A DNA stretch of 38,832 nt from Clostridia bacterium. Lineage in GTDB: Bacteria > Bacillota > Clostridia > Oscillospirales > Acutalibacteraceae. Location: positions 1-38,832 of the forward strand of contig JAFVIF010000047.1 in assembly GCA_017474125.1 (NCBI GenBank). The letters are read 5' to 3'. The notes under the pieces were generated by a model, which had not been told where the DNA came from, searched no databases, and worked only from the letters and a program-made list of their open reading frames with translations. The position numbers were made by a program, and so were the translations under genes. Below, piece by piece: positions 1 through 38,832 of this stretch (positions within the stretch are counted from its first letter, which is position 1; each line of letters opens with the position of its first letter).

Positions 1-3000
1 GCATAAGTTTCAGACTTGGTTGCCTGACCGTATCCGTTATACTCATAACGCACTGCAACAGCGGCATCGCTAACAGCACTTATTAAGTTATGTTTATTAT
101 CATAATTATACTTAAAGTTTCTGCCCGTTGTATCTATTGCAGACGTAAGGCGGGAATTACCGTCATACTCATATTGGTTGTTAGAAGCCGACGTTTTGGC
201 AGAAATAACGTTACCGTCATCATCATAAACGTAAGAAGCCGCATCATCCTTAATGAGCTGTATATCGTCAAAATAGCCTGTGTTTATCTGATTGCTGTAA
301 TCAATTGTCACTCTTACAGAGGAATAATCCTTTTCAATAGGTACGGGCAAACAGCCAAACTGCCAATCGGTTATATTATCATCAAAATCAAGACTTTTAG
401 TAGTCGTTGTACCATCGGTATGGTTTACCTTTAATTCAAGCGCAAAAGTACAAGCTCCGTCGTTTATAGCGGTTGCCTTTGCCCAACCGCTAAGAAGGAG
501 CACTTCTCCCGCCTTACCGCTTACGTACGGATTGCAGTAAACCTTATTGTAAGGAGTAGCCATCGGGGCGCAGGATTTAAAAATGCTCATTACACCGCTT
601 ATATTATTGGTATAATCGCCAATACCTACTTTTTGCGCTCCAAAAATGGCTTCATCCATTTTCCATTCGAATGTGCTCTCATATCCGGCGCTTACGTAAT
701 CGAAGCTACCGTCGGTTATATAGTTGATTTTTGATGAATAAGGAGTTTTGTAGCAATATATTCCACTTAATGCTATGCTACCTGTTTCACATGTGAAATC
801 AAGAGTAAATTGAGCGTTGTTACATTCTGCTTCTATTTCAACCTCCGCTTTGCAACTTCCGTATGGACCTTCGCCGCTGGTGTCTGTAATTGTTGAATTT
901 ACAACACTAACATACGTTTGACTAACGTTTATTGTGCCATAAGCGTCTTCGGTCATCTTATCAAACACAGCGACTATTTTATAAGTACCCCTATTAAAAC
1001 ATAAATCCTGATATATTTTCTCGCCTTCGGACAACGTAAAGCCACTACCTGTGTACTCTGCATTGCCGGTTGTTGACCAAAAAGCGCCTCCGTAACTGAA
1101 ATCGCCTTCTTTTACAAGGTCACCACCGGGAATATATCCATAAGTAGCAGAGGACAAAGTAAGATTATGCTTTTTATTTTCAATCCCACTATACTTATAG
1201 CTTGCACCGTTTCCTTCTTCATCATAAACCGAAACGGGCTGACCGTACACATCAAAAAGATATGTCATTTTATTATTATCTGCAGTTGTGAGAATATTTC
1301 CGTCAAGACCGCAATCCTCAACCACCGTACGGTTGCCGTTTTTATAACTAAAGGTCATAGTCTGACCGTTTATGTAATTTTCTCCTTCAAGTGCGCTTTC
1401 GGTTACGCTTTTTACTTGACTAACCGTTCCGTTTTGGTCGTAAGCATAAGTGATACGGTATCCGTCCGAATCCGTAGCGCTTGTAAGCAGATTTCCGCTA
1501 TACGTATAGGTATAGGTGTCTGCAGTATTGCTGTTCCAATTCTGTGTTATTGAAATAAGATTACCTGAAGTATCGTAAGAATAACTTGTAGTACGGCTTG
1601 TCTTATTGTTTGTCAAGGAAGACAGCTTACCGCCCGAATAGGCAAGTATTATTATAGTATTGTTGCCGATTTTAACCGTTTCCAAGCCGCAATCACCGTA
1701 AGTAAATTCTACACAATTAGAATTACTGTCGGTAATGCTATACAGCCTTCCATCTGCATCAAATTTTATTGTTTCATGGCTTTTGGTTGTCATCTCTCCG
1801 CGAAGAGTTCCATTGTTTTCAGGTATATAAACGTAACCAAGTCCATCCTCGTCCTTATACTTATCGTCATCCTTATAAAAATAATGCTTTGTACCGTCAC
1901 CGTCGATGTAGTAACGATAATCTACATTCTCTATTTCCTCACAGCCTACTTCGCCTATATTAAGTCTCCAACCGTTACCATAAGGCTGTTCATCGGTACT
2001 TGCTAAATTATCCGCAATATTAACGTTATATACGTGAGCTATAGACACGTTATATCTTTCGTTAACATAGCTTGTATCGTTATGAATGAATGTAAGATTT
2101 CCGCCGAAATCGTTAACGTAGCCTGTTCCGGCATTTCCGACAGAGGCACTGTGATATGACCAATAATCCTCAAGACCCGATGTATCTCTGAAGTTATATA
2201 CAAATATGGGACGGTTAGTAACTCCGCCTATGTTATAATCGCTGGAAAAGAATGACATTAAATAATTCGAGCTTAATGAATATTCATCCATTCTCAGCAT
2301 TATTCCGTAGTTATTACCACTACTATGCCATTCCTGTGCCGCCTTAGTTACATCAAAATCGTGATAATTTTGAATACCTTCGTATAAGTACCTATAATCT
2401 ATTGCTTCCGTATCGGTAGTTGGTATAGTATATCCATTTGTATTAGGTGTATTAAATAATATGCTTTCTTCGTTTATATCGCCCGTATTCCAATCACTCG
2501 TTATCTTAAACGCATCAAAACGCACGTCACTTACATAAACGTTAGTTTCAGCATACGACGAAGCGACACCTAAAGTAGCTTTAACAATTCTTGCGGTATC
2601 CGGAATTCCCTCGGGTATATCAGCATAAATGCAATATCCCACTTCAACCGAAGAATTTGGATATTTACCGGCAACCAAATGGTCATAAAAGATACCCGTA
2701 TGGTAGCGCATAGCCCAATCTTCCATCGTGGCATTATAGTTTGTGAACATCACCGTAGCATCTTTAATTTCAGTTGCATTAAGCTTCGGTGTAACCGTTG
2801 GGTCGATAGTTACAGGGTATACTCTTTCCTTGTCCTTTAGCCAGTCCTTGTTGGGTACAAGTTCGTAGGTACAGCCAGTCTCGGTAGGGGTCAGCTTTAC
2901 TGAAATGTCTGAACTATATGCATTTGCAGAGTCGAACATATACGGAGCCGCTAATCTAAAATATTCCTGTTCTCCGTCCATAAAAGAAACGCTGTTATCT

Positions 3001-3701
3001 TCATTAAGAACTGCGGTAAGCCCTGTATAAGTAAAGGCGTAGGTATAACTGCTTTTAGCATTTTTCTTATTTAAAACAATACTTTCTTTAAGGCTCGAAC
3101 CGTAAATATCATAAGAAATATCTACGTTTTCATACATATCTTCATAGACAACACCCGAAGAATATTTCTTTAATTTATATTTATTGTCATTAATTATTTT
3201 TGCCTTATCCTTCTTGGTTTTAGCCTTTTCTACTTCACTTTGTATTTCTTTTTCGGTTTTATGCTTGTTTTCCTTTACTTTAGTTTTAACCTTTTTGGAA
3301 TCTATGAGCTTAAAGCCTATTCTTTTATTCTTGAATTCAACCGTAACAGACTCATCAGACTCTTCCGGAAGGATAACTCTGAACGGATTTCCTGTGTTTT
3401 GGTATCCCGATTGCGAAGCAATGAGGGTATTATCTATATCATTATACACACCGTCAACATCAATATAATGAATAGGTGCAGCATAAGACACAGCCGAGTA
3501 GCTACCGTCGCTCATACGGAAATACTTGACCGATTCTTCTCTGCGTGATATATCCTCACCGATTACGTATACTTCGTCTGATTCCGTTACTTCGGCTATT
3601 TCGGTTGATTCCTGCGCTGTAACCGCAATAGGTATACTTTGAAAAATAAGTGTTAACGTCAAAATTATACTTATTATTTTTAAATATGTTTTGTTTTTCA
3701 T
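1..3701 (-). CDS. Secreted DNRLRE/YD-repeat (RHS/WapA-like) protein, N-terminal part
   Basis: Open frame from an ATG at 3701 (GGGGG ribosome site 7 bases upstream) to the left window edge without a stop, at least 1233 residues, so the C-terminus is missing. It begins with a classic signal peptide (MKNKTYLKIIS..., predicted cut after VTA, residue 29). A Lys/Glu-rich stretch follows near residues 100-170, then a DNRLRE-type beta-sandwich domain (about 295-500), an RHS entry region, and YD repeats from about 660 (YSYDTSGNLIS, YEYDGNSRLTSAID). Two galactose-binding-like inserts (about 860-1190) interrupt the repeats, which resume at the edge. Family knowledge: such Firmicute proteins are secreted or wall-attached beta-cage proteins, often with a variable C-terminal toxin used in contact-dependent competition. 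Whether this one carries a toxin cannot be seen here. The following gene on this strand lies outside the window. Confidence 0.85.
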   Translation of the reverse strand, partial: MKNKTYLKIISIILTLTLIFQSIPIAVTAQESTEIAEVTESDEVYVIGEDISRREESVKYFRMSDGSYSAVSYAAPIHYIDVDGVYNDIDNTLIASQSGYQNTGNPFRVILPEESDESVTVEFKNKRIGFKLIDSKKVKTKVKENKHKTEKEIQSEVEKAKTKKDKAKIINDNKYKLKKYSSGVVYEDMYENVDISYDIYGSSLKESIVLNKKNAKSSYTYAFTYTGLTAVLNEDNSVSFMDGEQEYFRLAAPYMFDSANAYSSDISVKLTPTETGCTYELVPNKDWLKDKERVYPVTIDPTVTPKLNATEIKDATVMFTNYNATMEDWAMRYHTGIFYDHLVAGKYPNSSVEVGYCIYADIPEGIPDTARIVKATLGVASSYAETNVYVSDVRFDAFKITSDWNTGDINEESILFNTPNTNGYTIPTTDTEAIDYRYLYEGIQNYHDFDVTKAAQEWHSSGNNYGIMLRMDEYSLSSNYLMSFFSSDYNIGGVTNRPIFVYNFRDTSGLEDYWSYHSASVGNAGTGYVNDFGGNLTFIHNDTSYVNERYNVSIAHVYNVNIADNLASTDEQPYGNGWRLNIGEVGCEEIENVDYRYYIDGDGTKHYFYKDDDKYKDEDGLGYVYIPENNGTLRGEMTTKSHETIKFDADGRLYSITDSNSNCVEFTYGDCGLETVKIGNNTIIILAYSGGKLSSLTNNKTSRTTSYSYDTSGNLISITQNWNSNTADTYTYTYSGNLLTSATDSDGYRITYAYDQNGTVSQVKSVTESALEGENYINGQTMTFSYKNGNRTVVEDCGLDGNILTTADNNKMTYLFDVYGQPVSVYDEEGNGASYKYSGIENKKHNLTLSSATYGYIPGGDLVKEGDFSYGGAFWSTTGNAEYTGSGFTLSEGEKIYQDLCFNRGTYKIVAVFDKMTEDAYGTINVSQTYVSVVNSTITDTSGEGPYGSCKAEVEIEAECNNAQFTLDFTCETGSIALSGIYCYKTPYSSKINYITDGSFDYVSAGYESTFEWKMDEAIFGAQKVGIGDYTNNISGVMSIFKSCAPMATPYNKVYCNPYVSGKAGEVLLLSGWAKATAINDGACTFALELKVNHTDGTTTTKSLDFDDNITDWQFGCLPVPIEKDYSSVRVTIDYSNQINTGYFDDIQLIKDDAASYVYDDDGNVISAKTSASNNQYEYDGNSRLTSAIDTTGRNFKYNYDNKHNLISAVSDAAVAVRYEYNGYGQATKSETY

Positions 3702-3862
3702 TAAAATTCCCCCTATTTTAAACTCTCGTTTTGACTATTTTAAATACCCATTGGATTCACCTCTTCAAATTTTTCGGACAATCACAATTCTTCCGTTTAA
3801 TGCTTTCTATATATATAACGAAGCAAAACCTATTTTGTGACAAAGAATTTTCAGAAAACAAA

Positions 3863-3900
3863 AAAATCGGCAGTTTCTATAATTTAAAACCGCCGATTTT
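3863..3900 (-). terminator. Terminator of the GH16 gene
   Basis: Arms AAAATCGGC (3863-3871) and GCCGATTTT (3892-3900), extended by GTTT/AAAC after one mismatch. On the minus strand the stem is followed by seven T (3866-3860). It sits about 40 bases past the GH16 stop, before the RHS-protein leader. Confidence 0.75.
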
Positions 3901-3936
3901 ATGCAGACTGACGTTGCTTTTTAGTTGCTTATTTCT

Positions 3937-4815
3937 TTAATTTGCTTCTGCCTCAGCCTTTTGACGAGCTATTTCAGCATCAATTTCGGGCTTTAATTTA
4001 AGCTCCTCGGTTTCGGGATTCTGATAAAGACGTACCCAGTCGATAAAATAATCAACGGGAAGAACGTCATCATCGTTAAAGGCCCAGCCGTTGGGTTTCC
4101 AAGAGCTGCCCTCGGTAAAGCATTCGTTATTCATAATAAGGAACTGGAAGTCGTGGAAGCCCATAACACCGTCGATTACGTCATACTTAAAGTTACCGTT
4201 TACGGGGTCAATGGGTACTCTCCACTGCTCTTTTCCGTCTACGAAGAATGCCATATACTCTTTATTCCATTCATATCCGTAAATATGATATTCGTCGTTA
4301 ATGGTTTCGGGCTCGCCAACCTTATAGAAGCCGCCGCCTACAGAGCAATGCTTACCGTAGCCCCATTTATGAAGAGCAGAAGCAAGACCGCTGTCGTTTG
4401 AGAACACTTCAAAAATATCAGCTTCAGCCATCCACGGAACGGTTTTGAAAACGGTGGAGGACTGAGTCCAGAAGGAAGGCCAAGCGCCGTGACGGTAAGG
4501 AACCTTCGCACGCATTTCAACGTAGCCGTACTTAAAGTTCATAGTGAACTTTGTAGTAAGACCTTCAGGCAAGGTGAAGGGACATTCGGGATCATCGGTT
4601 CTGTGAATCTGCATATGAACGTTTTCGTCTTCAATTCGAATGTTCTTTTCGCCGTTATCATAAATACGGTCCTTAGTACTCATGGTACGGTGGAATACCC
4701 ACTTATCGGTATCAATAGCACCCTTGTCAAACTCGTCGTGCCAAACAAGTACTCTGCCCTTTTTGTAGTACTCAATTCCGTACTTTTCAGCTTCCTTAAT
4801 CATATTATCTGCCAT
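3937..4815 (-). CDS. GH16-family glycoside hydrolase, no signal peptide
   Basis: A 292-residue protein with the GH16 active-site signature EADIFE (residues 131-136). E131 is the expected nucleophile, D133 the assisting Asp and E136 the acid/base. It is preceded by the substrate-cleft motif HGAWPSFWTQ (109-118), and the N-terminal strand WHDEFD is also typical. GH16 enzymes cleave beta-1,3/1,4-glucans or galactans with retention; the specificity cannot be read from sequence. The start at 4815 is chosen over an in-frame ATG at 4836 because the AAAGGCGG ribosome site lies between them. There is no signal peptide, membrane segment or dockerin, unusual for a polysaccharide-degrading GH16, so it may act on imported oligosaccharides or leave by another route. 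The C-terminus (LKPEIDAEIARQKAEAEAN) is a charged helix. Single gene with its own promoter and terminator, divergent from the purine operon. Confidence 0.9.
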   Translation of the reverse strand: MADNMIKEAEKYGIEYYKKGRVLVWHDEFDKGAIDTDKWVFHRTMSTKDRIYDNGEKNIRIEDENVHMQIHRTDDPECPFTLPEGLTTKFTMNFKYGYVEMRAKVPYRHGAWPSFWTQSSTVFKTVPWMAEADIFEVFSNDSGLASALHKWGYGKHCSVGGGFYKVGEPETINDEYHIYGYEWNKEYMAFFVDGKEQWRVPIDPVNGNFKYDVIDGVMGFHDFQFLIMNNECFTEGSSWKPNGWAFNDDDVLPVDYFIDWVRLYQNPETEELKLKPEIDAEIARQKAEAEAN

Positions 4816-4847
4816 AATAAAACCGCCTTTCTGCAATTTCTAATTGA

Positions 4848-4876
4848 ATAGTAACACAAACCCCAAAATATTTCAA
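4848..4876 (-). promoter_or_regulatory. Promoter of the GH16 gene
   Basis: On the minus strand, -35 TTGAAA (4876-4871), 17-bp spacer, -10 TACTAT (4853-4848), about 33 bases before the GH16 start. Confidence 0.6.
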
Positions 4877-4943
4877 TAACTTTTATGCTTAAAGTACACA
4901 AAAATTTTTATTAAACCTGCCGTTATTTTTACAGTTAAATTTA

Positions 4944-4972
4944 TTGACATATATTATAAAATAATATATAAT
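4944..4972 (+). promoter_or_regulatory. Consensus sigma-A promoter of the purine operon
   Basis: Perfect TTGACA (4944-4949), 17-bp spacer and perfect TATAAT (4967-4972). Transcription should start near 4979, leaving a leader of about 150 bases that contains the ZTP riboswitch and terminator before purE. Confidence 0.9.
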
Positions 4973-4998
4973 GTTTTTGCAATGTAAATTTATAAGCT

Positions 4999-5070
4999 TT
5001 TTGCAACTGACGGATAAGCGGATTACCGCGTGGGAGCATTAAGTGATAACATTTTGTCGACCGTCTGGGC
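4999..5070 (+). promoter_or_regulatory. ZTP (pfl) riboswitch aptamer
   Basis: The leader matches the conserved ZTP/pfl core as I remember it. There is an ACTGACGGATAA block (5006-5017), a small P2 hairpin GCGG-ATTA-CCGC (5018-5029), GTGGGAGCA (5030-5038), a variable linker, then CGACCGTCTGGGC (5059-5070), the hallmark 3' half. Known role: binding of ZTP/ZMP, the AICAR-derived alarmone of 10-formyl-THF shortage, switches on purine and folate one-carbon genes. This fits an operon carrying two formyltransferases and formate-THF ligase. The 3' GGGC overlaps the terminator's 5' arm, so ligand-stabilised folding should prevent termination. The outer P1 stem is weak by eye. Confidence 0.88.
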
Positions 5071-5106
5071 AGTTCCGAAAATCTTTAGCGGAACTGCCTT
5101 TATTTT
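5068..5106 (+). terminator. Riboswitch-controlled intrinsic terminator before purE
   Basis: Ten-base-pair stem GGCAGTTCCG (5068-5077) / CGGAACTGCC (5089-5098) followed by TTTATTTT. The 5' arm begins inside the conserved CTGGGC of the ZTP motif, giving mutually exclusive folds (an on-switch by anti-termination). Confidence 0.88.
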
Positions 5107-5131
5107 ATGCAAAAGCGGAACGGAGAAGTTT

Positions 5132-5623
5132 ATGAAAAAAGTAGGTATTCTTATGGGAAGTGACAGCGACCTTCCCGTAGTAGAAAAAGCTATGGACACC
5201 CTAAAGGACTTAGGCGTACCCTTTGAGGTTCACGTTTATTCCGCCCACCGCACCCCAAAAGAGGTTAGAGAATTTACCGAGAACGCAAGAGCAAACGGCT
5301 TTGGCGCAATTATTGCCGCCGCAGGTAAGGCTGCTCACCTTGCGGGAGCTGTTGCCGCCGCTACTACCCTTCCCGTTATCGGTATCCCCGTTAAGTCCTC
5401 TACTCTTGACGGACTGGATGCGCTTCTTTCCACTGTACAAATGCCATCGGGCATTCCCGTTGCCACCGTTGCTATTGACGGCGCCGCAAACGCCGCGCTT
5501 CTTGCCGCGCAAATTATTGCCGTTGGTGACGATACCCTTGCCGCAAAGCTTGATAAACAGCGCAGTGATGCCGCCGCAAAGGTACTTGAAAAGAACGAGG
5601 CTATAAGTAAAAAGTATATGTAA
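5132..5623 (+). CDS. purE: N5-carboxyaminoimidazole ribonucleotide mutase PurE
   Basis: A 163-residue class I PurE that interconverts N5-CAIR and CAIR in purine synthesis. It shows the N-terminal GILMGSDSD phosphate-binding loop, SAHRTP (with the conserved His) and an AAHLAG motif, and it lacks the features of class II PurE. One oddity is a two-residue deletion relative to E. coli and B. subtilis just before NAALLAAQI ([11 protein letters not shown]). The start at 5132 follows a GGAG ribosome site; an upstream in-frame start at 5030 would lie in the riboswitch and is rejected. First gene of the operon. A class I enzyme normally works with PurK, which is not encoded in this window, so PurK may lie elsewhere or bicarbonate chemistry may suffice. 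Confidence 0.95.
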
Positions 5624-5630
5624 ATAACGC

Positions 5631-5669
5631 TTCTCCGAATTTTAGGTTCGGAGAATTCGTTGTTTTTAA
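5631..5669 (+). terminator. Hairpin between purE and purM (possible partial terminator)
   Basis: Perfect 9-bp stem TTCTCCGAA (5631-5639) / TTCGGAGAA (5647-5655) with a 7-base loop, followed by TTCGTTGTTTTT. It begins 7 bases after the purE stop. The T-tract is interrupted, so leaky termination or mRNA processing is more likely than a full stop. No separate purM promoter is evident. Confidence 0.45.
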
Positions 5670-5732
5670 AAGTTATTAATTATTTAAAAAATATTGCTGC
5701 AGTTAAACCTCAGCAGATAAGGAGCAATAAAG

Positions 5733-6770
5733 ATGAAAAGTAGTTTCAGCGAAAGTTACAAAGCCGCAGGTGTTGATATTACTGCAGGCTACAAATCGGT
5801 AGAGCTTATGAAAAAGCACATTAACCGCACCAAAAACGAGGGTTGCCTTGACGACGTAGGCGGCTTCGGCGGTTGCTTTGGACTTGACCTTACAGGCATC
5901 AGCGAGCCCGTATTGGTAAGCGGTACCGACGGTGTAGGCACCAAAATTAAATTAGCTATGCTTCTTGATAAGCACGACACCATTGGTATCGACTGTGTTG
6001 CTATGTGCGCCAACGATATTATTTGTTGCGGCGCTAAGCCCCTTTTCTTCCTTGACTATATTGCCTGCGGCAAAAACTTCCCCGAAAAAATTGCCGATAT
6101 AGTAGGCGGTGTAGCCGAAGGCTGTGTTCAGGCAGGCTGTGCTCTTATCGGCGGTGAAACCGCCGAGCACCCCGGTCTTATGCCCGAGGAGGATTACGAC
6201 CTTGCAGGATATTGCACAGGTGTTGTTGATAAATCTAAAATCCTTGATAAAACCGCTGTAAAGGCAGGCGACGTAATTATTGCTCTTGCATCTACCGGTG
6301 TACATTCGAACGGTTTTTCCCTTGTTCGCAAGGTATTTGATATTGAAAATGCCGACCTTACCGCTCCCGTACCCGAGCTTGGCGGCAAGGGTCTTGGCGA
6401 AACCCTTTTAACCCCTACCAAAATGTACGTTAAGAGTATGCTTGCTTTAATGAAGGAAGTAAGCGTTAAGTCGGTTTCCCACATTACGGGCGGTGGTTTC
6501 TACGAAAACATTCCGAGAAGCCTTCCCGACGGTATAGGTGCTAAAATCAAAAAGAGCGACGTTAAAATTCTTCCTATTTTCAAGTACATTGAAAAGGTTG
6601 GAAATATTCCCGAAAGAGATATGTTCAACACCTTTAATATGGGCGTTGGTATGATTGCTATAGTTAATAAAGAGGACGCCGAAAGGGCTGTGGAAATTCT
6701 TAAAGCAAACGGCGAGGATGCCTACGTAATAGGTGAAACCGTTAACGGCGAGGGAGTAGAGCTATGGTAA
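5733..6770 (+). CDS. purM: Phosphoribosylformylglycinamidine cyclo-ligase (AIR synthetase) PurM
   Basis: A 345-residue protein of normal PurM length. PurM closes FGAM to AIR with ATP. Motifs: GTDGVGTKIKLA, GIDCVAMCANDI, FFLDYIACG, and ALASTGVHSNGFSLVRK near the middle, all typical of the PurM ATP-binding fold. AAGGAG ribosome site upstream. Its last codons overlap the start of purN (7 bp), so the two are translationally coupled. Confidence 0.96.
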   Translation: MKSSFSESYKAAGVDITAGYKSVELMKKHINRTKNEGCLDDVGGFGGCFGLDLTGISEPVLVSGTDGVGTKIKLAMLLDKHDTIGIDCVAMCANDIICCGAKPLFFLDYIACGKNFPEKIADIVGGVAEGCVQAGCALIGGETAEHPGLMPEEDYDLAGYCTGVVDKSKILDKTAVKAGDVIIALASTGVHSNGFSLVRKVFDIENADLTAPVPELGGKGLGETLLTPTKMYVKSMLALMKEVSVKSVSHITGGGFYENIPRSLPDGIGAKIKKSDVKILPIFKYIEKVGNIPERDMFNTFNMGVGMIAIVNKEDAERAVEILKANGEDAYVIGETVNGEGVELW

Positions 6771-7360
6771 AGGCACGCATTGCCGTATTGGTTTCGGGTG
6801 GAGGCACCAACCTTCAGGCGCTTATTGATGCTCAAGGTAAGGGCATTATAAAAAGCGGTGAAATCGTCCTTGTTGTTTCAAACAAAAAGGATGCCTATGC
6901 CCTTACCCGCGCACAAAACGCAGGAATAAAAACCGCAGTTATTGAAAAAAAGGGCAACCCTGATTTCGAAAACGATATTATTGCTCTTTTAAAGTCGGAT
7001 GGCATTGACGTAATCGTTCTTGCAGGCTTTATGTGCATTTTAAGCGAGCACTTTACCAAAACCTTTGAGAACAGAATACTTAACGTTCACCCTTCTCTTA
7101 TTCCCTCCTTTTGCGGAGAAGGCTTTTACGGGCTTCACGTTCACGAGGCGGCGCTTAATTACGGTGTAAAGGTTACGGGTGCGACGGTTCACTTTGTTAA
7201 TGAAATTCCCGACGGCGGTAAAATCATTCTTCAAAAAGCAGTGGAGGTTAAAGAAGACGACACCCCCGAAATACTGCAGAAAAGAGTTATGGAGCAGGCT
7301 GAATGGATAATTCTCCCTCAGGCTGTTGAAATAGTAAGCAAGAACTATATTAAGGAGTAG
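6764..7360 (+). CDS. purN: Phosphoribosylglycinamide formyltransferase PurN
   Basis: A 198-residue folate-dependent GAR transformylase that moves the formyl group of 10-formyl-THF to GAR. The nucleotide loop is VSGGGTNLQAL (9-20). The catalytic set is visible as N107 and H109 in ILNVHPSLIPSF and the Asp of PDGG (D150). Start ATG overlaps the purM stop. The ribosome site for the next gene (AAGGAG) lies in its final codons. Its cofactor is made by fhs at the end of this operon. Confidence 0.95.
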   Translation: MVKARIAVLVSGGGTNLQALIDAQGKGIIKSGEIVLVVSNKKDAYALTRAQNAGIKTAVIEKKGNPDFENDIIALLKSDGIDVIVLAGFMCILSEHFTKTFENRILNVHPSLIPSFCGEGFYGLHVHEAALNYGVKVTGATVHFVNEIPDGGKIILQKAVEVKEDDTPEILQKRVMEQAEWIILPQAVEIVSKNYIKE

Positions 7361-7364
7361 TACC

Positions 7365-8096
7365 ATGAGCAACATTTACAATTTAGAAGCATTACTTAAA
7401 AACAACTCATACCCCGGCAGAGGTATTGTTATCGGTAAAAGCGCCGACGGCAACAGCGCTCTTATAGCCTACTTCATTATGGGCAGAAGTGAAAACAGCC
7501 GCAACCGTATATTTGAAGCCTTTGAAAACGGTATGCGCACCAAGGCCTTTGATGAAAGCAAATTAACCGACCCAAGCCTTATTATTTATAACCCCTATCT
7601 TGCCTACGGCGATATTGATATTATCACTAACGGTGACCAGACCAATACTATTTACGATTACGTTACAAACGACGCTTCCGACCCCTTTGCCTTTGAAGCC
7701 GCTCTTAACACCCGTGAATTCGAGCCTGATGCTCCCAACTTCACTCCCAGAATTTCGGGTATTTGCTATTACGACTTTGATGCTCAAGGCTTTAGCTACA
7801 AGCTTTCCATTTTAAAGAGTGCCGACGGCAACAGCGAGGCCTGTCAAAGATACTGTTATTCCTACGCTCCCCTTTCGGGAAAGGGACACTTTATTCACAC
7901 CTATAAATGTGACGGTGACCCCATTCCCTCTTTCTACGGCGAGCCGGAGGCTGTTGTTCTTCCCAACACCGCTAAGGACCTTGCGGCTATGATTTGGGAA
8001 AGTCTTAATGAAGATAACAAGGTTTCTCTCTTTGTTCGTCAGATTCCTCTTGACGGCAGCGAGCCTACCAACATTATTATTAATAAAAACAAATAA
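7365..8096 (+). CDS. PurO-type IMP cyclohydrolase
   Basis: A 243-residue protein resembling the IMP cyclohydrolase family first known from archaea (PurO; Pfam IMP_cyclohyd), which closes FAICAR to IMP. Family-like features: the N-terminal YPGRGIVIG and IAYFIMGRSENSRNR segments, LIIYNPY, and a central PRISG block. It is not related to the N-terminal MGS-like cyclohydrolase domain of bifunctional PurH. It lies 4 bases after purN and 13 bases before the stand-alone AICAR formyltransferase, so the two together replace PurH. The assignment rests on recalled family motifs and context. Confidence 0.85.
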   Translation: MSNIYNLEALLKNNSYPGRGIVIGKSADGNSALIAYFIMGRSENSRNRIFEAFENGMRTKAFDESKLTDPSLIIYNPYLAYGDIDIITNGDQTNTIYDYVTNDASDPFAFEAALNTREFEPDAPNFTPRISGICYYDFDAQGFSYKLSILKSADGNSEACQRYCYSYAPLSGKGHFIHTYKCDGDPIPSFYGEPEAVVLPNTAKDLAAMIWESLNEDNKVSLFVRQIPLDGSEPTNIIINKNK

Positions 8097-8109
8097 TCGG
8101 AGGTAAATT

Positions 8110-9294
8110 ATGAAAGAGTTCGAACTTAAATACGGCTGTAACCCCAACCAAAAGCCTGCAAAAATTTTTATGCACGACGGAAGCGAGCTTCCTATAGAAA
8201 TATTGAACGGTCGCCCCGGCTACATTAACTTTTTAGATGCCTTTAACTCTTGGCAGCTTGTAAAGGAATTGAAGGAAGCCTTAGGTATGCCTGCGGTTAC
8301 CTCCTTTAAGCACGTTAGCCCCACCTCAGCCGCCATAGGTCTTCCCCTTTCGGACAAGCTTAAAAAAGCCTGCTTTGTAGACGATATCGAAGGCCTTGAC
8401 GCTTCCCCCCTTGCCTGCGCTTACGCAAGAGCAAGAGGCACCGACAGAATGTGCTCCTTTGGTGACTGGGTAGCCTTAAGCGACGTATGTGACGTTACCA
8501 CCGCACTTATGATTAAAAGAGAGGTAAGCGACGGTATTATTGCTCCCGGCTACGAGCCCGAGGCTTTGGAAATTTTGAAATCCAAGCGAAAGGGAACCTA
8601 CAACATAGTTAAAATCGACCCCGATTTCGTTCCCGCTCCCATCGAGCACAAGCAGGTTTACGGCATCACCTTTGAGCAGGGCAGAAACGAGTTTAAGATT
8701 AATAAGGAATTACTCGGTAATATTGTTACCGATAAGAAGGATATGCCCGAAAGCGCTGTAAGAGACCTTATCATTTCTCTTATCACCCTTAAGTACACAC
8801 AGTCTAACTCGGTATGCTTTGCTGTAGACGGACAGGCTATCGGTGTCGGCGCAGGTCAGCAGTCCCGTGTACACTGTACCCGTCTTGCAGGAAGCAAGGC
8901 CGACACCTGGTTCTTACGTCAGCACGACAAGGTTTTAAACCTTCCCTTCAAGGATACTCTCGGCCGTCCCGATAGAGATAACGTTATCGACGGCTACATC
9001 AATCAGAACGAGGAGGACGTTTGCAAGGACGGTGTTTGGCAGAAGTACTTTACCGTTCAGCCGGAGCCCTTTACTCAGGCAGAGCAACGTGCTTATCTTG
9101 ACACAATAAGCGGTGTTGCTTTGGGCAGTGACGCCTTCTTCCCCTTTGACGACAACATTGAACGCGCCAAAAAGAGCGGTGTTTCCTATATTGCCGAGCC
9201 CGGCGGTTCCATTAGAGACGACGTGGTTATTGAATGCTGTAACAAGTACGGTATTGCAATGGCATTTACGGGAATGAGACTTTTCCACCACTAA
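8110..9294 (+). CDS. Stand-alone AICAR formyltransferase (PurH C-terminal type)
   Basis: A 394-residue protein matching only the AICAR transformylase half of PurH, which converts AICAR plus 10-formyl-THF to FAICAR. It starts directly at the transformylase-type segment LKYGCNPNQKPA and contains SFKHVSPTSAA, the counterpart of the catalytic K-H motif (KHxNPCG in classical PurH), then DWVALSD, IAPGYEPEAL and the conserved C-terminal block SDAFFPFDDNIE. The IMP cyclohydrolase domain is absent from the N-terminus and is supplied by the preceding gene. CGGAGG ribosome site upstream. AICAR formyltransferase substrate build-up (ZMP/ZTP) is the signal read by the operon's riboswitch. Confidence 0.9.
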   Translation: MKEFELKYGCNPNQKPAKIFMHDGSELPIEILNGRPGYINFLDAFNSWQLVKELKEALGMPAVTSFKHVSPTSAAIGLPLSDKLKKACFVDDIEGLDASPLACAYARARGTDRMCSFGDWVALSDVCDVTTALMIKREVSDGIIAPGYEPEALEILKSKRKGTYNIVKIDPDFVPAPIEHKQVYGITFEQGRNEFKINKELLGNIVTDKKDMPESAVRDLIISLITLKYTQSNSVCFAVDGQAIGVGAGQQSRVHCTRLAGSKADTWFLRQHDKVLNLPFKDTLGRPDRDNVIDGYINQNEEDVCKDGVWQKYFTVQPEPFTQAEQRAYLDTISGVALGSDAFFPFDDNIERAKKSGVSYIAEPGGSIRDDVVIECCNKYGIAMAFTGMRLFHH

Positions 9295-9315
9295 TAAATT
9301 CAAGGAGAAACGACT

Positions 9316-10581
9316 ATGAAGGTAGCTGTTATAGGTAGCGGCGGAAGAGAGCATACCATTATTAAAAAGCTTAAGGAAAGCAAAAAGATTTCCAAGCTTT
9401 ACGCCATTCCCGGAAACGGCGGTATGGCGGAGGATGCTCAGCTTGTTCCCATTCCCGTTACCGATATTAATAAGATTTGCGAATTTGCAAAAGAAGTGAA
9501 AATCGATTATGCCGTTGTTGCTCCCGACGACCCGTTGGTTGCAGGTATGGTTGACGCCTTAAATGAAATAGGTGTTCCCTGCTTCGGCCCCGACAAAAAG
9601 GCGGCTATTATTGAAGGCAGTAAGGTTTTTTCCAAAGACCTTATGAAGAAATACGGTATTCCTACCGCCGCTTACGGTGTGTACAGCAATATGGAGGACG
9701 CGCTTGCTTACGTTGAAACTGCTCCACTGCCCACCGTTGTTAAGGCAGACGGACTTGCGCTGGGCAAGGGCGTAATTATTGCCGAAACAAGAGAACAGGC
9801 AAAGGAAGCCGTTATATCCATTATGGGTGATAAGGTCTTCGGCGCTTCGGGCAACCAAATTGTTATTGAAGAGTTTTTAACCGGTCCCGAGGTTTCGGTG
9901 CTTGCCTTCTCCGACGGCAAAACCCTTATCCCTATGGTTTCCGCTATGGACCACAAGCGCGCCAAGGATAACGACAAGGGTCTTAACACGGGCGGTATGG
10001 GCACCATTGCTCCAAACCCCTATTATACAAGCGACGTAGCAAAAACCTGTATGGATGAAATTTTTATTCCCACCATACGCGCTATGGAAAAGGAAGGCCG
10101 TCCCTTTAAGGGCTGTCTTTTCTTCGGACTTATGATTACTCCAAACGGTCCCAAGGTTATTGAATACAACTGCCGCTTCGGTGACCCCGAAACTCAGGTT
10201 GTGCTTCCCCTTTTAAAAAGCGATTTATTCGAGATTATGCAGGCCTGTACCAATGGCACCCTGCACCAAGCCGAGGTTGAGTTTTCGAACGGTGCGGCTT
10301 GCTGTGTAGTTATGGCAAGCGAAGGCTACCCGCAAAAATACGAAAGCGGCTTCCCCATTACCGTTGACAGCGATATTGAAGCCACAGTTATTTACGCCGG
10401 TGCTAAAAAGGAAGGCGACACAGTGCTTTCGGCAGGCGGTAGAGTGCTTGGTGTAAGTGCAACCGCCCCCGACCTTAAGGCGGCTATTGAAAAGGCATAT
10501 AAGGAAACCGAAAAGGTACACTTTAAAAATGCCTACAAGCGTAACGATATTGGTGCGAGAGCACTTAAAGCATTAGATTAA
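9316..10581 (+). CDS. purD: Phosphoribosylamine-glycine ligase PurD
   Basis: A 421-residue GAR synthetase joining glycine to phosphoribosylamine with ATP. Hallmarks of the ATP-grasp enzyme: N-terminal VIGSGGREHTI, YAIPGNGG, the ATP-binding loop VVKADGLALGKGVI, GPEVSVLAFSDG, NTGGMGTIAP and the metal/ATP site EYNCRFGDPETQ. AAGGAG ribosome site; 21 bases after the formyltransferase gene and 17 bases before purL. Confidence 0.96.
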   Translation: MKVAVIGSGGREHTIIKKLKESKKISKLYAIPGNGGMAEDAQLVPIPVTDINKICEFAKEVKIDYAVVAPDDPLVAGMVDALNEIGVPCFGPDKKAAIIEGSKVFSKDLMKKYGIPTAAYGVYSNMEDALAYVETAPLPTVVKADGLALGKGVIIAETREQAKEAVISIMGDKVFGASGNQIVIEEFLTGPEVSVLAFSDGKTLIPMVSAMDHKRAKDNDKGLNTGGMGTIAPNPYYTSDVAKTCMDEIFIPTIRAMEKEGRPFKGCLFFGLMITPNGPKVIEYNCRFGDPETQVVLPLLKSDLFEIMQACTNGTLHQAEVEFSNGAACCVVMASEGYPQKYESGFPITVDSDIEATVIYAGAKKEGDTVLSAGGRVLGVSATAPDLKAAIEKAYKETEKVHFKNAYKRNDIGARALKALD

Positions 10582-10598
10582 TATAGGATGGATAGATT

Positions 10599-13500
10599 AT
10601 GGTTTACCGCATATACGTAGAAAAAAAGGCAGGCCTTGCAGGCGAAGCCGATTCCCTTTTAAGCGACATCCGCTCGTTTTTGGGCATAGCAAACGTAAAA
10701 AGTGTAAGGGTTATTAACCGTTACGACGTTGAAAATATTGAAGAGGCTCTTTTCAAGCAGTGTATCAACACCGTTTTTTCCGAGCCTCAGCTTGACGATA
10801 CCTTCACCGAGCTTACAGCAAAAGAAAACGACTTTGTTTTTGCAGTTGAATACCTTCCCGGTCAGTTTGACCAGCGTGCCGATTCCGCCGCGCAGTGTAT
10901 TCAGATTATTTCAAAGGCAGACCGTCCCGACGTACGTACCGCAAAGGTTTACGTTATTGAGGGTGCTCTGAGCGATGATGAAAAGTCGGCCATAAAGAAG
11001 CACCTTATTAACCCCGTTGAAAGCAGAGAGGCTTCTCTTGATACCGTAAGCACCTTAAAGCGTGAGTACGATATTCCTACCACCGTTAAAACACTTGACG
11101 GCTTCAACGCCTTAGAAGAAGACGGGCTTAAGGAATTTTTAAAGGCTCAGGGCCTTGCTATGGACCTTGACGACCTTAAATTCTGTCAAAGCTATTTCAG
11201 AAGTGAGGACAGAGACCCCACCATTACCGAAATAAAAATGATCGACACCTATTGGTCCGACCATTGCCGTCATACTACCTTCCTTACCACTATTGACAAG
11301 GCGGAGTTCGAGGACGAGCTTTTACAAAAAACCTATGAGGAATACCTTGAGGTAAGACGCGAGCTTGGCAGAACCAAGCCCATTAACCTTATGGATATAG
11401 GCACTATTGCCGCTAAGTATTTAAGAAAGCAGGGCAAGCTTGACCGACTTGACGAATCTGAGGAAATCAACGCTTGTACCGTAAAAATCGACGTTACTAT
11501 CGACGGCAAGAAAGAGCCTTGGCTTCTTCTGTTTAAAAACGAAACCCACAACCACCCCACCGAAATCGAGCCCTTCGGCGGTGCCGCCACCTGTATCGGC
11601 GGTGCTATCCGTGACCCCCTTTCGGGCAGAAGCTACGTTTATGCCGCTATGCGTGTAACAGGCGCAGGTAATCCCTTAAAGGGCAGACACGAAACTATGG
11701 AGGGTAAGCTTCCTCAAAGAAAAATCGTAACCACCGCCGCCGCAGGCTACAGCTCCTACGGTAATCAGATAGGCTTAGCTACAGGTCAGGTTGATGAAAT
11801 TTACCACGATGGCTACACCGCAAAGCGTATGGAAATCGGCGCTGTTGTAGGCGCAGCTCCCGAAGAAAACGTTAGACGAGAGGTTCCCTCTGATGGAGAT
11901 ATTATTATTCTTCTTGGCGGCAGAACGGGTCGTGACGGCTGTGGCGGTGCTACGGGCTCTTCCAAATCTCATACCGTTGAATCCTTGGAAAGCTGCGGTG
12001 CAGAGGTTCAAAAGGGTAACGCTCCCGAGGAAAGAAAGCTACAGCGACTTTTCCGCAGAAAGGACGCCACAAGACTTATTAAGCGTTGTAACGACTTCGG
12101 AGCAGGCGGTGTGTCGGTTGCTATAGGCGAGCTTGCCGACGGTATTGAAATTAACCTTAACGCCGTTCCCAAAAAGTACGACGGTCTTGACGGCACCGAG
12201 CTTGCAATAAGCGAGTCTCAGGAAAGAATGGCTGTTGTAGTTGAAAAGGAAAACGTTGATAAATTTATAAGCCTTGCAAATGAAGAAAACCTTGAGGCTA
12301 CCGTTGTTGCCACAGTTAAGGCCGAGCCCAGACTGGTTATGTACTGGAACGGCAAGGATATTGTTAACATCAGCCGTGAGTTCTTAAATTCCAACGGTGC
12401 TGAAAAGCACATTGATATTGCCCCTGCTAAAATTCAGTCCTTTGATAAGGAAATAAGCGGCGGCTTTACGGAAAATTACGAAAAAATTGCTAAGGACCTT
12501 AACGTTTGCTCTAAGCGCGGTCTTAGCGAGCGTTTTGACTCCACCATAGGCGCAGGCACTGTTCTTATGCCCTTTGGCGGTAAGTATCAGCAAACCCCCA
12601 TTCAGGCAATGGTTAACAAGGTTTCGGTTGAAAAACGTCATACCGATACCTGTTCTCTTATGGCTTGGGGCTATAATCCCTTTATTACCGAAAAAAGCCC
12701 CTACCACGGCGCATATCTCGCCGTAGTTGAATCTGTATGTAAGCTTATTGCTACAGGCGCCTCCTTTAACGAGGTATATTTGACCTTCCAGGAATACTTT
12801 GAGCGTCCCGGTAAGGATGCTAAGCGTTGGGGCAAGCCTCTTGCAGCACTTCTCGGTGCTTTTAAGGCTCAAAAGGAATTAGGCATTGCCGCTATCGGCG
12901 GTAAGGACTCTATGAGCGGTTCCTTTGAGCATATCGACGTTCCTCCCACCTTGGTTTCCTTTGCGGTTACCACCGAGCAGGTAGACAGCATTGTTTCTCC
13001 CGAGTTCAAAAAGGCAGACAGCAAGGTTGTTCTCCTTACCTGCAAGCACGATGCCAACGGTCTTCCCGTCACCGCTTCTCTTATTGAGCTTTTTGCTACT
13101 GTAAGAAAGCTTGTTGAGAACGGCAAGGCAAAAGCTATTTATACTCCGGGTATGGGCGGTATTGCCGAAGCTGTTATGAAAATGGCAATAGGAAACAGAA
13201 TAGGCTTTAAGTTTAACGATTATATGAGTGTAGAGGACATTTTCGCTTACAGCTACGCTTCCTTTATAGTTGAGCTTAGCGACGATACCGAGGTTGGTAC
13301 CGTTCTCGGCTATACCACCGAAAAGCCCATTATTGCTTTAAAGAACGAGGAAATCGACCTTATTAAATTACAGGGTGTATACGAGGGCGTGCTGGAAAGC
13401 GTTTATCCCTGCAACATCGACCATAAGGCTAAGGAAATCAGCAAATTCTCCTTCTGTGCAAGCGATTACGCTAAGCCTCGCTTTACCTCGGCTCGCCCCA

Positions 13501-14291
13501 AGGTGCTTATTCCCGTATTCCCGGGCACCAACTGTGAGTACGACACCGCCAAGGCGCTCCTTACTGCAGGTGCCGACCCTGAAATTTTCGTAATTAATAA
13601 TCTTTCTGCAAGCAGTGTAGCAGAAAGCGTTGACACCTTCGCAAAAAAGATGAAGGATGCACAGATAGTATTTATCCCGGGTGGCTTCTCGGGCGGTGAC
13701 GAGCCCGACGGTTCGGGTAAATTCATTACCGCCTTCTTTAGAAACCCCGCCATTAAGGAAGAGGTTAATAACCTTCTTTCTAACCGCGACGGTCTTATGG
13801 CAGGTATTTGTAACGGCTTCCAGGCGCTTGTTAAATTGGGTCTTGTTCCGTTTGGTGAAATTATCGACACCGACGAAACCTGCCCCACCCTTACCTACAA
13901 CACTATAGGCCGCCATCAGTCCCGCCTTGTACAAACCCGTATTGCATCTAATAAGTCCCCGTGGCTTATGGAAACCAAGGTTGACGATATTTACACTGTG
14001 CCGATTTCTCACGGTGAGGGCCGCTTCCTTGTAAGTGATGAGCTTGCATTAAAGCTTGCCGAAAACGGACAGATAGCCACCCAGTATGTTGATTTAAGTG
14101 GCAATCCCACTTCTGACGTACGCTTTAATCCCAACAACTCCTGCTTTGCTATAGAAGGCATTACAAGCCCCGACGGCAGAGTGCTCGGTAAAATGGGACA
14201 CAGCGAGCGTATCGGCAACGGACTTTATAAAAACGTTGACGGCAACTTTGATATGGGTATGTTCCGCAGTGCCGTTAAATACTTTAAGTAA
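10599..14291 (+). CDS. purL: Phosphoribosylformylglycinamidine synthase, single-chain PurL
   Basis: A 1230-residue fused FGAM synthase of the long clostridial type, containing the PurS-like N-terminal domain, the tandem PurM-like ATPase halves and a C-terminal glutamine amidotransferase. Visible motifs: SDHCRHTTF, FKNETHNHPTEIEPFGGA, VGAAPEEN, and GGRTGRDGCGGATGSS. The amidotransferase region has VFPGTNCEYD, GGFSGGDEPDGSG, the nucleophile Cys1071 in GICNGFQAL, and His1138/Glu1140 in ISHGEGRF. It makes FGAM from FGAR, glutamine and ATP. Because it is a single chain, no separate purS or purQ is needed and none is present. Long antisense open frames inside it are coding shadows. Confidence 0.96.
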   Translation: MVYRIYVEKKAGLAGEADSLLSDIRSFLGIANVKSVRVINRYDVENIEEALFKQCINTVFSEPQLDDTFTELTAKENDFVFAVEYLPGQFDQRADSAAQCIQIISKADRPDVRTAKVYVIEGALSDDEKSAIKKHLINPVESREASLDTVSTLKREYDIPTTVKTLDGFNALEEDGLKEFLKAQGLAMDLDDLKFCQSYFRSEDRDPTITEIKMIDTYWSDHCRHTTFLTTIDKAEFEDELLQKTYEEYLEVRRELGRTKPINLMDIGTIAAKYLRKQGKLDRLDESEEINACTVKIDVTIDGKKEPWLLLFKNETHNHPTEIEPFGGAATCIGGAIRDPLSGRSYVYAAMRVTGAGNPLKGRHETMEGKLPQRKIVTTAAAGYSSYGNQIGLATGQVDEIYHDGYTAKRMEIGAVVGAAPEENVRREVPSDGDIIILLGGRTGRDGCGGATGSSKSHTVESLESCGAEVQKGNAPEERKLQRLFRRKDATRLIKRCNDFGAGGVSVAIGELADGIEINLNAVPKKYDGLDGTELAISESQERMAVVVEKENVDKFISLANEENLEATVVATVKAEPRLVMYWNGKDIVNISREFLNSNGAEKHIDIAPAKIQSFDKEISGGFTENYEKIAKDLNVCSKRGLSERFDSTIGAGTVLMPFGGKYQQTPIQAMVNKVSVEKRHTDTCSLMAWGYNPFITEKSPYHGAYLAVVESVCKLIATGASFNEVYLTFQEYFERPGKDAKRWGKPLAALLGAFKAQKELGIAAIGGKDSMSGSFEHIDVPPTLVSFAVTTEQVDSIVSPEFKKADSKVVLLTCKHDANGLPVTASLIELFATVRKLVENGKAKAIYTPGMGGIAEAVMKMAIGNRIGFKFNDYMSVEDIFAYSYASFIVELSDDTEVGTVLGYTTEKPIIALKNEEIDLIKLQGVYEGVLESVYPCNIDHKAKEISKFSFCASDYAKPRFTSARPKVLIPVFPGTNCEYDTAKALLTAGADPEIFVINNLSASSVAESVDTFAKKMKDAQIVFIPGGFSGGDEPDGSGKFITAFFRNPAIKEEVNNLLSNRDGLMAGICNGFQALVKLGLVPFGEIIDTDETCPTLTYNTIGRHQSRLVQTRIASNKSPWLMETKVDDIYTVPISHGEGRFLVSDELALKLAENGQIATQYVDLSGNPTSDVRFNPNNSCFAIEGITSPDGRVLGKMGHSERIGNGLYKNVDGNFDMGMFRSAVKYFK

Positions 14292-14309
14292 AACAAGAGG
14301 TGCAGAAAA

Positions 14310-15977
14310 ATGAAAAGTGATATTGAAATTGCTCAGGAGGTCGAGCTTCGCCCCATAACCGAAATTGCCGAAACTGCAGGCATTCCCGATGAAAAGCTTG
14401 AACAGTACGGCAAATATAAGGCTAAAATTGATTTATCTCTTTTAAAGGATGAAAAAAGAGAAAACGGTAAGCTTATTCTTGTTACCGCCATTAACCCCAC
14501 CCCTGCCGGTGAGGGCAAAACCACCACTACCATTGGTCTTGCCGATGCTATGCGTGCAACCGGCAGAAAGGTTATGGTAGCCCTTCGTGAGCCTTCCTTA
14601 GGCCCCGTATTCGGTGTTAAGGGCGGCGCGGCAGGCGGCGGATATGCTCAGGTAGTTCCCATGGAGGATATTAACCTTCACTTTACCGGAGACTTTCACG
14701 CTATCGGAGCGGCCAACAATCTTCTCGCCGCTATGCTTGACAACCACATTCATCAAGGCAACGCCTTAGGTATCGACGTAAGACGCATTACCTGGAAGAG
14801 ATGTGTTGATATGAACGACCGTCAGCTTCGTTTCGTTACCGACGGTCTCGGCGGCAAGGTAAACGGTGTTCCCAGAGAGGACGGCTTTGATATTACGGTT
14901 GCCAGCGAAATTATGGCTGTGCTTTGTCTTTCAAATTCCATTACCGACTTAAAGGAAAGACTTTCCAAAATCATAGTAGGCTACACCTACGACGATAAGC
15001 CCGTTACTGCAGGTCAGCTTAATGCTCAGGGCGCTATGACCGCACTTCTCAAAGACGCCTTAAAGCCTAATCTCGTTCAAACTCTTGAAGGCACCCCCGC
15101 TCTCGTACACGGCGGCCCCTTTGCTAATATTGCTCACGGCTGTAACTCTATTATTGCTACCAAAATGGCAATGAAGCTTGGAGATTACGCCATTACCGAA
15201 GCAGGCTTCGGAGCCGACTTAGGCGCTGAAAAGTTCCTTGACATTAAGTGCCGCTTCGGTGGGCTCAAGCCCAGCGCGGTTGTGTTGGTTGCTACCATTC
15301 GCGCTCTTAAAATGAACGGCGGTGTAGCTAAAACCGATTTAAAGGAAGAAAATCTTGAAGCGCTTAAAAAGGGTATGCCTAACCTTATGAGACACGCAGG
15401 AAACATTAAAAACGTTTATAAGCTTCCTTGTGTAGTTGCCGTTAACCGCTTTCCCACCGATACCGATGCCGAAGTTCAGCTTGTTATTGATTCCTGTGCA
15501 GAGCTTGGAATTAAGGCAATTTGCTCCAAGGTTTGCGCCGAGGGCTCTAAGGGCGGTATTGAGCTTGCCAACGAGGTTGCACGCCTTTGCGAGGAAAAGA
15601 ACGACTTCACCTTCTGCTATGAAGACGACCTTTCCATTGAAGATAAAATCCGCGCAATCGTTACCAAAATTTACGGCGGTGACAACGTAATATTCACTCC
15701 TGCCGCTAAAAAGGAAATTGCAAAGCTTACCGAGCTCGGTTTTTCCAATATGCCCGTATGTATGGCTAAAACCCAGTACAGCTTCTCTGATGATATGACA
15801 AAGCTGGGTGCTCCCACAGGCTTTGATATTACGGTACGTAACATTAAGGTAAGTGCAGGTGCAGGCTTCATTGTTGCCCTTACAGGCGATATTATGACAA
15901 TGCCCGGACTTCCGAAAGTTCCTGCCGCAGAAAAAATCGACGTTGACGAAAACGGAGTAATAAGCGGTCTGTTCTAA
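14310..15977 (+). CDS. fhs: Formate-tetrahydrofolate ligase
   Basis: A 555-residue 10-formyl-THF synthetase, normal family length. It activates formate with ATP and THF to give 10-formyl-THF, the cofactor used by PurN and the AICAR formyltransferase upstream. Motifs: P-loop-like [14 protein letters not shown] (64-77), [20 protein letters not shown], and [19 protein letters not shown]. It is the last gene of the operon, 18 bases after purL, followed by a strong terminator. The same gene gave the ZTP riboswitch its original name (pfl), which supports joint control. Confidence 0.97.
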
Positions 15978-15983
15978 AAGCTA

Positions 15984-16018
15984 AAGCCTCTGAAATCTGC
16001 GATTTCAGAGGCTTTTAT
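15984..16018 (+). terminator. Terminator of the purine operon (bidirectional)
   Basis: Perfect 14-bp stem AAGCCTCTGAAATC (15984-15997) / GATTTCAGAGGCTT (16001-16014) with a TGC loop, followed by TTATTA. Because the arms are A/T flanked it can also serve the convergent minus-strand gene that stops at 16018. Confidence 0.88.
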
Positions 16019-16524
16019 TACGGTGCCTTAAACAGGCCTATATTTGGCGGGTCATAGCTCCACACTATAAATAGCAAAGTAAAAACAGCAAATATTATTA
16101 AGGCAAAAAGGTTTGAATACTTTGGCACGTAATACACACTGCGAAGCATTAGCTCGGTCAGAACAAAGGTTATAATCACACCCACAACGAAAATCGCTAT
16201 ATTCACGACAGGCATATCGGTTTTGCCCACAATTCCCGAAACAGTGAAAAAAGCCGAGGTTATAAAAATAAGCCCGATTAACAGCGATACTGCGCGAAAC
16301 AGCAAAAAGCCCTTCGTTTTTCTTTCACAAAAAACAAACTGCCCCAGGGTATAAAGAGTTACGGGGAAAAACAACAGCTTTAAATGCTCCCAGGTGCTCT
16401 CATTTACGCTGGAAAAATATCCCACCGCCATATTGTAGCCGCTCCACTCATAGGTGAAATGGAGCAAAACACCCAGCCCTACGCAAAACAAAATTCCGAT
16501 AATTACACTTAGCTTCTTAAACAA
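16018..16524 (-). CDS. DUF6512-like integral membrane protein
   Basis: A 168-residue protein with about five hydrophobic segments (near residues 5-25, 50-67, 75-98, 105-128, 138-158). The motif SSVNESTWEHLKLLFFP, between the first two segments, resembles the DUF6512 family as I remember it. No function is known. The start is a TTG at 16524 with a well-spaced AAAGGAGG ribosome site; an ATG in the intervening bases is out of frame. The ribosome site lies in the loop of a 10-bp hairpin whose arm reaches the start codon, so translation may be tuned. It follows the oxidoreductase gene by 44 bases and could share its transcript. Confidence 0.7.
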   Translation of the reverse strand: MFKKLSVIIGILFCVGLGVLLHFTYEWSGYNMAVGYFSSVNESTWEHLKLLFFPVTLYTLGQFVFCERKTKGFLLFRAVSLLIGLIFITSAFFTVSGIVGKTDMPVVNIAIFVVGVIITFVLTELMLRSVYYVPKYSNLFALIIFAVFTLLFIVWSYDPPNIGLFKAP

Positions 16525-16561
16525 AACGGCATCCTCCTTTAAAAAGAGTATATGCCGTTTT
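16523..16561 (-). promoter_or_regulatory. Hairpin enclosing the ribosome site of the DUF6512-like gene
   Basis: Perfect 10-bp inverted repeat AAAACGGCAT (16523-16532) / ATGCCGTTTT (16552-16561). Read on the minus strand, the AAAGGAGG ribosome site falls in the 19-base loop and the 3' arm overlaps the TTG start. The arm is followed by GTTTAAG, so it could also be a weak terminator of the oxidoreductase gene that ends at 16569. Confidence 0.55.
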
Positions 16562-16568
16562 TCTTGTT

Positions 16569-17570
16569 TTAATTATAGTTAAAATTATAAAATTTTATAT
16601 CGGCCTGCATTCGCATTGCTTCCATTACTGCGCAAACAGTAAGTGCAAGGGTGTTCATTTCGCTGTATTCCTGCGCGGTGCCTTCCCTATCGGTTATATA
16701 GCGGTAAAAGTCAAGGGCTTCGTAGCTCATAAGCTCCTCCTTGCTCATTTCACCTACTATTTTTTCGTTTTTGGCAGAGCTTTCAATATAAATGTTATCA
16801 TACTTTGAAATATGCCCTATAGAAAGGCTTCCGCAGTCCCCGAGAATTTCACTGGGCACATTGCTTTGGCAGGTTTTTGAAGCAATTATCGACACTATAT
16901 GATCACCGTATTTAAAATTTGCGGCAATACTGCCGTCGCTTCCGCTTTCCAAAAAGGTCGCCTTGGTAGATATAAGCTCGGGCAGACCGAAAAGGTCGAT
17001 AGCGGGATAAACACAGTAAATTCCTAAATCCATAAGGGTGCCCGTAGCAAACTGCGGATTGAAAATATTGGGATTTTTACCTAAAAGATAATCCTGATAT
17101 TTACTTGAAAGCTGACAGAACTGAAAACGGGAGCTTTGAATTCTTCCAAGCCTTCCCATTTCCTCCTTAATAATTTTTCGGGCAGGAAGGTGCATAGGGA
17201 TAATAGCTTCCATAAAAATAACGTTATTTTCCCTTGCGGCATTACTCAGCCTCATAAACTCGTCTTCACTTGTAACCATAGGCTTTTCCACAATAACGTG
17301 CTTACCGTTTTTAACCATAAGCATTGCCTGTTCAAAATGAAGAGAATTGGGGCTGGCTATATAAACCGCATCAATATTGTCCGATTTTGCCATTTCCTCA
17401 AGGTTCAAGTATATTTCGGCAGATTTACCCGTTTCCTTTAAAAGCTCCTCTGCCCTGCTTTTTTCCCTTGAATAAACGGCGGTAAGGATATATTTATCGG
17501 GCAAAAGACTAATACCGCCTATAAAAGCGCGGGTAATCCAGCTTGTTCCTATTGTAGCAAGTTTAATCAT
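16569..17570 (-). CDS. Gfo/Idh/MocA-family oxidoreductase
   Basis: A 333-residue NAD(P)-dependent sugar- or polyol-type dehydrogenase. The N-terminal Rossmann start is MIKLATIGTSWITRAF; the conserved catalytic EKP is at 95-97 (VIVEKPMV); and the second-domain motif TGTLMDLGIYCVYPAIDLFG carries Tyr where many family members have His, as in dihydrodiol-dehydrogenase-like members. The substrate cannot be deduced. Ribosome site GGAAAGAG, 8 bases before ATG. No obvious promoter between it and the secF terminator, so it may depend on read-through. Confidence 0.88.
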   Translation of the reverse strand: MIKLATIGTSWITRAFIGGISLLPDKYILTAVYSREKSRAEELLKETGKSAEIYLNLEEMAKSDNIDAVYIASPNSLHFEQAMLMVKNGKHVIVEKPMVTSEDEFMRLSNAARENNVIFMEAIIPMHLPARKIIKEEMGRLGRIQSSRFQFCQLSSKYQDYLLGKNPNIFNPQFATGTLMDLGIYCVYPAIDLFGLPELISTKATFLESGSDGSIAANFKYGDHIVSIIASKTCQSNVPSEILGDCGSLSIGHISKYDNIYIESSAKNEKIVGEMSKEELMSYEALDFYRYITDREGTAQEYSEMNTLALTVCAVMEAMRMQADIKFYNFNYN

Positions 17571-17595
17571 AATAAAAACTCTTTCCGATAAATTT

Positions 17596-17622
17596 AAAGC
17601 CGACTTAAAGTAAGTCGGCTTT
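17596..17622 (-). terminator. Terminator after secF
   Basis: Perfect 12-bp stem AAAGCCGACTTA (17596-17607) / TAAGTCGGCTTT (17611-17622), AAG loop, 7 bases after the secF stop. The minus-strand tract after it (AAATTTAT) is poor in T, so termination may be partial and let the oxidoreductase gene be co-transcribed. Confidence 0.6.
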
Positions 17623-17629
17623 AGTAATA

Positions 17630-18568
17630 TTATTTCTTACTGTCCAGCTTGTTTCTCCAAACAACCCAAAGAGGAGTTGAAACGAATATAGAGGAAATAC
17701 AGCCGGAAATAAGACCAAATACCATAGGAATAGCAAAGGGACGAAGTGAAGTAAGACCGTAAAGCTCGGAAACTACAATAATGGTAACAACCGCAAGAAC
17801 GGTAGTGGTAGTGGTAACTATGTTTCTTGCAATTACGGCGCGAAGACTCTTATTTACCATTTCGGCAAGGGTAAGATCTTCGTTAGTCTTCTTATTTTCA
17901 CGAACCGAGTCGTATACAACTATAGTATCGTTAAGGGAGTAACCAAGTATTGTAAGAACTACGGCAATGTAGTTCATATCAATCGGCAAGCGGAAGGCAA
18001 CACAGGCAATAAACGAAATTGCTATGTCGAGCACAAGAGCAACAAGTGCTGTAAGAGCGGCGGTAACACCACCGATTTTACGGAAACGGAAGCCAACGTA
18101 AACTACAACCAGAACCGCAACGACAATCACAGCGGCAACAGCCTTAATAAAGAAAGAGGTTGCAAGTGTGGGGTTAACCGAGGTGGCACTGTAAAGAGAA
18201 ACAGCGTTGTCGGGATACTTCTTTTCCAATGCAGTTAAAAGAGCATCCTGAGCCTCGGTGGTAACCGATTCATTTTTAACAAGAGAAACGGTAATAGTAT
18301 AGGTGTCACCTGCAATGGATGAGCCCTTGGTAACGTTTGCATCGGTTTTTAGGTTTTCGCTTACAAGAGCCTTAACCTCGTCGATATTGATATCGGCAAC
18401 CTTGCCCTCTTCAAAATCGTAATTATAGGTGATTACGGTACCGCCCCTAAAGTCAATGCTTAAATTAGCACCGAAAACAGCGGTAACAACTATACCTGCC
18501 GCAATAAGAACGGCATAAATAATGAGCACCAGTTTAAGAGGTTTATTAAAATCGAATTTATTAAGCAT
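17630..18568 (-). CDS. secF: Protein translocase subunit SecF
   Basis: A 312-residue SecF. It begins with a single membrane segment, then an extracytoplasmic domain with LSIDFRGGTVI, then five membrane segments with the SecF signature GYSLNDTIVVYDSVREN. With SecD it uses the proton motive force to aid Sec-dependent export, relevant to the several secreted proteins in this window. The start at 18568 is chosen over an in-frame upstream ATG because CGGAGG lies 9 bases before it; it overlaps the secD stop by 8 bases (translational coupling). Confidence 0.95.
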   Translation of the reverse strand: MLNKFDFNKPLKLVLIIYAVLIAAGIVVTAVFGANLSIDFRGGTVITYNYDFEEGKVADINIDEVKALVSENLKTDANVTKGSSIAGDTYTITVSLVKNESVTTEAQDALLTALEKKYPDNAVSLYSATSVNPTLATSFFIKAVAAVIVVAVLVVVYVGFRFRKIGGVTAALTALVALVLDIAISFIACVAFRLPIDMNYIAVVLTILGYSLNDTIVVYDSVRENKKTNEDLTLAEMVNKSLRAVIARNIVTTTTTVLAVVTIIVVSELYGLTSLRPFAIPMVFGLISGCISSIFVSTPLWVVWRNKLDSKK

Positions 18569-19937
18569 TGTTCTTACCTCCGTAAAGCCAGGGTCTACGC
18601 AGGAACTTAATTTGAGAAATACTCTTAAGCATAAGCTTAGAGAATACAACACCCATTACAAGGTTGAAGATAACACCTATAAGGAGAGTGTAACCGAAGG
18701 AGTAAATAGAACCTGCAATAGAAGCGCCGAAAATCCAAGAGAACAGGTGGTAAATAGCCAAGCCGGAAGTACCGAATGCGCCCATAAGCACGAAGGCAAC
18801 AATAAGAATGGTTACGTTACCGTCTATAATAGCGCTAAGGGAATTCTTAAATCCGTTATTAATCGCACCGTCAATGGTTCTGCCTGTTTTGAATTCCTGA
18901 CGAATTCTTTCAGCGGCAATAACGTTACAGTCAACACCAACACCGATAGAAAGGATAATACCTGCAATACCCGGGATGGTAAGGGTAAAGCTGTCAACAC
19001 CCGGGAAGAAGCCCGAAATAGCAGCAATAGAGCCTGCAAGCTGACCGAGCAGAGCAATAGAAGCAATAACACCGATTAAGCGGTAGCGGATTATCATAAG
19101 CAAGCAGATAATACCAAAAGCAATAGCGCCTGCAATAAGCATAACGTTAAGGGCATTAGCACCGAGAGTAGCAGAAACTATAGAAAGCTTGCTGTCGTCA
19201 ACGCTTAAAGCAAAGGGCAATGCACCTGCATTAATCTTATTGGCAAGGTCAACAGCTTCGTCGGAGCTGCCCATACCGGTAATAATAGCCTGACCGTTGG
19301 TAATTGCATCGTTAACTGTAGGAGCAGTAAGGGTTACGCCGTCCATACAAATAGCAATTTGTCCCTTAGTGCTTGCAAGCTCGCCGGTTGCTTTTGCAAA
19401 GGTGCTGGAAGCAACAGAGTCAAGCTCAAGAGCAACTACCCAGCCGTGTTCTTCGGTATAGCTTGCTGTTGCGTTTTCTACGTGCTCACCCGTAAATAAT
19501 ACGTTGTTTGCATCGTAAGAAGCCGCCTTACAGAAGGTAAGCTCTGCAGTTTCACCAAGAGAAGCAACTGCTGCAGCAGGATCCATCTCGCTGTCGTTTG
19601 CCGCCCAAGGGAAGCGAACAACTATCTGATGGTTTTCGTTGTCGGCATAAATTTCATAGTCGGTTATGTTCTGATTCACCATACGTGTGTCGATGATGGC
19701 TTTTGCGGCCTCCATATCCTCATCAGTAATCTGATTTTCGGGAATGTCGGGAGTGAATACCGCTTCAACACCACCGCGAATATCGATACCCCAGCGGATA
19801 TCGGCAGCACCCTTTAAGTAAACAACGCGGGTGTCACCGTGCCAGCTTTCAATACCGAAAAATGCGGTGTAGGTCAGAACAAGAATAAGTAAAAATACTA
19901 AAAAGAAGGTAATTTTACTCGGTCTTTTGTTCTTCAT
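18561..19937 (-). CDS. secD: Protein translocase subunit SecD
   Basis: A 458-residue SecD: an N-terminal membrane segment (about 8-26), WGIDIRGGVEAVF (the conserved D1-type motif), a periplasmic-type P1 head domain, and five C-terminal membrane segments with GVGVDCNVIAAERIRQEF. It forms a complex with SecF and SecYEG. GGAGG ribosome site 7 bases upstream. The 185-residue antisense open frame inside it is a shadow. secD and secF are separate genes here, not fused as in B. subtilis. Confidence 0.95.
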   Translation of the reverse strand: MKNKRPSKITFFLVFLLILVLTYTAFFGIESWHGDTRVVYLKGAADIRWGIDIRGGVEAVFTPDIPENQITDEDMEAAKAIIDTRMVNQNITDYEIYADNENHQIVVRFPWAANDSEMDPAAAVASLGETAELTFCKAASYDANNVLFTGEHVENATASYTEEHGWVVALELDSVASSTFAKATGELASTKGQIAICMDGVTLTAPTVNDAITNGQAIITGMGSSDEAVDLANKINAGALPFALSVDDSKLSIVSATLGANALNVMLIAGAIAFGIICLLMIIRYRLIGVIASIALLGQLAGSIAAISGFFPGVDSFTLTIPGIAGIILSIGVGVDCNVIAAERIRQEFKTGRTIDGAINNGFKNSLSAIIDGNVTILIVAFVLMGAFGTSGLAIYHLFSWIFGASIAGSIYSFGYTLLIGVIFNLVMGVVFSKLMLKSISQIKFLRRPWLYGGKNNA

Positions 19938-19973
19938 TACAAGTCCTCCACTTTTTCTAAAATTAACATTTTA

Positions 19974-20002
19974 ATTATAATGTTTTAACGCAAAAAAGTC
20001 AA
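19974..20002 (-). promoter_or_regulatory. Promoter of secDF
   Basis: On the minus strand, TTGACT (20002-19997), 17-bp spacer, TATAAT (19979-19974), 37 bases before the secD start. Confidence 0.85.
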
Positions 20003-20026
20003 TGTATATTTAACCCTTCACTTTTT

Positions 20027-21298
20027 TTATCCTAAAAGCTTTTCCAGTGCGGCATACCTAACTGCAACGCAAAGCAGTACCGAAGCCTTTTTAATTTCGT
20101 CAACAGGCGGGAAGGAAGGCGCAATACGTATATTGCTGTCCTTTTCGTCAAGACCGTAAGGATAGGTAGCACCCACCTTGGTAAGCACCATACCTGCCTC
20201 CTTGCATAAGGCCTCTACCCTTTTGGCACAGCCCTCCATAACGTCAAGGCTGATAAAGTAACCGCCGTTAGGCTTTTTCCAAGAAGCAATTTCTTTTCCC
20301 GATAGCTGTTTATTAAGTTCAGCCAATACACTTTCAAACTTAGGACGTAAAATATCGGCATGCTTTTTCATATGTGCCTTTACTTCGTTTACATCTTTAA
20401 ACATTCTTGCGTGTCGTAATTGGCTTAATTTATCGGGGCCAATGGTTTGATACTGCAATCTGTTTTTAATAATCGCTACATTAGTGGGGCTGCCCGCCTC
20501 TGCCGCTACACCTGCACCGGGGTAGGTTATTTTAGAGGTAGAGGTAAAGATGATAGCCAAATCGGGGTTACCTGCCTTTACGCATTCGTCGTAAATATTT
20601 AAAAGAGAATCGCCTTTTTCGTAAAGGTCGTGAATAACGTAAGCGTTATCCCAGAAAATACGAAAATCCTTAGCGGCAGGCTTCATATTGGCAAGACGCT
20701 TAACAACAGTATCGCTGTAGGTTATTCCTTCGGGATTCGAATACTTGGGAACACACCACATACCCTTTACCGCAGGGTCGCGAACAAGCGCCTCCACCTT
20801 ATCCATATCGGGGCCTTCCTCGGTGGTAGGAACGGGAATCATTTTAATTCCGAAATGCTCGGTAATGGCAAAATGACGGTCGTAGCCGGGTACGGGACAA
20901 ATGAACTTAATTTCGCCCTGCTTCATCCAAGGCTCACCGCCAAGACCGTGGGTCATAGCCTGAGCAATGGTGTCAAACATCATATTTAAGGATGAGTTAC
21001 CGCCTACTATAATTTGGGAAGGCTCAAGGTCTAAAATACCTGCAAAAAGCTCCTTAAGCTCCGAAAGACCGTCAAGACCGCCGTAGTTACGGCATTCAAT
21101 ACCGTCCTTATTTTTAAAGCCTAAATCGTTACCTACCAAATCAAACATATTCTTGCTTAAATCAATTTGGTCAATGCTGGGCTTACCTCTTGACATATCA
21201 AGCCGAAGGCCCATTTCTTTAAGGCTTTCATATTCTTTTTTAACTTCACTGAATTCTGCCGCTAATTCTTCACGCGACATACTAAGATAGCTGCTCAT
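20027..21298 (-). CDS. Type Ic aspartate aminotransferase (fold type I, PLP)
   Basis: A 423-residue PLP aminotransferase of the unusual Ic subgroup. Seen: DMSRGKPS near the N-terminus, NYGGLDGLSELKELFAG, CPVPGYDRHF, PKYSNPEGITYS, FWDNAYVIHDL (cofactor Asp/Tyr), and the Schiff-base lysine K256 in FTSTSKITYPGAGVA, with the C-terminal arginine in NIRIAPSFPP. Family members transfer the amino group between aspartate and 2-oxoglutarate. ATG at 21298 is preferred over an in-frame GTG at 21307, which is only 3 bases from GGAGG, although the ATG spacing (12) is long. Monocistronic, with its own promoter. Confidence 0.88.
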   Translation of the reverse strand: MSSYLSMSREELAAEFSEVKKEYESLKEMGLRLDMSRGKPSIDQIDLSKNMFDLVGNDLGFKNKDGIECRNYGGLDGLSELKELFAGILDLEPSQIIVGGNSSLNMMFDTIAQAMTHGLGGEPWMKQGEIKFICPVPGYDRHFAITEHFGIKMIPVPTTEEGPDMDKVEALVRDPAVKGMWCVPKYSNPEGITYSDTVVKRLANMKPAAKDFRIFWDNAYVIHDLYEKGDSLLNIYDECVKAGNPDLAIIFTSTSKITYPGAGVAAEAGSPTNVAIIKNRLQYQTIGPDKLSQLRHARMFKDVNEVKAHMKKHADILRPKFESVLAELNKQLSGKEIASWKKPNGGYFISLDVMEGCAKRVEALCKEAGMVLTKVGATYPYGLDEKDSNIRIAPSFPPVDEIKKASVLLCVAVRYAALEKLLG

Positions 21299-21331
21299 AG
21301 AAAACACTTTCCTCCATTTTATATCCTTAAG

Positions 21332-21360
21332 ATTATACTACATATAGATTAGTTTTTCAA
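21332..21360 (-). promoter_or_regulatory. Promoter of the aspartate aminotransferase gene
   Basis: On the minus strand, TTGAAA (21360-21355), 17-bp spacer, TATAAT (21337-21332). Confidence 0.8.
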
Positions 21361-21374
21361 GTAGAAAGTGAAAT

Positions 21375-21449
21375 AAAAAAATAAGCCTTCCCGAACGGGA
21401 GTTGTTCTTAGGCATTTTATCCCTAAGAACAACTCCCGAGGTAAGGCTT
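21375..21449 (-). terminator. Long two-tier hairpin terminator of the dockerin/SGNH gene
   Basis: Inner perfect 17-bp stem CGGGAGTTGTTCTTAGG (21396-21412) / complement (21422-21438), outer 7-bp stem AAGCCTT (21383-21389) / AAGGCTT (21443-21449), separated by short unpaired bases. On the minus strand it is followed by ATTTTTTT (21382-21375), so it is a functional-looking terminator, longer than the others in this window. Confidence 0.85.
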
Positions 21450-21454
21450 GTGAT

Positions 21455-24400
21455 TTAATTGTTCGCAAGATAGAGCTTAAGCAACGCAAGGTCTGTAGTA
21501 TCAATCTCAATGTCGCCGTTCATATCTGCGCCGTCGGAGATATCAATACTGATTCCTGCAAGGAATAGCTTCAACGTTGCAAGGTCGGTGGTATCGATTT
21601 TGCCGTCACTGTCCACGTCACCGATTAATGTTTTTTCCTTCAAAAACACCTTAAGTACCGGATATCCGTCGGTGATAGCGAACTTATCGCCGAGAGGCAT
21701 ATTGGTGAGTGCATTTTCACCCTTCATTTGTTCAGTGCTTAACTGAGTCCAGGTAGTATAAGTTTCATTTGGAGCAACGGTAGAGTAGCAGTTAGTAGCT
21801 GTCTTAACTGCGTTACCTGTACTTGAACAGAGCCATAAACTGCCGTCGGCATAGCAATTTTCAAAAACAACAGTTTCGGGGCACTGCCAGGTAGAGCCAA
21901 CTATCTTGTTTTTCGAATAAGAACCGCCAACGTTAGCAAAGGAATAACAGTTAGATATTTTCACGTTAGGAGTCTGCAAAGTACCGCCCAAAATACCGCC
22001 GGAAGCCGGGTTAGTAGTGTCAAGGCGGTAAGTATTTACGTATACCGTTTCATCGGTAAAGCAAGAATCAATAAGAGTATTAACGTTTGACGTTTTTTGG
22101 GTCACAACACTACCTACAATACCTCCGGCACGGCCTAATATTTCAATATGGGAGTATCTTACGCCAACGTTTGTTACGTGGGTATTTTTGGTTATTTGAG
22201 GAATAAGTCCCGCATAGCCCGATGCAGATAAATGCGCACCGTAATTTTTGGGATAATAAATGCCGTAAACAATATGTCCGTTACCGTCAAAGTAACCCGT
22301 AAATACGGTGTCGCATATCCAAGTGGAGGGTGCATAGTTGTTCTTGGCCTCACCTGTAGACCAATCTACGCCGTTAATATCGTTTAAGTAAATATCGTTT
22401 TCCAGTCTGTAATATTTACCCTTGCCGCCGCCATTTATTGCATAAGCAAGTTCTTCGCCATTTGTAATAAGGTAAGGAGATTCTTCAGTACCTGCTCCTT
22501 CAAGAGCGCTTCCGATAAAGCCCGACCAAATCGCATTGGATTTTCCAACGAAAGACTTAAGTACGGGTGTACCGTTATAAGGCAGAGTATAAACATCTTT
22601 AAGCGACGCCATTTTGGTCATTGCGGCTGTGCCCTGCATTTCTTCAATAGCAAGAATAGTAATACCGTTTGTAGCAGTACCTAAAGTAGCAAAACAATTT
22701 GTAAACTTCATAGGGTTTTGGCCGTAAAGCTTAACGTTGGTTGCGTAGCAGTTAGTTACGGGGCAATTAGTACCGCTCCATACTCCGCCTACAATACCAC
22801 CGACAAAGCCGTCGGCTTCTACTAAACCAAGGTTATAGCAATTAGAAATACCGCTGACGTAACCCGAACCGTTACCTGCGCCAATCATACCGCCTGCCTC
22901 GGCGCCGAAAATATAAACGTTTTCGCCAACGTAACAGTTTTCAAGGCTTACGTCGTAAACTCCGCTTCCGGTTGTACCGACAAAGGCGGAAGCCGCGCCG
23001 TTAACAGCCTTAATATAAGAATCGTTTATCGCAAGATTTTTAATTACAGCGCCGTCACCTGCTCTGGCAATAAGACCTGCGCCGTGGTTCCATTTATTTT
23101 CTTCCGCTTTATAGTCGTTATCGATATAAAGACCTTTTATAACGTGATTTTTACCGTCGATAATACCCTCGAAACGAACAGCTTCGTTACTGCCACCCAA
23201 ATACCACTGGTGAGTATTTTGGTCAATAACTACGGATTTATTTTCCAAATCGACTACCATATCGTTAAGGAGAATATTATTTTGTACTTCGAAATAAACG
23301 CCCTTGTTATTATTGGTAACCGCCCAATATAAATGGCTTCCGTTATAAATCTTATAGGGGTTATTTTCAGTTCCGTCACCCTCGGTAGGTTTAAGTGAAG
23401 TGCCGTCCCAAACGTCTTCTAAAATGGTGAAAGCATCAAGAGCGCCGTCCTCGTAAACGATATCGGCTTCGGGTAAAATAAGCTTTTTAAGACCGTCAAC
23501 GTACTTATAAGCGGTATCGTCTACTCTTGTTACGGTTTTGCCATTAACAACAGTGGGTACGGTTAAAGTGCCTGTTGCAGGAACGTCACCGTAATAATGA
23601 AGAAGCTCAACGCCGTCGCCGTCGGGAAGGACTCTCCAGTCCCCTTCTATATAAGCCTTTTCGCCCGTTACGGCTTCGTGAGCAATATTACGGAGAATTA
23701 CACATTCCTCAGCAGTAAGCACACCCTCGGGATAGAAGGTTGCCTTCCTGCAATCTAATCCGAAAATCTTTTCAAGCCATACGCAGCCTGCAATATAGCG
23801 ACCTCTGATATTCAAATGGTGAATATTGTCGGTATAAAGACAGCCGTTCGCGCAAAGCTGGGCGTCGGTCAAGCCGGTGGTGGATTCAGCAACGTGGAAA
23901 TCACCGAAACCATATTCATCCTTTGCAAGCTGAACAGCTTTGCCCACAGGGATAATATCGGTTTCTTTGTTAAGGCCTAACATATCCGCAGCTTTTTCAT
24001 AGTTTGCTTCAATGTCTTTGAACATACCAACGCTATATTCGTAAGGCTCAGGCCAAATATCACGAGGTTCTGTTACACAAGTTTCACAGAAAGACCATGT
24101 TTGATTAATCATAACCTTAGCCTGAGGCTCGTACTCCTGTATGATAGAATAAAGGTCGGTAAGCCACGGCTTTTCTTCGGTCCAGTATGTATCAAAAACA
24201 GCCGCGGTGGAAGTACCCTGATGAAGAGTTACATAGTCGTAATCATCAGCATTGAACGCATCTTTCATTGTTTTGTAGCTTCCATAATCCATGACACCGT
24301 CGGTATAAAAACGGTAAACTGAAGAATTGTTATTATAAAATCCAACATGCTGTTCTAAAGTACAACCGCCGTAGTAAAGAACTGTAACGGTAACTTTTTT

Positions 24401-24577
24401 ACCCAAAGTTTCAGCTATTTTGGAAATAAACTGGGTAGAATTACAAGAATAACTGTTACCGATTGCAAGAATCTTTATAGGCTCTTCCTGCGGTTCCACA
24501 GCAGCGATAGGCATTGCTACCGCCATCAGTATAACACACAGAACAGCACTCAATATTTTCTTAAAGTAACTTTTCAT
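21455..24577 (-). CDS. Secreted SGNH-hydrolase-like protein with GLUG-type repeats and dockerin
   Basis: A 1040-residue secreted protein. A signal peptide (1-26) is followed by an SGNH/DUF4886-like domain (about 33-275) with the GDSL-like block IGNSYS (Ser42), the oxyanion-type YYGG, LHQGTS and DNIHHLN giving Asp250/His253. SGNH enzymes include carbohydrate esterases and lipases, and DUF4886 members are mostly uncharacterised. The middle has a short leucine-rich-type block, then two beta-helix-like regions with GLUG-style repeats (GGMIGAGNGSGYVSGISNCY, GYAGLIPQ). The C-terminus (984-1040) is a type I dockerin with two calcium loops (DVDSDGKIDTTD, DMNGDIEIDTTD); the second has Ile for the usual Gly. 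A dockerin implies attachment to a cohesin scaffold encoded elsewhere. AGGAGG ribosome site; -10-like TATAAT just upstream. Confidence 0.85.
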   Translation of the reverse strand: MKSYFKKILSAVLCVILMAVAMPIAAVEPQEEPIKILAIGNSYSCNSTQFISKIAETLGKKVTVTVLYYGGCTLEQHVGFYNNNSSVYRFYTDGVMDYGSYKTMKDAFNADDYDYVTLHQGTSTAAVFDTYWTEEKPWLTDLYSIIQEYEPQAKVMINQTWSFCETCVTEPRDIWPEPYEYSVGMFKDIEANYEKAADMLGLNKETDIIPVGKAVQLAKDEYGFGDFHVAESTTGLTDAQLCANGCLYTDNIHHLNIRGRYIAGCVWLEKIFGLDCRKATFYPEGVLTAEECVILRNIAHEAVTGEKAYIEGDWRVLPDGDGVELLHYYGDVPATGTLTVPTVVNGKTVTRVDDTAYKYVDGLKKLILPEADIVYEDGALDAFTILEDVWDGTSLKPTEGDGTENNPYKIYNGSHLYWAVTNNNKGVYFEVQNNILLNDMVVDLENKSVVIDQNTHQWYLGGSNEAVRFEGIIDGKNHVIKGLYIDNDYKAEENKWNHGAGLIARAGDGAVIKNLAINDSYIKAVNGAASAFVGTTGSGVYDVSLENCYVGENVYIFGAEAGGMIGAGNGSGYVSGISNCYNLGLVEADGFVGGIVGGVWSGTNCPVTNCYATNVKLYGQNPMKFTNCFATLGTATNGITILAIEEMQGTAAMTKMASLKDVYTLPYNGTPVLKSFVGKSNAIWSGFIGSALEGAGTEESPYLITNGEELAYAINGGGKGKYYRLENDIYLNDINGVDWSTGEAKNNYAPSTWICDTVFTGYFDGNGHIVYGIYYPKNYGAHLSASGYAGLIPQITKNTHVTNVGVRYSHIEILGRAGGIVGSVVTQKTSNVNTLIDSCFTDETVYVNTYRLDTTNPASGGILGGTLQTPNVKISNCYSFANVGGSYSKNKIVGSTWQCPETVVFENCYADGSLWLCSSTGNAVKTATNCYSTVAPNETYTTWTQLSTEQMKGENALTNMPLGDKFAITDGYPVLKVFLKEKTLIGDVDSDGKIDTTDLATLKLFLAGISIDISDGADMNGDIEIDTTDLALLKLYLANN

Positions 24578-24625
24578 AATAATCCCTCCTTAAATACATT
24601 ATATCATACTATTTTCAATAAATAA

Positions 24626-24671
24626 ATTGCAAAAATCAATAAAATAGCATTGCAAAAATCAACAAAATAAA
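24626..24671. repeat. Two tandem 23-bp AT-rich repeats
   Basis: Units 24626-24648 and 24649-24671 both start ATTGCAAAAATCAA and match at about 20 of 23 positions. They lie between the LtaS-gene terminator and the promoter region of the dockerin/SGNH gene. Confidence 0.6.
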
Positions 24672-24694
24672 CAGCCTTCCCGAGGGAAGGCTGT
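24671..24694 (-). terminator. Terminator of the LtaS-like gene
   Basis: Perfect 11-bp stem ACAGCCTTCCC (24671-24681) / GGGAAGGCTGT (24684-24694). On the minus strand TTATTTTGTTGATTTTTG follows. It lies 5 bases past the stop codon. Confidence 0.82.
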
Positions 24695-24698
24695 AAAT

Positions 24699-26678
24699 TT
24701 ATCCGAATATATGCCTATAATAATCGCTTGCGGGAGCCTGACTGCAATAATTTATTTTATTGCGAACAACGGTTTTCATACTCTCTACGTAGCCCTCGGG
24801 GATTGTAACGGTATCGTTTACGGGAACGAACTTACCCTTTGAGGAATAGTAGGTACCAAGGTCGGTTTTCCAGTCGTAGTTTGTGTTATACACAAGGGCG
24901 GGTGCATCGGAGAAAACGTCTCTGCCGGGCATTAATCTTGAATCGAACTCGGTACCGAAAAGGTTAGACAGAGTAGGAAGAATATCAAGACTGAAGGTAG
25001 GAGAATCAACCACTATGGGCTCCATTTTTTCAAGACAGCCGCTCCATAGAATAAGACGGTTATGGTCGCGCTTAAAGTAATCGTTTACGTTATAGCCGTA
25101 AAGCTCGGAAAGATACGGCATATTACCAAAGGTGCCGCCATCGTCAAGTCCGTATGGGAAGTGGTCGGTGGAAATAACGATTACGGTATCATCGGCAATA
25201 CCCTTAAGCTCAAGCTCGCTTACCATATGGGTAAGGGCGTTTTCAAGCTCAAGATTTGCGGCAAGGTAGCCCTTTACGGTATCGGAATAGGGTAAATCCT
25301 TAACCTTATCCCAATTCTTACTGGTCATAGAGTTGCCGGTTCTTGTATAGGCGCTGTGTCCGCTAACCGACATATAATAAATGTTAAAGGGCTGTTTATC
25401 AATATACTCGGTAAGGGTGCCTTTAAACATTTCAAGGTCACTTTGAGGCCAAGCACGGGATACGTACTGCTCCATACCGTTGCCCATACCCATAAAGCCT
25501 TCTGAATAGCCTAAATTCTTATGGGTTTTGTTACGGTCATAATAGGTATAAGAGTTATTATGATAAGCCTTTCCGAAATAGCCGAGTCGGTCAAGCTGGC
25601 TTCCCATAGTATAGTAGTTAAGAGTTTTTGCGGTGTTCTTAAAGGAGCTTCCTCCTGCCATAGGCAGCATACCGAACACGTTCTGATATTCGCCGCCCGT
25701 AGTACCTGCGCTTGAAGGCTGATAATAATCGGTAAACTGAATACCCTTATTTGCAAGGCGGTAAAGGGTAGGTGTCAGGGTGGGGTCAATTACCTCAGCT
25801 GTAAAGGCCTCAGCCGAAATCATAATAAGGTTTTTACCCTTAAACAGTCCCGTATACTCGTTTTTCTTCGACGGTGTAAGACTGCTAACATAGGCATTAA
25901 GCTTTTTAATTTTACTGCTCGCGCCCTCGTTAAGCGCTTCAAAATCAAGTTCAAGCTTGTTATAGCCGTACTCCACGGGAGTGTCAACGGGAGGATCGTC
26001 GGGTGTTGGAGGATTGTCGATATCGAAGGATGATTCTCTGCCTAAAATTAAATACTTGGCATCAAGCCTTAAGCCACTTATAAGACCGAAGTTTTCAACT
26101 GCAGAACGGAAGTTGTATTCGGCTTTGTACATAGGAGCATAAATACTGCTCACCATAATAAGCAAGGAAGCAAGCACGTAGGTTAACACGGTGGTAAGTC
26201 CCGAAATAATGCGAACAACGGCATTTGACCTATATGCAGGAATGAGCTTCGAGCCAAAAATCAAATAAAAAGCAAGGGGTACAAAAAACAGTATAAGTAC
26301 GGGAATGCTTGTTAAAATGAGCTGAAAAATTTCGGCAGTATAGGTGGTTGCGGCATCTCCTGCCGTGCCGGTTACCATTCCGATATCGTAAAAGGTTTTA
26401 AAGAAACGGTAAATAAGGTATTCCACAATATAAGGAATGCTGGTTGCGCCTATAAGGCAGGCGGAAACTATTCGGTTAGTTTTGCGGTTTTTGGAAAGAG
26501 ACGAAAGAAGATAACCTATTCCGCCGTAAGCGATACTGAAAAGGAGCATATAAACGGTGCTTAACTTAAATACACCGCCAACCGTCGCAATACGAAAAAG
26601 CAGCTCGTAGTAAATTACGGCTACGGGAAAAAGCAGCATAAAATACAAATGTCCAAACTTTTTAATTTTTTTACTCAT
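24699..26678 (-). CDS. LtaS-like phosphoglycerol transferase (sulfatase fold)
   Basis: A 659-residue membrane enzyme: five N-terminal membrane segments (about 11-30, 40-60, 70-90, 117-142, 155-180), a linker rich in Asp/Pro (220-235), then an extracellular alkaline-phosphatase/sulfatase domain. Metal and catalytic positions are suggested by ISAEAF (E290), SSAGTTGGE (T326/T327, equivalent to the LtaS catalytic Thr), and STDHFPYG near residue 475. Family members polymerise glycerol phosphate for lipoteichoic acid or decorate glycans with phosphoglycerol; the exact product is open. It has an unusually long structured leader (26679 to about 26885) containing the palindromic element described separately. 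Weak ribosome site AGGGATG. Confidence 0.88.
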   Translation of the reverse strand: MSKKIKKFGHLYFMLLFPVAVIYYELLFRIATVGGVFKLSTVYMLLFSIAYGGIGYLLSSLSKNRKTNRIVSACLIGATSIPYIVEYLIYRFFKTFYDIGMVTGTAGDAATTYTAEIFQLILTSIPVLILFFVPLAFYLIFGSKLIPAYRSNAVVRIISGLTTVLTYVLASLLIMVSSIYAPMYKAEYNFRSAVENFGLISGLRLDAKYLILGRESSFDIDNPPTPDDPPVDTPVEYGYNKLELDFEALNEGASSKIKKLNAYVSSLTPSKKNEYTGLFKGKNLIMISAEAFTAEVIDPTLTPTLYRLANKGIQFTDYYQPSSAGTTGGEYQNVFGMLPMAGGSSFKNTAKTLNYYTMGSQLDRLGYFGKAYHNNSYTYYDRNKTHKNLGYSEGFMGMGNGMEQYVSRAWPQSDLEMFKGTLTEYIDKQPFNIYYMSVSGHSAYTRTGNSMTSKNWDKVKDLPYSDTVKGYLAANLELENALTHMVSELELKGIADDTVIVISTDHFPYGLDDGGTFGNMPYLSELYGYNVNDYFKRDHNRLILWSGCLEKMEPIVVDSPTFSLDILPTLSNLFGTEFDSRLMPGRDVFSDAPALVYNTNYDWKTDLGTYYSSKGKFVPVNDTVTIPEGYVESMKTVVRNKINYCSQAPASDYYRHIFG

Positions 26679-26721
26679 TTATTACATCCCTAACTTTATA
26701 ATTACGTTTCAGACCACATTA

Positions 26722-26900
26722 AAGTATAATGACTATGTTGATGTCGAAACATGGCAAAGTCTTGTTTCGACTGCGAATTCTTTGAATTCGCAAACAATTA
26801 CCAAGGGTAATTGAACATATTCATTGCAACATAGAGCCGATTTTATCAGCTTCGTCGAGAAATTGAGTGAATTTCTCGACATTCGATAGTCATTATAGTT
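26722..26900. repeat. Multi-hairpin palindromic element with terminal inverted repeats (MITE-like)
   Basis: A non-coding block of about 179 bp. The ends are inverted repeats: TATAATGACTAT (26725-26736) against ATAGTCATTATA (26886-26897), extended by ATGTCGA further inside on both ends. Inside are CTATGTTG (26733-26740) / CAACATAG (26827-26834), enclosing three hairpins: GTCGAAAC/GTTTCGAC (26743-26750, 26764-26771), TGCGAATTC-TTT-GAATTCGCA (26772-26792), CAATTACC-AAG-GGTAATTG (26795-26813). Next come AGCCGAT-TTT-ATCAGCT with one mismatch and an 11-bp stem GTCGAGAAATT/AATTTCTCGAC (26854-26864, 26870-26880). TA dinucleotides flank it (26720-26721, 26901-26902). Nothing in it looks coding. It may be a miniature mobile element or a structured leader RNA; copy number elsewhere is unknown. 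Confidence 0.8.
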
Positions 26901-26920
26901 TATCCTTAGCAAAAAATCAA
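26892..26920 (-). promoter_or_regulatory. Promoter reading through the palindromic element toward the LtaS-like gene
   Basis: On the minus strand, TTGATT (26920-26915), 17-bp spacer, perfect TATAAT (26897-26892). The -10 lies inside the element's terminal repeat while the -35 lies outside it. A transcript from about 26885 would carry the whole hairpin series as a leader of roughly 207 bases. Confidence 0.65.
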
Positions 26921-26961
26921 GGGGAAGTGGCATAATTTTACATATTATTATTAATTATACG

Positions 26962-28104
26962 TTATAAATTGACCGCCATTAAAGCAAGGCGCTTTGCTGA
27001 CAGAGTAAGGGAAGAAATAAGTGCCTTTTCACAAACCGAATGTATTCCGTCACCCATAACGCCAAGTCCGTCAACGGTGGGGATACCGTAGCTTGTCATA
27101 TCGGCAGCATCGCTTCCGCCACCCGAAAGGGTACGACCCATTCTTTCCATACCGTATTTCTCGAAAATTTCCTCTATTTTCTCATAAAGCTCAGTATTTT
27201 TACGGTTTTCCTCCATTGCAGCTCTTTCGCTTAAAAGCTCATAGCTACAGGAAGTACCCTCTACCGTCGTCTTTTCGGCAATCTCCTTTACTCTTCGCTT
27301 AATGAAAGCATTTTGCTCATCGTTCATAAAGCGGAAATCGTAATTAAAGGTGCATTTATCGGGAACAACGTTTTCGGTCGTTCCGCCGTTTATTATTCCG
27401 CAGTTAGAGGTAATGCCGTTATTATCCTTAAACTGTTCAAGCTCAATAATTTTATATGCCGCTTCGGCTATAGCGTTAGCCCCTGCCGAAGCATTTGACG
27501 CGTGAGTAGCCTTACCCGTAACGGTAAAGCGGTAGCGTAAAACACCTTTTCTTATCAGCACCATACCCCCTGCCCTTGCGCCCTCGCAGTTAATAAAGGC
27601 TTTTGCGTTTTTCGCTTTTTCCGCCATAAATTTTACGGTAGCTTTATTGCTTCCCTTACTGCTTGTTTCCTCATCGCTTTGAAGGATAAGCTTAATTTTT
27701 TTATCCTTAAAGCCGCTAAGCTTTAGCGCGTTCATAGCCAAAAGTGCCGCAACAATACCGCCCTTACAGTCAAGCACGCCGGGTCCGTAAATATAATCAT
27801 CATCTACCCTTACGGCAGGATAACCGAAGGAGCCTACGGGATGCACCGTATCTATATGCCCCGAAAAGCAAACAGCTTCGCCCTGGGCATTTTCATTCAT
27901 AGTAATACAAACGGCGTTGCCCGAAACCCTTTGCTCACAAACTTCAACCTTAAATCCAAGACTTTGGGCCTTTTTAATCACAAGCTGTCCCGCTTTGTCT
28001 ACACCCTCTTTATAATCGGTAGGACTTTCTATATTACAAAATTCCTCCCAAAACGAAAGGTATTCATCCTTTAAGGCTTCGATAATTTCAAGCAATTTAT
28101 TCAT
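26962..28104 (-). CDS. M20-family metallopeptidase (CPG2/ArgE/DapE type)
   Basis: A 380-residue dizinc amidohydrolase of the M20 family. Visible ligands and catalytic residues: SGHIDTVHP (His ligand plus catalytic Asp), YGPGVLDCKGG (bridging Asp), SDEETSS (catalytic Glu and Glu ligand), FINCEGA, and GDGIHSVCE near the C-terminus (last His ligand). The dimerisation/lid domain lies about 175-285 (TGKATHASNASAGANAI). Such enzymes remove terminal groups from small peptides or N-acyl amino acids; the substrate cannot be read. ATG at 28104 is chosen over an upstream GTG because GGGAG lies 8 bases before it. Cytosolic, no signal peptide. Confidence 0.9.
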   Translation of the reverse strand: MNKLLEIIEALKDEYLSFWEEFCNIESPTDYKEGVDKAGQLVIKKAQSLGFKVEVCEQRVSGNAVCITMNENAQGEAVCFSGHIDTVHPVGSFGYPAVRVDDDYIYGPGVLDCKGGIVAALLAMNALKLSGFKDKKIKLILQSDEETSSKGSNKATVKFMAEKAKNAKAFINCEGARAGGMVLIRKGVLRYRFTVTGKATHASNASAGANAIAEAAYKIIELEQFKDNNGITSNCGIINGGTTENVVPDKCTFNYDFRFMNDEQNAFIKRRVKEIAEKTTVEGTSCSYELLSERAAMEENRKNTELYEKIEEIFEKYGMERMGRTLSGGGSDAADMTSYGIPTVDGLGVMGDGIHSVCEKALISSLTLSAKRLALMAVNL

Positions 28105-28162
28105 TATATTCACTCCCGTTTATTTCCTATATATTATCATATTTATGCACAAAAGTATATAA

Positions 28163-28192
28163 AAAATCAAAGCAGGCGTTCGCCTGCTTTGA
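28163..28192 (-). terminator. Terminator of the 1769-residue dockerin protein gene
   Basis: Inverted repeat TCAAAGCAGGCG (28167-28178) / CGCCTGCTTTGA (28181-28192), followed on the minus strand by TTTTTT. It starts 7 bases after the stop. Confidence 0.85.
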
Positions 28193-28198
28193 AATGAA

Positions 28199-31100
28199 TT
28201 ATTTTGGACTGAATTCTTTAATCACCCCTGCAAGGAAAAGCTTAAGATTTGCAAGGTCGCTTGTATTAATTATACCGTCAAAATCAACGTCGCCGTTAGC
28301 TTCGTTAATTTCGCTTCCGGTTGCAAGATGCAATTTCATCATCGCAAGGTCGGTCGTATCCACTTTACCGTCGTCATTCACGTCACCGTAAAGCAATTCG
28401 GAAGTATTTTCCTGAGTGCTGAATTCTATGCTGTCACTTATTGATTTTTTGCCATCGGCATAGGTAACAACCGCATAAGCCGTATACTCGCCCTTTTCAA
28501 GGCTCTCTATATTTACCCTGGCAACTTGACCGTTAACCGTCGGGTTACCAATTGCCTTATCGTTAACAAAGAATTCGACCTTCTCAATTCCGTAATCAAT
28601 TCTATAGGGTGAATTGACCGTTAAAACACCGTCCAATTTTTCAACGACAGGTTTTACTTCATTCTCTGCGTATACGGTAGAGGCAATTTCTAAACCGAAA
28701 TCTTTAACAACCTGCTCTTTAACCTCGTTGTCGGCAGTAAGAACGAATATAACGTTTTCGTTTTTCTCAAGAGCTACTAAAGCTTCCCTTACGTTTACGG
28801 TATATTCGGTAGCATCGGTAAGGGTTATGGCAGCTATTTCGGTACCGCCGTAAACGTTTGATAACTTCATACCAACGGTAGAGGTATCATTACCGTAAGC
28901 ATTATTCCAGGTAAGCTTATCAACACTTACGTCACTATCCAACGCATAAAGCTTTAATACAGCACCCTGAATGGGATTAACAACACTAAATTTAAAGTTA
29001 CCGTCAATTACGTGATAATAACCTGTTTTATTAAAGCTTACGTAGGTTTTTGCTATACCGCTTTCTCCGCCACTTGAGCTTTTCTTAAGCTCAAAGGTAT
29101 TATTGGGAACAACCGCAATATTATCCTTTGCACCACCGTTTATAAGAGCTATTAAGGATGTTTTCGATTTATTTTCGACTCCTGCTTTTTCAAAGCTTAA
29201 TACCGGAGAAATACTGTCTGCTGACTTACCGCCCTCAACTGTAACAACAATATCATCGATGTATATAGTTGAGGTTGAGGCATTGGAAGAAACAACTATA
29301 GCAGAACCAAGGCCTACCATTTGTTCGGTTACTTCTATTTCAAATTTTACCGTATGCCATTCGTTAACACTAAGTCCGTATTTACCGGGTTCACTGTTAT
29401 AAAGAGTTCCGTCGATATAACGGTTAATGGTCATTTTTGAATTCAAGAAATACTGTTGAGAATTTACCTGATCTATGGTAGTTAGTACACCTGCGTTACC
29501 ACCGGGATTTACGTTAAGCTGACGGAAGGTCACTGTATATTTCTTTCCAACGTCAGCAGCGGTAAATTTATCGTTTTGTGTAATAAGTCCTTTAAAGGAA
29601 GCGCTATGAGTATAGGCACTTCTTTCAAAATAGAATACGTCGTTAGTATTATCCAGCGGATCTTTGGTTACGCCATAGTTAACGCCTGGGTTTACAAGAC
29701 CTACGTTTTTATATTCGGTCAGTCCTGTAAAATCAGTGGTTCCGGGGGTATAATCCATCTCGATATATAAGTCGCCCGAAAATTCTTCCACAACTATATC
29801 GTCAATATAAATACCGGTAGCAGCCCAGCCCGAAGCAATAATCAGCGCAGTTGCTTTATTGCCGAGTATATTTTCATTAACGGTAATTGTAAACTCAACC
29901 GTATTCCACACGTTAGTTGACGTAGAACTTACCGATTTAGTTATTCCGTTTAATAACGTTCCCGAAGTAGCGGAGCCAACAGTTCCTATATTACAATAGT
30001 TACCTGCAGTAGCACCGGGTGCCGTTACGTACTGCTTAAAGGAAACCTTATAGGTTTTACCGATATCGCTTTCATCAAAGGTGTCGTCACCCTGAATAAG
30101 TCCCGTAAGGGCAATATTCTGAGCATAACCGCTTGGATTCTCACTTGTTCCGCATTTTTCCATAAACAGAACGTTGTTATTTTCGTTCACAGGGTCTTTT
30201 CGCACTTCAACAGCGTAACCGTTCATAGCAGAGCTTTTAACGTATGCAGAATAGCTGTCCATATTTTCGAAGGTTACGTTAGAAGCTCTTACACTGCGGT
30301 TTTCCTTTACAATAATAAAGGTAACCGCATTGTAATTTGCATTTTTCATAGTCTTAACGTAATCTTTAACGTCTAATTCTACGGTTTTGCTTCCTGTTAC
30401 CGTTTCACTGCCTATAAGCACCGTCTTGCTTTCATCCACACCGTTACCGTCTATTTGGTTAGCAAGGGCGGTATTCCAGGTAATGCCTTTTGTAAAGTTT
30501 TCGGCAAAACGGGTATCATCATTAAGCACACCGTAAACGCTGAATTTTGCACTGCCGTCAGAAGTAGCGTTCAGTTTTAACGTAATACTGTCGCTTTCTG
30601 TATCAAACTCACTTATGGGGAATTTAATATAGCCCTTTACAGTGTCCGCAGTATTATCCTTAAGCACACCTTCTACATAGTTTTCGCCATTAATAACGCT
30701 GTCAGCTTTTTCGCCTGAAGAAATAGTAGCGGCAGTGCCCGTAATATCAGATTTTTCGGGAGTGTAAAGCACTAAGGTTGCGGAAAGCTTTGCTTCTTCT
30801 CCGTCATATTCCTTAGAAACTACACCAAAACCGCCCGACAAAATCTCTACCTTAAAGGCGTCAAGGTAGTAATTGCCGTTTTTATTAGGTACAACGGTGA
30901 TTGCACGGTTATTACCGTCAATCATAGCCTGGTCAACAGTAAGTATATATTCAACGTAATTCCATTCGCCGGGCTTTACACTAAAGGCTTCGGTATGAAC
31001 ACCGCTTAACGCTTTGTGCTCATACGCTCCAACACTGACCATACTATCCAATTCGGTTTTAATCCAGAAGCTTGCCTTTACGGTAAGTCCCAAATGCTCG

Positions 31101-33508
31101 CTTGTCAGCTTATCGGTGCCAAAGGATTTAAGGAACTTAATACGGTTAGCATTTTGTTGACGGTTTGTAACGTAAATACTCTTGCTTCCGTCTTTAGCGT
31201 CGTCAGAAAGCGTCATAGTAGCACTTCCACCACCGTATCGGTAGTCTACGTCGTAAATAAGTTGGCTTGTAGAAGCGATATTATCGAAGCTCTGCTCGTA
31301 GAAAACCTTTTCCTCTGTAGTATCAAGTGCAAAGCTAACGGTATTGCCGTCGGTATTCTTAACGTAATCGGTAACGTCAACGGTGGTTACCTGAGAGTCA
31401 ACAGGCACGTTAGCCAAAAGTTCTCCAACCTCGGGAGCGTTGTTATAAGTAACGGTGTTTTCATCAAAGGAACCGACAGAATAAACCAGAGCATTGCCGT
31501 TTTTGTTCTCTTTACGGTCTAAAAGCAAAAGCGCCTTTGTAACGTTACTAAATCCCTGAAGGTTTTCAAAGGAAATAAGACCTTTATTATGTTCGCTAAC
31601 CGTATTACTAATCTTAATAAGGTCTTCCCCGCCAAAGTTTTTATCGGGAGAAACGGAAGAAACGTAGGTATCGGCAACGGGAGTTAAAAGCTTATCACCG
31701 CTTATGGTAAATACCTTTTTAAAGGGTACACCCATTTTTACGCCGTCCTTAGCCTTTGTTTCGGCACCCACCGTTATAGCATAGGAGGAAGCGTTTATAA
31801 TCATAGAAGAAGTAAACTTAAAGGTGGTGCTTCCGTGAAGAATCTCCCATTCACCCTCTACCGCTTTACCGTCGGAAAGGCGGATAACCTTTAAGTTTTC
31901 CTTTACGCTGTCCACGTCCATAGCGCGGGAGAACTTAACCGTAACGGGTTCCTCCAAAGCATCAAAAACCTTATTACTGCTTGGGGTTGCCCAAAGTACC
32001 TCGGGAGCTTCATCTCTGTAAGCGGCTCTTACATGGTTATCGAGCCAGCACCAGATTTCATTAAACTGTTCAATCTGCTTAACGTTATCATAGCCGTAAG
32101 CAGGGTTATGACCAAGCCCTTCGGGAATCAGGAAGTCGGATTCTATTTCAGGGTGAGAATCCAAATACTCTTTAGCCGCAGGAATATAGGTATAAAAATT
32201 ACCCGTAGTATCAGCAGTACCTATAGACGAAACAATAGGCACGCTGTCTTCGGTCATAAGGCGCTCTCTGTACTGGCAAATACCTGCGCCCGAACCCGAA
32301 TAAGCAACCGTTATATTGCTGGAAATAGGAGTGTTTGTGCCTTCATAATAAAGCCAGGGTTGTTCGCCTTGATAGCCTTTCGGGTCCTTACCCTCGGGAA
32401 CGTATTCACCGAAATCTAAAATTTCGCCCATTTCTTCATGCTTTGTATTGGCAAGTATTGCAGGACCGGGGCCGCTTTTTGAAAAGCCCCAAGCAGATAT
32501 ATAATCACCGTTATAACCGTAACTCTCTGCCATATATCTTATTCTTCTTATAGCGGCGGAATGTACTGCATTTGCATTGGTTGTACCCAAAGTAAAGGAA
32601 GAATACGGCAACGTATAGTTTCCGTAATATTTATAGTGGTCCTGTCTTGACATAGGGATATATTCATGATCGTAAATTACTCCTGCATAGCCCTGTAAAA
32701 CCGCAGTAGTGAAATACGGACGTACCGCACTGCTTAAAGACATTGTGCGCTCCTCAGCCGAAGAAGCAAGTGCGTAAACGGGAACCGTTTCTTTGGGGTT
32801 AGAAGGATAAACAACGTCCATTCTCAAATCAAAATCAATAGGACTGCCATCCTTTTTTATCATATCGTATATAGTCTCGGCATAAGGAAGGTCGTTTTTG
32901 TTTTCATCCTTAGCAATACCGTCGGGGCCTGCATAGTATGTATTCCAAAGCCAAAGTATGTATTCGTTAGTTCCGTTAAGAGCCATTTCATCAAGGGAAT
33001 AATAGAAAATTTCTCTGTCTATTCTGCAACCCGACGGAACAACGTACATAGCATCGTGAGTTTTTCTGACGTAGCCAAAGTCGTAGGCTTTAGATTTGAA
33101 AGCGCCTGTAAATATCTTATGAACGCTCCAGCCGAATTCATTACCAACGGATAAGGGATTATCCATATAGTCAAGCACGCTGACGCAGTAGCCGTCGGCA
33201 AGCATATCCTCAATAATATCTTCATCGCTGTCGGTACCTATTCTTTTTTCATTATGGCCGACTACGTAAAGAATAGCAACACCGTTGGATGTTACGCTAT
33301 CCCTATAAAAGGTAGAGATATTAACCGGCACACCCAAATGGCCGTCGGTTTCCAGCTCTTTAGTGCCTTTTAAATCAGCAGAAAAGCTTTCTCTTAATTT
33401 TGCCGTATCGCTTCCTATACTTTCGGCAGAAGCACTAATTGTGCACAGTGCAAAAAAGCAGGAAACAAGCATAGAAAAAGTCAAAAGTATTGCTATAATT
33501 CGTTTCAT
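28199..33508 (-). CDS. Secreted multimodular alpha/beta-hydrolase with DNRLRE/CBM-like modules and dockerin
   Basis: A 1769-residue secreted protein. Signal peptide 1-28 (ISASA). An alpha/beta-hydrolase-like domain (about 50-495) has the nucleophile elbow WGFSKSG (Ser343), a likely acid D433 in GTADTTGNF and His467 in EGLGHNPAYG, suggesting an esterase or peptidase. An SbsA/Big_5-type Ig-like domain follows (about 501-605), then three DNRLRE (CBM96-like) regions (about 606-765, 920-1090, 1400-1590) alternating with galactose-binding-like modules (GNYYLDAFKVE, IYIDDIVV x2), a C-terminal Ig-like domain, and a type I dockerin (about 1706-1769: DVNDDGKVDTTD, DVDFDGIINTSD). It probably binds a polysaccharide and removes an ester substituent while docked to a cellulosome-like scaffold; this is inference. 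Transcribed divergently from an AraC-type regulator. Module borders are estimates by eye. Confidence 0.85.
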   Translation of the reverse strand: MKRIIAILLTFSMLVSCFFALCTISASAESIGSDTAKLRESFSADLKGTKELETDGHLGVPVNISTFYRDSVTSNGVAILYVVGHNEKRIGTDSDEDIIEDMLADGYCVSVLDYMDNPLSVGNEFGWSVHKIFTGAFKSKAYDFGYVRKTHDAMYVVPSGCRIDREIFYYSLDEMALNGTNEYILWLWNTYYAGPDGIAKDENKNDLPYAETIYDMIKKDGSPIDFDLRMDVVYPSNPKETVPVYALASSAEERTMSLSSAVRPYFTTAVLQGYAGVIYDHEYIPMSRQDHYKYYGNYTLPYSSFTLGTTNANAVHSAAIRRIRYMAESYGYNGDYISAWGFSKSGPGPAILANTKHEEMGEILDFGEYVPEGKDPKGYQGEQPWLYYEGTNTPISSNITVAYSGSGAGICQYRERLMTEDSVPIVSSIGTADTTGNFYTYIPAAKEYLDSHPEIESDFLIPEGLGHNPAYGYDNVKQIEQFNEIWCWLDNHVRAAYRDEAPEVLWATPSSNKVFDALEEPVTVKFSRAMDVDSVKENLKVIRLSDGKAVEGEWEILHGSTTFKFTSSMIINASSYAITVGAETKAKDGVKMGVPFKKVFTISGDKLLTPVADTYVSSVSPDKNFGGEDLIKISNTVSEHNKGLISFENLQGFSNVTKALLLLDRKENKNGNALVYSVGSFDENTVTYNNAPEVGELLANVPVDSQVTTVDVTDYVKNTDGNTVSFALDTTEEKVFYEQSFDNIASTSQLIYDVDYRYGGGSATMTLSDDAKDGSKSIYVTNRQQNANRIKFLKSFGTDKLTSEHLGLTVKASFWIKTELDSMVSVGAYEHKALSGVHTEAFSVKPGEWNYVEYILTVDQAMIDGNNRAITVVPNKNGNYYLDAFKVEILSGGFGVVSKEYDGEEAKLSATLVLYTPEKSDITGTAATISSGEKADSVINGENYVEGVLKDNTADTVKGYIKFPISEFDTESDSITLKLNATSDGSAKFSVYGVLNDDTRFAENFTKGITWNTALANQIDGNGVDESKTVLIGSETVTGSKTVELDVKDYVKTMKNANYNAVTFIIVKENRSVRASNVTFENMDSYSAYVKSSAMNGYAVEVRKDPVNENNNVLFMEKCGTSENPSGYAQNIALTGLIQGDDTFDESDIGKTYKVSFKQYVTAPGATAGNYCNIGTVGSATSGTLLNGITKSVSSTSTNVWNTVEFTITVNENILGNKATALIIASGWAATGIYIDDIVVEEFSGDLYIEMDYTPGTTDFTGLTEYKNVGLVNPGVNYGVTKDPLDNTNDVFYFERSAYTHSASFKGLITQNDKFTAADVGKKYTVTFRQLNVNPGGNAGVLTTIDQVNSQQYFLNSKMTINRYIDGTLYNSEPGKYGLSVNEWHTVKFEIEVTEQMVGLGSAIVVSSNASTSTIYIDDIVVTVEGGKSADSISPVLSFEKAGVENKSKTSLIALINGGAKDNIAVVPNNTFELKKSSSGGESGIAKTYVSFNKTGYYHVIDGNFKFSVVNPIQGAVLKLYALDSDVSVDKLTWNNAYGNDTSTVGMKLSNVYGGTEIAAITLTDATEYTVNVREALVALEKNENVIFVLTADNEVKEQVVKDFGLEIASTVYAENEVKPVVEKLDGVLTVNSPYRIDYGIEKVEFFVNDKAIGNPTVNGQVARVNIESLEKGEYTAYAVVTYADGKKSISDSIEFSTQENTSELLYGDVNDDGKVDTTDLAMMKLHLATGSEINEANGDVDFDGIINTSDLANLKLFLAGVIKEFSPK

Positions 33509-33546
33509 ATTTTTCCCTTCCTTTAAAGCTTTTAAAATCTACCTTA

Positions 33547-33575
33547 ATTATATTGTTGAATTATGAGAATTTCAA
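33547..33575 (-). promoter_or_regulatory. Promoter of the 1769-residue dockerin protein gene
   Basis: On the minus strand, TTGAAA (33575-33570), 17-bp spacer, TATAAT (33552-33547), about 38 bases before the start. It lies in the 155-bp intergenic region shared with the divergent AraC-type gene. Confidence 0.78.
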
Positions 33576-33617
33576 TATAAAATATCTGTAATAATATAAC
33601 AATTCTGCATTTTCTCC

Positions 33618-33646
33618 TTGAAAATTACAAAAAAATGGTATAAAAT
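33618..33646 (+). promoter_or_regulatory. Possible promoter of the AraC-type gene
   Basis: TTGAAA (33618-33623), 17-bp spacer, TAAAAT (33641-33646). The predicted transcript start would fall right at the AGGTGA ribosome site, so this call is tentative. Confidence 0.35.
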
Positions 33647-33663
33647 ATTTTTAGGTGATAAAA

Positions 33664-34473
33664 ATGAAGCATACTTTTTCTTATTTATGCACCGATGAAA
33701 GGGTGCGAAGCTATCTGCCTTTATTTATCCATTCTTATTCCCAAAGCTATAACCAAGAAATAGCCGACTATTCTTATAAAGGTATATTTGTTCATCATAT
33801 TATATTGGTGCTTGACGGAAAAGGAGAAGTTAAAGCAGACAACAAGCTTACTTCTCTAACAAAGGGTAAAATTCTTTTTTACCGTGCTGATTACCCAATA
33901 AAATACTACAATACGTCCGAAGTCTTTCGCACTTGTTTTTTAACCTTTCAGGGAATTGCAAGCCTACCGCTTTTAGATTTTTACAACTTCCCCGGTTACT
34001 TGGTTTTTGAAAACGACAGAATTGCCCATCAGCTTATGGATATTTGCAAAGCGGCTGACAGCGGAACAAGAGATGAAATATTATCCTCCAGAGTTTATAC
34101 TCTTATAAACGATATAGGAATTTTATTGAACAGCGATTCTTTGCCCAGAAGCTTTGAAAAGGCTGTATCCTATATAAGAAGCAATTACTATAAGGATGTG
34201 TCCATAAGCGAAATATCAAAATACGCAGGCATTTCCGAATCGCTTCTTTTCAAACAGTTCAAAAAAATAATGGGTGTTACCCCTTCGGTATATATTACTC
34301 AGGTACGCCTTAATTGGGCAAAGCATTTTCTTGAAACAAGCCCCGATACTTCTATTTCCGAAATAGCCCAAAACATAGGCTTTTCCAATACAAGCTATTT
34401 TATAGAAACCTTTAAAAAATACGAAAGCATGACCCCGCTTCAGTACAAAAAATATTTGAGCAAAATAAAATAA
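33664..34473 (+). CDS. AraC-family transcriptional regulator
   Basis: A 269-residue regulator with an N-terminal cupin-like ligand/dimer domain (about 1-150, including HHIILVLDGKGEVKADN) and a C-terminal double helix-turn-helix (about 168-269). The first helix pair is VSISEISKYAGISESLLFKQF and the second is TSISEIAQNIGFSNTSYFIETF, followed by the family signature MTPLQYKKY. ATG at 33664 is chosen over an in-frame GTG at 33655 because AGGTGA sits just upstream of the ATG. Its divergent position next to the 1769-residue dockerin protein suggests sugar-responsive control of that gene; this is inference from arrangement only. Confidence 0.92.
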   Translation: MKHTFSYLCTDERVRSYLPLFIHSYSQSYNQEIADYSYKGIFVHHIILVLDGKGEVKADNKLTSLTKGKILFYRADYPIKYYNTSEVFRTCFLTFQGIASLPLLDFYNFPGYLVFENDRIAHQLMDICKAADSGTRDEILSSRVYTLINDIGILLNSDSLPRSFEKAVSYIRSNYYKDVSISEISKYAGISESLLFKQFKKIMGVTPSVYITQVRLNWAKHFLETSPDTSISEIAQNIGFSNTSYFIETFKKYESMTPLQYKKYLSKIK

Positions 34474-34476
34474 AAA

Positions 34477-34511
34477 GGAGACGCTTCACAACGAAGCGTC
34501 TCCCGTTTTTT
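34477..34511 (+). terminator. Terminator of the AraC-type gene
   Basis: Perfect 11-bp stem GGAGACGCTTC (34477-34487) / GAAGCGTCTCC (34493-34503), 5-base loop, then CGTTTTTTC. It lies between convergent genes and may also help stop the minus-strand gene ending at 34527. Confidence 0.88.
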
Positions 34512-34526
34512 CTTAAACTATGTAAA

Positions 34527-35012
34527 TTACTTTAAGAACTTAAGGCTTCTGATAATAGCAGCCTCTTTTGCCTGACCCTTGCAAATCTGGAAAAAGCAAA
34601 TGATCTTAATAACAAAGAGTGCGCAGCTTAATACAATATAGCCAAGAGCAAGCAGAACGTAAGCAATCCATCCGATGAAAGGAATGATGTTGATAATTGT
34701 AGCTATAATCAAAGCGATAGGAGCAAGAATTTCAACAACGGTGAACTTAAGTGCCTGTCTTAAATGGAAAGCGGCATAAGCAGAGGTATTAGCAGCAAGT
34801 AAAGCAATGATAATACCGATAGGGCCCATAAGATAAACGAGCATTGCAATAACCTTGTTGTCGGATACGTCCTTTGCATCGAACTCAGCGGTATGATCAT
34901 AAGGATCATAAGCAGGAGCTACGGGTGCAACAGGTGCGAAGGGAACGCCGCAGTTAGTGCAGAAAGCCGCATTATCGTCAAGCTGTGCATTACATTTGGG
35001 ACAAATTTTCAT
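34527..35012 (-). CDS. Zinc-ribbon membrane protein
   Basis: A 161-residue protein with an N-terminal zinc ribbon formed by C4, C7, C18 and C21 (CPKCNAQLDDNAAFCTNCG), a Pro/Ala-rich linker (PVAPVAPAYDPYD), and three hydrophobic segments in the rest. The layout resembles the small zinc-ribbon plus DUF4870-like proteins common in Firmicutes, whose function is unknown. ATG at 35012 is chosen over an upstream in-frame start at 35033 because GGAGAGAG lies between them. It has its own consensus promoter. Confidence 0.82.
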   Translation of the reverse strand: MKICPKCNAQLDDNAAFCTNCGVPFAPVAPVAPAYDPYDHTAEFDAKDVSDNKVIAMLVYLMGPIGIIIALLAANTSAYAAFHLRQALKFTVVEILAPIALIIATIINIIPFIGWIAYVLLALGYIVLSCALFVIKIICFFQICKGQAKEAAIIRSLKFLK

Positions 35013-35045
35013 AGTAATCTCTCTCCTTTTCAAATCTATACAATA

Positions 35046-35074
35046 ATTATATCAATGCGTTTTTATGCTGTCAA
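35046..35074 (-). promoter_or_regulatory. Consensus promoter of the zinc-ribbon protein gene
   Basis: On the minus strand, perfect TTGACA (35074-35069), 17-bp spacer, perfect TATAAT (35051-35046), suggesting strong constitutive expression. Confidence 0.88.
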
Positions 35075-35137
35075 CACCATTTTTATAAAACAACGCAAAA
35101 TTAATTATTAAATAACATACGTTCTTAAAATTTTTGT

Positions 35138-35166
35138 GTGACAAAAGGAAAAATATGTAGTATAAT
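35138..35166 (+). promoter_or_regulatory. Promoter of the MATE transporter gene
   Basis: GTGACA (35138-35143), 17-bp spacer, TATAAT (35161-35166), about 29 bases before the ATG. Confidence 0.7.
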
Positions 35167-35195
35167 GTTATAAGTTTGGTTCAAAGGTGATTTTA

Positions 35196-36569
35196 ATGAA
35201 AAATTTACTCGAAAAGGATACCTCCTTTTATAAAAAGGTTGCAAGCATAGCAACACCTATTGCCCTTCAGGGTCTTATTACAACAGGCGTAAATATGATG
35301 GATACGGTTATGGTTGGTGCCGTTAGCGAAACCGCCCTTTCCGCCGTTTCTCTTGCCAATCAGTTTATAACTATTTTCCACATTTTTTGTATGGGTATAG
35401 GAATGGGCGCTTCGGTACTCGTTTCACGCTACTACGGTATGGGCGATAAATCCTCCCTCAAAAAAACCGTTTCAATAATGCTTCGCCTCTGCTTAATCAT
35501 GTCGGTTCTTTTCAGCGTTGTTACAGCACTTATACCGCGCCTTATAATGAAGATATACACCACAGAGGAGCACATAATAACCCTTGGTATTGAATACCTT
35601 AAGTATTCGATTGTTACTTATTTCCTGCTCGGGCTTTCCCTGACCTGCACCATAGTACTCAGAAACGTAGGTCAGGTACGAATACCGCTTTTTACCTCAA
35701 TCGGTGCCTTTTTCGTAAACGTTGGTGCAAACTACGTTTTCATATTCGGTAAATTAGGTATGCCGCGTATGGAGGTAGCAGGTGCGGCGGTAGGTACTCT
35801 AATTGCACGTGTTTTTGAATTTTTAATTATATGTGGCTATCTTTTCCTTAAGGATAAGGAAATTGTATTTCGTATTAAGGATTTATTTAAACCCGTAGGC
35901 AACCTTTGGAAGGAATACATACGAATAAGCATTCCCGTTTTAATCAGCGACGGAATTTTAGCCTTGGGCAACAACTCGGTGGCAATGGTTATCGGCCACC
36001 TTGGAGAAAGCTTCGTTGCAGCAAACGCCGTTACCGCAGTTGCACAGCAGTTAAGCTCCGTTATGATTCAAGGCTTCTCTCAGGCAGGCTCTATTATTAC
36101 AGGCTATACCTTAGGTGAGGGCGACAAAGAAAAGGCGCAGCGACAAGGCTATTCCTTCCTTGTAATAGGTATAATATTCGGCATCGTTGCCGCTCTGATT
36201 ATTACAGGCATCAGCGCTCCGCTGATTTCCGCCTATAATCTTTCCGAAGAAACGCAAATGCTTGCTAAGGAGCTAATGCTGTCTATTAGTATAATTATCG
36301 TTTTCCAAGCCACCAACAGTATTATGACCAAAGGCGTTCTCCGCGGCGGCGGTGATACCAAGGTTCTTATGCTGGCAGATAATATTTTTCTGTGGGTCGC
36401 TTCAATACCGCTTGGTATAATAGCAGGCTTCCTGCTTCACCTGCCCGCATTTTGGATTTACTTTGCATTAAAAATAGACCAAGTATTAAAGGCATTTTGG
36501 TGCGTAATTCGTTTAAGAAGCGGAAAATGGATTAAGAAAATCCGTAGCGAAAGCGAAATTAAAGGATAA
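35196..36569 (+). CDS. MATE-family multidrug/metabolite efflux transporter
   Basis: A 457-residue membrane protein with twelve predicted helices, normal for the family. Typical segments: the first-helix ATPIALQGLITTGVNMMDTVMVG, the ANQFITIFHIFCMGIGMGASVLVSRYYG stretch, and the second-half repeat starting ISIPVLISDGILALGNNSVAMVIG. MATE proteins export drugs or metabolites by sodium or proton antiport; the substrate is unknown. ATG at 35196 is preferred to a GTG at 35187 that overlaps the AAAGGTG ribosome site. No intrinsic terminator is obvious before the tRNA promoter 14 bases downstream, although the palindrome at 36606-36655 could pause transcription. Confidence 0.93.
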   Translation: MKNLLEKDTSFYKKVASIATPIALQGLITTGVNMMDTVMVGAVSETALSAVSLANQFITIFHIFCMGIGMGASVLVSRYYGMGDKSSLKKTVSIMLRLCLIMSVLFSVVTALIPRLIMKIYTTEEHIITLGIEYLKYSIVTYFLLGLSLTCTIVLRNVGQVRIPLFTSIGAFFVNVGANYVFIFGKLGMPRMEVAGAAVGTLIARVFEFLIICGYLFLKDKEIVFRIKDLFKPVGNLWKEYIRISIPVLISDGILALGNNSVAMVIGHLGESFVAANAVTAVAQQLSSVMIQGFSQAGSIITGYTLGEGDKEKAQRQGYSFLVIGIIFGIVAALIITGISAPLISAYNLSEETQMLAKELMLSISIIIVFQATNSIMTKGVLRGGGDTKVLMLADNIFLWVASIPLGIIAGFLLHLPAFWIYFALKIDQVLKAFWCVIRLRSGKWIKKIRSESEIKG

Positions 36570-36582
36570 TAACTCAAACCTA

Positions 36583-36611
36583 TTGACAAATACCCCATAT
36601 TTTAGTATAAT
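36583..36611 (+). promoter_or_regulatory. Perfect consensus promoter of tRNA-Pro
   Basis: TTGACA (36583-36588), 17-bp spacer, TATAAT (36606-36611), about 56 bases before the mature tRNA end. Confidence 0.9.
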
Positions 36612-36655
36612 ACTTCACGTTGTCGAACATTCTTTCAGCAGCGTGAAGTATTATA
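36606..36655. repeat. 14-bp inverted repeat overlapping the tRNA promoter -10 box
   Basis: Perfect arms TATAATACTTCACG (36606-36619) and CGTGAAGTATTATA (36642-36655), 22-base loop. The left arm contains the -10 hexamer; the right arm lies in the tRNA 5' leader. Confidence 0.75.
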
Positions 36656-36666
36656 AAATATTATTT

Positions 36667-36742
36667 CCGGGTGTAGCGCAGTTGGTAGCGCGCCTGCTTT
36701 GGGAGCAGGATGCCGCAGGTTCGAATCCTGTCACTCGGACCA
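36667..36742 (+). tRNA. tRNA-Pro (anticodon UGG)
   Basis: A 76-base cloverleaf: acceptor CCGGGTG/CACTCGG with one G-T pair, D-stem GCGC/GCGC, anticodon stem CCTGC/GCAGG with loop TTTGGGA (anticodon TGG), T-arm GCAGG-TTCGAAT-CCTGT, discriminator A and an encoded CCA. Confidence 0.97.
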
Positions 36743-36744
36743 TA

Positions 36745-36789
36745 TCGAGTGTTCATAACGGATTTTAGTTATGGACACTCGATTTTTTT
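36745..36789 (+). terminator. Terminator of tRNA-Pro
   Basis: Stem TCGAGTGTTCATAAC (36745-36759) / GTTATGGACACTCGA (36768-36782) with one internal mismatch, followed by seven T. It begins 2 bases after the CCA end. Confidence 0.9.
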
Positions 36790-36817
36790 GTAATTTCGAG
36801 TTTCTTCGTTATGTATG

Positions 36818-36848
36818 GAGCAGGTTTTGAAGCCTGCTCTTTTGTTTT
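36818..36848 (+). terminator. Second hairpin at the recombinase gene end
   Basis: Stem GAGCAGG (36818-36824) / CCTGCTC (36833-36839) followed on the plus strand by TTTTGTTTT. The minus strand lacks a T-tract, so it does not fit as a recombinase terminator and may block incoming transcription from the tRNA side. The T-tract runs over the recombinase stop codon. Confidence 0.5.
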
Positions 36849-38541
36849 ATGCGGATTTAGTAATATACTCGACGGCTACACCTTTTCGTGTATCTGCCTT
36901 GTAATTACTTCCGCATTCGGGTATTTCAATATACCCAATGAATTTGTAATGGATCATAATCCTCTGACTACGATTTTTACCAACGCCTTCAGTTTCATAA
37001 ACCGTTATCTCATCTATGAGTTCCCGAAGAAGCGGTGCAGTCAGCTTTTGCATTTCCATAAATCTTCGGATAGCATTGATAAAGCGGTCTTTGTTCTGTT
37101 GCATTGTACCGAGATTGTTTATCCTCTCGTTTAGGGAAGCAATCTTGGTTTTCAGGTCCATACGCTCCACTTCGTATTTGTGGGATAACTGCATAAACCA
37201 TTCATCCGTTACCTTGCCCGAAACATTGTCCTCGTAGAGTTTTTCGTAAAGCTCAGCAACCTTTTGGTTTCGTGCCGTACAGCGTTGTAGTTCGCCTTGC
37301 AGAGCTTTTTGCTCGTTGATAATATCCTTTTGTGTCTTTTGAGCAAGTAGGTCTGCAAAAGCTTCCTCGTCGCTCTGTAAGAACGTTGCCATTCGCTTTA
37401 GTTCAAGCATTACCACTTGTTCTATTGCATCAGCTCGGATATAATGCCTTGACTCACAAGTACCCCTTGTATCCACCTTGTAGTTGGAGCAACTGAAATA
37501 CTGAATATCTTTGTTTATTGTGTTTACGTGTGACCACAACTTGCTACCGCAATCGGCACAGTAGAGTAAATCACAAAACATATTCTTTTCGGCATTATCC
37601 GCTTTCGGTGCTCGGCGTTTGGTTTTCTTGGTGAGCTTCTGTACCGCTTCAAAGGTTTCACGGTCAATAATCGGCTCGTGAACATTCTTGAACACCGCCC
37701 AATTTTCTTCCGGGTTAGGGATACGGGCTTTGTTCTTAAATGACTTTGAATAGGTCTTGAAGTTGATTACATCACCACAGTATTCCTGCTGAGCAAGTAT
37801 CTTGGCTATGGTGGATTTACACCATTTGTAAGGATTGGGTTGTGCCTTCTTGCCTCCTCTGCCAAGACCTTTTTCTCTCCAATACGCCATCGGAATTAAC
37901 ACCTTTCGTTCTTGTAGGATGCGGGCAATAGTTTCGTTGCCCTTGCCCTCCAAGCACATACGGAATATATCTTGCACCACTTGTGCTGCTTCGAGATCAA
38001 CAATCCACTTCTTTTTGTTTTCGGGAGCTTTCAAGTATCCGTATGGTGGCTGAGATAGCGGCTCTCCTGAATTGCCACGAAGTCTGTGGGAGCTTCTGAC
38101 CTTACGGCTAATATCTCTTGCATACATTTCGTTCATAACGTTACGAAAGGGTGCAAGCTCGTTTTCTCCGTCTGCACTGTCCACACAGTCATTTACTGCT
38201 ATGAAGCGGATATTTCTATCGGGAAAGTAAGTGTCGGTGTAATATCCCACTTGCAGATAATCTCTGCCAAGTCGGGACATATCCTTAACGATAATCACGC
38301 CTACATATCCCATTTCAATATCCTCAAGCAGTTTTTGAAATCCGGGGCGGTTAAAGTTTGTTCCTGTATAGCCGTCATCCACATAACTGCGAGTATTGGA
38401 AAAACCGTGTTCCTTTGCGTATTTCTGCAACAGCTTCTTTTGATTAATGATAGAGTTACTATCGTTATCCGTCCCGTCATCACGTGATAGTCGGCAGTAT
38501 AAAGCGGTTATACCGACATTATCTTTTTTCTTCGACTGCAT
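36847..38541 (-). CDS. Large serine recombinase (TnpX/resolvase-type integrase)
   Basis: A 564-residue site-specific recombinase. Resolvase catalytic domain about 8-155 with the nucleophile Ser19 in YCRLSRDD and the DMSRLGRDYLQ motif. The recombinase DNA-binding domain (about 170-310) includes PYGYLK. A zinc ribbon follows (CADCGSK ... SCSNYK ... TCESRHY), then a long coiled coil (about 385-480) and a C-terminal DUF4368-like segment. Enzymes of this type excise and integrate conjugative or mobilisable elements using short att sites. It lies at the end of a mobile element next to tRNA-Pro; the rest of the element extends beyond the right edge. Its ATG directly follows the stop of the 75-residue gene (TAAATG), with AAAGGAGG inside that gene, indicating coupled translation. 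Confidence 0.93.
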   Translation of the reverse strand: MQSKKKDNVGITALYCRLSRDDGTDNDSNSIINQKKLLQKYAKEHGFSNTRSYVDDGYTGTNFNRPGFQKLLEDIEMGYVGVIIVKDMSRLGRDYLQVGYYTDTYFPDRNIRFIAVNDCVDSADGENELAPFRNVMNEMYARDISRKVRSSHRLRGNSGEPLSQPPYGYLKAPENKKKWIVDLEAAQVVQDIFRMCLEGKGNETIARILQERKVLIPMAYWREKGLGRGGKKAQPNPYKWCKSTIAKILAQQEYCGDVINFKTYSKSFKNKARIPNPEENWAVFKNVHEPIIDRETFEAVQKLTKKTKRRAPKADNAEKNMFCDLLYCADCGSKLWSHVNTINKDIQYFSCSNYKVDTRGTCESRHYIRADAIEQVVMLELKRMATFLQSDEEAFADLLAQKTQKDIINEQKALQGELQRCTARNQKVAELYEKLYEDNVSGKVTDEWFMQLSHKYEVERMDLKTKIASLNERINNLGTMQQNKDRFINAIRRFMEMQKLTAPLLRELIDEITVYETEGVGKNRSQRIMIHYKFIGYIEIPECGSNYKADTRKGVAVEYITKSA

Positions 38542-38769
38542 TTAGTCCTCCTTTCCGGCAGTCGAACACACATATTCTACTGCCATTTTACTCGGTGGTG
38601 ATTCATCCGTCAAAGGTACGAAATCACTTGTTACAATTCTTTTGAAACGGTCGGTAATTGTCGGGTGGCTTCTAATCTTGGAAGTCATAAATGACGAACC
38701 GGCGATATACTTGACTCCGTTTATCACATATTCACTTTCTTGCTGTGCAAGACCACATATAAATTTCAT
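38542..38769 (-). CDS. Small protein encoded upstream of the recombinase
   Basis: A 75-residue soluble protein that I cannot assign to a named family. Visible: an N-terminal stretch MKFICGLAQQESEYVINGVKYIAGSS resembling a short beta-rich unit, then a basic middle (SKIRSHPTITDRFKRIV). It ends directly before the recombinase start and begins 9 bases after the stop of the next upstream frame. The ribosome site AAGGTAAGGAAAT lies around that upstream stop. A role as accessory or excision-related factor is possible only from its position. Confidence 0.7.
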   Translation of the reverse strand: MKFICGLAQQESEYVINGVKYIAGSSFMTSKIRSHPTITDRFKRIVTSDFVPLTDESPPSKMAVEYVCSTAGKED

Positions 38770-38778
38770 AATATTTCC

Positions 38779-38832
38779 TTACCTTTCATCACGATTTTTT
38801 CTTGCTCGCTCACGGCGCTGATAATCTTCGCC
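38779..38832 (-). CDS. C-terminal end of an upstream mobile-element gene (partial)
   Basis: The frame reading in from the right edge encodes 17 residues, GEDYQRRERARKNRDER, and stops with TAA at 38781-38779. The highly charged tail and tight spacing to the next gene (9 bases) fit the end of a real gene in the same operon. The product cannot be identified from this piece. Confidence 0.55.
   Translation of the reverse strand, partial: GEDYQRRERARKNRDER

What the first reader, a model, noticed from the sequence alone, without database searches (positions are those of the whole stretch)
26722..26900. Highly structured 179-bp element with inverted-repeat ends and at least five internal hairpins
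Almost every base can be placed in a stem: terminal inverted repeats (TATAATGACTAT, then a second shared block ATGTCGA), a middle stem CTATGTTG/CAACATAG enclosing three perfect hairpins, and two further hairpins. The loops are often only 3 bases. Such density by chance in an AT-rich spacer is very unlikely. The ends and flanking TA dinucleotides suggest a miniature transposable element of an IS630/mariner-like kind. Alternatively it is a structured RNA in the leader of the LtaS-like gene. I recognise no known riboswitch in it.
Basis: partly seen in the sequence, partly recalled or inferred. Interest (0 to 1): 0.75.

Follow-up and report, generated by a model that had tools for sequence, protein, structure and literature searches.

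The report
Mobile hairpin element inside a promoter
A short, protein-free mobile DNA element built of hairpin modules appears to have inserted into the promoter of a sulfatase gene in an uncultured gut bacterium, with ends that rebuild the promoter motif which the insertion would otherwise have split.

Summary
The hairpins are real: z about -8.8 on each strand, 0 of 200 shuffles as stable. The element is a dispersed repeat: 16 BLAST matches at 13 places in its own genome, and patchy elsewhere (15 of 398 family genomes by BLAST, some marginal; 11 of 394 order genomes by covariance model). Intact copies are dimers of two modules, each a closing stem plus three hairpins, joined by CATT-NN-AATG; 29 of 49 tested pairs show compensatory changes. 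The window copy (core 26728-26894) lost 44 bp. Curated ends read N-AT-AAYG/AATT (107 of 107 with AT). An empty site in a congener and five tandem junctions fit a 2-bp AT duplication better than the TA of IS630/mariner. The congener has TTGATT-17-TATACT before the sulfatase gene; the window has TTGATT-17-TATAAT-element: insertion in the -10 box, with TATAAT rebuilt by the element's AATG end. Pairing is strand-symmetric and copies face genes both ways (21 vs 20), which speaks against a dedicated leader RNA. The mobilising enzyme was not found. New variant of a known kind (bacterial MITE).

The parts
26728..26894 (.). element core AATG...CATT (167 bp; internally deleted copy of a dimer that is 217 bp with its TAT/ATA borders in the nearest intact relatives)
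   Evidence: copies; model match 26725-26897, E 5.8e-23
26726..26727 (.). AT next to the left end, one copy of the inferred 2-bp duplication
26895..26896 (.). AT next to the right end, second copy of the inferred duplication
26743..26771 (.). module 1, hairpin 1 (GTCGAAA...TTTCGAC)
   Evidence: fold; covarying helix in relatives (helix 2)
26772..26792 (.). module 1, hairpin 2 (TGCGAATTC-TTT-GAATTCGCA)
   Evidence: fold, helix 3
26795..26813 (.). module 1, hairpin 3 (CAATTACC-AAG-GGTAATTG)
   Evidence: fold; aligned; not among the pairs counted
26822..26829 (.). remnant of the module junction CATT-GC-AATG (CATTGCAA left); the 44-bp deletion point lies here
   Evidence: comparison with L029 and L002
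26834..26852 (.). module 2, short hairpin (AGCCGAT type)
   Evidence: fold, helix 5
26854..26880 (.). module 2, terminal-side hairpin GTCGAGAAATT...AATTTCTCGAC
   Evidence: fold, helix 6
26892..26897 (-). -10 hexamer TATAAT of the sulfatase-gene promoter, made of the flanking T, the AT and the element's AAT
26915..26920 (-). -35 hexamer TTGATT, 17-bp spacer, collinear with the congener's TTGATT
24699..26678 (-). sulfatase-domain (LtaS-like) gene whose leader would hold the element
   Evidence: PF00884, E 4.4e-18; ORF

Best explanation
It is an internally deleted copy of a non-autonomous, MITE-like mobile DNA element of gut Clostridia. The intact element is a dimer of two modules, each a closing stem (AATG...CATT) with three hairpins, joined by CATT-NN-AATG. 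It inserts at sites like (Y)T-AT-A(R) and duplicates the AT. Because its ends begin AATG, insertion into a -10 box such as TATACT leaves TATAAT at each end, so the promoter can survive and the element becomes the leader of the downstream gene. Here this happened in the promoter of the sulfatase gene. Shown by sequence: dispersion, dimer plan, covariation, empty site in a congener, position between a -35/-10 pair and the gene. Inferred: the AT duplication, promoter activity and transcription of the element, and that the DNA fold (not an RNA) is what is maintained. Unknown: the enzyme that moves it.
For: 16 BLAST matches at 13 places in the own genome. A pattern of ends and junction only, without hairpin sequence, matched 13 of 398 family genomes (one, G302, judged chance), control pattern 0. 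97.7% of 1502 cells paired, covariation 0.359 vs 0.134 shuffled, 0 of 500, at most 0.063 when slid. Empty site in G001 with TTGATT-17-TATACT, next to a 26-bp aligned stretch. AT at 107 of 107 curated ends, outer T at 99. Five tandem junctions read CATT-AT-AAT (L033, L066, L122, L124; L192). TTG 16-17 bp outside the terminal TATAAT at 20 of 107 ends against 39 of 645 other YTATAR sites. 38 of 59 elements have a likely gene start within 110 nt of an end. G-T in 14 and A-C in 12 pair columns, orientation 21 vs 20.
Against: No mobilising enzyme or autonomous relative was found. The duplication rests on between-species comparison; of nine sets printed only L073/L172 bears on it, by equal length with diverged sequence. 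The curated ends were chosen for recognisable termini, so 107 of 107 is not an unbiased count. The promoter scan found 1 promoter-like site where shuffles give 1.6. Other TATAAT hexamers in the same loci have TTG at 16-17 bp just as often (43 of 258). The association of a good -35 with a downstream gene is weak (9 of 15 against 31 of 92, p 0.05). Some copies are not in a -10 box: L132 lies downstream of a native promoter and L005 upstream of one. No transcript data.
Confidence: 0.72

Rival explanations
1. A conventional IS630/Tc1/mariner-type MITE with TA duplication, moved by a DDE_3 transposase.
For: Ends read TA-TAATG...CATTA-TA in most copies; TA-flanked bacterial MITEs are common (PMC2229807 passages).
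Against: The five tandem junctions read CATTATAATG-like, not CATTATATAATG; the outer T varies (8 of 107) while the following A never does; L073 would need a CA/TA mismatch; PF13358 in 0 of 12 hosts, though the same search rang in 3 of 14 control genomes.
Confidence: 0.12
2. A cis-regulatory RNA (riboswitch-like leader) of the sulfatase gene.
For: Strong covarying stems; the element lies between the -10 hexamer and the start codon.
Against: The congener's orthologue lacks it; no Rfam match for the element; ten downstream genes examined belong to unrelated families or none; orientation 21 vs 20 and no clear G-U excess; the window copy is degenerate yet sits in a normal context.
Confidence: 0.05
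3. Moved by a single-strand (HUH/Y1) enzyme that recognises the hairpins, like REP/REPIN elements and RAYT proteins.
For: Shape-conserved, strand-symmetric hairpins at DNA level; Y1_Tnp (PF01797) genes in 9 of 12 hosts.
Against: Three hosts (G001, G006, G517) have no PF01797 match; 15 PF01797 loci carry no element ends by inspection; the target preference is the same on both sides (outer T 49 of 54 and 51 of 55), unlike a one-strand target; no tag is shared by all subfamilies next to the hairpin.
Confidence: 0.15
4. Moved by a serine recombinase whose 2-bp crossover is AT; the palindromic junction would be an old recombination site.
For: A 2-bp AT repeat in a TTATAA-like site resembles the crossover of small resolvases (recalled, from no call); CATT-NN-AATG is kept in all 31 aligned copies; PF00239 in 11 of 12 hosts.
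Against: None of 26 PF00239 loci has element-like ends within the flanks held; host G106 has no PF00239 match; the junction letters also form the closing stems, which explains their conservation.
Confidence: 0.15
5. The covariation is mutational, not selected: template switching inside palindromes copies one arm onto the other (mechanism recalled, from no call).
For: Few G-T cells (29 of 1502) and near-perfect Watson-Crick stems on both strands.
Against: The same plan of six hairpins and junction recurs in eight families of the order and in one genome of another order with very different stems, which correction alone would not keep.
Confidence: 0.25

Closest known systems
BOX elements of Streptococcus pneumoniae (PMC3049150: passages and the Discussion seen)
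   Same: Short, modular, interspersed, strongly folded, non-coding in origin, presumed non-autonomous and mobile, able to enter transcripts.
   Different: Here a dimer of two three-hairpin modules with AATG ends, an inferred AT duplication and positions in or near -10 boxes; no sequence comparison with BOX modules was run.
RUP of S. pneumoniae (PMC2229807 passages)
   Same: MITE with terminal inverted repeats and a dinucleotide target.
   Different: RUP is linked there to IS630-Spn1 and TA; here AT fits better and PF13358 is absent from 12 of 12 hosts.
Correia elements of Neisseria (PMC10969869 and PMC2229807 passages)
   Same: MITE that affects promoters of adjacent genes.
   Different: Correia elements carry promoters; here the end completes or rebuilds the -10 hexamer of a target promoter.
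CIR elements of Caulobacter and Brucella (PMC2229807 passages)
   Same: Two folded arms joined by a linker.
   Different: CIR has two long stem-loops with a GANTC motif; here two modules of three hairpins with a palindromic junction.
REPIN/RAYT (PMC3116915 and PMC2817692: search listing and start of abstract only)
   Same: Paired palindromic modules moved in trans.
   Different: Much longer modules with three hairpins each; no Y1 gene found carrying the ends.

Membership tests
bacterial MITE | short, non-coding, dispersed copies with common ends | tested here: met
bacterial MITE | terminal inverted repeats | tested here: met
   ATAATGR at both ends; longer repeats only within subfamilies
bacterial MITE | target-site duplication | tested here: inconclusive
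   AT inferred from one congener site, one length match and five tandem junctions; between-species only
bacterial MITE | an autonomous relative with the same ends | tested here: inconclusive
   none among PF00239, PF13358 and PF01797 genes of 12 hosts each; other transposase families not searched
IS630/Tc1/mariner MITE | TA target duplication | tested here: not met
   five tandem junctions and the window site fit AT
IS630/Tc1/mariner MITE | DDE_3 transposase in the host | tested here: not met
   0 of 12 hosts
REP/RAYT | Y1 gene beside the element | tested here: not met
   15 PF01797 loci, no element ends by inspection
BOX element | boxA/boxB/boxC sequence modules | not tested
   no comparison run
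known structured RNA (Rfam 15) | match at the family's gathering score | tested here: not met
   window: only tRNA and ZTP riboswitch elsewhere; six relatives searched at E up to 1: five matches, all below gathering score
cis-regulatory RNA | conserved stems with compensatory changes | tested here: met
   29 of 49 pairs
cis-regulatory RNA | fixed strand relative to the gene, one class of genes | tested here: not met
   21 vs 20 orientations; unrelated genes

The most novel reading that the evidence does not exclude
An undescribed class of mobile element of gut Clostridia whose identity is its DNA shape (two three-hairpin modules joined by a palindromic junction) more than its sequence, moved by an unidentified enzyme with a 2-bp AT stagger, and adapted to live in -10 boxes because its AATG ends rebuild TATAAT after insertion.
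Probability: 0.4. Interest if true: 0.78.

Novelty: new variant of a known kind. Interest (0 to 1): 0.6.

Why it matters
If true, it shows a simple way for a mobile element to enter a promoter without breaking it: supply AATG, so that TAT plus AATG is again TATAAT. It also warns that strong stem covariation in an intergenic repeat need not mean a functional RNA; strand symmetry (G-T against A-C, orientation to genes) separates the two. The shape-conserved dimer raises a testable question: which enzyme recognises folded DNA of this form?

Tried and rejected
IS630/mariner origin: tested by junctions and PF13358, rejected. Riboswitch or leader RNA: Rfam, orthologue, gene and orientation tests, rejected. 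Serine recombinase partner: 26 PF00239 loci scanned with up to two mismatches for an end motif; the matches lie in unrelated sequence, by inspection. Y1/RAYT partner: 15 PF01797 loci, none with element ends by inspection. Phages and plasmids: the structural pattern gave 12 viral stretches without the hairpins, by inspection; a stem pattern gave 0 viral matches; blastn of one copy (L087) gave 0 in the plasmid and phage collections. A TA or TATA duplication was my first reading and was dropped. A roughly 22-bp terminal repeat was also a first reading (note); it does not hold for G921. Orthologue search: 13 flanks queried in three congeneric genomes; ten elements had a counterpart and were aligned, nine printed; the site itself could be compared in L073 and, without discriminating, in L132; the rest were too diverged there or, like L005, carry the element away from the aligned part.

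Literature: six searches ran and none of the titles listed describes this element; only openly licensed PubMed Central papers were searched, and most listed papers were not opened.

Full report
Observation. The inverted-repeat ends and hairpins are in the sequence. The 179 nt fold at -67.1 and -65.5 kcal/mol on the two strands, z -8.78 and -8.94, and 0 of 200 shuffles fold as well. They lie in the 283-bp spacer between an M20 peptidase gene (26962-28113, minus) and a sulfatase-domain gene (24699-26678, minus).

A dispersed repeat. BLAST of the 179 bp against the own genome (2.0 Mb, 79 contigs, 86% complete) gave 16 matches at 13 places, the window included; many begin or end at TATAATG or CATTATA, others are fragments. 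Of 60 genomes (own included) 4 have matches, one in another family. With a 217-bp copy as query 15 of 398 family genomes match at E <= 0.001, of which several are marginal (1e-4 to 1e-3). Named records with the nearest sequence are metagenome-assembled Oscillospiraceae and Clostridia, some labelled yak, roe deer or sheep colon.

Architecture. The nearest intact relatives are 217 bp; the window copy lacks 44 bp between two TTGCAA repeats. Copies show a dimer: TATAATG-[three hairpins]-CATT-NN-AATG-[three hairpins]-CATTATA. A pattern of ends and junction only, without hairpin sequence, matched 13 of 398 family genomes, and the reversed control pattern none in the rows listed; one of the 13 (G302) lacks the dense fold and looks like a chance coding match. 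Single modules of 104 bp (L005-L007), shorter derivatives of 57-99 bp and unlike module pairs (L035, L083) occur.

Covariation. 31 dimers were aligned (71% mean column identity). RNAalifold gave 44 pairs, 29 with compensatory changes. In a 49-pair structure 97.7% of 1502 cells pair; the covariation score is 0.359 against 0.134 in shuffles (0 of 500 as high) and at most 0.063 when partners are slid. The tool warns that relatedness inflates such scores, and the structure was derived from the same alignment. Third hairpins were left out of that count because their registers differ between subfamilies. More distant copies have other stems in the same plan: G517 and G567, and G921 of another order.

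Distribution. Model R1 matched 11 of 394 genomes of the order, in 8 families, with strict filters and at most 6 candidates scored per genome, and 2 of 341 genomes of the class, own included. Counts of copies are therefore lower bounds.

Insertion site. Orthologous DNA of the congener G001 has no element. It reads TTGATT-N17-TATACT before the sulfatase start; the window reads TTGATT-N17-TATAAT-element-CATTATACT. A 26-bp stretch (84.6%) that ends 10-11 nt before TTGATT in both makes the promoters collinear. The simple scan finds this pair in both, but it finds 1 site in the window region where shuffles give 1.6, and 4 in the G001 region where shuffles give 0.8, so the collinearity, not the scan, carries the argument. 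G002, the other congener, had no match there. Over 107 ends of 55 curated elements the two letters next to AAYG/AATT are AT in 107, the next letter out is T in 99; these elements were chosen for recognisable ends. The preference is alike on the two sides (outer T 49 of 54 and 51 of 55). A 2-bp AT duplication fits the window site, the length of the L073/L172 pair (28 against 28 bases by hand count, diverged sequence) and five tandem junctions that share one AT (L033, L066, L122, L124, L192). In L033 two elements sit at one TTGACA-17-TATAAT promoter, the second at the AT of the first. All of this is between species or within one genome, so the duplication is inferred.

Promoters. TTG begins a hexamer at spacing 16 in 9 and at 17 in 11 of 107 ends, against a mean of 2.3 over the 36 other spacings from 8 to 45. 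Other YTATAR sites in the same loci have TTG at 16 or 17 in 39 of 645, other TATAAT hexamers in 43 of 258: element ends look as promoter-like as native TATAAT hexamers and more so than other possible targets. TGn precedes TATAAT in 20 of 107 ends against 25 of 258 (p 0.02) and 45 of 645. Ends with a good -35 have a gene beyond the element in 9 of 15 against 31 of 92 (p 0.05). Of 59 elements 38 have a likely gene start within 110 nt of an end. Most ends have no recognisable -35, and targeting cannot be told from selection.

RNA or DNA. In the counted pairs G-T occurs in 14 and A-C in 12 pair columns (29 and 14 of 1502 cells), and of the gene-facing directions that could be oriented 21 have module 1 first and 20 module 2 first (orientation assigned by a sequence rule for 56 of 59). 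A functional RNA should favour one strand. I read the fold as maintained in DNA, or as kept by template-switch correction of palindromes, which makes covariation without selection (recalled).

Mobiliser. Not found. PF13358: 0 of 12 hosts. PF00239: 11 of 12 hosts, 26 loci, none with the ends. PF01797: 9 of 12 hosts (a slightly different set of 12), 15 loci, none with the ends. Other transposase families were not searched.

Known kinds. It works like a MITE and resembles BOX elements in being modular and folded (PMC3049150, passages and Discussion) and bacterial MITEs in general (PMC2229807 and PMC10969869, passages). No named family is shown to include it. Six literature searches listed no description of it.

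Noticed in passing
window 4993-5077 (+): ZMP/ZTP riboswitch, 53.7 bits against a gathering score of 39.
   Followed up: no
window 38083-38505 (-): Serine recombinase (resolvase domain PF00239, E 7.8e-21, open frame of 564 aa) at the end of the window, about 1.3 kb from the tRNA-Pro gene at 36667-36742; possibly part of an integrated element.
   Followed up: no
L256 (G000:C61), about 1290-1350: Divergent Y1 transposase gene (PF01797, E 2.2e-4) in the own genome with a GTAG-tagged palindrome-like sequence beside it, as in RAYT/REP systems; seen, not tested.
   Followed up: partly
L010 (G000:C34), just outside the element end: A run of short hairpins separated by ATGAAATA-like spacers, another repeat kind.
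   Followed up: no
window 21455-24577 (-): Large DUF4886 protein with a C-terminal dockerin domain (PF16227, PF00404); the 28199-33508 product ends in a similar-looking stretch by eye.
   Followed up: no
contig ends in G000 and G006, e.g. L002, L003, L004, L034, L036, L038, L041, L043: Many copies lie at contig ends, so the repeat probably breaks assemblies and copy numbers are underestimates.
   Followed up: no
L014, L042: Very short forms (57 and 67 bp) with one hairpin, whose two ends come from different subfamilies, as if fused inside hairpin 1.
   Followed up: partly
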